From Methanocorpusculum sp. (GTDB lineage: Archaea; Halobacteriota; Methanomicrobia; Methanomicrobiales; Methanocorpusculaceae), in the NCBI GenBank assembly GCA_030539655.1, contig JAUNXT010000001.1, positions 11,307-52,809 on the forward strand: a stretch of DNA of 41,503 nucleotides, read 5' to 3'. The position numbers and the translations under genes were made by a program. Below the pieces are notes generated by a model. That model worked only from the letters and a program-made list of their open reading frames with translations. It was not told where the DNA came from and did not search any database. Positions 1 through 41,503 of the stretch are shown piece by piece. Position 1 is the stretch's first letter; the number at the start of each line of letters is the position of its first letter.

Positions 1-332
1 TCTTTTTTCCCTTCCAGTTCTGCTGCCCGCACAAAACAAAGAGCAGCTTTTTCAGCATCCCCGATACCCTGATACGCTTTTCCGAGCAGATTTACTGTCT
101 CTGCATCATCAGGGGAGATGGCAAGTGCCCGCTCGAATGCATCAGCGGCATCCAAAAACCGCTCAAGGTTTAACAGGGATTTGCCGCGTCCTTCCCATGC
201 TTTGGCATCTCCCGGGGTCATCCCGCAGAGCCTTAAGTAGGCCTCTGCCGCTTTTTCATACCGCCCGTCAGCAAAACACGCATCTGCCGTCTGCTGCCAG
301 AAAAAAGGATTGTTGGTCGGATGGAACGTCAT
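1..332 (-). CDS. TPR-repeat protein, C-terminal part outside the window
   Basis: The frame opens with ATG at 332 and runs off the left edge without a stop, so only about 110 N-terminal residues are visible. They form about three tetratricopeptide repeats (roughly residues 8-41, 42-75 and 76-109), with the usual small and aromatic residues, for example AWEGRGKSLLNLERF and DAADAFERALAISPDD. No signal peptide is seen, so it is probably a cytoplasmic protein-protein interaction scaffold. A GGAG lies about 10 nt before the ATG. The gene begins 17 bp after the hypD stop on the same strand, so it is probably the second gene of a hypD operon. Whether it has a role in hydrogenase maturation is unknown. 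The TPR call is firm; the specific function is not. Confidence 0.8.
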   Translation of the reverse strand, partial: MTFHPTNNPFFWQQTADACFADGRYEKAAEAYLRLCGMTPGDAKAWEGRGKSLLNLERFLDAADAFERALAISPDDAETVNLLGKAYQGIGDAEKAALCFVRAAELEGKK

Positions 333-349
333 ATCACTGCCGCTCCGGA

Positions 350-1384
350 TTATTGCTGTTTTCTCTGGTTGTACTGATACCAGATTTTGCATGCTCCTTC
401 GTGTGAGACCATGCAGGGACCTACAGGGATTCTGGGCGTACAGACCTTTCCAAAGAGTTTGCAGTCTGTCGGGTCTGCAATGCCGCGGAGCACTTTATCA
501 CAGATGCAGCCTGCTTTTTTCGTGACCTTTTCAAATGTCAGGTCAAACTTTTTCTGCGCATCGAACTGTTCAAATTCCGGTTTAAGCTTTAGACCGGAGT
601 CCGGGATAACCGGAAATCCGCGCCATTCCACATCGGCAGGTTCAAAGACCTCTTTCATCAGACGCTGGGCTTTTACGTTTCCTTCGCGGGTTACGACGCG
701 CGGGTAGGCATTTTCAACTTTTGCCTCGCCGTTTTCAATCTGTTCGGCAATCATTAAAAGACCGAGCAGAATATCCTCCGGTTCGAATCCTGCAACGACC
801 TGGGGCACCTTAAACTGCTCATATTCATGATATCCCATGACCGCACAGACATGCCCCGGAAGGATGAAACCGTCAAGCGATGCTTCCCCCTGCGACATAA
901 GCCATTTCATTGCAGGGGGCACCAGACGGTGGGAGACGAGAATACTCAGGTTTTCCGGAGGGTTTGAAAGGAGGGTTGCAGCAACCGTCGGCACTGTTGT
1001 TTCAAATCCGACCGAGATGAAGGAAACCTCTTTATCCGGATTCTGCCGCGCGATTTCTGCGGCCTTTGCTGCCCCCTGCACGATTCTTACGTCACCTTGC
1101 ACATGCTCAAGAGATGTCTTTGTCCCCGGAACACGCAGAAGGTCACCGTAGGTGCAGACGATGTTGCCGCGTTCCGCAAGCTGGACTGCCGCATCGATTT
1201 CCCCCTGCGGGGTGATGCAGACCGGGCATCCGGGACCCATGACGATTTTAAACTGCTTTGGAATGACGGAGCGGATTCCGTATTTTGCAATGGCTGCTTC
1301 GTGTGTTCCGCAGACGTGCATGACGCGGATGTCGCGGTCAACCACACGTTCGATTGATTTTGATATATCTGTGCCGAGCGTCAT
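350..1384 (-). CDS. hypD: [NiFe]-hydrogenase maturation protein HypD
   Basis: This 344-residue protein is full length for HypD, the iron-sulfur scaffold that, with HypC, assembles the Fe(CN)2CO group of [NiFe] hydrogenases in the cytoplasm. Visible family motifs are CGTHE at residues 25-29, GPGCPVC at 50-56, a central SVGFETT, and the cysteine-rich C-terminus with GCICDKVLRG and KLFGKVCTP that binds the 4Fe-4S cluster. The ATG at 1384 follows a TATA element by about 30 nt, which supports this start. No other hyp gene is in the window. Maturation of the hydrogenases of a hydrogen-using methanogen is the expected role. The TPR gene follows by 17 bp. Confidence 0.97.
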   Translation of the reverse strand: MTLGTDISKSIERVVDRDIRVMHVCGTHEAAIAKYGIRSVIPKQFKIVMGPGCPVCITPQGEIDAAVQLAERGNIVCTYGDLLRVPGTKTSLEHVQGDVRIVQGAAKAAEIARQNPDKEVSFISVGFETTVPTVAATLLSNPPENLSILVSHRLVPPAMKWLMSQGEASLDGFILPGHVCAVMGYHEYEQFKVPQVVAGFEPEDILLGLLMIAEQIENGEAKVENAYPRVVTREGNVKAQRLMKEVFEPADVEWRGFPVIPDSGLKLKPEFEQFDAQKKFDLTFEKVTKKAGCICDKVLRGIADPTDCKLFGKVCTPRIPVGPCMVSHEGACKIWYQYNQRKQQ

Positions 1385-1407
1385 ATATGTTATTATATTT
1401 GTTTTTG

Positions 1408-1424
1408 AACCTTATAAAAGGGGG
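1408..1424 (-). promoter_or_regulatory. Predicted TATA promoter of hypD
   Basis: On the minus strand the element CTTTTATAAG (1411-1420) lies 27-36 nt before the hypD ATG, with a C-rich stretch just upstream. Archaeal transcription starts about 25 nt after the TATA box, so the hypD mRNA would be leaderless or nearly so. Confidence 0.55.
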
Positions 1425-1496
1425 AGGATGTCAGTGTTCAGAAACACCCGGGTATTCGGCACGGCCGGGTATCATACACAGATGCCGTATAGAAAC

Positions 1497-1504
1497 AAAT
1501 ATAT
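1497..1504 (+). promoter_or_regulatory. Predicted TATA box of the UPF0173 hydrolase gene
   Basis: AAATATAT lies 24-31 nt before the ATG at 1528. This spacing implies a leaderless or very short-leader transcript. It also supports the start at 1528 over upstream in-frame codons. Confidence 0.5.
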
Positions 1505-1527
1505 CTGCTCTCCCCGTATTAATTCAC

Positions 1528-2175
1528 ATGAAATTGCACTACGCAGGCCACTCCTGTTTTATTATATCTGCTTCGAAAAAAATTGTCATCGATCCGATGC
1601 CGCTCGGGGATAAAATCGACGCGGACATCGTGCTCTTAACCCATGCCCACGGAGACCACATGGGAGAACATCCCGAAAAGTTCAGACGTGTGTATGCAAT
1701 CCATGAACTTGCCTCATGGCTGTCAGCCAAGGGGGTTGATGCAAGAGGGATGAACATCGGAGGGACGGTGACCGAAGGAGACATCGAAATAACCATGGTC
1801 CGCGCGGAGCACTCCAGCTCTGTTATGGAAAACGGTGTCCCTGTCTATATGGGTGAGCCGTGCGGGTTTATTATCCGCACAGAAGGTCTTACCATCTATC
1901 ATGCAGGAGACACCGGGCTGTTCCCGGATATGAAGTTCATCAGAACGCTCTATCACCCGGATGCGGCTCTCCTTCCTGCAGGCGGTCTCTACACTATGGG
2001 ACCAACGGAAGCAATGATTGCTGCTGAGTTTGTGGGAGCCCCTCTGGTAATTCCGATGCATTATAATACTTTCCCTGCGATACAGCAGGACTTAACCGGG
2101 TTTAAGAAAGCAATCGAAGAGACAACCGCGATGAAGGTTGAGCTGCTGCATCCCGGAAATGAACTGATTCTGTAA
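1528..2175 (+). CDS. UPF0173-family metal-dependent hydrolase (metallo-beta-lactamase fold)
   Basis: From the ATG at 1528 this encodes 215 residues, close to the usual size of UPF0173/UlaG-like hydrolases. The open frame continues upstream to 1354, but that part overlaps the hypD promoter and does not resemble the family, whose members begin MKLHYAGHSC or similar. The metal-binding motif HAHGDH is at residues 39-44, followed by a later HAGDTG and the C-terminal IPMHYNT histidine. These fit a two-metal hydrolase. The physiological substrate of this family is unknown. It is divergent from hypD and converges on uvrA. A cytoplasmic location is inferred from the lack of a signal peptide. Confidence 0.9.
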   Translation: MKLHYAGHSCFIISASKKIVIDPMPLGDKIDADIVLLTHAHGDHMGEHPEKFRRVYAIHELASWLSAKGVDARGMNIGGTVTEGDIEITMVRAEHSSSVMENGVPVYMGEPCGFIIRTEGLTIYHAGDTGLFPDMKFIRTLYHPDAALLPAGGLYTMGPTEAMIAAEFVGAPLVIPMHYNTFPAIQQDLTGFKKAIEETTAMKVELLHPGNELIL

Positions 2176-2189
2176 CCAGAGACGGATAT

Positions 2190-2216
2190 ATCAAAAATAA
2201 AAACCGGTTCCGAACA
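2190..2216 (-). terminator. Likely U-rich terminator of uvrA
   Basis: Just after the uvrA stop the minus strand reads a small CCGGTTCCG-type stem followed by TTTTTATTTTTG. A run of uridines is enough for archaeal RNA polymerase to terminate. Confidence 0.4.
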
Positions 2217-2218
2217 GA

Positions 2219-5023
2219 TTACTTCAGCATCTGCTTCAGGAACTGACCGGTATAACTCTTTTTCACCCGCGCCACCTCCTCAGGCGTCCCCTTCGCAATA
2301 ATCTGTCCGCCTGCACTTCCCCCTTCCGGTCCCAAATCAAGAATATAATCTGCGGACTTAATCACATCAAGATTATGCTCAATGACAATGACCGTGTTTC
2401 CTTTCTCAACCAGACTGTCAAGAACGCCGATTAACTTTTTCACATCATGGAAATGCAGACCGGTTGTCGGTTCATCAAGAATGTAGACGGTCTTTCCGCC
2501 GGAGCGTTTCGCAAGCTCACGGGTAAGCTTAATCCGCTGCGCCTCGCCCCCGGAAAGGGTGGTAGAACTCTGCCCGAGTTTGATGTAGCCGAGACCCACA
2601 TCCGCTAATGTCTGCAGCTTCGCCGTCACATTCGGATGAGCTGAGAAAAGCTCAAGAGCCTCATCCACACTCATATTCAGAACATCCGAGATAGACTTTC
2701 CCTTAAACTTCACCTCAAGCGTCTCTGCATTGTAGCGCGTCCCTTTACACTCCTCACACTCCACATACACGTCCGGGAGGAAGTTCATCTCAATCTTCAT
2801 CACACCGTCTCCGGAACAGGCCTCACACCTCCCTCCTTTCACATTGAATGAAAAGCGCCCGGGACCGTACCCGCGGATTTTTGCCTCTTTCGTTTCCGCA
2901 AATATCTTTCTGATGTCATCAAATACCTTGGTATATGTCGCAGGATTGGAACGCGGAGTTCTGCCGATAGGAGACTGGTCAATTACAATGACATTTTCAA
3001 GTTTGCCGTCAAAGGAAAGAGATTTAAAAGCTCCCGGTGTTTCCTTTGACTGATGAAGTTTTTGTCTGAGCGCCTGATAAAGTGTGTCATAAATCAGCGT
3101 GGACTTTCCCGAGCCGGAGACTCCTGTGATTACTGTCAGAGTCCCGAGCGGAATCTTTGCAGTCACATTCTTCAGATTGTTTTCCGTACATCCGGAAATA
3201 GTCAGATATGAACCGGATGTTCTGCGGGATGCAGGTACCGGAATTGCATACTCTCCGGAAATATACTTCCCGGTAAGCGAGTCTTTTGCTTTGGAAATCT
3301 CCATGGGTGTACCAGCAGCGGTTATTTTTCCCCCGTAAATTCCGGCACCAGGCCCTATATCAATGACATAATCCGCAGCGCGGATGGTCTCTTCGTCATG
3401 CTCGACCACAATTACCGTATTCCCGAGGTCACGCAGATGTTTCAAGGTTGCTATCAGTTTCTGGTTATCCCTCTGGTGCAGACCGATGGAAGGTTCATCA
3501 AGGATGTACAAAACCCCCATCAGATTGGAACCAATCTGCGTCGCAAGGCGTATACGCTGCGCCTCCCCTCCGGACAGCGACCCGGCACTGCGCGAAAGCG
3601 TAAGGTATCCGAGACCAACCTCCTGCAGAAAGGTAAGACGCGAATGAATCTCGCGAAGAATCAGGCGTGCAATCTCTCCCTCTTTTTCCGTCAGCTCAAG
3701 GCTGTCAAAGAAGGAGAGGGCATCATCAATCGACATATCTGTTACATCAGCGATGGATTTTCCGGCGATTTTTACCGCAAGCACCGACTCTTTCAGACGC
3801 TTCCCATGGCATGTCGGGCAGGGAAGAATCCGCATGAACTTTTCAAGCTCTGCCTTCCGGTAATCAGACTTTGACTCGGAGTGCAGACGGGCTACCTGCG
3901 GAAGGAGACCCTCCCATGTTCCATGATAGGCGAACTCGGCATTCCGGGAACTCTGTTTGAAATGAATCTTTGCATCTCCCGTTCCGTACATCAGCCCGTT
4001 GTACTGCTCTTCGGTAAGCTCTTCGATAGGTGTCATCAGAGTAAAACCGAGATAATCTCCTACTCCTTTCAGATACTGGACACGGAACCCGTCAAAATAA
4101 TTTTTATAGGTGGCAACCGCCCCTTCGGAAATCGAGAGACTCTTATCCGGGATTATCAGATCGGGGTCAAAAATCATCTGGAACCCGAGACCATTACAGG
4201 TAGGGCACGCCCCGAACGGACTGTTAAAGGAGAACATACGCGGCTGAAGCTCCTCAAACGACATGCCGCAGACAGGGCACGCCATTTTTGCGGAGTAGAC
4301 GGCATCTTTTGCATCTCCGCCGGATGATACATACACAAGACCGTCTTCAGCATGTTCCAGCGCCTTTTCCACCGCCTCATTGATACGCGAACGGTCCGAT
4401 GCATCACACCGGTCGATTACGATATCGATGTTATGCATAATGTAGCGTCCGAGTTTTATCTCATCGTCAGTACGGTAAATCTCTCCATCGACACGCACCC
4501 GGGTAAAACCGTCCGCGTTTAAATCGCGAAACAGCTGCTCGTACGTTCCTTTCTTCTTTCTGACGACAGGAGCAAGCACAGTAACCATTCCTGAAAAATC
4601 CGTCATTACCGCATCAGCTATCTGTGCAGGGCTTCTTGCCTCAATTCTTACATGATGCTTCGGACAGTAGGGCACACCGATGCGGGAGAATAAAAGGCGG
4701 AGATAATCATATATTTCGGTAACGGTCCCCACTGTTGAACGCGGATTTTTCGAGGTGGTCTTTTGTTCAATCGCGATGGAAGGGGAAAGCCCGTCAATGG
4801 AGTCAACATCAGGCTTTCGCATCTGCCCTAAAAACTGCCGCGCATAGGCAGAAAGCGACTCGACATACCGCCTTTGCCCCTCTGCATAAATCGTATCGAA
4901 CGCAAGAGTGGATTTACCCGAGCCGGAGACTCCGGTAATTACCGTTAGTTTGTCACGGGGGATTGTCACGGAAATATTCTGGAGATTGTGCTGCCGCGCC
5001 CCCTTTACCTCGAGATTCTTCAT
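2219..5023 (-). CDS. uvrA: Excinuclease ABC subunit A
   Basis: At 934 residues this is a full-length UvrA, the damage-recognition ATPase of bacterial-type nucleotide excision repair. It has two ABC modules. The first Walker A is GVSGSGKST near residue 33, and the same motif recurs near residue 635. The signature motifs are [12 protein letters not shown] and [12 protein letters not shown]. Zinc-binding cysteines are in [10 protein letters not shown]...CPTCNGLG and in CEACSGDG...CEECKGT. Motifs typical of the DNA- and UvrB-binding surfaces are present. uvrB and uvrC are not in this window. UvrABC in archaea is known mainly from mesophilic methanogens and halophiles and is thought to have come from bacteria. 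The gene stands alone, convergent with the UPF0173 gene. Confidence 0.98.
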
Positions 5024-5071
5024 AACTGTGTATTAGGTATGACGGGATAGGATATTAGGGTTTAGAAACTG

Positions 5072-5866
5072 TCACTTCCTGACCTCTGTAAGATGAGCAA
5101 ATAGAGCTGCATAAATTAAGGAAAACATCGTCTGTTTCCGGAAATAGATAACCGTCCCTGTTACCCCGCGCTCTGTCATATTTATGCTCAGCATCTCTGT
5201 CCGGTCCGAGAGGCAGATAATACGGTTTTCACTGTGAATCTTCTGAACAAAGTCATCCGCGGTCCCAATCTGTTTCAGGATATCCTGACTTAACAGATAG
5301 CAGGGGAGAGGAATCTGCTCCGCAAAAACGGGGTCTGCAACGAGGACTCTGAGGAAAAGACGCCGGGACAGCTGCTTCAGGGCTTTGTCGGAAAAATGAT
5401 TCTTAAAATATTCCATATCATTTACGAATATCACCATCTCTTCCTTTGATTTTGAACAGAGGTTCTGCAGATGTGTCTCAACCACCCACCCGGAAGACAG
5501 CTCATAGGATTTAAGGGACATCCGGTCCGGGATATTATTGTGCCGCTCAAAGTTATTCAGGTACGTTTCGATTGTATTATAGACATTAATGGACTCGGCA
5601 CGTAACCGGTCAAAAATCTTTTTTGTATCAACTGCAGCATATCTGACCGGTTTTCCCCCGCTGTTTTCCACAAACCCGCGCGTCTCAAGGGATGCTAAAA
5701 CACTGTATATTTTATTCCTTGGAACACCGCTGAATGCATAAATATCTTTGACAGATGCTGATTTCAGGTGAAATATGATATAATACACCTTTCCCTCGTT
5801 TTCCGAGAGACCAAGCTGTCTCATTTTCGAGAGAAACTCCCCGTCGTCTTCAACCGGACTATTCAT
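5072..5866 (-). CDS. TrmB-family transcriptional regulator
   Basis: The 264-residue protein starts with a winged helix-turn-helix (about residues 12-85: LGLSENEGKVYYIIF, SGVPRNKIYSVLASLETRGFV) typical of the TrmB/sugar-specific regulator family. A probable dimerisation helix and a C-terminal domain follow, with VIFVND and RRLFLRVLVAD segments. Family members repress or activate transporter genes in response to ligands, but the ligand here cannot be read from sequence. The gene is divergent from the ABC export module, about 205 bp away. Related GTTAC half-sites sit at both promoters, so it probably controls that module and itself (inference). The ATG at 5866 is preceded by a TATA-like AAAATATAAG about 25-35 nt upstream. 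Confidence 0.82.
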   Translation of the reverse strand: MNSPVEDDGEFLSKMRQLGLSENEGKVYYIIFHLKSASVKDIYAFSGVPRNKIYSVLASLETRGFVENSGGKPVRYAAVDTKKIFDRLRAESINVYNTIETYLNNFERHNNIPDRMSLKSYELSSGWVVETHLQNLCSKSKEEMVIFVNDMEYFKNHFSDKALKQLSRRLFLRVLVADPVFAEQIPLPCYLLSQDILKQIGTADDFVQKIHSENRIICLSDRTEMLSINMTERGVTGTVIYFRKQTMFSLIYAALFAHLTEVRK

Positions 5867-5874
5867 TAAATTGT

Positions 5875-5892
5875 GTTACCCTTAAAGGTACT
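5875..5892. promoter_or_regulatory. Candidate operator at the regulator's own promoter
   Basis: GTTACC, six bases, then GGTACT forms an imperfect inverted repeat between the TATA element and the start codon of the TrmB-type gene. The half-site matches the one before the neighbouring ABC module, as expected for autoregulation. No binding data are available. Confidence 0.45.
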
Positions 5893-6014
5893 TATATTTT
5901 CGTATTTTTGAGCAGGTATTCTTATGGGATGATGGTTTCAAAGCATTATTTTTTTGAAATAAAGGTAGAGTGCCTCGCCGGCATAAGTAGTTTTCCGTCA
6001 GAATAGAATAAGTT

Positions 6015-6038
6015 GTTACAGGTAACCGTTACATAACC
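6015..6038. promoter_or_regulatory. Tandem palindromes, candidate TrmB-type operator
   Basis: Two perfect short palindromes lie one base apart: GTTACAGGTAAC (6015-6026) and GTTACATAAC (6028-6037). They sit immediately before the TATA-like TATTTATTA (6039-6047), which is about 25-32 nt before the ATG at 6071. This placement would let a bound regulator block or assist TBP/TFB. Confidence 0.55.
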
Positions 6039-6070
6039 TATTTATTAACTCCCCCACAAATAATAAAGAC

Positions 6071-6976
6071 ATGAAACTTAAATCAGCAGTCACCGCACTT
6101 GTTGCGGCGTTACTTCTTCTGGCATGCATTGCGGCACCGGTTTCTGCCGTACTTACAGACACACAGGTACAGGATAGTACTATAATGATACCATTTTCCG
6201 GAACAACACTTGCAATTACCGACTACTCTTTCGATCGTGAAATTCCGGTATATGAACCGAATGAAGAAGGTGTCCTTACTGTAAGTATAACAAACAACGG
6301 CGCAAAAGCGGTCAAACTCGAAAATATTTTTATAAAATATTATGAGGATGACAAAGGAATTACCGCTACAAAAGCAAACTGGAGAAATCTCCCGTTCACC
6401 GTTGCACCGGCTCAGACCCTGCAGGTTCCTATTCCGCTTAAAGTAGGGGATAAAACAGGAAATTTCTATGCAACCATCTGTGTTCAGACAAACAACGGTT
6501 CCCTCTACGATTTAAAGCAGCCGTTTGTACTTAAGGTAATGGATTTAGGTGCAGACCTTGAAATTACGAACATTAAAGTTGCTGAAAGCGACTACTATTA
6601 CATTCTGACCGGAGATATCCATAATCTTGGTTTCTCCACAGCAAATTCCCTTCACGTAACATCAGTTGAAGGAGGGGATATCGGCCCCTACGTGACATAC
6701 CCGATTGGAAATCTTGATGCAGACGATCTTGCCGGCTTTGAGATTACCTTTATTCCTCCTCAAAATGGCATTTTAACTCTTATTACCACATATAAGGACT
6801 CAAACCTTAACACAATAACAGAAGAACATCAGATAAATCTGGCAAACCATCTGATTATAGAGGAGGTTGACAATACTGCGAGTATTGTTGTAACAATTAT
6901 AATTATCGTAGTCGCGGGTCTTATCATCTTTGCCATTGTGAGAAAAATCGTAAAATCAAAAGGAAAGAAACAGTAA
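6071..6976 (+). CDS. Secreted, C-terminally anchored accessory protein of the ABC exporter
   Basis: The 301-residue protein has an N-terminal signal peptide (positive start, hydrophobic core, likely cut after residue 26 at VSA). Its extracellular region is beta-rich with CARDB/COG1361-like strands such as GVLTVSITNNGAKAVKLENI. One C-terminal transmembrane helix (about 271-292) and a basic tail ending RKIVKSKGKKQ follow. It lacks a PGF-type sorting motif, so the helix itself is probably the anchor with the tail inside. The ABC ATPase gene follows by 12 bp, so the protein probably works with that transporter as an outer-face adaptor or substrate-capture subunit. That role is inferred from position. 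Confidence 0.7.
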   Translation: MKLKSAVTALVAALLLLACIAAPVSAVLTDTQVQDSTIMIPFSGTTLAITDYSFDREIPVYEPNEEGVLTVSITNNGAKAVKLENIFIKYYEDDKGITATKANWRNLPFTVAPAQTLQVPIPLKVGDKTGNFYATICVQTNNGSLYDLKQPFVLKVMDLGADLEITNIKVAESDYYYILTGDIHNLGFSTANSLHVTSVEGGDIGPYVTYPIGNLDADDLAGFEITFIPPQNGILTLITTYKDSNLNTITEEHQINLANHLIIEEVDNTASIVVTIIIIVVAGLIIFAIVRKIVKSKGKKQ

Positions 6977-6988
6977 CCGGAGATAATA

Positions 6989-7666
6989 ATGACTGATGTT
7001 CCAGTAGTGGAACTGCGTGACGTCACCAAGGTATACAGAATGCCTGCAGGAGACGTTTATGCCCTGAACCATGTTAATTTCTCCGTAAAGAAAGGAGAAT
7101 TTGTCGCCATCATGGGGCCTTCCGGTTCAGGAAAATCCACACTTATGAATATTATAGGCTGTCTTGATGTCCCGACATCAGGGGTTGTAAAAATTAACGG
7201 AGTGGCGACCACAGATATGTCGGATGATGAACTGACAATTCATCGCCGGGATACCGTCGGGTTTATCTTCCAGAAATTCAACTTAATCTCCCTCCTTACT
7301 GCATATGAAAATGTGGAGTATCCGCTCCTTCTGCGGTACGGAAAAAAGGATCACTCGGAACGGGTTAAAAAACTGCTCAATATGGTAGGAATCCCGGAAG
7401 ACCGCATGCAGCACACGCCGTTCGAGCTTTCAGGAGGGCAGCAGCAGAGGGTTTCAATTGCCCGGGCACTGGCAAACGACCCGACATTTCTGTTATGCGA
7501 TGAACCGACGGGAAACCTTGATTCAAAGATGAGCCTGCAGATTATGGAGATATTAAGCGGCCTCCACAAAGAAGGAAGAACAGTACTTATGGTAACCCAC
7601 AACCCTGAAACTGCAGAATACGCAGACAGGACTATCATTATTAAAGACGGTGAGATTGTATCATGA
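6989..7666 (+). CDS. ABC transporter ATP-binding protein, MacB/LolD type
   Basis: The 225-residue protein is a single complete ABC ATPase domain. Walker A GPSGSGKST is at residues 43-51, the Q-loop is near 95, the LSGGQ signature is at 147-151, and Walker B with LLCDEPTGNLDS runs from about 168. The length and the DEPTGNLDS sequence are typical of MacB/LolD/FtsE-type ATPases, which drive mechanotransmission or efflux rather than import. Its stop overlaps the permease start by 4 bp (ATGA), which indicates translational coupling. No solute-binding protein of importer type is encoded nearby. Confidence 0.93.
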   Translation: MTDVPVVELRDVTKVYRMPAGDVYALNHVNFSVKKGEFVAIMGPSGSGKSTLMNIIGCLDVPTSGVVKINGVATTDMSDDELTIHRRDTVGFIFQKFNLISLLTAYENVEYPLLLRYGKKDHSERVKKLLNMVGIPEDRMQHTPFELSGGQQQRVSIARALANDPTFLLCDEPTGNLDSKMSLQIMEILSGLHKEGRTVLMVTHNPETAEYADRTIIIKDGEIVS

Positions 7667-8880
7667 GCAGCATGGTTTTTTCCCTGGCACTGCGCAATTT
7701 AAAGCTGAACAAGTTCAGAACAATCCTCTCAATGGTAGGTATTATCATAGGTGTCTTTACAATCTGTGCTCTTGGAATGGTAGGGGCAGGTCTGCAGGAA
7801 AATATCAATGACACCATTGCTGACTCCGCAAACTCCCTGATGATTTCATCGATTGAGGAAAAACACATCGACGGAAACGTAGTGAGGGGACTCTCTGAAA
7901 AAGATATCAATGACATTGAATCCGCAGTTAAATCGGTTTCAACAGATTACACCATTGCAGTGGCTAACTCCGGATACAAAAATGTGAAGGCGGGGAGAGA
8001 CGGAGCGTATGCTATGGTTCTCGGGATAAGTGAAGACGGTCTCGAAAAAGTCATAGGGGACAGACTCGAAGCGGGAACACTTCCGAAAAGTCCGGGATCT
8101 GTCGTTATTCTAAGCGAATATGCCGAGCGGCACAATCTCCATGTCAACAGCAGGTTATCTACAACAAACGCATCAGGAGAGCAAACCACACTGCGTGTAG
8201 TAGGTATTATGGAATCCTCTACGATGACCAAAATGATGGCAATGTCGCAGGATCTCTGCATGCTGTTCGGTACCATTGATTTGCACCGCAACCTGCTCGG
8301 AACCAATGATAATCTCTATGGTATGTGCATGGTAATTGTGGATGACCCCTACCTCCTGAAACCGATGGAGAATGCGATTGAACGGAAGATGAATGGAAAG
8401 GCATACAAAGACTCCGATGACAAGGTAACAATTACGAACAGTTTCGACACCATTGATTCCTTAAATGATGTTCTGGACATGATCAGCATCTTCCGTATTG
8501 CCTTAAGTTCCATCTCACTCGTTGTTGCAGCGGTCGCCATTGTAAATGTAATGCTGATGTCCGTAAAGGAGCGCACCCGTGAAATTGGTATTCTCCGGAG
8601 TATCGGAACGTTCAAAAGACAGATTCTCCAGATGTTCATCTACGAGGCGGGAATCATCGGATTTATCGGAGCGTTGATAGGAGTGGTAATTTCATGCATA
8701 GCAGGGCCTATTGTATTGTATCTGATGACAGACTCCCTGTCACTGATGCTTGCACCAACAGTATTCTGCTACATCCCGATAGGAATTCTCATAGGAGTTG
8801 CCGTCTGTGTGCTTGCCGGACTCTATCCGGCCCTTCATGCAGCAAATCTCAACCCGGTAGAAGCTATGGCCACCGAATAA
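7663..8880 (+). CDS. ABC transporter permease, MacB/FtsX family
   Basis: The 405-residue protein has the MacB_PCD-FtsX layout. One transmembrane helix lies near residues 20-42 (ILSMVGIIIGVFTICALGMVG), followed by a large extracytoplasmic domain. Three C-terminal helices (about 275-300, 325-350 and 365-390) flank VKERTREIGILRSIG, a conserved cytoplasmic coupling segment of the family. With the ATPase it would form a dimeric type VII transporter. Whether it exports a peptide or lipid, or transmits signals at the cell surface, cannot be decided from sequence. The start overlaps the ATPase stop by 4 bp. Confidence 0.92.
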   Translation: MSSMVFSLALRNLKLNKFRTILSMVGIIIGVFTICALGMVGAGLQENINDTIADSANSLMISSIEEKHIDGNVVRGLSEKDINDIESAVKSVSTDYTIAVANSGYKNVKAGRDGAYAMVLGISEDGLEKVIGDRLEAGTLPKSPGSVVILSEYAERHNLHVNSRLSTTNASGEQTTLRVVGIMESSTMTKMMAMSQDLCMLFGTIDLHRNLLGTNDNLYGMCMVIVDDPYLLKPMENAIERKMNGKAYKDSDDKVTITNSFDTIDSLNDVLDMISIFRIALSSISLVVAAVAIVNVMLMSVKERTREIGILRSIGTFKRQILQMFIYEAGIIGFIGALIGVVISCIAGPIVLYLMTDSLSLMLAPTVFCYIPIGILIGVAVCVLAGLYPALHAANLNPVEAMATE

Positions 8881-9235
8881 ACAGAAAGATTCTTTCTTTT
8901 TTAGGTTTGATTCTCTTTGTTCTCCTCGGCAGCCCGCCAGCACCCCGAGATTTGCGAGAGCCGAAGGCTCGAAGCTGCTGCTGTGCCTTCGGCACGCAGC
9001 GTTGCACGCCTCTGGCATTGCAGCTGGAGCACGACCGCAGGGCGTGCGTTCTCTGCGGGGATCTGCGTCTTGCCTCATCATACGCATGCCTTCGGCCTGC
9101 TCACGACTCACTGCGTTCGCCCCTTGTCATACACACCGTCAGTTACAGGACGACACATAAAAGACACCCCGAAAGAGCCGTGGTCTCCCGGCTTTATGTC
9201 ACCATCAGCCTCGGAAAAAAAGAAAACCCTGCTCC
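8881..9235. repeat. Non-coding stretch with small hairpins and a dispersed repeat
   Basis: These 355 bp between the ABC permease and the trmJ stop hold no convincing gene; the open frames through them have no recognisable protein features. Several tiny perfect hairpins with GAA or TTC loops occur: GAGCCGAAGGCTC, GTGCCTTCGGCAC and GCCTTCGGC. The segment 9065-9125 (CCTTCGG, TGCTCACGA, CTGCGTTCG) resembles the minus strand of 35836-35925. Positions 9134-9162 match 36579-36607 at 27 of 29 bases. It looks like remains of a dispersed repeat family. Confidence 0.6.
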
Positions 9236-9982
9236 TTACTCCTCATCCTCAGCACCCGGCACAACCTCCGCCGGATACTTCTCATCCCGAGCAATCCGCA
9301 TCATCCGCTCTGCTCTTCGTAAAATCCCGTGCATCGTACTCGCCTCACGGACCGTAAGGCGTGTCCGCCCGAAAATCCGTTTTGCGAGAAGCAGCGTTGC
9401 CTCACGCTTTTCAACCGGATGCTCAATCTCTCCCAGAAACTCCCCGATATGCTGATAGAGCCCCTCCATCTCCCGGTAACTTGCAAGCGCATACTCACCC
9501 CGCGGAAGATGTGCGAGCTCATAACAGACAACACCAATCGCATGAGAAATATTCATAATCGGATACTCCTCCGCGGTTGGAATCGTACACACAATATCAC
9601 AGCGGGCAATCTCCTCATTATTCAGCCCCCAGTTCTCCCGTCCGAAAAGAATCGACACCCTGCCGTCAACACCACGGACAATATCGCGAAGCTCCGCCGG
9701 CGAATAATAGGGCATCCGCATCGGATGAGACACCGACTTGGAAAGCCCTCCCGTTGTTGCAACAGAGATGTCGCTTCGCTCAAACACCTCGTCAAGGGTC
9801 AGACGTTCTGCATTGTGCAGAACATCCTTTGCATGTGACGCCCGCGCCTCCGCCTCAATTGTCATCTTCGGAGGATTTATGAGCACCATATTATGGAACC
9901 CGAAGTTCTTCATAACACGGGAGGCAAAGCCTATGTTACCCTCATAGAGCGGCTCGACGAGAACAATATCAATCTGCGGCAT
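9236..9982 (-). CDS. trmJ: TrmJ-like tRNA 2'-O-methyltransferase (SPOUT)
   Basis: The 248-residue protein is a SpoU/TrmH-superfamily methyltransferase of the TrmJ group, which in archaea 2'-O-methylates C32 in the tRNA anticodon loop using S-adenosylmethionine. Visible family motifs are NIGFASRVMKNFGF (motif 1), LFGRENWGLNNEEIARCD (motif 2) and IPTAEEYPIMNISHA (motif 3), which contribute to the trefoil-knot cofactor site. The family usually has 230-260 residues. It is the last gene of the gatCAB-topA run, starting 3 bp after the topA stop. The exact target nucleotide is inferred from the family. Confidence 0.9.
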   Translation of the reverse strand: MPQIDIVLVEPLYEGNIGFASRVMKNFGFHNMVLINPPKMTIEAEARASHAKDVLHNAERLTLDEVFERSDISVATTGGLSKSVSHPMRMPYYSPAELRDIVRGVDGRVSILFGRENWGLNNEEIARCDIVCTIPTAEEYPIMNISHAIGVVCYELAHLPRGEYALASYREMEGLYQHIGEFLGEIEHPVEKREATLLLAKRIFGRTRLTVREASTMHGILRRAERMMRIARDEKYPAEVVPGAEDEE

Positions 9983-9985
9983 TCT

Positions 9986-12580
9986 TTACTGCTGATTCAG
10001 ATATGCGGAAACAGCCTTTAAGTGCCGCATCACCGTCGGAACGGAAACACCGGTCTTTGCGGAGATCTTGTCTGCCGTATCTGCCGCAAGCTTTTCAGGC
10101 GTATCATACCCTGCCGCGATATACTTCTTCAAAGACACTGCAGCAACACCCGTCTCTTTCATTCTCCGGGAATTAACCTCTGCTGCCGCCGCTTCAAGCA
10201 CTGTTTTTGCCTCCTCTTCGGTAACACCGTACTTCACCATATCAGCCGGCTTTACTTTGACAAGAGCATAGATATCCCTGATACCGTCATTCCGCATCGC
10301 GTTAACCACAGACCCGGCGGAACGCTTCCTCTTGAAAGGAATCAGAGGGGCGACAAACCGCTTCAGCTCTGCTGCCATCCGGAGCGCCTCAATAACATCC
10401 TCGGCATCCGCCTTCAGCCTGGCTGCGGCTTCCGGTGAAATCTGCAGACGCTCTGCAACCTTCTCTGAAGGGATGTTCTGGAAATCATAGGCAGTATAGA
10501 TATGTGCAGCATTCAGCTTTGCAACATCTGCATCGGTGATACCGGGCATCATCTTCAAAACGCCTTTTCCCGTCTCAATATGGGAACATACCGGGCATCC
10601 GAGCTTCCATGGCGGATTTCCTTTTCTTAAAAGCTGGACATGATGCACATTGTGCACTTCACAGACATCATCAATCTTTACTGCATTACCCCAGTTCACC
10701 GGAGGAAGGCTGATGTTAAAGGTACACTCGGGATATCCGGAACACCCGATAAACTGCCGTCCCTTGACCCGCTTAATGGAAAGCACCTTGCCGCAGACCG
10801 GGCATGTACCGATGTTCTGCGTCTCACGTGTCTTCATCATAATCTCATCCCCGATTGCCACCGCATTTGCCTCAAGCTTCTCGAACGTTGCGGTAAGCAT
10901 TCCCCGGGACTCGCTTAAAACCGACTCAAGCGTTTTGCTGCCGGTTGTAATGTCAGCCATGTGCTCTTCAAGCGTCTTTGTCATATCCGGCTGTGCAATC
11001 GTCGGAGCATACTTTTCAAGAGTCTCTGTCACGGCACGCCCGACAATTGTGGGCTTTAACGGGTTACCTTCGATATACTTTCTGCTAATCAGCTTCCCGA
11101 TAACATCATGACGGGTTGATTTGGTACCAAGACCATTCTCTTCCATCTGCTGGATAAGCCTGCTCTGCGAGTAACGTGCCGGCGGAAGGGTTTCCTTTTC
11201 CTCCATCTTCCGGTCAATGAACTCGGGCGAATCGCCGACGGCCATCTTCGGAAGCACATTCTCCTCTGCCTTGCTGTACGGATAGATGTTTCTCCATCCG
11301 GGTTTTACAAGTCTTCCGCCGGTAATCGTGTACGGCTCCGATCCGGCAGACAGGTTTACCTTCATAGTCTCCCATTCCGCATCGTTACAAAGTGTTGCAA
11401 AGAACCGTCTTACCACAAACTCATAGAGCTTCCATGTTACAACATCCGGAATATCTGCAGGAGTCGCGGCTCCGGTCGGATAAATTGGCGGATGGTCGGT
11501 TGTCTGCTTTTTGCCGCGGGTTGGTACTGCACGCATATTCTCCCGCACATACTTTACATCAGCAGCAAACACACCCGCAGAAAGCATCGTAAGCTGCTCT
11601 GCCGTATTCAGACTCTTCGGGTACGTGGTGTTATCAGTTCTCGGATAGGAGATAAATCCGCGCATATAGAGCTCTTCCGCCCGTGTCATGGCAGACGATG
11701 CGGAAATTCCAAGCCTTCCGGCACCGACAATTAATGCAGTCGTATCAAGCGGAGCGGGAGCCCTGTCGGTCTTTGTTCCGGTAATGACTTCGCATACCTT
11801 CAGCGGGGCATTGGTTGCTGCAAATGCCTTTTCAGCCTCGCCTTTGTCGGTAAACTTCCCATGTGCATGCCGCGCCTCAAGCTGATGTCCGTCAGCTGAT
11901 GCGGCAACGGTAAGCATCCAGTATTTTTCAGGCACAAATGCCTCGATTTCGCGTTCCTTATCCACAATCATCGCAAGCGTCGGGCTCTGCACACGTCCTG
12001 CGGAAAGCACATCTCCTACGGCACGGTGTGCGGCAATAGTAAGGAATCTGGTAAGAGAGGCACCCCAGACCAGATCAATAACCTGACGCGACTCGCCTGA
12101 CTCTGCCAGATTCACATCGAGATCCCGGGCGTTTTCAATCGCAGACAGCACTTCTTCTTTGGTAATTGCCGAGAAACGTGCACGCTTAATAGTAACCGTC
12201 TTATTTACCGGACGGATGAGCTCTACCGCTTCCTTTCCGATAAGCTCTCCTTCCCGGTCATAGTCGGTCGCAATGGTGATTTTATCCGCGGTTTTTGCGG
12301 ATTTTTTCAGAAGGGAAACAATTTTCCCCTCAGATACCCGCTTTACAATCTCTGCGTTAATCAGACTCTTCGGGGTGAACTCTGCTGATCTCCAGTTGGT
12401 GTACCCTTCAGTAAAGTCAAGTTCTACCACATGTCCTTTAAGACCCATGACAACCGTATCACCTACAATATGGTGCACGGTATTCCCGTCACGTACAGTC
12501 TGTACTTTTTTACCCGGTCCTGCAAGGAACTCGGCGATACGCTCAGCCACTAAGGCTTTTTCTGCAACAATTAAATGCAT
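9986..12580 (-). CDS. topA: DNA topoisomerase I, archaeal type IA
   Basis: The 864-residue enzyme relaxes negative supercoils by single-strand passage. The TOPRIM domain is at the N-terminus, with the glutamate of MHLIVAEK and the metal-binding DYDREGE from residue 106. The catalytic tyrosine is Y312 in FISYPRTDNTTYP. A C4 zinc ribbon follows (CPVCGKVLS...CSGYPEC, around residue 595), then a second cysteine pair (CPVC near residue 657), then helix-hairpin-helix-like repeats to the end. This layout is the one annotated as archaeal topoisomerase I rather than bacterial TopA. The gene starts 4 bp after the gatB stop, so DNA topology and tRNA-charging genes are co-transcribed. Confidence 0.96.
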   Translation of the reverse strand: MHLIVAEKALVAERIAEFLAGPGKKVQTVRDGNTVHHIVGDTVVMGLKGHVVELDFTEGYTNWRSAEFTPKSLINAEIVKRVSEGKIVSLLKKSAKTADKITIATDYDREGELIGKEAVELIRPVNKTVTIKRARFSAITKEEVLSAIENARDLDVNLAESGESRQVIDLVWGASLTRFLTIAAHRAVGDVLSAGRVQSPTLAMIVDKEREIEAFVPEKYWMLTVAASADGHQLEARHAHGKFTDKGEAEKAFAATNAPLKVCEVITGTKTDRAPAPLDTTALIVGAGRLGISASSAMTRAEELYMRGFISYPRTDNTTYPKSLNTAEQLTMLSAGVFAADVKYVRENMRAVPTRGKKQTTDHPPIYPTGAATPADIPDVVTWKLYEFVVRRFFATLCNDAEWETMKVNLSAGSEPYTITGGRLVKPGWRNIYPYSKAEENVLPKMAVGDSPEFIDRKMEEKETLPPARYSQSRLIQQMEENGLGTKSTRHDVIGKLISRKYIEGNPLKPTIVGRAVTETLEKYAPTIAQPDMTKTLEEHMADITTGSKTLESVLSESRGMLTATFEKLEANAVAIGDEIMMKTRETQNIGTCPVCGKVLSIKRVKGRQFIGCSGYPECTFNISLPPVNWGNAVKIDDVCEVHNVHHVQLLRKGNPPWKLGCPVCSHIETGKGVLKMMPGITDADVAKLNAAHIYTAYDFQNIPSEKVAERLQISPEAAARLKADAEDVIEALRMAAELKRFVAPLIPFKRKRSAGSVVNAMRNDGIRDIYALVKVKPADMVKYGVTEEEAKTVLEAAAAEVNSRRMKETGVAAVSLKKYIAAGYDTPEKLAADTADKISAKTGVSVPTVMRHLKAVSAYLNQQ

Positions 12581-12584
12581 CTGT

Positions 12585-14018
12585 TTATTCTCCTAAAATT
12601 TCAGAAATCATGGCATGGATTTCCCGGGGATCTGATTTCCCTTTTGTCTCTTTCATGACCTGTCCGACGATAAAGTTTAATGCTCCTTTTTTACCTGCCT
12701 TGTGGTCTGCGACCGCCTGCGGATTCTTCTCAAGGATTGCTTCAACAATACCTCTGAAAGACTCTCCCGACTCGCGGGTAAGTCCGAGCCGCGTGACAAT
12801 TTCTGCCGGCTTTTCGCATTTACCCTCTTTGTGGATGGCATCAAGCCAGACACGAAGCACCTCGATACCTGCCTTGTCCGTAATCTTTTTGTCACGGACA
12901 AGTGCTATCAGCTCTGCAAACTCTGCCGCGTGCCCGGAAACCTCCGATACCGCCATATCACGGTAGTTCAGCTCCCCGATTAACACATCGGCAGTCCATG
13001 AGGCGGCAATTGCTGCCCCCTCCTTTGCAATCGTCTCATAAAACTCGGCAAGTTTTAAGTCACCGGTAAGAGTTCTTGCGTGACTTGCCGCGATACCGTA
13101 CTGCTGCATAAAGCGGTCGCGGCGTGCATCCGGAAGTTCCGGCAGGGTAATATCCTTTAGCCAGTCGGCAACGCGGATAACCGGAAGGTCCGGCTCCGGG
13201 AAGTAGCGGTAGTCGTTTGCCGTCTCCTTGGAACGTGCGGAGGTGGTAGTGCCCTTTCCTTCCTGGAAATGTCTTGTTTCGCGGACAATCTCTCCGCCTC
13301 TTCTGATAAGATTCTTCTGACGGGTAATTTCAAAGGTCAGTGCCTTTTCCACGCCCTTGTAGGAGGAGATGTTCTTGATTTCAACACGTTCATGTCCCTT
13401 GATGGAGATATTTGCATCAACACGAAGTGATCCTTCCTTTTCCGGGTCGAAGACATCAAGGTATTCAAGAGTTGCTCTCAGCTTGTTTAAGAGCCGCCGT
13501 GCCTCCTTCGGTGAGGAAAGCTCAGGCTCTGTTACCATTTCAATTAACGGAATTCCCGAACGGTTATAATCGACCAGTGTATAATAACCGCGTTCTTTGT
13601 TGCCCATATGTACGAGACGGCCCGGGTCTTCTTCCACATGGATTCTTGTAAGATTTACCACCTTGGGGTTTCCGGCATCGTCCTCGATTTCGATATATCC
13701 TCCGACAGCAAGCGGATCATCTCCCATGGTAATCTGGTAGGCTTTTACCAGGTCAGGATAGAAGTAGTTCTTTCTGCAGAACTCTCCCTCCTCAGGGATT
13801 GTACAGTTTAATGCCTTTGCGACCTTTAAGGCATACATAACGGCCTTTTTGTTTAAGACCGGAAGGGCTCCCGGGAGTCCCAGACAGACCGGACAGACAT
13901 GGGTGTTTGGTGCATCGGCGCGGAAATCTGCCGAGCAGCTGCAGAAGAGCTTTGTCTTCGTATTGAGCTGGCAGTGCACCTCAAGGCCTATAATTACCTG
14001 AAAGTCATCCCCGGTCAT
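12585..14018 (-). CDS. gatB: Asp/Glu-tRNA amidotransferase subunit B
   Basis: GatB (477 residues, full length) binds misacylated Asp-tRNA(Asn) or Glu-tRNA(Gln), phosphorylates the side chain with ATP and accepts ammonia from GatA. The cradle domain begins IIGLEVHCQLNTKTKLFC. Zinc-type cysteines are in CSCSADF and HVCPVCLGLPG. Also visible are the kinase-site motifs VDYNRSGIPLIEMVTEPE and DYRYFPEPDLP, and the C-terminal helical YqeY-like tail ending in IHAMISEILGE. The start overlaps the gatA stop by 4 bp. Archaea use GatDE for glutamine, so GatCAB here probably makes Asn-tRNA(Asn). That assignment is from family knowledge. Confidence 0.98.
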   Translation of the reverse strand: MTGDDFQVIIGLEVHCQLNTKTKLFCSCSADFRADAPNTHVCPVCLGLPGALPVLNKKAVMYALKVAKALNCTIPEEGEFCRKNYFYPDLVKAYQITMGDDPLAVGGYIEIEDDAGNPKVVNLTRIHVEEDPGRLVHMGNKERGYYTLVDYNRSGIPLIEMVTEPELSSPKEARRLLNKLRATLEYLDVFDPEKEGSLRVDANISIKGHERVEIKNISSYKGVEKALTFEITRQKNLIRRGGEIVRETRHFQEGKGTTTSARSKETANDYRYFPEPDLPVIRVADWLKDITLPELPDARRDRFMQQYGIAASHARTLTGDLKLAEFYETIAKEGAAIAASWTADVLIGELNYRDMAVSEVSGHAAEFAELIALVRDKKITDKAGIEVLRVWLDAIHKEGKCEKPAEIVTRLGLTRESGESFRGIVEAILEKNPQAVADHKAGKKGALNFIVGQVMKETKGKSDPREIHAMISEILGE

Positions 14019-15307
14019 TTGTTCGCCTCCTCAAACGCGAGAGCTGCGTTTAAAATCGTCTCCTCATCATACATTCTGCCCATCAGCTGAAGACCAACAG
14101 GAAGTCCGCGGACTGTACCGCAGGGAACAGAAATTGCCGGAATGCCCGCGATATTTGCCGGAACGGTCAGAATATCTGCCTGATACATCTCAAGCGGGTT
14201 TTTCATCAGTTCGCCGAGTTTTGGCGCGGTGTTTGGCATTGTAGGTCCTGCGAGCATGTCGCATCCGGTTAAGACCTCTGCAAACTCTTTGGCTATTTTC
14301 TGCCGTGCGTACCGTGCTTTCACATAGTATTTGCCGTAGTATCCGGCGGAAAGCGCAAATGTCCCGAGGAGAATCCTGCGTCTGACCTCAGGCCCGAATC
14401 CTGCGGTTCTGACCTTTGTGTAGGCATCATGCCAGGGAAGGTTCATCTCAGGGGCAATTTCACCGTATCTGACACCGTCAAATCTGTCCAGATTCGAGGA
14501 TGCTTCACAGGTACAGGTCACATAATATGCGGCAAGCGCATACTTCATGGAAGGAATTGAAACCTCTTTGATGACAGCTCCAAGTGACTCCAGGCAGGAT
14601 ATGGCCGCTTTTACTGTTTCTTTTACTTCAGGGTCGACACCCTCTGCGAAGTATTCTTTCGGGACACCGATAACTTTACCCTTAATCCCGGGATTAAGTC
14701 CTGCAAAGTCATACGGCTTGTCCACAGAGGTAGAATCCTTTTTGTCTCCGCCTGTGATGACAGAGAAAAGCTTTGCACAGTCAGATACATTTGCTGCCAT
14801 CGGACCAATCTGCTCAAATGAGTTGGCATAGGCAATCAGTCCGAACCGGCTTACTCTGCCATAGGATGGTTTTAAGCCGACAATACCGCACCATGCGGCA
14901 GGACAGCGGATAGAGCCCCCTGTATCGGACCCGAGAGCCATCGGAACAAGTCCTCCTGCGACTGCTGCTGCAGACCCGCCGGATGACCCGCCTGTTGCAC
15001 GGGTAATATCCCTCGGGTTTAAGGCAGGGCCGAATGCCGAGTTTTCGGTCGTAGAACCCATACCAAACTCATCCATGTTGGTTTTTCCGGCGATAACAGC
15101 TCCTGCCGCCTTAAGCTTTGCGACAGCCGTCGCATCATACGGAGGGATGTACTGCTTCAGAATTTTTGAGGCGCAGGTTGTTTCAATCCCTTTTGTCGAG
15201 ATATTATCCTTTACTGCCACGCGGATGCCTGAAAGGATTCCTCCTTCGGTTCCTGCCTCCTGCGGAAGTTCTGTCTGGGTCAGAAATGCATGATATGCGT
15301 CTTCCAT
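14015..15307 (-). CDS. gatA: Asp/Glu-tRNA amidotransferase subunit A (amidase)
   Basis: GatA (430 residues) is the amidase-signature subunit that releases ammonia from glutamine or asparagine for transfer to the tRNA-bound amino acid. The catalytic lysine is K33 in VAVKDNIS. The glycine/serine-rich signature GGSSGGSAAAVAGG and the GSDTGGSIRCPAAWCG segment supply the cis-serine and nucleophilic serine. The C-terminal PCGTVRGLPVGLQLMG is typical. It is slightly shorter than many bacterial GatA proteins (about 480) but no core motif is missing. The gene lies 1 bp after gatC and overlaps gatB by 4 bp. Confidence 0.98.
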   Translation of the reverse strand: MEDAYHAFLTQTELPQEAGTEGGILSGIRVAVKDNISTKGIETTCASKILKQYIPPYDATAVAKLKAAGAVIAGKTNMDEFGMGSTTENSAFGPALNPRDITRATGGSSGGSAAAVAGGLVPMALGSDTGGSIRCPAAWCGIVGLKPSYGRVSRFGLIAYANSFEQIGPMAANVSDCAKLFSVITGGDKKDSTSVDKPYDFAGLNPGIKGKVIGVPKEYFAEGVDPEVKETVKAAISCLESLGAVIKEVSIPSMKYALAAYYVTCTCEASSNLDRFDGVRYGEIAPEMNLPWHDAYTKVRTAGFGPEVRRRILLGTFALSAGYYGKYYVKARYARQKIAKEFAEVLTGCDMLAGPTMPNTAPKLGELMKNPLEMYQADILTVPANIAGIPAISVPCGTVRGLPVGLQLMGRMYDEETILNAALAFEEANK

Positions 15308-15308
15308 T

Positions 15309-15578
15309 TCAAATCACCTTCGGGGCCCGGATGTATCCGTCTTCCGGTTCATGGCTGTTCTTCAGCGCATCTTCCTGTGACAGGGATTCTGTCGGTTCAT
15401 CCTCGCGGAAAACATTGACAAGCCTGCGTTCAAGTTTTCCTTCAATCTCAAGTGTGTCTAGTATATCAAAGTACCCGAGAATGGCATTGAACGATTCGGT
15501 AAACGATTTGAGTTCGTTTTCCGGGACCGTAATGTCAGCGAGGGCTGATATATGTCTGACTTCTTCTTCGGTAATCAT
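15309..15578 (-). CDS. gatC: Asp/Glu-tRNA amidotransferase subunit C
   Basis: The 89-residue protein matches GatC, the small belt that wraps around the GatA-GatB interface and stabilises the complex. The N-terminus MITEEEVRHISALADI and the middle NAILGYFDILDTLEIEG are typical, as is the C-terminal LREDE-like segment (here VFREDEPTESLSQEDAL). It is the first gene of the gatC-gatA-gatB-topA-trmJ run. A TATA-like ACATATAGATG lies about 25-30 nt before its ATG and is probably the operon promoter. Confidence 0.95.
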   Translation of the reverse strand: MITEEEVRHISALADITVPENELKSFTESFNAILGYFDILDTLEIEGKLERRLVNVFREDEPTESLSQEDALKNSHEPEDGYIRAPKVI

Positions 15579-15651
15579 ATCTGGTCGTTAATTCATCTAT
15601 ATGTCTTTCCTCACTCAGAGATAAACCTGACGGCTTGAACGTATATATTAG

Positions 15652-15664
15652 ATGAAAAAAAGAA
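15652..15664 (-). terminator. Probable T-tract terminator of fdhD
   Basis: On the minus strand a run of seven thymidines (CATTCTTTTTTTCATC) lies about 15-25 nt after the fdhD stop. It is placed as expected for an archaeal U-tract terminator and also separates fdhD from the gatC promoter. Confidence 0.45.
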
Positions 15665-15678
15665 TGTTTTGGTAGTAT

Positions 15679-16302
15679 CTATAGGGAAGGCTCGCAGATA
15701 ACAGTCAGGTGTCCGGCATCTGCCATAGATTTTGCAAGTGTTGTTGCCGGATACTTTGAAACGACAGCAGGAATTCCGGCAAAAAGGGCTTTTCTGACGA
15801 TATCAGCGGATGTTTTGCCGGAGATTACCAGAACCGCGGAGGATAAGTCTGTTTTTTTCATCAGGGAAGAACCTATGGCTTTATCTGCGGCCTGGGAAAG
15901 TCCCGTATCATCTGCCAAAAATCGGGCGTTTCCGGCAAGGACTGCCGCTGAAAATCCTCCTTTGCTGATGACATCCCCGGAGAAGGAAAAACCATTTAAC
16001 GGGATATCTGCCGGCTGCAATGACGAATCAAGCACCGGAAGTTTTGATGCATCCAGATAGGATGCAGTCCCCCCGCAGCCGGAGACGACGGTTTTTTTCG
16101 GAAGGAGGACCTGCCGGGTATCGCGGGTTAATACACTAATATCAGGGTCGTCAACCATAACGGATTCGATTTCTTCTGGCTGCAGAATCCCCTCCGTTTT
16201 CAGGTAGCCGTATGCATACGCGGTTTCTGCCCCTTTCAGCATAAGAACGGAGGTCAGAATCCGTCCGTTAACCGAGAGGGAGTAGAGGTGTTCATCAAGC
16301 AT
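15679..16302 (-). CDS. fdhD: FdhD: sulfurtransferase for formate dehydrogenase
   Basis: FdhD passes sulfur from a cysteine desulfurase to the molybdenum or tungsten bis-MGD cofactor of formate dehydrogenase. From the ATG at 16302 the protein has 207 residues. The frame can be extended to a TTG at 16383, but that part overlaps the divergent gene and has no ribosome-binding site, so the ATG is preferred. Family features are SVNGRIL, YGYLKTEGIL, the SGCGG loop with C76, SKGGFSAAVL and ISGKTSADIVRKALFAGIP. Only the first cysteine of the bacterial CxxC pair is present, as I recall is common in SGCGG-type homologues. It is short for the family (about 250). It supports formate use by this organism. 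Confidence 0.88.
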   Translation of the reverse strand: MLDEHLYSLSVNGRILTSVLMLKGAETAYAYGYLKTEGILQPEEIESVMVDDPDISVLTRDTRQVLLPKKTVVSGCGGTASYLDASKLPVLDSSLQPADIPLNGFSFSGDVISKGGFSAAVLAGNARFLADDTGLSQAADKAIGSSLMKKTDLSSAVLVISGKTSADIVRKALFAGIPAVVSKYPATTLAKSMADAGHLTVICEPSL

Positions 16303-16355
16303 ACTATCTGATATGTATGTGAAAGTATTAAAGTTTGTCCGCTCAATTAGTATAC
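16303..16355. promoter_or_regulatory. Divergent promoter region, fdhD and phosphomevalonate dehydratase small subunit
   Basis: Only 53 bp separate the two preferred ATG codons. The stretch is AT-rich around AAAGTATTAAAGTT (16322-16335) and must hold both core promoters, with both mRNAs nearly leaderless. Exact TATA boxes are not clear. Confidence 0.4.
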
Positions 16356-16754
16356 ATGTTATTGTCCGGAAGAAGTATCTCAAAAGGAGAAGCGAAAGCC
16401 TCTCTTCTCTCTACTGATGTTCCAATCTCATTTCTGGGACAGATAGATGCAAAAACCGGGGTGATTATCGATACGAATCACCCGCTTTACGGGAAATCGG
16501 TCGCAGGAAAGGTCCTCTCGTTTCCCTGCGGGAAAGGGTCGACCGTCGGGTCATATGTCATTTATGCGCTGAAGGAAAACGGTGTCTCCCCTGCCGCATT
16601 CATTGTAAAACAGTGTGAAACCATCGTAGCTGTGGGCGCCATAATAGCCGGGATTCCTGCTGTGGATATGATAGATGGAGACCTCCCGGAAGACGGTGCC
16701 GAGGTCACGGTAAACGGTTTTGAAGGGACAGTTGAATTCACCCCCGGCCCGTAA
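16356..16754 (+). CDS. Phosphomevalonate dehydratase small subunit (DUF126)
   Basis: The 132-residue protein belongs to DUF126 (aconitase X swivelling domain). In archaea it pairs with the DUF521 large subunit to convert 5-phosphomevalonate to trans-anhydromevalonate 5-phosphate in the archaeal mevalonate pathway for isoprenoid lipids. Family motifs are GRSISKGEA, TGVIIDTNHPLYGKSVAGKVL, GKGSTVGSY and IIAGIPAVDM. The ATG at 16356 fits the family start; the frame extends upstream only to a TTG. The large-subunit gene is not in the window, so the two subunits are unlinked here. The radical SAM gene follows by 7 bp. Confidence 0.9.
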   Translation: MLLSGRSISKGEAKASLLSTDVPISFLGQIDAKTGVIIDTNHPLYGKSVAGKVLSFPCGKGSTVGSYVIYALKENGVSPAAFIVKQCETIVAVGAIIAGIPAVDMIDGDLPEDGAEVTVNGFEGTVEFTPGP

Positions 16755-16761
16755 GGAATCC

Positions 16762-17868
16762 ATGAACATCGTCTGGCGCTACATCAGCTCGTCGCGAAAC
16801 TCCTATGCGGCTCTTTATGCCGCCTGTGAAACAGCAGGATACTCTCTGGACCCGGCAGATGAAAAGGGAATACAAAGCGCTGATGTTGTCTGCTACAGTT
16901 TAAACAGTCTGAATTATGCTGTGTACGCGGAAGAGATGAGGTCTCTTGATGCTATAGTAATCGCCGGAGGTCCGCACCCGTCTGCCATGTATCAGGAGGT
17001 TTTAAAGGATGCAGACTATGTTGTGGTTGGCGAAGGGGAACGTGCTCTTCCGCTTCTTCTCGACGCTCTCGCAAAAGGTGCCGACACCTCAAAGATTCCC
17101 GGGGTTGCATCAGCTGCCGGGTATCATCAGCCGGACTACATGGTGCGGCTCGATGCATTTCCATCGTTTTCGCGGATGAAAGGATACATTGAACTCTCCC
17201 GCGGCTGTCCGCACAACTGCGGGTACTGTCAGACGCCGCGTCTTCACGGGCACTGTATGCGTCACAGAAGCAGGGAGTCCGTGGTATCCCTCGCAAAGCG
17301 GTATCATGATGCCCGGTTTGTTACGCCGAATGCGTTTGCATACGGTTCATCAGACGGGGTGCATCCGGACTGCGGCAAGCTTGAACGGCTTTTGCGCTCG
17401 ATGCCTGATAATGCAATCTACCTTGGAACATTTCCATCAGAGGTCCGGCCGGAGTTTGTAACGCCTGATACTGCGGAGCTGGTTGTACAGTATTGTGCAA
17501 ATAAAAATCTGCACTTCGGTGCCCAGTCGGCATCGGATGCGGTTCTCTCAAAACTTCACCGCGGACACACTGTGTCTGCGGTATGGAATGCACTTGACAT
17601 CTGCAGAGATTTTCATCTTCGTCCGGTCGTAGATGTAATATTTGGTTTTCCCTTTGAGACGGATGAGGATGAAGAGGCAACACTTGCTCTCGTAAAAGAG
17701 GTTTCACGGTTCGGGAAGGTCCATGTACATTACTTCTCTCCGCTTGCAGGAACTCCGCTTTCTGATGCAGCGCCAAGGGGGGTTCTTCCGGAGGTGGACC
17801 GTGAGCTCGGGCGTCTCGCTCTTCACGGTCAGGTTACCGGTTACTGGCATCCCAAACAGTTTGACTGA
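16762..17868 (+). CDS. B12-binding-like/radical SAM protein, MJ_1487-type
   Basis: The start at 16762 is chosen because AAGGA lies 4-5 nt upstream and the open frame before it overlaps the DUF126 gene. The 368-residue protein has an N-terminal Rossmann-like, B12-binding-type domain (about 35-110, with AIVIAGGPHPSA and VVGEGE). The radical SAM core has the 4Fe-4S motif CPHNCGYC (C149, C153, C156). Later motifs DVIFGFPFETDEDEE and HVHYFSPLAGTPLSDA fit this group. It resembles the archaeal family annotated as MJ_1487, whose substrate is unknown. The gene is 7 bp after the phosphomevalonate dehydratase subunit and probably co-transcribed with it. No functional link is established. Confidence 0.85.
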   Translation: MNIVWRYISSSRNSYAALYAACETAGYSLDPADEKGIQSADVVCYSLNSLNYAVYAEEMRSLDAIVIAGGPHPSAMYQEVLKDADYVVVGEGERALPLLLDALAKGADTSKIPGVASAAGYHQPDYMVRLDAFPSFSRMKGYIELSRGCPHNCGYCQTPRLHGHCMRHRSRESVVSLAKRYHDARFVTPNAFAYGSSDGVHPDCGKLERLLRSMPDNAIYLGTFPSEVRPEFVTPDTAELVVQYCANKNLHFGAQSASDAVLSKLHRGHTVSAVWNALDICRDFHLRPVVDVIFGFPFETDEDEEATLALVKEVSRFGKVHVHYFSPLAGTPLSDAAPRGVLPEVDRELGRLALHGQVTGYWHPKQFD

Positions 17869-17927
17869 CGGTTGTCTGAATAGTCCCAGTGACATGTTTA
17901 TATCCGGTGTATTCTAAATATGTAAGT

Positions 17928-18176
17928 ATGGCTGTATTGAATGCATTAGAGCTGACAAAATATGATTTTCGTGAATATGGTCTGATTTATGTTGATTATG
18001 AGGTAGATGGTGCAGCAGTAACTGATACGTTCACGTACGATTCTGCGACCGGTGATGTTATCTACAAGTCATCCGGTTCTGCATTCGAAACCCTGAGCAG
18101 TGCACAGGCATTAACGAAGATCCGGAATCTTGAACAGCAGTATCATGCTGACATCTCCGTGAACGCCTTCTTCTAA
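17928..18176 (+). CDS. Small protein of unknown function, 82 residues
   Basis: The ATG at 17928 lies about 25-32 nt after a TATA-like TTTATATCC (17897-17905), so a leaderless transcript is plausible. The protein is acidic and soluble, with beta-like segments YGLIYVDYEVDG and DTFTYDSATGDVIYK followed by a helix ALTKIRNLEQQYHADI. I do not recognise the family. Codon use resembles neighbouring genes, and a T-rich tract follows the stop, so it is probably a real single-gene unit. Nothing suggests secretion or metal binding. Confidence 0.65.
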   Translation: MAVLNALELTKYDFREYGLIYVDYEVDGAAVTDTFTYDSATGDVIYKSSGSAFETLSSAQALTKIRNLEQQYHADISVNAFF

Positions 18177-18196
18177 ATTTCTGTTTTTCTTTTTTG
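18177..18196 (+). terminator. T-tract terminator after the 82-residue protein gene
   Basis: ATTTCTGTTTTTCTTTTTTG follows the stop codon directly. Two T runs with no strong stem are typical of archaeal U-tract termination. Confidence 0.55.
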
Positions 18197-19685
18197 GCCG
18201 GGTGCGGCTCGGTGTTCTTTTGTGTGGGCCCCATTTCTTATATGGTGTATACCTCTGTGTTCCCTGAAATGGTCTGTTATTCCGGGTATTTTTCCAATTC
18301 ATTTTGTATAGCATTATGTGGTTTATTTGTTATGTGTTTTTGGTTATGTCGACTGTACCCTCTGGCAGATTTGGAACTATTTGCAGTGTTCTGCTTGTTT
18401 TTGAGTGCTTTCTCTTTCTGTATGCAGTTTTTGGAAAAACCCTGCATCTTTCTCTTTCTGAATGTTTCTGTCAATGATCTGCGGGTGTTTGGGGTAATAG
18501 AGGGTATGCTGGCCGGTAAAATCCGGTACATCTGTTATTGTTCGGGGGTTTGTGAAGCTGTGTCCGTGGGATTTTTCTGTTCACTCTGTCTCCTTTTTTC
18601 TCTATCTCCGTATCGTGAGGTATTTACCCGGTTTAATCTCATTTTCAAGATGTATACTATCGAGGGGGGAGCTGCCAGGTATGCGGGGATAGATGCTGTA
18701 TCCGTATGTGTGTGCATGGTGATTCGCTCGGAGGTTTAGTCTGATTTTCATGTTTGACTCCGTATTTGCCAGGCAAAAATGACTCTTCTGCTTTTGAACA
18801 GCTGCTTTCTTTTTTAACTCTGAAACACACTCCAAACCCGGTTTTCAGGGGCAATTCAGGCTGGAATCTCCCGGTGTGTTACATCCTTATCATCTCAGTT
18901 GATACCTGAATACATTTGATTCCGGGTTGAAAAAGGGCTGTGGCGGTATCTATTTTTTTTGCTGCAGTCTTCTTTATGCGTAGTTCCTCATGTCAGGCGG
19001 CCTGAAATCCTGGTTGGCAGACGGTGGGATTTGGTAAACAGAGGGGTTTCAAAACCCGGATCCTTGAGTCAGCAGGTCGGGGTAAATAGTTTGATTCTCC
19101 CTTCAAATGGGAAATGCATGTTGTATCAGAGATTTTTGGAATCTCCCTGGAAAATATGTTTCATCTCTTCTTCTCAGGGAATCCGGTTTTGGTTTGGGAG
19201 AATCTTGTCTGCAGCAAATGCTTTTCCTTAATTTCCAAAGGTGTCTCATTCCCTTTCCTTTGATGATGGTTTTATCTTTTGGATTTAGTCGGGCAGTCGT
19301 TTGGATAATTTTTATCCTGATGTTTTTTTTTCGGTGTCCTTATGGTTTCCTCTCTGCAGGTCTTGTTCAGTTGTGGGTCGGTTATTGTTTTTGAGTTCAG
19401 TCTCCTTTTCAATCATGATTTTTCTTTGGTCTGCCGAAAAACAGGCCTTCATATCGGGATTTTAAAGCCATTTCTGATAGTGGGTGGAGTATTCCATCGT
19501 CTGAAGATTTGATTATCTCTATTTTCGTTTATTTGCCTGTTCCCTTTTTCAGAATATGCACTGTCTCTCATCAGCAGCCCCGGATACCCGGATTTTTCTG
19601 AAAAATTATGAAAACTTCAATTTTGCATTTATTTTTAAAAATAAGCTCATTTATTGGATATTTTAGATCCTTATAAATGCCCTGG
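18197..19685. other. Long T-rich intergenic stretch with no supported gene
   Basis: About 1.5 kb shows no convincing coding region. The plus strand is visibly T-rich with G over C, so plus-strand frames translate as artificial-looking hydrophobic, cysteine-rich strings, and minus-strand frames are short. Small stems are present, such as GGGTTTCAAAACCC, GAGATTTTTGGAATCTC and TCCCTTCAAATGGGA. It could be a decayed minus-strand gene, a non-coding RNA locus, or sequence shaped by its position beside the dif-like site. I see no repeat array, tRNA or insertion-sequence ends in it. Confidence 0.6.
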
Positions 19686-19687
19686 TA

Positions 19688-19715
19688 ATTTCGCATAATA
19701 TGTATTATGCGAAAT
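19688..19715. other. dif: dif-like Xer recombination site
   Basis: The site has two 11-bp arms, ATTTCGCATAA and TTATGCGAAAT, around a 6-bp centre TATGTA. This is the exact 11-6-11 layout of XerC/XerD targets. Compared with Escherichia coli dif (arms GGTGCGCATAA and TTATGTTAAAT), the left arm shares CGCATAA plus one more base, and the right arm matches at 9 of 11. The whole palindrome extends to 19686-19717 with 15-bp arms. It ends 28 bp before the xerA ATG. The position near a TATA-like TTATTATAAGG (19718 on) means it could instead be, or also be, an operator for xerA. Confidence 0.7.
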
Positions 19716-19743
19716 TATTATAAGGTGTGGGGTCCAATATAGT

Positions 19744-20685
19744 ATGTTAGCTATGGCAGAAGTGCGGAGAACGTTCAGTTCCTGGATTCCAAGGTACATC
19801 AGCAGCCTTCAGACCAAGAACTATTCGGCAAATACCGTGGAGGCATATGAACGTGTGCTGAAACTGTTTGCGAGGTATGAGATGTACCTCAAAGAAAATG
19901 ACGGAGAACTTCCTGCAGCTACTGTGGATTTTGAGGACAAAACCCTTGGAGCAGATATAGATGTGACTTCTCTGGATATTGTTGATTTTTTTACGCTTAT
20001 CAGAAATGAACGTCATTTATCAGCGTCAAGTATCCATCAGTACGATTCGGCTTTATCCTCATTCTACCAGTATTTGATTAAACAGGACGTTTTATCGGCG
20101 AATCCGATGGATAAAATTGATAGGCCGAAGATTAAAGACCGGGAGCTTAAGTACCTGCGTCACCAGCAGGTTATGGAGTTCATCTCCTCTTTGAAAAATC
20201 CCCGTGATTCTCTCCTGGTGCGGACAATTTATGCGACCGGAATGCGTGTTTCCGAGGTTTGTGAAATGAAAATTGAACACATTGATTTTAACGAGGAAAC
20301 AATACGTGTTCGTGGAAAAGGAGGCAAAATAAGGGTTGTTTTCTGTGATTTTGACACCCTTAATATGATTCGGAAACACGTCGGGGAGAGGAAAACCGGC
20401 TTTGTTTTCGAAGGACGCGGAGGGGCTGCTTTATCTCCAAGGACAGTGCAGCACGTCTTTAATCTCTATGCTCCGGAGGGTATTACTCCGCATAAAATCC
20501 GCCACAGCTATGCCAGTGAGCTGTACCGCAGATCCCATAATATCCGTGTTGTTCAGGAAAATCTCGGACATACGTCGATTAAAACCACTGAAATCTATGT
20601 CCACACGGACCTTGATGAGAGAAGAGAGGCATATCACCAGTACTTCCCGCTTGCAAATAACGGTCCGGAATCAGTTGCGAAGTAA
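19744..20685 (+). CDS. xerA: Tyrosine recombinase XerA/XerC-D type
   Basis: The 313-residue protein is a complete Xer recombinase, which resolves chromosome dimers by recombination at dif. The N-terminal SAM-like core-binding domain spans about 10-115 (NYSANTVEAYERVLKLF, SASSIHQYDSALSSFYQYL). The catalytic domain carries R168 (ATGMRVSE), K192 (RGKGGKIR), H250 and R253 (PHKIRHSYASE), H276 (ENLGHTSIKTTEIY) and the nucleophile Y285. All expected catalytic residues are present. The start is ATG at 19744, with another ATG 9 bp on. The dif-like palindrome lies just upstream, and a DUF5806-like gene follows by 55 bp. It could also be a mobile-element integrase, but no element is visible around it. 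Confidence 0.93.
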   Translation: MLAMAEVRRTFSSWIPRYISSLQTKNYSANTVEAYERVLKLFARYEMYLKENDGELPAATVDFEDKTLGADIDVTSLDIVDFFTLIRNERHLSASSIHQYDSALSSFYQYLIKQDVLSANPMDKIDRPKIKDRELKYLRHQQVMEFISSLKNPRDSLLVRTIYATGMRVSEVCEMKIEHIDFNEETIRVRGKGGKIRVVFCDFDTLNMIRKHVGERKTGFVFEGRGGAALSPRTVQHVFNLYAPEGITPHKIRHSYASELYRRSHNIRVVQENLGHTSIKTTEIYVHTDLDERREAYHQYFPLANNGPESVAK

Positions 20686-20740
20686 TTTATAGGATGTGTA
20701 ATAAACTATATGATGCTATACAACAATTTGGTGCCCTACT

Positions 20741-21745
20741 ATGAGTGAAGAATATCAAAATCCCGAAAACCCGGCAGCAGTCTCGCTGCCTGAAAAGAAA
20801 GAGACTGACATGATTTCTTTGCCTGCAGAAACAGTGGAAGGTGACACTTCTGCTCCTGTCTCTTTTGAGAACAGTCCGTCAGATAACCCCGCAGAGGTAC
20901 CCGCTGTCTTAGATAACCACCCGACTGACGGCCCGTCTGATGAGATGCATGGAGCAGATACTCCGGTCGAAGATACCGTCTCCAATGTATCCTCTGACGC
21001 CGTTTCCGCAAAAACAGCTCCGGAAGAACAGCCGCAAACCGATGTTCCCGTGGATAGGGATGATTATTTCACCGAAGAGCCGCCGAGACTCAAATACTAT
21101 GATGAGTCGGCGCGGCAGGATGAGATTAACAAATATAAGAAGTTTAAAAAGGTCGACGGCGCAACCTACCGGAAAGTGAATGTGTTTCTCAGGAAACGTA
21201 CCTACATCACGGCAAGAGAATGGGCGATTGCCCGTCTTTGTGCCGATTTCAAAACCCCGTACGGTTCTGAGATGACCTTTATCGGAGAGCATCTCCCCGA
21301 GCTCTGCCCCTTCATGGAAGAGACCTATTCACCCCAGGCAGTCAATCAGGCACGTGCCTCATTTAAGCGGAAGGTCAGAAAGTCCGCGGCAACGTTCCTC
21401 TACGGTGCAATGTGTGGATTTTTCACCCCCGAAGAGCTTGACGACATTCTCTTTGAAGCAAATGAAGTATCCAAGTTCTTCCTCGAAATCGAAGGGACAT
21501 CTCTTGAACTTGATGACGAAATTGAAATCGAGGATAAGATTTCAGGCATCATGAAAAAATTAGGTGACTCTGCCCGTATTCTTCTGAAAAACAGAACGGA
21601 TGATGAGACGACTTCCGAAGATGAAGAGGATGAGGAGGAGGTTGATGTTGTCGAGGTTGAGGAGCCGGTCTCATTCAAAGACTCCGCAGCAGCTGCATCC
21701 GGTGATGTACCGACTTCTCCCCACTCCGGTACCGACCAACCATAA
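20741..21745 (+). CDS. DUF5806-like protein with acidic disordered ends
   Basis: The 334-residue protein has three parts. Residues 1-110 are low complexity, rich in P, E, D, S and T, and probably disordered. Residues about 120-290 form a conserved helical core (KKFKKVDGATYRKVNVFLRK, TAREWAIARLCADFKT, FIGEHLPELCPFM, PQAVNQARASFKRKVRKSAATFLYGAM) that I recognise as the archaeal DUF5806 type. The C-terminus is highly acidic (DDETTSEDEEDEEEVDVVEVEE). There is no signal peptide or membrane segment. The function is unknown. It sits between xerA and glmM on the same strand. The TAREW and core-helix segments look like a DNA- or protein-binding helical domain, but this is a guess. The family assignment is from memory. 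Confidence 0.7.
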   Translation: MSEEYQNPENPAAVSLPEKKETDMISLPAETVEGDTSAPVSFENSPSDNPAEVPAVLDNHPTDGPSDEMHGADTPVEDTVSNVSSDAVSAKTAPEEQPQTDVPVDRDDYFTEEPPRLKYYDESARQDEINKYKKFKKVDGATYRKVNVFLRKRTYITAREWAIARLCADFKTPYGSEMTFIGEHLPELCPFMEETYSPQAVNQARASFKRKVRKSAATFLYGAMCGFFTPEELDDILFEANEVSKFFLEIEGTSLELDDEIEIEDKISGIMKKLGDSARILLKNRTDDETTSEDEEDEEEVDVVEVEEPVSFKDSAAAASGDVPTSPHSGTDQP

Positions 21746-21781
21746 CCTATTTTTTAAAAGACCACTGATATACTATACACT

Positions 21782-23158
21782 ATGGCACTGCAAAAACTTG
21801 AAAAAACCTATTTCGGTACAAACGGCGTTCGCGGAGTCAGCGGGAAAGACATGAACCCGGGATTTGCGCTCGGAATAGCCGAAGCGTACGGAACTCTTCT
21901 GGGCCCCGGAAAAACCGTCGGCCTTGGAATGGATACAAGAACATCAGGGCCTTCACTTGGCGCTGCCGTAAAGGCAGGGCTTAGTGCGTGCGGCTGCAAT
22001 GTTATTGATTTCGGGATTCTTCCAACCCCTGCGCTGCAGTATCTTATTCTCTCAAAGAAACTTGACGGGGGTGTGATGATTACTGCCTCTCACAATCCTC
22101 CGGAGTACAACGGTATCAAGCTGATAGAGGCCGACGGTACGGAAATGGGAGATGAACGGACCATCGAGGTTGAGCAGATTTATATTAACGGACAAAAGAA
22201 ACTGGCAGACTGGGACAAACAGGGTCAGTTGTCCGGGGATTCAGAGGCATACAGACTTTATATCGATGCGATTGTATCAGCTGTACCGGCAGGTGTCGGG
22301 GAAGGTTTTACAATCGCAATCGATCCCGGAAACGGGGCTGCCTGCAGAACCTCTCCGGAGATTTTCAGGCGTCTTGGCTGCAGTGTCGAGGTTGTAAACC
22401 CCGGGTTTGACGGCACATTTCCGGGACGGCTTCCGGAGCCTTCGGAAGAAGGGCTGCGCAGTCTTTCAGCTGCGGTTGTTAAGTCCGGTGCGGCATTTGG
22501 GATAGCTCACGACGGGGATGCAGACCGTGCTGTCTTTGTTGATGAGAAAGGACGGTTCATCGATGGAAACATTGCTCTCGCCCTTCTTGCCTCATATTAT
22601 GCGGAACAGCAGCCGGGTGGAGAGATTGTAACCCCTCTTAGTTCATCCGGTGTAATCGAGGCTGCTGGAGCTGAGTTCGGCTGCTCCACGCTTTACACCG
22701 TTGTCGGAAGCCCCTATGTTGCCAGGACGATGCGTGAAGAGCTTGCGGCAGGCCGTAACGTCATCATCGGAGGCGAGGGAAACGGCGGGGTCATCTATCC
22801 GAAGCATCAGTTCTGCCGTGACGGCGGCATGTCCGGAGCGGTCCTACTGGCATTACTTTCCGCGCGGAAGGTGCCCTTATCCTCACTGATTGAAAAGCTT
22901 CCAAAGTACACTATGTATCAGGAAAAGCGTACCACATCGAGGGCAAAGGAGATAACAGAACACATGAAGGACTACTTCAAAGATCTTCCGATGGACACCC
23001 GTGACGGCATCCGGATTACAAAAGGCAGGGCATGGGCCTTAATCCGTCCGTCGGGGACTGAGCCGCTTATCCGCATCTATACCGAGTCCCGTGATGCATC
23101 TGAAGCAAAAGAGCTGATGGGTGAAATCCTTTCGGAGATTACACCTTTCCTGACATAA
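21782..23158 (+). CDS. glmM: Phosphoglucosamine mutase / phosphohexomutase
   Basis: The 458-residue alpha-D-phosphohexomutase is of the archaeal GlmM type, interconverting glucosamine-6-phosphate and glucosamine-1-phosphate for UDP-GlcNAc synthesis. The phosphoserine is S103 in TASHNPPEYNG, the metal-binding loop DGDADR is at 244-249, the sugar-binding motif is GGEGNGG, and the phosphate-binding loop is RPSGTEPLIRIYTE near the C-terminus. Some relatives act mainly on phosphomannose, so substrate preference is uncertain. The ATG at 21782 follows a TATA-like TTTTTAAAAG by about 30 nt. The 3' end overlaps the convergent NTPase gene by 20 bp. Confidence 0.93.
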   Translation: MALQKLEKTYFGTNGVRGVSGKDMNPGFALGIAEAYGTLLGPGKTVGLGMDTRTSGPSLGAAVKAGLSACGCNVIDFGILPTPALQYLILSKKLDGGVMITASHNPPEYNGIKLIEADGTEMGDERTIEVEQIYINGQKKLADWDKQGQLSGDSEAYRLYIDAIVSAVPAGVGEGFTIAIDPGNGAACRTSPEIFRRLGCSVEVVNPGFDGTFPGRLPEPSEEGLRSLSAAVVKSGAAFGIAHDGDADRAVFVDEKGRFIDGNIALALLASYYAEQQPGGEIVTPLSSSGVIEAAGAEFGCSTLYTVVGSPYVARTMREELAAGRNVIIGGEGNGGVIYPKHQFCRDGGMSGAVLLALLSARKVPLSSLIEKLPKYTMYQEKRTTSRAKEITEHMKDYFKDLPMDTRDGIRITKGRAWALIRPSGTEPLIRIYTESRDASEAKELMGEILSEITPFLT

Positions 23159-23645
23159 AATACACTATTTTTTCCGGGATAAAGTCCCGGTTTTCTTTTG
23201 TTACGGTAAGAAGGATAATATCGTCCCGTGTCCTCACTGCATCCAGAAATTCGGTTTTTTTGTTCCGGATAACACCAAGGACAGGTGTTGTACCATTGAG
23301 TATTTCAAGGACGGTCTGCTGAAACGTTTTTGCATCCGATTCCAGAAAGCCCAGTTCATCCATGAGGATGAGTTTTGCAGGACGCCTCAGAAGGGACGAG
23401 CCGTAGGTGTCAAAGATTTCCGGATATGCCTCCCTTTTATCCGGCATCCGGTGTGCCGCTTTTTGTCCGTCTTCAGGCCGCATCTCTGCCGGGTACAGCA
23501 TAACATCAGAGCTTCCGTCCTCTTTGAAGTTTGCACCTGCTGTCCGAAAACCCCCGGGTGTTACATTCAGCATCAGAACCGCTTTGCTAATCACTGTACT
23601 TTTTCCGATTCTGATGTCTCCTGTCAGGAAGATGTGTTTTTTCAT
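23139..23645 (-). CDS. THEP1-family NTPase
   Basis: The 168-residue protein is a small P-loop NTPase of the THEP1 (nucleoside-triphosphatase, COG1618) family. Walker A GDIRIGKST is at residues 9-17 and Walker B is LILMDELGFLE. A TPGGFRTAG segment near residue 30 matches the family GF.T pattern. Characterised archaeal and bacterial members hydrolyse ATP and GTP slowly, and the cellular role is unclear. It converges with glmM, with 20 bp overlap at the 3' ends. It lies 103 bp downstream of the cyclo-ligase gene on the same strand, so co-transcription is possible. Confidence 0.87.
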   Translation of the reverse strand: MKKHIFLTGDIRIGKSTVISKAVLMLNVTPGGFRTAGANFKEDGSSDVMLYPAEMRPEDGQKAAHRMPDKREAYPEIFDTYGSSLLRRPAKLILMDELGFLESDAKTFQQTVLEILNGTTPVLGVIRNKKTEFLDAVRTRDDIILLTVTKENRDFIPEKIVYFMSGKV

Positions 23646-23748
23646 TTGCTGTAGTTATGTATTTACGGCAGATACAATGAGTTTTTCGGCATGCACGCCG
23701 GGTTAAAAAAGAGTTGATGGATATAGGCAGCCGGTACGCTGAGGAATC

Positions 23749-24303
23749 CTAACATCTGATTATCTCATCTTCTGTGACAATTTCATCCATCCGGACATCA
23801 AAAACATCAGAGGGAACCCTCTCTGCTTCCTGAGAGGAGAATGCAGCACCTATCTTTTTTACCTGCTGGTTTTCTGCAAGGAATCTGTCATAATATCCGG
23901 CACCGTATCCGAGTCTGTTACCCCTGCGGTCAAAGCCAACCATGGGGAGGACCACACACTCAACGCTGCTTCCGGAGATTGGAATCTCTGCGGAAATTGG
24001 TTCCGGAACGTTAAAGGTTGAACACTCCAGATTTTTCGTATCTTCTATGACAGAAAGCCGGAGTGTATGTGTTTCGCGTTCAATAATCGGGAGAACAACG
24101 GTTTTACCTGCGGCTATCAGCTGTTCGATGAACAGCATTGTATCAGCTTCCGGCTCCTTTGGAGCGTACGCCATGATGACAGAATAACCTGCAGTCTCTT
24201 CAAAGAGCTTTTTGCAGATGGAGCGGCTTTTCTCCGCCCGAAGCGTTTCGGACATTGCGGCACGCCGCTCTTTTAACACAGCCCGTAAGGTTGCCTTATC
24301 CAT
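23749..24303 (-). CDS. 5-formyltetrahydrofolate cyclo-ligase family protein
   Basis: The 184-residue protein has the length and motifs of MTHFS/5-FCL, which uses ATP to convert 5-formyl-tetrahydrofolate to methenyl-tetrahydrofolate. The N-terminal KERRAAMSETLRAEKSRSI, AYAPKEPEADT, and the phosphate-binding loop with GYGAGYYDRF from residue 132 are all present. Methanogens of this order use tetrahydromethanopterin as main C1 carrier, so the true substrate may differ or a small folate pool may exist. The gene begins 14 bp after the pyrophosphatase stop on the same strand, which suggests one transcription unit. Confidence 0.9.
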   Translation of the reverse strand: MDKATLRAVLKERRAAMSETLRAEKSRSICKKLFEETAGYSVIMAYAPKEPEADTMLFIEQLIAAGKTVVLPIIERETHTLRLSVIEDTKNLECSTFNVPEPISAEIPISGSSVECVVLPMVGFDRRGNRLGYGAGYYDRFLAENQQVKKIGAAFSSQEAERVPSDVFDVRMDEIVTEDEIIRC

Positions 24304-24317
24304 CGTATTTACCCGAT

Positions 24318-25937
24318 CTAACGCATCTCAAGAATTCTTCCAAACCTTGGAACGAAGTCCTTTTTCCGTGAGACAACGCCCGGGAGATGAACTGGTGTGT
24401 TCCAGTGAAGGGATGTGGAAAGCGCCATATCCTCCGATGCCGCAAACATGTCTGAACCCATATCTGCGATGCTCGTATAAAGTGCCGCGTAGATGTCCGG
24501 CGCATCTGCCCCTTTTATCTTCTCATTCAGAGCCGCATAAATATCATCACTGTGCTCACGTGCATACTCATATGACGGGGTCAGAATCTGGGCGATGACC
24601 ACTCGTTTTGAGGCAAGCGTAAACTCCTTGGTATCACGTTCGAGCAGTTCTCCCTGGGATACACCGGATAATGCCATTCCCTCGCTGATGAGTTCTTTGC
24701 TGTAGGACTCTGTATTCACCTGTGCGATATCTGCAAGTACCGCTGCCGCCTTTTTGTCAGCATCTGTGGTCGTTGACATCTTAAGGCCAAGCGTATCAGA
24801 AATGATTCCTGAAAGGAGAATGCCTGCAGTACATCTGTCGGGTGTTACTCCCGCCTCAAAGAAGCGGCTTGCAATAATTGTTGAGGTGGAGCCGACCGGT
24901 TCCATCGTGAAACGAATCGGTTTTAGAGTCGACATTGCTCCGAGGCGGTGATGGTCGATGATTTCAATCACATCTGCGGTCTCAATACCGTCCACCGCCT
25001 GACTGTATTCGTTGTGGTCTAAGAGAATCACGGATTTTGCCGCGTTATCCATCAGTGAGTTGCGGGCGACGTTTCCGAGGAGTTTTCCCTCGTCATCGAC
25101 CACACAGGCGGTACGGTATCGTGTCCCTGAAACAACCTGTTTTACATATTCCACTGTGTCATTCATCCGGACCGTCGGAACATCAGTGGCCATCATAGTG
25201 CCTGCAGGAAGGGTTAAATGAATCATCTTTGCCGTACCAAAGGCGTCCGCGTCGGTTCCAATCAGTGTCACATTCTTTTCCTTTGCGGCAGATATGACCC
25301 GCTCCCCGATTGGTGCTGAGTCAGCAATAATGAGGGCCGCAATCCCCGCGGATATTAATGCGAGCTGTGTCGGTTCATCATCACCCACGACCGCGATATC
25401 TTTGCTTGTTATGCGGGAGAGGATAACGTGCAGGGCATCGATTGAGATGTAGACCGAACCTTCTAAAATCTCCTGGGATTTTACAAACACCTTCCCGTGC
25501 AAAATCCGTGCCAGTGCATCGACTTTGATGGGGGAGACGGAGAGTGTTTCCATTTTTGTGTTGGAGACATAGGCTCTTGCAAGACCGTGTTCCGAGATAA
25601 GCCCGGTGAGTTTTCCGTTTTCATCGGTAATCGGGAGGTTTCGCAAATTGTTTTTATCCATCAGTTCGATGACATCAAAGGCAGGAGTTGATGCGAGCGC
25701 GCTTTCATGATGGGTATTTTTCAGGTCGGACACCGATGGCTCCACATTCATAATCAGAGCAGGCTCTTCTGCTCCGAACTTCTTCAGTGCATATTCCGAC
25801 TCGGCGTTTAGCTTTCCGCAGACGGCGGGAATGTAGGTATTTCCCCCGTTCCGGTTCAGAAATGCAGCATATCCGATTGCGCTGCAGACCGAATCCGTGT
25901 CAGGGTGTTTATGTCCTAAGATATAGATGTTATTCAT
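24318..25937 (-). CDS. ppaC: Family II (Mn/Co-dependent) inorganic pyrophosphatase with CBS-DRTGG insert
   Basis: The 539-residue protein hydrolyses pyrophosphate. The DHH domain begins LGHKHPDTDS (H9, D13, D15 as metal ligands). It is interrupted by a regulatory insert made of a CBS motif (about 85-125), a DRTGG domain (about 150-245) and a second CBS motif (about 247-300). The DHH domain then resumes with LLDHNE and EIIDHHRLG, and the DHHA2 domain forms the C-terminus with the KKDFVPRFG-type substrate-binding end. Such inserts bind adenine nucleotides and control activity, so activity should respond to AMP/ADP/ATP (family knowledge). It is first in a run with the cyclo-ligase and THEP1 genes. 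Confidence 0.94.
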   Translation of the reverse strand: MNNIYILGHKHPDTDSVCSAIGYAAFLNRNGGNTYIPAVCGKLNAESEYALKKFGAEEPALIMNVEPSVSDLKNTHHESALASTPAFDVIELMDKNNLRNLPITDENGKLTGLISEHGLARAYVSNTKMETLSVSPIKVDALARILHGKVFVKSQEILEGSVYISIDALHVILSRITSKDIAVVGDDEPTQLALISAGIAALIIADSAPIGERVISAAKEKNVTLIGTDADAFGTAKMIHLTLPAGTMMATDVPTVRMNDTVEYVKQVVSGTRYRTACVVDDEGKLLGNVARNSLMDNAAKSVILLDHNEYSQAVDGIETADVIEIIDHHRLGAMSTLKPIRFTMEPVGSTSTIIASRFFEAGVTPDRCTAGILLSGIISDTLGLKMSTTTDADKKAAAVLADIAQVNTESYSKELISEGMALSGVSQGELLERDTKEFTLASKRVVIAQILTPSYEYAREHSDDIYAALNEKIKGADAPDIYAALYTSIADMGSDMFAASEDMALSTSLHWNTPVHLPGVVSRKKDFVPRFGRILEMR

Positions 25938-26053
25938 TGGGTGGTTTCCTGTGGTTATTATATTGGTCTGTATATATGGGTGCTGCTACGAGATAAGAGT
26001 TTGCGGAGATGATGATTATTAATAGAAAGAAATTGATATCTTAGCACACGCAA
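25938..26053. promoter_or_regulatory. Divergent promoter region, pyrophosphatase and ion permease
   Basis: The 116-bp gap is AT-rich in the middle. GGTTATTATATTGG and GTATATATGGG (about 25953-25981) can serve the minus-strand pyrophosphatase gene, and ATTATTAATAG (about 26015-26025) lies about 30 nt before the permease ATG. No palindromic operator was noticed. Confidence 0.4.
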
Positions 26054-27376
26054 ATGGATTCATCCGCGACAGCCCTGATTATTATCGCACTTCTGACCTG
26101 CGCTGCTATGATAGCCGGGGCAATCGTAAAACCAAAGATCAGGGTCGGGCGTTTTTCTCTGAGCACATACTGGATAATTACCCTTGCAGGAGCTTTAGTC
26201 ATTCTTGTATCGGGGCTTATCAATCCTGCATACCTGATTGAGGGTCTCACCTCCGACTCCGCGGTAAATCCGGTAAAAATACTCATCCTCTTCTTTGCGA
26301 TGTCGTTTTTATCCCTCTTTCTTGACGAGATATCCTTTTTCCGGTATCTGGCGGAGCTTACGGTAAGAAAAGCCGGGGTTTCGCAGATAAAGCTCTTCAT
26401 CGCTCTCTTTGCCGTAATTTCCGTCCTGACACTTTTTACCTCAAACGATATTATCATTCTGACCTTTACGCCGTTCATCTGCTATTTTGCAAAATACACG
26501 AAAGTAAATCCTGTCCCGTATCTTCTTGCGGAGTTTGCCGCGGCAAACACCTGGAGCATGGCTTTTATCATCGGAAATCCGACAAACATCTATCTCGCAT
26601 CCATGTACCATGTAGGATTTTTAGAGTATGCATCTGTTATGCTTCTTCCGGCACTTGCAACAGCCGCCGCAGCATTTCTGCTTATTTTCCTCCTCTTCAG
26701 GAAAACGCTTGCGCAGCCGCTGAAAGCACTTGATTTGGAGGAGCGCCGGACCCTTATTTCCGATAAGCCCGCTCTTGTCATCGGGCTGATTCACTTAGGC
26801 GTCTGTACTCTTCTTCTCGTTATCTCATCCTTTATCGGCGTAGATATGTGGCTCATCTCCCTTGCAGCAGCCCTGAGTCTGGTGCTCTTCATCCTCGTTC
26901 TGTCATGTATCCGCAAAAAAGGTCCGGCGGCTCTTGCATCCGCCGCAAAGCGTGTTCCATGGGAGTTTATCCCGTTCATTTTCTCGATGTTTACCATCGT
27001 CCTGGCACTCTCGGGTGCGGGCATCACCGAATCCCTTGCAAATCTTCTATCCGCAGGAGACCCCGTCTTTACCTACGGTATCGCCTCGTTCTTTTCGGCA
27101 AACCTCATAAACAATATCCCGATGAGTGTTCTCTTTGCCTTTATCTTAGGAAATGTCCCCCAGGCAGCGCTTATGCCAGCCCTTTATGCAACGGTTCTCG
27201 GCTCAAACCTTTGTGCCGTCTTTACGCCGGCAGGGGCCCTCGCAGGGCTCATGTGGATGGGTATTCTAAAAAAGACCGGTGTCTCCTTTTCCTATCTGTC
27301 ATTTGTGAAATATGGGATTCTCATCTCCCTGCCGGCTCTTGCCGCGGGTCTGTTTATTCTATGGTGCATTGTGTAA
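26054..27376 (+). CDS. ArsB/NhaD-superfamily ion permease
   Basis: The 440-residue integral membrane protein has about 11 hydrophobic segments. It resembles the ion-transporter superfamily that includes ArsB, NhaD and SLC13 carriers. Repeated half-motifs are seen, with TLFTSNDIIILTFTPF and GNPTNIYLAS in the first half and NLINNIPMSVLFAFIL plus GSNLCAVFTPAGALAG in the second half, which together form the substrate pore. Arsenite, sodium/proton or dicarboxylate transport cannot be separated from sequence alone. No arsR or arsenate reductase gene is adjacent, so an arsenic role has no context support. It converges with the MFS gene with 1 bp between stops. Confidence 0.8.
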   Translation: MDSSATALIIIALLTCAAMIAGAIVKPKIRVGRFSLSTYWIITLAGALVILVSGLINPAYLIEGLTSDSAVNPVKILILFFAMSFLSLFLDEISFFRYLAELTVRKAGVSQIKLFIALFAVISVLTLFTSNDIIILTFTPFICYFAKYTKVNPVPYLLAEFAAANTWSMAFIIGNPTNIYLASMYHVGFLEYASVMLLPALATAAAAFLLIFLLFRKTLAQPLKALDLEERRTLISDKPALVIGLIHLGVCTLLLVISSFIGVDMWLISLAAALSLVLFILVLSCIRKKGPAALASAAKRVPWEFIPFIFSMFTIVLALSGAGITESLANLLSAGDPVFTYGIASFFSANLINNIPMSVLFAFILGNVPQAALMPALYATVLGSNLCAVFTPAGALAGLMWMGILKKTGVSFSYLSFVKYGILISLPALAAGLFILWCIV

Positions 27377-27377
27377 T

Positions 27378-28592
27378 TTAAGCGCCATTCCCTGCTGCAG
27401 GTCCTTTTGCCGGCTTTATCTTATATCTGATAAAGAGCGCGAGAATGGGTGCTATTGCGATTGGAACAATCAGAAACTGCATTGCAAACGTGAGACTTCC
27501 CGAGATATCGGCAATAAGTCCGATAACTGTTGCAGAGAGACCGCCGACTCCGAGTGTAAACCCGAGTGTGAGCCCCGATGCAAAACCGGCTCTTCCGGGC
27601 AGAAGTTCCTGCGTCATGGTGACAGATGTAACATAGCAGAAGCTTGCAAAAAACGCGTACACCATGATTCCGGCAAACATCAGCACCCCTCCGGAAAATA
27701 TTAATAGGAACGCAGGAATTGCGAGAGAAAGGCCTGCGACAAGCATCTTCTTGCGTCCGAAACGGTCCGAGAGAAATCCTCCGACCAGCTGCCCTGCGAC
27801 ACCGAAAAAGAGCATTACAGTAACTACTACTGATGCAAGAGCGGCAGACATTGCGCTGCCTCCCTGAACCAGCATTGTAGGAAGATAGGTGATGAGTCCG
27901 AGATATCCGATTGCACGCAGAGCACAGACGATGACCACGATGGCTGCTGCTTTGCCCATCCGTCTGCGCTCAGCTTCCGGAATCCGAACTGCGCTTTTCA
28001 CAGGTCTTGCAGTTTCCTTTTCCTGAAGCTTTTCCCTCTTTCCTGTAAGGCGCCGGATCCAGGCAGCCCCGATAATTCCCGGAAGGGCCAGCCAGGCAAC
28101 CGCGGGAAGACCTGCGAATGTAATAAGACATCCTGCAATCAGAGGCCCTATTGCGTAACTGATGCTTCCTGCCGTCGTAAATAACGAGTTATAGAATCCG
28201 AGTTTATGCGGAGGGCTGATTTTATAAATCAGGTTCATACCCGCGGGGTGGAAGAGGGCATGACCGATTGCGGCCCCCCCTACCAGACAGAGCAGGATGA
28301 CGTAGTTGTTTGTCAGAACTGAAAGCGATATACCAACCGCCCCGAGCAGGATGCAGAATGCTACGTTTGCGGTTTTTCCGGTCTTATCATTCCAGATGCC
28401 GACAAACGGCTGGGCAATTGATGACACCACGTTAAAGATGGTGACGACAAGCCCTGCGAAAAAGTATGACAGCCCCATCCCGTCAATCAGAAACGGAAGA
28501 ATAATTGGAAGAACAGGCGTGTAAAGGTCAATAATAAAGTGCCCGGCAATGGCACCGATAAGCGATTTGTTTTCACGACCGGCATCTGACAT
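27378..28592 (-). CDS. MFS transporter, fosmidomycin-resistance (Fsr)-like
   Basis: The 404-residue protein has about 12 membrane helices and the Fsr-like N-terminus GAIAGHFIIDLYTPVLPIILP. The MFS cytoplasmic-loop motif appears as GIWNDKTGK and, after the central loop, GFLSDRFGRKK. A charged central loop (about 185-210, RLTGKREKLQEKETARPVK) separates two six-helix halves. Members export small drugs or metabolites by proton antiport. The natural substrate here is unknown. It lies 193 bp downstream of tfs on the same strand, but a T-rich stretch after tfs suggests separate transcription. Confidence 0.85.
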   Translation of the reverse strand: MSDAGRENKSLIGAIAGHFIIDLYTPVLPIILPFLIDGMGLSYFFAGLVVTIFNVVSSIAQPFVGIWNDKTGKTANVAFCILLGAVGISLSVLTNNYVILLCLVGGAAIGHALFHPAGMNLIYKISPPHKLGFYNSLFTTAGSISYAIGPLIAGCLITFAGLPAVAWLALPGIIGAAWIRRLTGKREKLQEKETARPVKSAVRIPEAERRRMGKAAAIVVIVCALRAIGYLGLITYLPTMLVQGGSAMSAALASVVVTVMLFFGVAGQLVGGFLSDRFGRKKMLVAGLSLAIPAFLLIFSGGVLMFAGIMVYAFFASFCYVTSVTMTQELLPGRAGFASGLTLGFTLGVGGLSATVIGLIADISGSLTFAMQFLIVPIAIAPILALFIRYKIKPAKGPAAGNGA

Positions 28593-28749
28593 TTGGGATA
28601 AGACTGACCTTCTTTATTTTTTCTATATTTATTATTGTGTTTTGGAGGAATATCAAATATGGGGTATTTATTTCCTGAGGTGGGATGAGCGGGTACAGAT
28701 ACCTGTATTAAAAATCATCTGACAATCATCTGACCTAATCTGAAATAGG

Positions 28750-28783
28750 AAACAAAACCGAATATAAAAAAGAAAATGAGGAT
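28750..28783 (-). terminator. Probable T-rich terminator of tfs
   Basis: Immediately after the tfs stop the minus strand reads CATTTTCTTTTTTATATTCG and then GGTTTTGTTTCC. These are uridine-rich runs without a strong stem. Confidence 0.4.
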
Positions 28784-28785
28784 GT

Positions 28786-29106
28786 TTAATCGTATTCGCG
28801 CCAGGTGTGGTGACACTTGGTGCAGCGGAAGAACCGGACCTCGGATTCATCCGCGCTTCTCAGCTGTCTGAGCCACCATTCCGCTAAGTTGTGGCCACAG
28901 TTCGGACAGGTAATCTGAATTGTCGGTTTTGTACCGATGTTTTCGTCACCATCTACAATCAGAATATCATTCTCCTGCATATAGGAAACTTTCTTCATCT
29001 GGTCTTTCTCTTCTTTGGAAATGAGTTCCTCATGGCCGCATTTGGTACAGACAAATTTCCCGTCTCTTGCCTTCATGAGTTTTCCGCATTCTGGACAGAA
29101 CATCAT
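28786..29106 (-). CDS. tfs: Transcription factor S (TFIIS-like cleavage factor)
   Basis: The 106-residue protein is the archaeal relative of RNA polymerase subunit Rpb9/TFIIS that stimulates RNA cleavage by arrested polymerase. The N-terminal zinc ribbon is MFCPECGKLM...FVCTKCGHEE. The C-terminal zinc ribbon is CPNCGHNLAEWW...FFRCTKCHHTWREYD, with the acidic hairpin RSADES that reaches the polymerase active site. Two adjacent ATG codons are possible starts, differing by one residue. A TATA-like TTATTTAAAG is about 25-35 nt upstream on the minus strand. The gene is divergent from the archaeosortase gene. Confidence 0.96.
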   Translation of the reverse strand: MMFCPECGKLMKARDGKFVCTKCGHEELISKEEKDQMKKVSYMQENDILIVDGDENIGTKPTIQITCPNCGHNLAEWWLRQLRSADESEVRFFRCTKCHHTWREYD

Positions 29107-29206
29107 GTAATAAATGTGTGTCTTTATTCTTTAAATAACCAAAGCATTTATCCTTTGTTCATTCAGAAAAAAGATATACTTGGCAGGTCAAATCAGATAT
29201 AGAAAA
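29107..29206. promoter_or_regulatory. Divergent promoter region, tfs and archaeosortase
   Basis: The 100-bp gap holds TTATTTAAAG on the minus strand (about 29131-29140) for tfs and AAGATATACTT on the plus strand (about 29171-29181) for the archaeosortase gene. Each is about 25-35 nt from its ATG. The TATA spacing on the plus side supports ATG 29207 over the upstream TTG. Confidence 0.45.
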
Positions 29207-30109
29207 ATGGCCGGACTCGTAGAAACAATTTTGTTTGCCGCAGCGCTCATCCTGTTTATCCTGTTCTTCATCCCTGGAAAATACCGGAAATATTTTGGCA
29301 TAGCTGCCTGGACTGCTCTTGTTGCAGGTCTCTTTGCAATGCTTCCCGAGCTGATATTAAGAGAAGGGAATGTTATCTATCCGGTCCTGATTGCCTTATC
29401 TGTAGTCCTCCTGGTAATCGTGATAAAGCATCTCTTAAAAGAAGATAAACCAATCATGGACTTTACCTGTGCCGGAGGGGTATTTTGTATCATCTATGTC
29501 CCGTTCATTCTCTTTAAGCCGCTTGCCGACTGGCTGATCGGGACTGTCATCTACTGGATATCAGCTGTCTTTAATGCCACAGGATTCGAGTACTACCGTC
29601 TGGCTGAGGGAAGTGCTTTCTACCCGGATTACTGGAACTTCTTCTTCTCGGTTCCCCCGGAGGAAACCCTGATGCCGGGCGTCGGATATGTCGGAATCGG
29701 CTATGCGGATGAAATTGTTCTCGGATGTACCGGCATTACCGCAATCGCCATTCTTGCGGCTGTGGTGTTTCTGACACACACGACATGGATAAAGAAGCTT
29801 CTTCTTCTGCTGCTTGTAACAGTCCCCATTTATGTCGTCAATGTATTCCGCAATGTGTTTGTGATAACCACATACTTTAACCAGTCCATGCCCTTTTTCG
29901 AGGAATGGTTTGCGGGAAACCCGATTCCCGGGTTTGCCAGCTACTTCTGGTCGCACAACGTCATCTGCGAAGGAGCGGCATTTCTCGTAGTCATCATCCT
30001 TGCCGTAATTCTTTTCAAATGTATGCCCGGGCTTCTCGGGACGGTGCGTGATATTATTATGATTTTCATCGGGGACATCCGAACATTCGTCAGAGGAAAG
30101 AAACAGTAA
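29207..30109 (+). CDS. artA: Archaeosortase (exosortase/archaeosortase family)
   Basis: The 300-residue, about eight-helix membrane protein is a cysteine transpeptidase-like enzyme that cleaves C-terminal sorting signals of surface proteins and, in archaea, links them to lipid. The catalytic cysteine is C174 in EIVLGCTGI and the conserved arginine is R215 in NVFRNVF. A His (H250 in FWSHN) lies where the third catalytic residue is expected. The size and central motifs fit the ArtA (PGF-CTERM) type best, but the third position differs from the arginine I recall for Haloferax ArtA, so the subclass is open. ATG 29207 is preferred over a TTG at 29180. No recognisable sorting-signal substrate is encoded in the window. 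Confidence 0.85.
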   Translation: MAGLVETILFAAALILFILFFIPGKYRKYFGIAAWTALVAGLFAMLPELILREGNVIYPVLIALSVVLLVIVIKHLLKEDKPIMDFTCAGGVFCIIYVPFILFKPLADWLIGTVIYWISAVFNATGFEYYRLAEGSAFYPDYWNFFFSVPPEETLMPGVGYVGIGYADEIVLGCTGITAIAILAAVVFLTHTTWIKKLLLLLLVTVPIYVVNVFRNVFVITTYFNQSMPFFEEWFAGNPIPGFASYFWSHNVICEGAAFLVVIILAVILFKCMPGLLGTVRDIIMIFIGDIRTFVRGKKQ

Positions 30110-30487
30110 ATGGAAACACCCTGTCCGTTCTGCAGCCTGTCAGGCGCGCTGTTTGAAAATGAACTGGCATATGTCCGTGAGGACAACTTCCCGGTATCCC
30201 CGGGCCATCTGCTGATAATCCCGAAGCGGCACGCCCCGGACTGGTTTTCTCTTTTCGATGAGGAGCAGCGGGCGATGCTCTCTCTTCTTTCGCGTGCGAA
30301 GGAGTATCTTGATGTGCGGTATCACCCGGACGGATATAACGTCGGCATAAACTGCGGAAAGGCCGCAGGTCAGACAGTGTTTCATGTGCATATGCACCTG
30401 ATTCCGCGGTATGCGGGGGATACAGATAATCCGCGTGGAGGGGTCCGCGGGGTCATCCCGGATAAGAAAGATTACCCGTCAGGATAA
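30110..30487 (+). CDS. HIT-family nucleotide-binding protein
   Basis: The 125-residue histidine-triad protein has the motif HVHMH at residues 92-96. An N-terminal CPFC pair could bind zinc, and SPGHLLIIPKRH is conserved in the Hint/HinT branch. Such proteins hydrolyse adenosine phosphoramidates or dinucleotide polyphosphates. Its ATG follows the archaeosortase stop with no gap, which implies coupled translation. No functional link between the two is known. The C-terminus DNPRGGVRGVIPDKKDY is the common end of this subfamily. Confidence 0.93.
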   Translation: METPCPFCSLSGALFENELAYVREDNFPVSPGHLLIIPKRHAPDWFSLFDEEQRAMLSLLSRAKEYLDVRYHPDGYNVGINCGKAAGQTVFHVHMHLIPRYAGDTDNPRGGVRGVIPDKKDYPSG

Positions 30488-30550
30488 TTTTGTCTGTTCT
30501 GACCGGTTCCTCCAATTCCCCGTCACTTCGTTCATCCAAATCAACCTCTT

Positions 30551-30559
30551 TATATAGAT
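30551..30559 (+). promoter_or_regulatory. TATA box of the homocysteine operon
   Basis: TTTATATAG lies 24-32 nt before the ATG at 30583. Transcription should begin at or next to the start codon. It is among the clearest core promoters in the window. Confidence 0.6.
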
Positions 30560-30582
30560 TGAGAACATAATTAATTCCTATT

Positions 30583-32091
30583 ATGTATAAGACCATCGAC
30601 GAAATCAATGAACGCATTCGTGATGGAAGTGTCCGCGTGGCAACAGCTGAGGAGATGCCGGGTATTGTTGATGAACTCGGCACTGCCGGAGCATTGAAGG
30701 AAGTGGATGTTGTAACGACCGGCACATTCGGAGCGATGTGTTCATCGGGAGTCTTCTTAAACTTCGGTCATGCGGAAATCCCCATCCGGATGGAAAAGAT
30801 GTACTTAAACGATGTCGAAGCACACGCAGGACTTGCCGCAGTTGACTGCTACCTCGGAGCAACCGCAGAGTCGGAAACGCTCCACGCAGACTACGGCGGT
30901 GCGCACGTCATCGAGGATTTTATAGCCGGAAAGACCGTAGAACTCCGTGCAACGGGTAAAGGAACCGACTGCTATCCCCGCCGCTCAATTACCAATGAAT
31001 TTACTCTTGACGAACTCAATCAGGCAGTCATGGTCAATCCGAGAAACTCATACCAGAGCTACGACGCGGCAACAAACATGGGAAACCGCATGGTCAGAAC
31101 CTACATGGGATGCCTCCTTCCGGGACACCGGAATGTTACCTATTCCGGTGCAGGATGCCTGTCCCCGCTTACCAACGACCCGCACTTTGATGTAATCGGC
31201 TCAGGAACTCCGATTTTCCTTGGAGGAGCCAACGGAATTGTAATAGGCGAAGGAACACAGAGTTCTCCCGGAACCGGATTTTCCACCCTGATGACCTGCG
31301 GAAATCTTAAAAGTATGTCCCCTGACTTTATCCGTGCTGCAACCATGACCGGGTATGGGGTTACCATGTATGTTGGTGTCGGCGTCCCGATTCCGCTCTT
31401 AAACGAAGAGATTGTAAAGCACACCGCAGTCCGCGATGAAGACCTGGTAACAGAAATCGTTGACTATGGAACACCGGTCAGAAACAGACCCGTAATCCGG
31501 AAGGTAACCTATGCGGAGCTTAAAAGCGGCTCGGTCGAGATAAACGGTGAAGAGGTGAGAACTGCACCTTTATCCAGCTTTAAGAAGGCACGTGAAGTCG
31601 CAGGAGAGCTGAAAATGAGAATCGAACACGGCGGTTTCCTGATGGCTGCTGCAACCCGTCCGATTGATAACACCAAGTGCAACAAGCCGATGGCGGAAAA
31701 AGGAGATACCGTTCATGTCTCCGATGTCATGGTAAAGTCATTTGTAACCGTCACCGGGGACCAGACGGTAAAAGATGCCGCAAAACTCCTCTTAAAAGGG
31801 GACACCAACCATCTTCCGGTCATTGACAAAGAGAACCGTCTCTCGGGAATTGTTACAACCTATGATGTCTCCAAGGCGTTTGCAAACGATGTACAGGAGG
31901 CAACGGTCTCGGAGATTATGGTGCAGAAGGTCTACACCACAACACCTGATGTGCCGATAGATGTTGCAGCCCGTATCCTGCAGCAGAACAACATCGGAGC
32001 CCTGGTTGTTGTTGATACCAACCGCCATGTCCTTGGTCTGCTTCACTCGTATGATTTAGGAGAACGTGTTGTCCGGAGGGAGCGAAGATGA
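30583..32091 (+). CDS. Homocysteine biosynthesis protein, DUF39 (COG1900) with CBS pair
   Basis: The 502-residue protein matches Methanosarcina MA1821, shown genetically to be needed for homocysteine formation from aspartate semialdehyde and sulfide. The DUF39 region (about 1-375) has conserved cysteines at C53 (FGAMCSSGVFLNFGH) and C130 (KGTDCYPRRS), near the two described as important in MA1821, and GAGCLSPLTNDP. Two CBS motifs (about 388-440 and 448-500) form the C-terminus and may sense adenine nucleotides or SAM. The next gene, an NIL-ferredoxin, overlaps it by 4 bp, the same partner as in Methanosarcina. Confidence 0.93.
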   Translation: MYKTIDEINERIRDGSVRVATAEEMPGIVDELGTAGALKEVDVVTTGTFGAMCSSGVFLNFGHAEIPIRMEKMYLNDVEAHAGLAAVDCYLGATAESETLHADYGGAHVIEDFIAGKTVELRATGKGTDCYPRRSITNEFTLDELNQAVMVNPRNSYQSYDAATNMGNRMVRTYMGCLLPGHRNVTYSGAGCLSPLTNDPHFDVIGSGTPIFLGGANGIVIGEGTQSSPGTGFSTLMTCGNLKSMSPDFIRAATMTGYGVTMYVGVGVPIPLLNEEIVKHTAVRDEDLVTEIVDYGTPVRNRPVIRKVTYAELKSGSVEINGEEVRTAPLSSFKKAREVAGELKMRIEHGGFLMAAATRPIDNTKCNKPMAEKGDTVHVSDVMVKSFVTVTGDQTVKDAAKLLLKGDTNHLPVIDKENRLSGIVTTYDVSKAFANDVQEATVSEIMVQKVYTTTPDVPIDVAARILQQNNIGALVVVDTNRHVLGLLHSYDLGERVVRRERR

Positions 32092-32474
32092 AACTTTTAG
32101 TAGACTTTGGAAACGGAAACATACAGGACCCTGCAATCGCATCAGTTATCCTTGAGACAGGTATTGCAGCAAGTATTGAACGGGCGATGATGGAAGAGGA
32201 CGGGGGCTGGGTTCTATTATCCATCGAAGACGGAGAGGAAAAGCGTTTCTCCGATGCGCTTGCAAAGTACGGTGTCTCCTCACATATTCAGACAAACTCA
32301 GTTGTCTACAACCCGGACGAATGTGTGGACTGCGGTCTCTGCACCAGTCTTTGTATGAAACATGTCTTTTCGTTTGACAAAGACTGGAAGCTTGTGGTTG
32401 ACGCCGACCGCTGTGTGCTCTGCGGCAGGTGTGCGGAGTTTTGTCCGCAGCGTGCCTTAACCGTGCAGAAATAA
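32088..32474 (+). CDS. NIL-domain 4Fe-4S ferredoxin, MA1822-like partner in homocysteine synthesis
   Basis: The 128-residue protein has an N-terminal NIL-like domain (about 1-70) and a C-terminal bacterial-type ferredoxin with two 4Fe-4S motifs (CVDCGLCTSLC and CVLCGRCAEFCP). It matches the MA1822 type, which works with the DUF39 enzyme, presumably to reduce a persulfide or deliver sulfide. The ATG overlaps the previous stop by 4 bp and the next gene starts 7 bp after its own stop, so all three are translated from one mRNA. Confidence 0.93.
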   Translation: MKLLVDFGNGNIQDPAIASVILETGIAASIERAMMEEDGGWVLLSIEDGEEKRFSDALAKYGVSSHIQTNSVVYNPDECVDCGLCTSLCMKHVFSFDKDWKLVVDADRCVLCGRCAEFCPQRALTVQK

Positions 32475-32480
32475 CTGTCC

Positions 32481-33185
32481 ATGATTCGTGAACATTTCGC
32501 TTATCATGAGACGATAACGACAATCCTTGGCGACACGGATGAAGACATAGCCGCGGCAAAGAAGGGCATTCTTTCTGCCCGCCGCGACCTTGAGGCATAC
32601 ATTGCCTCAGACCCTTTTTTTCAGCTGAGTTATGATCCGGTAACAGTCAGGGAAGATGCACCGGAGGTTGTATTGCGGATGGCTGAAGCAGGTTTTGAGG
32701 CGGGTGTCGGGCCGATGGCTGCTGTTGCTGCTGCAATCGCCTGGGCAGGTGCAGGAGCAATGAAGGATTCCGGTGCTTCTTTCGGGCTTATCGATAACGG
32801 GGGAGACATCGCTTTTTTCTCGGACCGTCCGGTGAGCGTCGGAATCCATGCAGGCTCTGCCCCGTCGTCTGATAAGTTTGCCTTTGTTCTTCCCCCGCAG
32901 AAAACAATCAGCGGCATCTGTACCTCGTCTGCTACCGTGGGGCCTTCGGTTTCCTTTGGTATCTGTGATGCGGTGGTCTGTTTCTCAGAGAATCCTGCAA
33001 AAGCCGATGCCTGGGCAACGTCGCTCTGCAACCGGATAACACCTGAGACGTTTTTGGAGGTCCTTCCCCGCAACTCCGCTCTAACCGGGGTCTATGCTGT
33101 CGCAGGTGACTGGATCGGGAAATGGGGTGTACTTCCTGAAATCCGGCCTGCAAAGGTTGATACGGGGCTTATTACCCGTGGATAA
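32481..33185 (+). CDS. UPF0280-family protein, MA1715-like homocysteine synthesis factor
   Basis: The 234-residue protein belongs to UPF0280. The family signature GVGPMAAVAAAIAWAGAGAM and GLIDNGGDIAF are present (about 74-115), as is GICTSSATVGPSVSFG. A family member, MA1715, was implicated in homocysteine synthesis together with MA1821 and MA1822, although in Methanosarcina it is not adjacent to them. Here all three lie in one operon, which independently supports the shared pathway. The chemical step of this protein is not known. It is related to the ApbE-like fold. Confidence 0.9.
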   Translation: MIREHFAYHETITTILGDTDEDIAAAKKGILSARRDLEAYIASDPFFQLSYDPVTVREDAPEVVLRMAEAGFEAGVGPMAAVAAAIAWAGAGAMKDSGASFGLIDNGGDIAFFSDRPVSVGIHAGSAPSSDKFAFVLPPQKTISGICTSSATVGPSVSFGICDAVVCFSENPAKADAWATSLCNRITPETFLEVLPRNSALTGVYAVAGDWIGKWGVLPEIRPAKVDTGLITRG

Positions 33186-33197
33186 AAAAGACGGGGT

Positions 33198-34175
33198 TTA
33201 TTCACTGAGCAGTTTCTGATAGAGTTCCAGATGCATCTTTGCGACATTGTTCATGTCGTTTCTCTCGACCGAATCACGTGCCTTCGATGCGGCATTTTGC
33301 AGGAACTCATCATCCTTTAGCATGGGGATGGCTTCATCTATCTCTTTGAAGTATCCTGCAATTCCCGGGTATAGGGAGGGGTATTCGTACCATTCGCGGG
33401 AGATGACCGGAAGGCCGCTTGAGAGTGCTTCAAGGATTGACATCGGCATAATCTCTTTGTACGAGGGGAAAAGAAACACATCCGCTGCGGCATAGGCGGC
33501 TGCGATGTCTTCCACAAATCCGGGGAAGATAACATTGGGGCCGGCTGCTGCAGTCCGTTTTTCGACCTCGCTTTTTTCGCTCGAGAATGCTCCGTAGGCA
33601 AAACCTCCTACCCAGACAAATTTATATTCGGGAAGTTTTTTCGCGACATCGATAAAATCATAGATTCCTTTCCGCGGGGTCTGCTGGGCTACCTGAAGGA
33701 TTACTTTTTCATCTTCGCCTATTTTGTAGTGTTCCCTGAACTGTGCACGCTTTTCCTTATCCGGCCTGAACCGTTCGCGGTTTACACAGTTGGTCATCCG
33801 GTATGTTTTACTTTCCGGAAGCATCCGGAGAATTTCCTGTTCACTGAATGATGTCAGTGTGATGAGCCCGTCATACCTTCCATACATCGGTTTGTATAGT
33901 TTGTTGATTACGGAGGCCATGGCGAGGTTTCCGCTGTTAAGACTTGGAACGGAGTGGACGGTAAGGAGGGTTTTTCCTTTCGCACGTGTCTGGGAGATGA
34001 ATGCCCCGGGGCCTATTGTGTGGCAGTGTGTTATGTCGTGGTCATGCTCCCTGCTGTTTATTTCGACCTCGATTCCGGGAAGACGGCATAGTCCTTCGTA
34101 GAGCATCTGTGCTGCTGTTGCACAACCTACGTATTTGAATGCCCCGTAGTTTTCAACCCTGATGTTTACTCTCAT
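33198..34175 (-). CDS. GT4-type glycosyltransferase
   Basis: The 325-residue protein has the two-domain GT-B fold of group 1 (GT4) glycosyltransferases. The N-terminal acceptor domain starts MRVNIRVENYGAFKYVGCA. The C-terminal nucleotide-sugar domain has LQVAQQTPRKGIYDFIDVA, FPGFVEDIAAAYAAADVFLFPS and the EX7E motif in KEIMPMSILEALSSGLPVI. Substrate and product are unknown; N-glycan or surface glycan assembly is plausible for this group. It is 83 bp downstream of the zinc-module protein on the same strand, and converges with the UPF0280 gene. Confidence 0.92.
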   Translation of the reverse strand: MRVNIRVENYGAFKYVGCATAAQMLYEGLCRLPGIEVEINSREHDHDITHCHTIGPGAFISQTRAKGKTLLTVHSVPSLNSGNLAMASVINKLYKPMYGRYDGLITLTSFSEQEILRMLPESKTYRMTNCVNRERFRPDKEKRAQFREHYKIGEDEKVILQVAQQTPRKGIYDFIDVAKKLPEYKFVWVGGFAYGAFSSEKSEVEKRTAAAGPNVIFPGFVEDIAAAYAAADVFLFPSYKEIMPMSILEALSSGLPVISREWYEYPSLYPGIAGYFKEIDEAIPMLKDDEFLQNAASKARDSVERNDMNNVAKMHLELYQKLLSE

Positions 34176-34258
34176 ATTTCGTGTCCTGTTGTCCGGTCGG
34201 GCAGATGCTGTGTTTTCCGTCCAGTGTGTTTCTTATATCTATTTGTTTTCCTGGTCTA

Positions 34259-35332
34259 TTAAGTTTCACCATCTTTTGTTCTGCATACATGCTTTTTCCG
34301 GCACTTCGGGCAGAGTACATCCCCGCATTCGCGGCATTTTCTCATCTTTGATTTCGGGAAGGATTTTCCGCAGCCGTCACAGATTATCTCTTCTTCCTCT
34401 TTCTTTCCCTTTGTGTCTGTGCTTTGAGGGGAGGACTCTTTTGCCTCCGGGTTTTCTTCTCTTTTTTTATCTCCGGTCTTCTGCGGTTCCGGTGTTTTTA
34501 TCTCCCGGTTTTCTCCCTTTTCCTTATCTTTTGTCTCCTGCGTATCCGATGTTTTTTTCTCCCGTTTTCCTTCTTTTTCTGCTGCGGTCTCTTTTTGTTT
34601 ATCCTTGTCCTTGTCCTTATCTTTATCCTTATCCTTTCCCTTTCTGTCTCCCGGTTTCGCACAGGAGTGGTGTTTCCTGCATTTCGGACAAAGGACTGCT
34701 CCGCAGTTCTGGCACTTCCTCATCTTTGATTTGGGGTATGAGTTTCCGCATCCGTCGCAGACAATCTGCTCTTCCTCCTCTTCTTTTGCCTCTGCCTCCT
34801 TTTTCTCTCCGTCCGTTTCTACTGCATCTCCGGTTTGTGCCGCTTTTTTGCCGGCGAAGAGCGGAATAAATCCGAGTACGCTTTTTTTCTCGGGTTCAGG
34901 TCTTGGACAGCGGTGTTTTTCCCTGCAGATCTGGCAGAGTACCATGCCGCAGTCGGGGCATTTCCACATGTCGGACTGCGGGTATGACTCTCCACATTCC
35001 TCGCATTCGATGAAAGGATTTAGTGAACGCACATACGCGGAGTAGGCTTCGTCTTCGGACATCGGAGCAGGCATATCGTTTTCCATCTCCTGTGGGGCCG
35101 GCAGGAGTGTTTTTGAGGACGCGGCTGCTGATGCTGCAGAGGCCGATAGTACAGGGGCTGATGGTTTGGGGGAGGTGGACTCTGCTGTGCAGTCATGGGT
35201 TTTCTGACATTCCGCACAGAAGAGTTCTTTGCAGGCGCTGCACTGTTTCAGTTCGGAGATGTCAAAGAGTCTGCCGCACCCGGCGCATCTGAGCCGTATT
35301 GTGTTGTCGTTAAACAGATTGTTGTTCGTCAT
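34259..35332 (-). CDS. Protein with four AN1-like zinc modules and charged linkers
   Basis: The 357-residue protein has four 33-residue copies of C-x2-C-x11-C-x2-C-x4-C-x2-C-x3-H-x-C, at residues 16-48, 110-142, 192-224 and 318-350. Eight ligands per copy suggest two zinc ions in a cross-brace, close to AN1 fingers (which have C-x2-H-x5-H-x-C at the end) and B-boxes. Copies 3 and 4 are nearly identical (CDGCG.S.PKSKMRKC). Linkers are low complexity: Ala/Ser-rich after copy 1, then Lys/Glu/Asp-rich with a KD dipeptide repeat (about 231-246). There is no membrane segment. It is probably cytoplasmic and may bind nucleic acid or proteins. I know no named family with this four-copy layout. Confidence 0.85.
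   Translation of the reverse strand: MTNNNLFNDNTIRLRCAGCGRLFDISELKQCSACKELFCAECQKTHDCTAESTSPKPSAPVLSASAASAAASSKTLLPAPQEMENDMPAPMSEDEAYSAYVRSLNPFIECEECGESYPQSDMWKCPDCGMVLCQICREKHRCPRPEPEKKSVLGFIPLFAGKKAAQTGDAVETDGEKKEAEAKEEEEEQIVCDGCGNSYPKSKMRKCQNCGAVLCPKCRKHHSCAKPGDRKGKDKDKDKDKDKDKQKETAAEKEGKREKKTSDTQETKDKEKGENREIKTPEPQKTGDKKREENPEAKESSPQSTDTKGKKEEEEIICDGCGKSFPKSKMRKCRECGDVLCPKCRKKHVCRTKDGET
34595..34642 (-). repeat. Hexanucleotide repeat encoding Lys-Asp dipeptides
   Basis: Within the zinc-module gene, about seven consecutive Lys-Asp codon pairs form an imperfect 6-bp tandem repeat. Copy-number change would keep the frame and only alter linker length. Confidence 0.7.
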
Positions 35333-35443
35333 GTCCTGAAATGCAGTATCTGATATTATTTTGGATGTTATTCTATAAGGATATTCGGATTTTTCGGACG
35401 GAGGATGCTGGTGTTTCAGAACAGGAGTTGTCGCATTCCCAAA

Positions 35444-35804
35444 GGTGGATTCTCATAGGTAAGGAGGATTCGGGAATCCACCTTGAAAAACCAGAAATAA
35501 AGACTTGTTTTTAAAAATAACCCGCCACATCAGTATTTGTTTCTGAAAGGAGGATTCTTTTCGGAAAAGTGTTTCCTATAGACATTATCATTATTATCAT
35601 CTATACCCGTTATTCCCTATAGATGGACTTTTCCGGAAAGAATCCGCCACTCCGGAAGTAAAATTATTAAATTAAGGTTAGAATAGAAAACAAGACAGAA
35701 ATATGGATTATTCTGTGGTGGATTCTCAAAAAAGAATCCACCGGAATCGGGAAAGAATCCACCTTTTGGTGGTGAGAATCCACCTTTTTTCCAAAGAATC
35801 CACC
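35444..35804. repeat. Iteron-like array of the motif AGAATCCACC
   Basis: Ten copies of AGAATCCNCC or its complement lie in 361 bp, some with one end base changed. Forward copies start at 35473 (first base G), 35639 (CGCC), 35733, 35754, 35775 and 35795. Reverse copies (GGNGGATTCT) are at 35444, 35463, 35549 and 35717. The last four forward copies are spaced 21, 21 and 20 bp, i.e. two helical turns, so a protein could bind them on one face. The pair at 35717 and 35733 forms a 10-bp perfect stem. The segment 35461-35484 is a 24-bp palindrome with one mismatched pair. Confidence 0.8.
35549..35648. repeat. Long inverted repeat around an AT-rich core
   Basis: Arms 35549-35581 and 35617-35648 match at 20 of 22 bases over their outer parts (GGAGGATTCTTTTCGGAAAA against GGCGGATTCTTTCCGGAAAA) and again at the inner CTATAG. 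The 35-bp spacer is AT-rich (ATTATCATTATTATCATC). The outer ends are themselves copies of the iteron motif. Confidence 0.7.
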
Positions 35805-35835
35805 ACTTTCCCGCGTCCCCGCCGATGGTTTATTC

Positions 35836-35925
35836 CCAACCTGAGGAGGGCGAGGGATGAGCGCAGCGAATCGTGAGCCGTGAGCAAGTCCGAAGGACTG
35901 GCGATGAGACACGGCAAAATGGCTC
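35836..35925 (-). repeat. Dispersed hairpin repeat, second copy
   Basis: Read on the minus strand, this segment has CCTTCGGACTTGCTCACGG and GATTCGCTGCGCTC in the same order as the copy near 9090-9125 (CCTTCGGCCTGCTCACGA, ACTGCGTTCGC). It contains the small stem GTCCGAAGGAC. The two copies are degenerate and oppositely oriented. Confidence 0.55.
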
Positions 35926-35955
35926 GCGGACTGGTAACTGGTGCCAAACTGTCAC

Positions 35956-36056
35956 CATTTTGTCACACATTTATACATACCATTATCTTTTCCGAAGAGT
36001 GGTCATACCAAAAATCGAAAGTGTTGACAAAAAGATGTACATTTTGGCACACATTT
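35956..36056 (+). repeat. Pair of 17-bp direct repeats
   Basis: CATTTTGTCACACATTT (35956-35972) and CATTTTGGCACACATTT (36040-36056) differ at one base and are 84 bp apart, i.e. eight helical turns. They lie upstream of the small peptide gene promoter and may be activator or repressor sites. Confidence 0.6.
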
Positions 36057-36098
36057 TTTGTGAAACAGTCGTTTTTTGAATAATTAATTATTTTACCC

Positions 36099-36193
36099 AT
36101 AAATAGCATACATAAAACCCGCAGGGACAGCCCTCTTTATGGGGACGGGACCTGCCCCGGAGTAAACCGGGAAACAAATCAGGACAGATCACA
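36099..36193 (+). promoter_or_regulatory. Promoter and structured leader of the 34-residue peptide gene
   Basis: A TATA-like CATAAATAG (36099-36107), or an upstream TTAATTATTTTA, should start transcription near 36113-36130. The leader can fold into a stem GCAGG (36121-36125) with CCTGC (36151-36155) enclosing CCC/GGG pairs, and a hairpin CCCGG-AGTAAA-CCGGG (36156-36171). If transcription starts inside the first stem only the second would form. It matches no riboswitch class that I recognise. AGGA lies about 10 nt before the ATG. Confidence 0.5.
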
Positions 36194-36298
36194 ATGTCTT
36201 CAAACTTCATAACTCTGATTTGCATGGTAGTCATGACTATCCTGCAGGTTGTTCACAGTATATGTGAACTCGCTGACCGGTTGAATAAAAAAAGATGA
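36194..36298 (+). CDS. 34-residue hydrophobic peptide, possible small membrane protein or toxin
   Basis: The ATG at 36194 opens 34 codons ending in TGA at 36296-36298. Residues 4-22 form one hydrophobic helix (FITLICMVVMTILQVV), followed by SICELADRLNKKR, a charged basic tail. The architecture (one helix plus a basic tail) resembles small toxic membrane peptides of type I toxin-antitoxin systems and other tiny membrane regulators. The stop codon lies inside the stem of a strong terminator hairpin, so the transcript is compact and self-contained. I know no archaeal homologue. Coding status rests on start, AGGA, helix and terminator. A structured non-coding RNA is the alternative. Confidence 0.6.
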   Translation: MSSNFITLICMVVMTILQVVHSICELADRLNKKR

Positions 36299-36322
36299 CA
36301 GGAGTCTTCCTGTCATCTTTTT
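36289..36322 (+). terminator. Strong hairpin terminator after the small peptide gene
   Basis: A perfect stem of 13-15 bp (AAAGATGACAGGA paired with TCCTGTCATCTTT) has a 4-base loop GTCT and ends in a run of five thymidines. It overlaps the peptide stop codon. It is much stronger than other terminators in this window, which are mostly bare T tracts. Confidence 0.8.
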
Positions 36323-36717
36323 ACCGGCGGGAAAAGGTTTATATTTTTTTACATCCTATTATGTTATGTAACTCTGTTACTAAACCGGTTGCTTAACAGG
36401 TTTGCGATCAGGGATATGATGTTTGAAACGTGTATGCTGTCCTGGAAGTTGTGACCCGGGACAAACAGGCATCACGTTTTCGGATGATCGGTTTTTTTGC
36501 GAGTGTTTTTATGAGTCAGCTGCAGTGCTCATTTTTACATCAGCCGCGGCCGCACGGCGAAATGACAAAGAGAATCCGCACCGTCAGTTACAAGACGACG
36601 CATAAAATCCGCGCCGGAGTCGCCCCGCACCCCGCTCAATCCCTCTGTAATCCCCCTTCATCTGCTGTCCTCAAACGAAGCCCTTAATCCCTGAAACATC
36701 AAATATACAAACTGCAT

Positions 36718-37884
36718 ATGAAATATATCCTCATCTTAGCAGACGGAGCAGCAGATGAACCGCTCGCGGACCGGGGCGGAAAGACGCCTCTGGAGCTTGC
36801 GGCAAAGCCGAACATGGATAAAATCGCCAGATACGGCCGCTGCGGCATGCTGCAGACCGTCGACCCCTCGCTTACCCCCGGGTCGGATGTTGCAAACATG
36901 TCAATCATGGGCTACGACCCGATGAAATACTACAGCGGACGCGGTGCGCTCGAAGCGCTCAGTATGGGTGTCTCCTTCCCTGAAACCGACTGGGCATACC
37001 GCTGCAACCTGGTAACAATTGAAGACGGAAAGATGAAAGACTTCTCCGCAGGCCACATCACAAGCGAAGAAGGAGCGGCGCTTTTTGCCTCCCTTCAGGA
37101 AAAGTTCCCGGCACTCTCCTTCTACCCCGGGGTATCCTACCGCAACATCATCATGTTCCCCGGCGCAAAAGGCTCTGAATCCTATCCTCCGCACGACATC
37201 GTAGGTGAGGATATCGCTCAGTATCTCCCCAAAGGACCTGATGCGGAGGTTCTTCTCGCCGCCATGAAATGTGCTGAAGAAGTGTTCCGCGATCACCCGG
37301 TAAACAAGGCGCGTATTGCCGCAGGAAAAGCGCCTGCTACGACCATCTGGCCCTGGAGCGGCGGGAAAAAGCCTGAAATGCCTGCATTTGAGGATGTCTA
37401 CGGCAAAAAAGGAGCGGTTATCTCCGCGGTCGATCTGCTCTTCGGAATAGCTGCATGTGCGAAGATGCAGATAATCAAAGTCGAGGGAGCAACCGGATTC
37501 CTTGATACCAACTTCATGGGCAAGGCAAAGGCGGCAGTTGACGCGGCAAACGGGGATGCAGACTTTGTCTATCTCCATGTCGAAGCAACAGATGAGGCAG
37601 GACACATGGGAAGCATTGAGGAAAAGATCCGTGCCATCGAAAATCTGGATAAAGCTGTCGGCTACATTCTGGAGCACTTCGACGGAGTTGTCATGCTGAT
37701 GCCTGACCACCCGACGCCGATTGTGAAAAAGACGCACACCCACGACCCGGTCCCGTTTGCGATAATGGGGCCCGGATTTGAAGCGGACGGCTGTCAGTGC
37801 TACACGGAAAAAGAATGCCGCGAAAAGGGTGCATTCGGGACCATTAAGGCAGCGTCGCTTCTTAAGATGGTGTTTGAGAACTAA
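36718..37884 (+). CDS. apgM: 2,3-bisphosphoglycerate-independent phosphoglycerate mutase, archaeal type
   Basis: The 388-residue enzyme interconverts 3- and 2-phosphoglycerate in gluconeogenesis and glycolysis. It belongs to the alkaline-phosphatase superfamily aPGAM group. The N-terminal ILILADGAADEP holds the first metal aspartate, and TPGSDVANMSIMGYDP the catalytic serine. YLHVEATDEAGHMG and MLMPDHPTP..THTHDPVPF supply the remaining metal ligands. Its length is typical (about 400). A TATA-like AAATATAC lies about 20-25 nt before the ATG, suggesting a leaderless mRNA. It is separated from neighbours by the repeat island. Confidence 0.96.
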   Translation: MKYILILADGAADEPLADRGGKTPLELAAKPNMDKIARYGRCGMLQTVDPSLTPGSDVANMSIMGYDPMKYYSGRGALEALSMGVSFPETDWAYRCNLVTIEDGKMKDFSAGHITSEEGAALFASLQEKFPALSFYPGVSYRNIIMFPGAKGSESYPPHDIVGEDIAQYLPKGPDAEVLLAAMKCAEEVFRDHPVNKARIAAGKAPATTIWPWSGGKKPEMPAFEDVYGKKGAVISAVDLLFGIAACAKMQIIKVEGATGFLDTNFMGKAKAAVDAANGDADFVYLHVEATDEAGHMGSIEEKIRAIENLDKAVGYILEHFDGVVMLMPDHPTPIVKKTHTHDPVPFAIMGPGFEADGCQCYTEKECREKGAFGTIKAASLLKMVFEN

Positions 37885-37912
37885 CCATCTTCAAACCAAC
37901 CTTTTTTAACTG

Positions 37913-38545
37913 TTATCTCCGTTTCTTCTCCGACCGCCGTTCCTTTTTCCGCTTCTCGATATATGCCGCATGTTTTTTCCGGAGCTTCTCATCCGGGGAG
38001 AGCTTCTCCGCCCGGGAAAGAACCGCATCCAGCGCTTCGGACGACAGGCGCGTCTCCTTCAGATACGGGGCAAGGGATTTTGCGAGGGTACCTGTCCGAA
38101 GGATTTCTCGCTCTATCTCCTCATCAAGGGTACAGGTGTCATTAAACACTGCAAATGAACGGCAGCAGTCTTTTTGGACACCAAAGTATGCCGCGGCAGC
38201 TTCCGCATGACGTTTACTTTGAAGTATCGGATTCGGGAATGAAAGTACGGTCTCCCCCGTTTTCGTCCAGAGGCGGTCATGAACCTTTCCGATGACCGTC
38301 CCTGTCATATGTTTGCACTCAAAAACAAAGATTCCCGCCTTTGAGATAAAAAGCCCGTCCGTCTCTGCAAAACCCTTTCCCGCCCCTGTTTCCGTAGGGA
38401 TAAATACCGCCTCCTTTGCGGAAAAACACGGGGAGGAAAGGGTGCGCCCGATGACCTCCAGTGCCTTTCTCAGGAGCATCTCCTCCTCCTCCCCTCGCTG
38501 CTTTGCAAGGGATTTTATCTCGCAGGCATCCTCGTCCATGAACAT
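37913..38545 (-). CDS. NERD-domain protein
   Basis: The 210-residue protein has a nuclease-related domain (NERD) in its central part. The motif TDGLFISKAGIFVFECKHMTG (about 63-83) contains the Asp and Glu-x-Lys pattern of PD-(D/E)xK-like folds, and a Trp (RLWT) follows as in the family. The C-terminus (about 180-210) is a basic, charged helix, ending KKERRSEKKRR, which may bind nucleic acid. NERD proteins are often linked with DNA processing, but few have a tested activity. The start codon overlaps the stop of the HAD gene by one base, so the two are translationally linked. Confidence 0.8.
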   Translation of the reverse strand: MFMDEDACEIKSLAKQRGEEEEMLLRKALEVIGRTLSSPCFSAKEAVFIPTETGAGKGFAETDGLFISKAGIFVFECKHMTGTVIGKVHDRLWTKTGETVLSFPNPILQSKRHAEAAAAYFGVQKDCCRSFAVFNDTCTLDEEIEREILRTGTLAKSLAPYLKETRLSSEALDAVLSRAEKLSPDEKLRKKHAAYIEKRKKERRSEKKRR

Positions 38546-39369
38546 TATTCTCCGGTTAATTCATCGGCTATTGCCGCAACATCCCTGATATCATAGATAA
38601 TTTTATCTGCCGTCTTTTTCAGAATCTCAGGACGCTCCCCCTCCTGCTGGAGTGTTAAGACGGACACGTCTGCTGCACGCATCGCGGATAAATCATTAAT
38701 TCCGTCACCTGTCATCATCACAATATCGTATTCACTTTTAAGCGAGGTGACAATCTGGGCCTTTGTGACCGGCGTTGCAACCCCGTGCACCCGGTTTCGC
38801 GGGATACCAATCTTATCAGCCACCATCTCCAGTTTTTCCGTCCGGTCCCCTGATGCCACATAGACGGCAATTCCTTTTTTATGAAGCGAGGAGATGAGCT
38901 CCCTGACCCCCGGGAACGGGTATCCTGCAGCAGCTATTCCAAACTCAATCGTGCGTGTTCTGGTGTTTACAATAACACCTGCGTTGAGTGCGAAAAGCTC
39001 GTTTTCGCGGCTTACGGTTGCTTTGCAGGTGGATACCGCTTTTTGCAGGTCACCTGCCTTAGCCGTCGTATCGCTGTAGAGGATGTCTGCCACCTCATCC
39101 GCATCAATGATGTTCCTGCCGCACGAAATGCCAAAGGTAATCTCCTTTTCCTTAATCCACGCGGAAAGAAGCTGATTTCCGTCACATTCACGCAGGTCCG
39201 AGGAGTTGACATTCAGCATAACAAGCAGCCGTGCGGGGTCCTCAAAGGTCAGCATCGTGGTCTCGATGTTTTGGGGAATCAGCTCTTTTGTTGCAAAATT
39301 GACCACTGAGCGGACGGTTTTCAGGAGGGTGCCTGCGCTGTCAAAGACGATGGCAAGGGACATATACAA
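38545..39369 (-). CDS. Soluble P-type-ATPase-like HAD phosphatase, MJ0968-type
   Basis: The 274-residue protein is a free-standing HAD domain resembling the catalytic part of P-type ATPases but without membrane helices. Motif I is FDSAGTLLKT (nucleophile Asp10, in place of DKTGT). Motif II is YVASGDRTEK, the motif III lysine is K223 region VTKAQIV, and motif IV is MMTGDGINDLSAM. MJ0968 of Methanocaldococcus has the same layout and is a phosphatase in vitro. The physiological substrate is unknown. The gene overlaps the NERD gene by one base and diverges from the PAN gene. Confidence 0.85.
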   Translation of the reverse strand: MYMSLAIVFDSAGTLLKTVRSVVNFATKELIPQNIETTMLTFEDPARLLVMLNVNSSDLRECDGNQLLSAWIKEKEITFGISCGRNIIDADEVADILYSDTTAKAGDLQKAVSTCKATVSRENELFALNAGVIVNTRTRTIEFGIAAAGYPFPGVRELISSLHKKGIAVYVASGDRTEKLEMVADKIGIPRNRVHGVATPVTKAQIVTSLKSEYDIVMMTGDGINDLSAMRAADVSVLTLQQEGERPEILKKTADKIIYDIRDVAAIADELTGE

Positions 39370-39410
39370 GATATTGGGGTTGAATCCTTAATTTTATTTC
39401 GGAAATACTT

Positions 39411-39419
39411 TTATCTTAG
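39411..39419 (+). promoter_or_regulatory. Predicted TATA region of the PAN gene
   Basis: CTTTTATCTTA (about 39409-39419) is about 26-36 nt before the ATG at 39445. The mRNA would be nearly leaderless. Confidence 0.45.
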
Positions 39420-39444
39420 CCTTTCATATCAGATATACACATTT

Positions 39445-40758
39445 ATGACAGACAGCAGCGATATAAATGAAAGTGACGTAACCTATCCGAAACATCCCGC
39501 GGCAGGTACCTCTGCCGGGACAGGGGAGCTGTCCGGAAAGGAGGCAGAGGGAACCCCGGGAGAGCTTGCGGCGCTTAGAAAAACCAATATCATGCTGGAA
39601 AGCAGGAATTACGAGCTGCGCGAGTCTGTCCGCCAGGCGCGGCTTATGCTTGCTGCAGCCGAGTCTGAACGTGACCAGTACCGCCGCGAGGCAAAAAAGT
39701 ATAAGGCTGAACTCCAGCAGATGAAGATGCCGCCTCTTGTGGTGGGGACTGTGGAGCAGAATTTAGGTGACAGACGGGTTGTTGTCCGAAGCACCACAGG
39801 ACCGAGCTTTGTTTCGCACGTCTCGGAAGAGGTTGCAGAGGAGGCGCTCAAGGCAGGCGCACAGTGTGCTCTGCACCCTCAGTCCTTTGTTCTTGCAGAG
39901 ATTCTTCCGGACCGTATTGACTCACATGTCTGTGCGATGGAAATTGTTGCAGCGCCTGATGTGACATACGATGATGTGGGAGGTCTTGAGACACAGAAGC
40001 GTCTTCTCCGCGAGGCAATCGAGCTTCCGCTCAATTCCCCGGAGCTTTTTGAAAAAGCAGGTGTTGAGCCGCCAAAAGGCGTTCTCCTGTACGGGTCCCC
40101 GGGAACAGGAAAGACCCTTCTTGCAAAGGCCGCCGCACACGAAACCCATGCCTCGTTTATCCGTGTGGTGGGGTCGGAACTCGTGCAGAAGTACATCGGA
40201 GAAGGGGCGCGGATGGTGCGCGAGCTGTTTGCCATGGCACGCGAAAAGGCCCCGTCAATTGTGTTTATCGATGAAATTGATGCAATCGGCTCGGAACGGA
40301 CCGCAGAGGCATACTCTGCAGGTGACCACGAGGTCGGGCGCACCCTTATGCAGCTTTTGGCAGAGCTCGACGGCTTTAATCCGCGGGGCAATGTCAAAAT
40401 AATTGCTGCAACAAACCGGATTGACATCCTTGATGCAGCACTTTTGCGGCCCGGACGGTTTGACCGTATCATCGAGTTCCCTCTCCCGAATGCGGAAGAG
40501 CGTGAGAGCATCTTATCCATCCACACGAAGAAGATGCACATGTCAAAGGATGTTAATCTCGCAAAACTTGCCGCGGAAACGGAAGGATTCAATGGTGCCG
40601 AGTTAATGGCTCTTTCAGTTGAGGCAGGCATGCAGGCAATCCGGAGCAGACGTACCCTGATAAAAGCGGCTGATTTTGCAAAAGCGGCTGAAGCGGTTAA
40701 AAACGGACGGGAGAAGAAAGAGCTTCGTCCGGAGATTCCGGACGGGGTGTATCTCTAA
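39445..40758 (+). CDS. pan: Proteasome-activating nucleotidase
   Basis: The 437-residue AAA ATPase unfolds proteins and feeds them into the 20S proteasome. An acidic, Gly-rich start (1-38) is followed by a coiled coil (about 40-95) and an OB domain (about 98-165). The AAA module has Walker A GSPGTGKT at 217-224, Walker B IVFIDEID at 272-279 and the sensor/arginine-finger region ATNRIDILDAALLRPGRFDR. The C-terminal VYL is a perfect HbYX motif, which docks in the proteasome alpha-ring and opens its gate. The start is ATG 39445. A T-rich terminator follows the stop. The proteasome subunits are not in the window. Confidence 0.97.
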   Translation: MTDSSDINESDVTYPKHPAAGTSAGTGELSGKEAEGTPGELAALRKTNIMLESRNYELRESVRQARLMLAAAESERDQYRREAKKYKAELQQMKMPPLVVGTVEQNLGDRRVVVRSTTGPSFVSHVSEEVAEEALKAGAQCALHPQSFVLAEILPDRIDSHVCAMEIVAAPDVTYDDVGGLETQKRLLREAIELPLNSPELFEKAGVEPPKGVLLYGSPGTGKTLLAKAAAHETHASFIRVVGSELVQKYIGEGARMVRELFAMAREKAPSIVFIDEIDAIGSERTAEAYSAGDHEVGRTLMQLLAELDGFNPRGNVKIIAATNRIDILDAALLRPGRFDRIIEFPLPNAEERESILSIHTKKMHMSKDVNLAKLAAETEGFNGAELMALSVEAGMQAIRSRRTLIKAADFAKAAEAVKNGREKKELRPEIPDGVYL

Positions 40759-40759
40759 T

Positions 40760-40796
40760 CTTTATTTTTTTGTTTTTTTATTTTTTATTTTGTAAC
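40760..40796 (+). terminator. Multiple T-tract terminator of pan
   Basis: The stop is followed within 5 bp by runs of seven, seven, six and four thymidines (from TTTATTTTTTTG to ATTTTG). There is no stem. This is a textbook archaeal U-tract terminator. Confidence 0.7.
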
Positions 40797-41012
40797 TGTT
40801 CAGTCCCTTTTTTGAAATACAAACGATTAATCTATTTGCGGTTTCCTGATTACAGAAGCCGAAAAATCTCTTTTTCAGAAAAGAGGGTGAATAGATACTT
40901 GTCAGTTCTTTTTTTTCTTCAGAGCTGACTCATTGTCGTAATTCCGATGAGTAAAAAAACATCATGATTTTTACAAACCTTTATTCAGTTATCTGTACAA
41001 TAATGGGGTATC

Positions 41013-41459
41013 ATGAGAAAAACACACATTCTCTTTATCTCTGCAGTCTTTCTGCTGTGTGCAGTGCTTTGCACCGCAGGCTGCATCAGTTCATCTGAAT
41101 CAGATGTTACTTCCACGGCCCGGGATGTCAACGGTTCTGACATAAGTTCTGACATAATTATTGGCGACTGGATAGCAGAGGACGGCTCTGCTGTAACGAC
41201 TGTGACCTTCAGCGAAGACAAATCAGGAAGTCTTGTTTATGACGTAACAGAAGAGGGTTCTTTTACTACAACGAGATTCTACTTCACCTGGGAAAACAAT
41301 GGGGATAATACCTACTTACTGCTGATTGCCGATGAACTCAAAGACGGCTGTACACTTAATGCAGACGGCAGTAAGCTGACCCTTGACGGCAGTGTCTTTT
41401 CAGTCTATGTCGTCCCTGAGATGGCAGGACTGGTTCTGGAAAAGATGCAGTGGGAGTGA
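41013..41459 (+). CDS. Small secreted lipoprotein of unknown function
   Basis: The 148-residue protein begins with a lipoprotein signal: MRKTH, a hydrophobic core, and lipobox TAGC with the acylated cysteine at residue 24. A Ser/Asp-rich linker (25-50) follows. The mature domain (51-148) is beta-rich (IIGDWIAEDGSA, RFYFTWENNGDNTYLL, SKLTLDGSVFSVYVV), suggesting a small lipocalin-like or beta-sandwich fold such as those in archaeal surface lipoproteins, but I do not recognise the family. The ATG at 41013 is about 30 nt after CCTTTATTC (40977-40985). A hairpin follows the stop. Confidence 0.75.
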   Translation: MRKTHILFISAVFLLCAVLCTAGCISSSESDVTSTARDVNGSDISSDIIIGDWIAEDGSAVTTVTFSEDKSGSLVYDVTEEGSFTTTRFYFTWENNGDNTYLLLIADELKDGCTLNADGSKLTLDGSVFSVYVVPEMAGLVLEKMQWE

Positions 41460-41481
41460 TTCGGAGTTTTTACCTCCGAAT
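41459..41481 (+). terminator. Hairpin after the lipoprotein gene
   Basis: TTCGGAG pairs with CTCCGAA across a 7-base loop TTTTTAC, extended by an A-T pair. It starts at the last base of the stop codon. No T tract follows directly, so it may be a terminator or a 3'-end stabiliser. Confidence 0.5.
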
Positions 41482-41503
41482 TACCTCATATCTGTTTTAC
41501 CCC

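Follow-up and report, generated by a model that had tools for sequence, protein, structure and literature searches.

A dif-like site beside its recombinase gene

A perfect palindrome lies directly before a Xer recombinase gene in this Methanocorpusculum genome, and the question it raises is whether a methanogen keeps its chromosomal dif site next to the gene for the recombinase that would act on it. Our answer, which we hold at a probability of about 0.85 and which draws on sequence comparison, is that the palindrome is the chromosomal dif of this Methanocorpusculum, that it forms one cassette with xerA, and that XerA would resolve chromosome dimers there.

The window, by which we mean the whole 41,503-nucleotide stretch that was analysed, carries on its forward strand a dif-like 28-mer of 11-6-11 layout at 19688..19715. 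Its arms, each a presumed XerA half-site, are ATTTCGCATAA on the left (19688..19698) and TTATGCGAAAT on the right (19705..19715), and they enclose the 6-bp spacer TATGTA (19699..19704), the presumed region of strand exchange. The 28-mer sits within a perfect 15-2-15 inverted repeat at 19686..19717. The longest stem in 20 dinucleotide shuffles of the window was 11 bp, a length attained in three of the 20, and since the shuffled windows never exceeded it the 15-bp stem is not a product of chance. With up to three mismatches allowed, the 28-mer pattern occurs at one place in the window, versus none in 100 shuffles. An earlier reading of this DNA, made from the sequence only, had described an 11-6-11 palindrome of bacterial type beside xerA and had named many genomic copies as an outcome that would speak against dif. 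The palindrome is where that reading put it, and in the genome of origin (a 1.2-Mb draft of 74 contigs, 77% complete) the 28-mer remains single at up to three mismatches.

The bacterial label holds in part. The site shares 21 of 28 bases with E. coli dif, the best score of any 28-mer in the window, the next being 19, and it shares 15 of 28 with the dif of P. abyssi. The consensus for the order Methanomicrobiales, described below, matches E. coli dif at only 17-18 of 28 positions, so that the likeness to E. coli reflects local variation in a site of archaeal type.

The gene, xerA, occupies 19744..20685 on the forward strand. Its first in-frame ATG, at 19744, follows the site by 28 bp, the distance given by the sequence-only reading; a second ATG at 19753, 37 bp from the site, is the likelier start, since in 19 of 21 loci of the genus the first in-frame ATG lies 37-44 bp away. 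The product scores 247 bits against the XerA model NF040815 of NCBIfam (cut-off 220), which makes the gene XerA, and in an alignment with P. abyssi XerA (4a8e) its catalytic residues (R, K, HxxR, H, Tyr285) fall opposite their counterparts. The description of a full recombinase gene is supported. Tyr285 corresponds to Tyr261 of the P. abyssi protein, whose replacement by Phe abolishes the covalent complex. The catalytic column is Tyr in all 158 xerA loci analysed across the order, and stops occur in only three of those alignments, at query residues 308-309 of 313. Against the XerS model NF003462 the product reaches 95.9 bits (cut-off 267), its profile matches include no XerH model, and a structure ranking places XerH below XerA and XerD. 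By these measures the recombinase is outside the XerS and XerH families, and its module would work like theirs without membership. The nearest named relative found, Candidatus Methanocorpusculum equi, has a XerA 98% identical to this one. The genome of origin holds one other match to the tyrosine recombinase family, on a different contig.

Conservation of the cassette

We compared the locus across a set of 61 genomes that includes its own, 25 genomes of the genus and 232 of the order Methanomicrobiales. The genus core CGCATAATNNNNATTATGCG is present in 22 of the 25 Methanocorpusculum genomes, in one copy apiece, and xerA adjoins it in 21 of them; in the remaining one (G022) the site and the start of xerA stand at a contig end. 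The three genomes without the site are drafts, 61-79% complete, that also have no xerA match. All 21 xerA loci of the genus carry the site, with 10 or 11 of the 11 arm positions complementary. Loss of the palindrome from relatives that keep xerA, another outcome that the sequence-only reading had set against a dif role, was thus seen in no congener with an analysed xerA, and the recombinase/site cassette in cis that it had proposed is borne out by linkage to a full xerA in every one of them.

Strong XerA matches were found in 189 of the 232 order genomes, one in each at E 1e-60, and 158 of these 189 loci were analysed, the remaining 31 being left out. The upstream alignment among Methanomicrobiales that had been suggested as a check shows the site conserved: outside the genus, the best 11-6-11 placement falls at one fixed offset from xerA in 125 of 137 loci, and in 106 of these 125 no fewer than 8 of the 11 arm positions are complementary. 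Counting the best placement at each promoter, 132 of all 158 loci reach 8 or more of 11. Outside the interval -75 to -20, comparable palindromes exceed 2% of loci at no offset in -400 to +19. The 12 loci off the common offset comprise seven of the sister genus g2, three in which the site is shifted by 1-2 bases (G052, G222, G134), one g2-like locus (G111) and one with a weak left arm (G141).

The consensus of the 125 fixed-offset sites is approximately ATTGCGCAGAA-TAGGTA-TTCTGCGCAAA, and invariant among them are C at position 5, A at 10, TT at 18-19, G at 24 and A at 27. Outside the genus, conservation is weaker in the left arm than in the right. Once the common consensus is discounted, the two arms co-vary modestly (8.48, where shuffles average 8.18 and reach 8.55). 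When the pattern CGCAGAATNNNNATTCTGCG (arms CGCAGAAT and ATTCTGCG) was sought at no more than one mismatch, 96 of the 232 genomes had it, 86 singly and 10 twice, versus 1 of 232 for a control pattern; a second type of arms, g6, is found in 33 of 232 genomes, all of the genus g6 and once in each. Among the places listed, the single CGCAGAATNNNNATTCTGCG matches of G000 (the genome of origin), G022 and G111 lie away from xerA. The match in the genome of origin (locus L265, G000:C48:34174-34193) is a one-mismatch, chance-like match to the order core, and its arms are unlike those of that genome's own site.

Sister genus g2 departs from the common layout. Six of its seven genomes (G025-G030) have the full palindrome 589-1273 bp upstream of xerA, and at the xerA promoter of all seven the right half-site alone remains; in the seventh genome (G031) no full site was found in the 1.1 kb up to the contig end, nor genome-wide at up to one mismatch. 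The displacement of the full site in g2 shows that site and promoter are separable. A promoter-like motif recurs in the gap between full site and half-site. An inserted gene was considered as the origin of the gap and set aside, no convincing shared reading frame being apparent by eye.

Beyond the order, the XerA query (P0001) matched 15 further genomes in a phylum draw of 146 that included order members (best E 7.6e-38), and seven of these loci were analysed. Two from the family f14 (G248 and G255) carry a comparable site some 0.1 kb ahead of where the reading frame opens, in one of them with the spacer TAGGTA; a third f14 locus (G240) has a 10-of-11 palindrome at a like place, its sequence being unlike. 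At the fourth f14 locus (G261) and at the other three, a site of this kind was not found.

Inversion of the spacer between sister species

For 21 loci of the genus and eight others, the spacer was taken in xerA orientation and mapped on the xerA tree. In four sister pairs, at nodes with support of 98-100 / 96-100, the two spacers are exact reverse complements. The window's TATGTA faces TACATA in the sister species G023, and a second pair shows the same two spacers (TACATA in G002, TATGTA in G024); in the third, TGTCTA (G018) faces TAGACA (G020), a change that substitutions would make only in four steps; in the fourth, TAGCAA (G026) faces TTGCTA (G028). The spacers of G007 and G019 differ by an inversion plus one substitution. 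The spacer is unchanged in the pairs G004/G008 and G029/G030, and the remaining pair consists of distant outgroups. Spacer orientation is largely retained among the 125 fixed-offset loci, one possible further flip being TACCTA in G166 (the commonest spacer is TAGGTA), and four loci of family f4 with near-symmetric arms share a single orientation, TGTATA.

These flips favour, as far as comparison goes, a recombination site over a mere operator. Alternatively, they might be generic inversions of a hairpin loop, for instance by template switching, with no part played by XerA, in which case the site might still be dif. One account (PMC9653739) describes minute inversions at hairpins of plastomes, where loops invert without a recombinase, and most of the flips seen here are at sites whose arms repeat each other perfectly or nearly so. 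We therefore compared hairpins (stem of at least 9, loop 3-10) between 160 kb of G018 and 160 kb of G020. The search yielded 27 hairpins, 11 of them without a counterpart; 16 could be compared, 15 of which are not dif. Of these 15, 11 have the same loop, four have substitutions and none is inverted, so that dif alone is inverted, which counts against generic loop inversion. The control is small: 10 of the 15 loops are 3 nt long, and three of the hairpins are copies of one repeat whose flanks match weakly (32-36 of 60). The 40 kb compared between G026 and G028 yielded a single hairpin, the dif site, and this is inverted. We regard loop inversion without XerA as less likely than not, and read the spacer flips, on balance, as a probable, indirect footprint of recombination at dif.

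Second copies in provirus-like regions and viral contigs

Six of the 10 genomes with two CGCAGAATNNNNATTCTGCG matches were analysed for the nature of the second copy, leaving out G124, G194, G196 and G199. In G138, G142 and G168 it lies within 0.3 kb of a gene for the terminase large subunit (PHROG 7579, E 2.9e-41 to 6e-59), and in G164 and G166 it lies 4-5 kb from an integrase gene, G168 also having an integrase at a similar distance. At the locus of the second copy in G158, viral signs were not seen. All five provirus-region sites have dif-like arms, with spacers that differ from the host's own in either orientation. Since their spacers are unlike those of the host and a tyrosine integrase stands no more than about 5 kb away in three of the regions, we suggest that the provirus sites would serve resolution rather than integration. 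On their loci the sites are at 786 (L252), 2132 (L253) and 6163 (L256) where a terminase is near, and at 5670 (L254) and 7193 (L255) where an integrase is 4-5 kb away.

A viral contig of 41.5 kb (L241, IMGVR_UViG_3300037104_000552) carries a host-type site at 4949-4976, the spacer of which, TAGGTA, is the commonest host spacer. The site is flanked by TATAGTGCAC direct repeats, a terminase is encoded on the contig, and a PF00589 integrase was not found across its 41.5 kb. We consider L241 a candidate for an archaeal virus that exploits the Xer system of its host. Two related viral contigs, L250 and L251, have g6-type arms around the spacer TATCCA, and the parts of all three contigs that were examined hold no significant XerA match. 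A first viral scan had returned 55 exact-match stretches, about the number that a rough estimate gives by chance for so loose a pattern, and was set aside apart from L241, singled out because its entire 28-mer resembles the host site. A second scan gave nine loci, namely L241, five from one family of related contigs, and L245, L248 and L249, the last three being dropped for want of a clear tie to these hosts. As with the flips, the copies away from xerA in viral contigs and provirus-like regions favour, on comparative grounds, a recombination site over a mere operator.

The xerA promoter and other readings of the palindrome

A candidate TATA box for xerA, TATTATAA at 19716..19723 on the forward strand, directly follows the site. 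Every one of the 125 fixed-offset loci has A or T throughout positions 5 to 8 past the site, and 97 of all 158 loci fit a stricter pattern, in which TT precedes three or more A/T. The distance from site to first in-frame ATG in the 125 loci is 33 bp in 86, 6 bp in 21, 18 bp in eight and 30 bp in four, with none there in six. Archaeal promoters hold their TATA box and TFB element at a characteristic spacing; this spacing, together with the A/T block, would put the TATA box directly 3' of the site and make the right arm overlap the TFB element, leaving the xerA transcript nearly leaderless. Because the right arm abuts this probable TATA box, XerA bound at dif probably also represses its own promoter.

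This layout lends itself to a second reading, in which the palindrome is an operator of the xerA promoter and nothing else, bound by XerA or another dimeric regulator, with the true dif elsewhere. The fixed spacing against the probable TATA box, including the 33-bp distance to the ATG in 86 of 125 loci, suits an operator, as does the right half-site kept at the g2 promoter after the full site had moved. Yet the same arms with a 6-bp spacer recur in provirus-like regions on contigs other than that of xerA, the spacers invert as a unit, and both the 11-6-11 layout and the similarity to E. coli dif are features of recombination sites. We find a role as operator alone improbable; that dif and operator are probably combined in one site is included in our preferred explanation.

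Far weaker is the case for a transcription terminator or for a leader hairpin in xerA RNA. The perfect 15-bp stem could form in DNA and RNA alike, and a further TATA-like sequence stands 5' of the site at 19671-19678, but that sequence is altered in the sister species G023, whereas relatives have their conserved A/T block on the 3' side of the site, some 25-30 bp ahead of the ATG, which sets the site upstream of where transcription probably begins. No Rfam match was obtained in the window at the gathering threshold, and on this and the promoter layout we rejected the RNA readings as very improbable. Least credible of all is an attachment site of an integrated element with a XerA-like integrase, for although integrases beside their att sites share the layout of a tyrosine recombinase gene next to an inverted repeat, this recombinase exceeds the XerA equivalog cut-off, the neighbouring frames resemble ordinary chromosomal genes (by eye, six of them profile-scanned) and xerA is present in 189 of 232 order genomes with one match each at E 1e-60.

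Position relative to the terminus

That the site would mark the replication terminus, as the sequence-only reading had also proposed, is only partly supported. With the origin assumed to lie at the best-scoring orc1/cdc6 gene (there is more than one such gene per genome), xerA stands at 153 and 145 degrees from orc1 in the two single-contig Methanocorpusculum genomes, G015 and G017. Across 24 single-contig genomes of the order, a set that contains both, the angle ranges from 43 to 170 degrees with a mean of 111, which departs from uniform at p 0.008, uncorrected for relatedness. The site is thus origin-distal on the whole, but the spread of angles is wide and in G015 the AT skew, noisy up to that point, changes sign near 930-1020 kb, and the site, at 770 kb, is 160-250 kb away. 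The shift in GC skew that had been put forward as a test was uninformative in G015, where GC skew was near zero in most of 18 stretches sampled; AT skew was clearer, and its switch is not at the site.

A model for XerA and dif in Methanomicrobiales

XerA binding, cleavage, dimer resolution and autorepression are inferred here, and the preferred reading may be set out as follows. Two XerA monomers would occupy the two 11-bp arms, and synapsis would join two such sites, carried by a chromosome dimer or by sister chromosomes; cutting at each edge of the 6-bp spacer, followed by strand exchange, would then resolve the dimer. XerA alone would serve both arms, as in other archaea, and site and recombinase gene would be inherited as a single cassette.

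We tentatively extend this to a wider scheme, as a whole well short of even odds. The dif of Methanomicrobiales would sit right up against the xerA promoter, so that occupancy by XerA governs the amount of XerA. Near symmetry of the site would allow XerA to work on it in either alignment. Over evolution the 6-bp spacer would flip, leaving a natural record of recombination. Viruses would borrow host XerA by carrying the same arms with private spacers, having their multimers resolved while avoiding recombination with host dif.

The timing of XerA is one reason for interest in such a cassette: we know of no FtsK in archaea, and a dif that abuts the xerA promoter offers a directly testable feedback. 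If XerA makes the spacer flips, they provide a readout of recombination in the wild from sequence alone. The survey also supplies candidate dif sites for more than 100 methanogen genomes, material for testing dimer resolution in archaea.

Relation to known Xer/dif systems

Cortez 2010 (PMC2958812) describes the dif of Thermococcales as not adjacent to xerA and that of Sulfolobales as close to it, "as opposed to Euryarchaeota"; the published view of euryarchaeal dif as apart from xerA draws on Thermococcales and one methanogen, and most of one order now contradicts it. The claim in the sequence-only reading that Sulfolobus dif lies away from the gene was mistaken by the same account. Given the Sulfolobales and the mention of archaeal "xerA/dif" modules in a review, gene linkage is not new for archaea. 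According to Cortez 2010, P. abyssi XerA recombines dif plasmids in vitro without a partner; it cleaves at the spacer borders.

The Thermococcales share with our case a single XerA, the 11-6-11 layout and a unique chromosomal site, whereas their dif is apart from xerA and has conserved flanks (PMC2958812), and identity to the P. abyssi site is 15 of 28 as given above. The Sulfolobales, compared by description, resemble it in a predicted dif near xerA and differ in a conserved 13-bp flank on one side of their site (PMC2958812). XerS/difSL of streptococci and lactococci and XerH/difH of Campylobacter and Helicobacter likewise pair one recombinase with a gene-linked site, but these recombinases are longer and distant from XerC/D, and difSL is an atypical 31-bp site that depends on FtsK. 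E. coli XerCD/dif is similar in the 21 of 28 shared bases, with TTATG and CGCATAA cores, and unlike in its two recombinases, its control by FtsK and its xer genes near oriC with dif opposite (PMC2958812). Plasmid resolution sites (cer, psi) and IMEX elements place Xer sites on mobile elements, as do the provirus-like and viral copies here, although none of the five provirus spacers is that of the host and a tyrosine integrase stands no more than about 5 kb away in three regions.

The module is, on these comparisons, a variant of known gene-linked Xer/dif systems. What appears new is an order-wide, promoter-abutting site in Euryarchaeota, together with the spacer flips and the viral copies. The available part of a 2021 review of archaeal tyrosine recombinases mentions neither Methanocorpusculum nor Methanomicrobi-, and a search by title, made in open-access literature with subscription journals mostly uncovered, returned no earlier report of the module in Methanomicrobiales.

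Other features of the window

About 1.8 kb on the 5' side of the site (17869-19687) has no convincing gene; a 181-aa frame at 18194 has no Pfam match. The 20-bp motif ATAAACYATATGATGCTATA occurs exactly at 20701-20720 on the forward strand, just upstream of a DUF5806 gene, and again with two mismatches at 18307-18326 on the reverse strand, and its core recurs in both orientations in many loci of the order. It resembles a promoter element that opens with a TATA-like stretch. A second perfect 15-bp stem, with a 4-nt loop, lies at 36289 between a frame that ends at 35332 and one that starts at 36718, and is perhaps a terminator.

Follow-up and report, generated by a model that had tools for sequence, protein, structure and literature searches.

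A ten-site array in Methanocorpusculum sp. as the putative orphan origin of a mobile replicon

Replication origins of the iteron type, known from plasmids and viruses, combine a short site repeated many times, helical spacing within a terminal cluster, an AT-rich stretch by a fixed site and an initiator-type gene in cis. We describe here an array in a 41,503-nucleotide stretch of Methanocorpusculum sp. DNA (hereafter the window) that shares the first three features, and whose relatives carry the initiator-type gene in cis. It differs from iteron-type origins in that the window array has no initiator in cis and in that sites of both orientations follow a fixed order around the AT run; furthermore, the putative initiator of the array family matches no Pfam or NCBIfam model, and the motif varies from copy to copy. 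Archaeal ORB origins, associated with Orc1/Cdc6, likewise have inverted sites flanking AT-rich DNA; however, the window motif is not an ORB, does not lie beside orc1 or cdc6, and is not conserved in the order. A further comparison is offered by the archaeo-eukaryotic PrimPol replication proteins, which are characterized by primase motifs I (hhhDhD), II (sxH) and III (hD) (PMC5862659). Longer relatives of the AAA+ protein discussed below appear to carry these three motifs N-terminal to the AAA+ part and resemble plasmid proteins, whereas the members that adjoin arrays in the genus lack the primase region, and a search among known families did not find the exact AAA+ family.

The array holds ten GAATCCACC-type sites, some on each strand, which surround an AT-rich stretch. 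Its features and the flanking genes are as follows (window positions):

34259-35332, minus strand: zinc-ribbon gene, 357 aa, lineage-specific, its start 112 bp away from the array; regarded as lying outside the element
35444-35804, no strand: whole array, putative orphan initiator-binding origin
35444-35452, minus strand: site 1, exact 9-mer
35463-35471, minus strand: site 2, GAATCCTCC, one mismatch; missed by the 10-mer search
35474-35482, plus strand: site 3, exact 9-mer; inverted partner of site 2
35540-35657, no strand: central inverted repeat, 31-nt arms at 35540-35570 and 35627-35657, 81% complementary; contains sites 4 and 5
35549-35557, minus strand: site 4, GAATCCTCC, one mismatch; within the left arm of the inverted repeat
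35640-35648, plus strand: site 5, GAATCCGCC, one mismatch; within the right arm of the inverted repeat
35661-35690, no strand: AT-rich stretch, 87% A+T over 30 bp; candidate unwinding element
35717-35742, no strand: sites 6 and 7, inverted pair GGTGGATTC...GAATCCACC; start of the terminal cluster
35755-35763, plus strand: site 8, exact 9-mer
35776-35784, plus strand: site 9, exact 9-mer
35796-35804, plus strand: site 10, exact 9-mer
36718-37884, plus strand: apgM, 2,3-bisphosphoglycerate-independent phosphoglycerate mutase, a housekeeping gene whose upstream side varies across the genus

The original prediction, made from the letters of this DNA, described ten copies of a 10-mer in both orientations, with four forward copies starting at 35733, 35754, 35775 and 35795 and spaced by 21, 21 and 20 bp. 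The four starts and their spacing are exact, and two further exact copies of AGAATCCACC occupy the minus strand at 35444 and 35717. As an exact 10-mer, the motif is present six times in 361 bp; the count of ten is obtained with the 9-mer GAATCCACC when one mismatch is allowed, which gives ten sites that do not overlap. Seven of these are exact, and the other three (minus strand at 35463 and 35549, plus strand at 35640) differ at one position. Such a repetition is beyond chance: the 10-mer with up to one mismatch has 11 matches in the window against 3.2 expected, a number reached in none of 100 shuffles. A high random frequency across the genome had been named as the observation that would speak against a specific array. 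The motif is not frequent: exact AGAATCCACC occurs eight times in the whole 1,201,399-base assembly, six of them inside the array, and its reversed control pattern does not occur in the assembly at all. Site order is --+-+[AT-rich]-++++, with gaps of 19, 11, 75, 91, 77, 17, 21, 21 and 20 bp.

No initiator gene or remnant was detected in the window, where the best initiator-profile match has an E value of 5, and we name the array an orphan, not a complete origin, for this reason. This agrees with the earlier statement that no replication or CRISPR gene adjoins the array, and the zinc gene was correctly placed nearby. A BLAST search of the array against phages and plasmids returned nothing significant, an Rfam search of the window gave no match, and no other full copy of the element was found. 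Among 231 other genomes of the order, the motif pair has a single match, in one genome (G045). Viral and genome collections yielded 112 and 18 matches to motif pairs, respectively; those inspected proved to be repeats within coding sequence, bacterial loci or intergenic sites of bacteria, and none has the layout of the window array.

We scanned 882 kb of the same genome, in stretches, for repeat clusters, with 400 kb of Markov sequence as a control. No control cluster rose above the lowest level. In the genome, apart from a CRISPR and some weaker clusters, either low-copy or coding, we identified five further strong arrays:

C42, 84.2 kb: motif ACTTTACC, gene-linked
C48, 31 kb: motif ACTTTACC, orphan
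C8, 5.3 kb: motif ACTTTACC, orphan
C28, 15 kb: motif GACTTTCC, gene-linked
C3, contig end: motif GAATTGCAC

The start of a CRISPR array with repeat ATTTCAATCCACGCACCCGCGTGGGGTGCGAC lies on another contig (C23, locus L403, 1-330); its four complete spacers match nothing but themselves among the sequences compared. In another genome, an array of TGTCAGACA/TGTCTGACA repeats lies between two small ribbon-helix-helix-like genes (G007:C14, locus L303, 11500-11700) and has a different layout.

The C42 and C28 arrays begin at the 3' end of an AAA+ gene. Its product, about 470 aa long, has a helix-turn-helix-like region at the C terminus, and the C42 and C28 proteins share about 50% identity. The same protein is found in two relatives, G010 and G009, where it is followed by arrays of ACTTCAACA and CACGTAAA, respectively. 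In all, an array lies directly 3' of the gene in four of the six genus copies found; the other two (G048 and G003) show no clear exact-repeat array. Each gene-linked array covers about 320 bp, with its own 8-9-bp motif in both orientations and a pure AT run (97-100% AT). The AT-rich stretch at 35661-35690 of the window occupies the same place but is weaker. The AAA+ family is present in 138 of the 232 genomes of the order, where most members are longer proteins. In g4, a genus of another family, GGTGCAAA-type repeats follow the AAA+ gene on its 3' side in several species; most long forms are accompanied by no clear exact-repeat array.

Pfam and NCBIfam searches of the AAA+ protein returned no family model, only weak AAA matches, and the short form has no relative by sequence in viral contigs, phages or the PDB. 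N-terminal to the AAA+ part, the longer relatives contain PIDLD, SGNGAH and a VD stretch, arranged in this sequence, which, judged by eye, would fit primase motifs I-III of PMC5862659. The N-terminal part of one long relative (L333) is 43% identical to a methanogen plasmid protein (2e-76), and its AAA+ part matches bacterial plasmid proteins (6e-4 to 4e-6), several of which are annotated as DNA primase or have primase-type zinc-finger or toprim domains. In G010, the AAA+ gene has a Sak4-like recombination gene on one side and, on the other, the terminase, head, tape-measure and tail genes of a tailed provirus. Given the primase-type matches and the provirus context, the natural reading of the AAA+ protein is that of a putative replication initiator. 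In both copies of the genome under study and in G009, the AAA+ gene has as its partner a divergent gene of the ribbon-helix-helix plus zinc-ribbon type.

The window array resembles the gene-linked arrays in its geometry. Layouts are given below with signs relative to each array's own motif:

C8: --+-+[AT]-+++, gaps 10, 15, 80, 90, 72, 15, 11, 8
C28 (gene-linked): ----+-++[AT]-+++, gaps 9, 10, 10, 17, 68, 73, 9, 78, 18, 10, 9
C42 (gene-linked): ++-+[AT]-+++, gaps 30, 70, 90, 72, 15, 11, 8
G010 (gene-linked, end of layout): -+[AT]-++++, gaps 83 across the AT run, then 13, 11, 11, 8

Site order, orientation and spacing around the AT run of the window array match those of C8, C28 and C42, the AT run starting about 10-20 bp after the last preceding plus site. 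For C8, the gaps to be compared are 19, 11, 75, 91, 77 and 17 in the window against 10, 15, 80, 90, 72 and 15. The C8 orientation string arises in 1.4% of random ten-site arrays, and together with spacing as close as that observed in 0 of 2,000,000, a figure somewhat weakened by the choice of C8 as template after inspection. The window array also passed a looser, preset layout test that 0.7% of random arrays passed; C3 narrowly failed it, owing to one 108-bp gap. The spacing of the terminal tandem sites sets two groups apart, at 20-21 bp in the window and C3 arrays only and 8-11 bp in the gene-linked arrays. By sequence, the window array shows no significant similarity to the gene-linked arrays (best E = 0.026), so that its link to them rests on layout and on C3.

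The C3 array is the only one with significant sequence similarity to the window array, and the alignment of the two runs the length of the array, with BLAST values of 2e-8 and 4e-5 for two of its parts. At eight paired sites, the GAAT half is identical in 32 of 32 letters, whereas the second half agrees in 9 of 40: CCACC in the window is replaced by TGCAC in C3 at every one of the eight. The backbones are 62% identical, and the sites of each array are 97-98% identical to their own consensus. That GAAT is kept while CCACC changes jointly to TGCAC is the mark of sites read by a protein, since independent point mutation would hardly produce it. The protein that reads these sites would have changed together with them. 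A search of the family for the pattern ATTCTCAAAAAAGAAT with one mismatch gave matches of which only those in the window and C3 lie in such arrays. The C3 array stops with its contig, and an adjoining gene, if any, would lie beyond the contig end. Conservation in close relatives had been proposed as a check of the original prediction. The exact motif is not conserved, and what is conserved is the layout, with a motif that changes between copies; as the C3 array illustrates, a test for conservation of the exact motif is misleading here.

Arrays without an adjoining gene are not peculiar to the window. Homology to the gene-linked C42 array extends over 220 bp (75%) in C48 and over 286 bp (79%) in C8, yet no initiator gene adjoins either of these arrays, and they provide a precedent in the same genome for an orphan array. 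Our preferred reading, to which we assign a probability of roughly 0.7, is that the window array is an orphan origin, made up of initiator-binding iterons and an AT-rich stretch, and that the mobile replicon to which it belongs, now integrated, is probably a provirus or plasmid-like element of this methanogen lineage. Three things lead us from array to origin: the primase-AAA+ gene family linked in cis, the AT run, and the provirus setting in G010. An AAA+ initiator of the type described, with its C-terminal helix-turn-helix-like region, would bind the ten GAATCCACC sites. With the spaced sites on one side of the AT-rich stretch and the tandem cluster on the other, cooperative binding may wrap and melt this stretch and so allow priming; we infer binding, melting and replication at the window array by analogy with iteron origins in general. 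The initiator would have been lost, rather than always supplied in trans; none with the window motif was found in the assembly, which is 77% complete and fragmented. Replication was among the functions first suggested for this site, and it is as an iteron-like site, with a layout shared by AAA+-linked and provirus arrays, that the suggestion is best supported, and not as the origin of the host itself.

Two other readings keep the array in the same system. The main rival, which we nevertheless hold to be unlikely, accepts the same initiator family and an orphan site of a mobile element, and assigns the array to segregation, copy-number control (handcuffing) or autoregulation. Partition sites also hold arrays of 8-11-bp sites in both orientations, and ribbon-helix-helix proteins are often found in partition and copy control; the pairing of a ribbon-helix-helix gene with the initiator-type gene in three cases fits this idea. 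However, the arrays lie 3' of the AAA+ gene and not at the ribbon-helix-helix promoter, and all of them have an AT run adjoining a fixed site. A decidedly unlikely possibility is that the orphan arrays are kept as working sites by the host or by small satellites, either as decoys that would titrate the initiator of an incoming virus or as minimal origins that would hijack a resident initiator. It is suggested by the motif common to the resident C42 gene and the orphans C8 and C48, and by the near-perfect sites of the window and C3 arrays on backbones that differ by about 38%.

The remaining readings take the array out of this system. Ends of IS21-, Tn7- and Mu-type transposons contain several transposase sites at steps of about 20 bp, inverted between the ends, as in the window array, which could then be a MITE-like relic whose inside was lost. 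Bacterial contigs do contain a similar motif pair ahead of a Tn5053-like transposase gene, as AGAATCCACC N9 AGAATCCACC before TniA-TniB-TniQ in alphaproteobacteria (L244, L247 and L248; genes checked in L244 and L248); we take this to be a coincidence. Against a transposon stand a search for IS21 transposase, which found none in this genome, the single copy of the element, the lack by eye of a convincing terminal repeat or target duplication, and the association of arrays of such layout with the AAA+ primase-type family instead, and we regard this explanation as very unlikely. Slightly further down the scale, and highly improbable in our view, is a large operator or enhancer for the zinc-ribbon gene, an option raised by the original prediction, or for apgM. 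The short distance to the zinc-ribbon gene and a two-turn spacing suited to cooperative regulators speak for it. Yet the zinc-ribbon gene is lineage-specific and its paralog on C31 has no motif upstream; apgM is present in 31 of 31 genomes searched, while no array lies near it in relatives; and arrays of the same layout stand between unrelated genes, for example the aro operon and SepRS (O-phosphoseryl-tRNA synthetase). The SepRS gene near a related array, together with the Orc1/Cdc6 genes of the genome, marks the organism as a methanogenic archaeon. The array is extremely unlikely to be the chromosomal origin of the host or a second, Cdc6-dependent origin, even though inverted sites around AT-rich DNA recall ORB origins and, in other families of the order, six genomes have a cdc6 paralog at a distance of 0.3-4 kb from apgM. 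In this genome, ORB-like TCCAGTGGAAA sites are located upstream of orc1 on C8, as they are near orc1 in relatives; the window motif differs from these and lies close to neither cdc6 gene, and none of the other genomes of the order has the array. We reject the host oriC on the ground that the ORB-like sites adjoin orc1 on C8 and not the window array.

A conserved apgM promoter region was also considered and rejected, as the upstream side of apgM differs across the genus; it follows from this difference among relatives that the array sits in a variable junction. Several other elements are present in the same interval. A dispersed repeat of about 30 bp (GCAAGTCCGAAGGACTGGCGATGAGAC) at 35875-35906 has many copies in this genome and in four relatives. 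Two copies of CATTTTGKCACACATTT lie at 35956-36056, and similar stretches, TTGGCACACATTTTGTACA, are found upstream of the gene adjoining the second cdc6 on C47 (L264, 5950-6080). Positions 36194-36298 may encode a hydrophobic protein of 34 aa, MSSNFITLICMVVMTILQVVHSICELADRLNKKR, preceded by a structured-looking leader and followed by a terminator-like hairpin; the putative protein has no Pfam match and is reminiscent of small type I toxin-like proteins. The region 36287-36548, which has no Rfam match, is 75% similar to the end of contig C15 (10188-10454), which also closes with a similar terminator-like hairpin. The two are a duplicated intergenic unit, perhaps with a small RNA. The proximity of apgM to a cdc6 paralog in the six genomes of other families (L095-L102, L069-L075) does not occur in this genus. 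In another species, eight 15-bp tandem repeats at a contig start are located about 270-390 bp upstream of apgM (G018:C4, L093, 1-120). The tailed provirus of G010 (G010:C19, L409-L411) also encodes a reverse transcriptase like those of diversity-generating elements.

The replication of viruses and plasmids in methanogens of the Methanomicrobiales type is poorly known. The present comparison yields an uncharacterised initiator-type family that is widespread in the order (the 138 genomes above) and, next to four of the genes in the genus, a candidate origin whose geometry is fixed. It also offers a natural series of specificity changes, from CCACC to TGCAC at every site and between ACTTTACC and GACTTTCC within one genome, in which protein-DNA recognition could be mapped directly. 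The gene and its array may be a starting point for shuttle vectors, and the gene-less arrays indicate that such sites persist in the chromosome.
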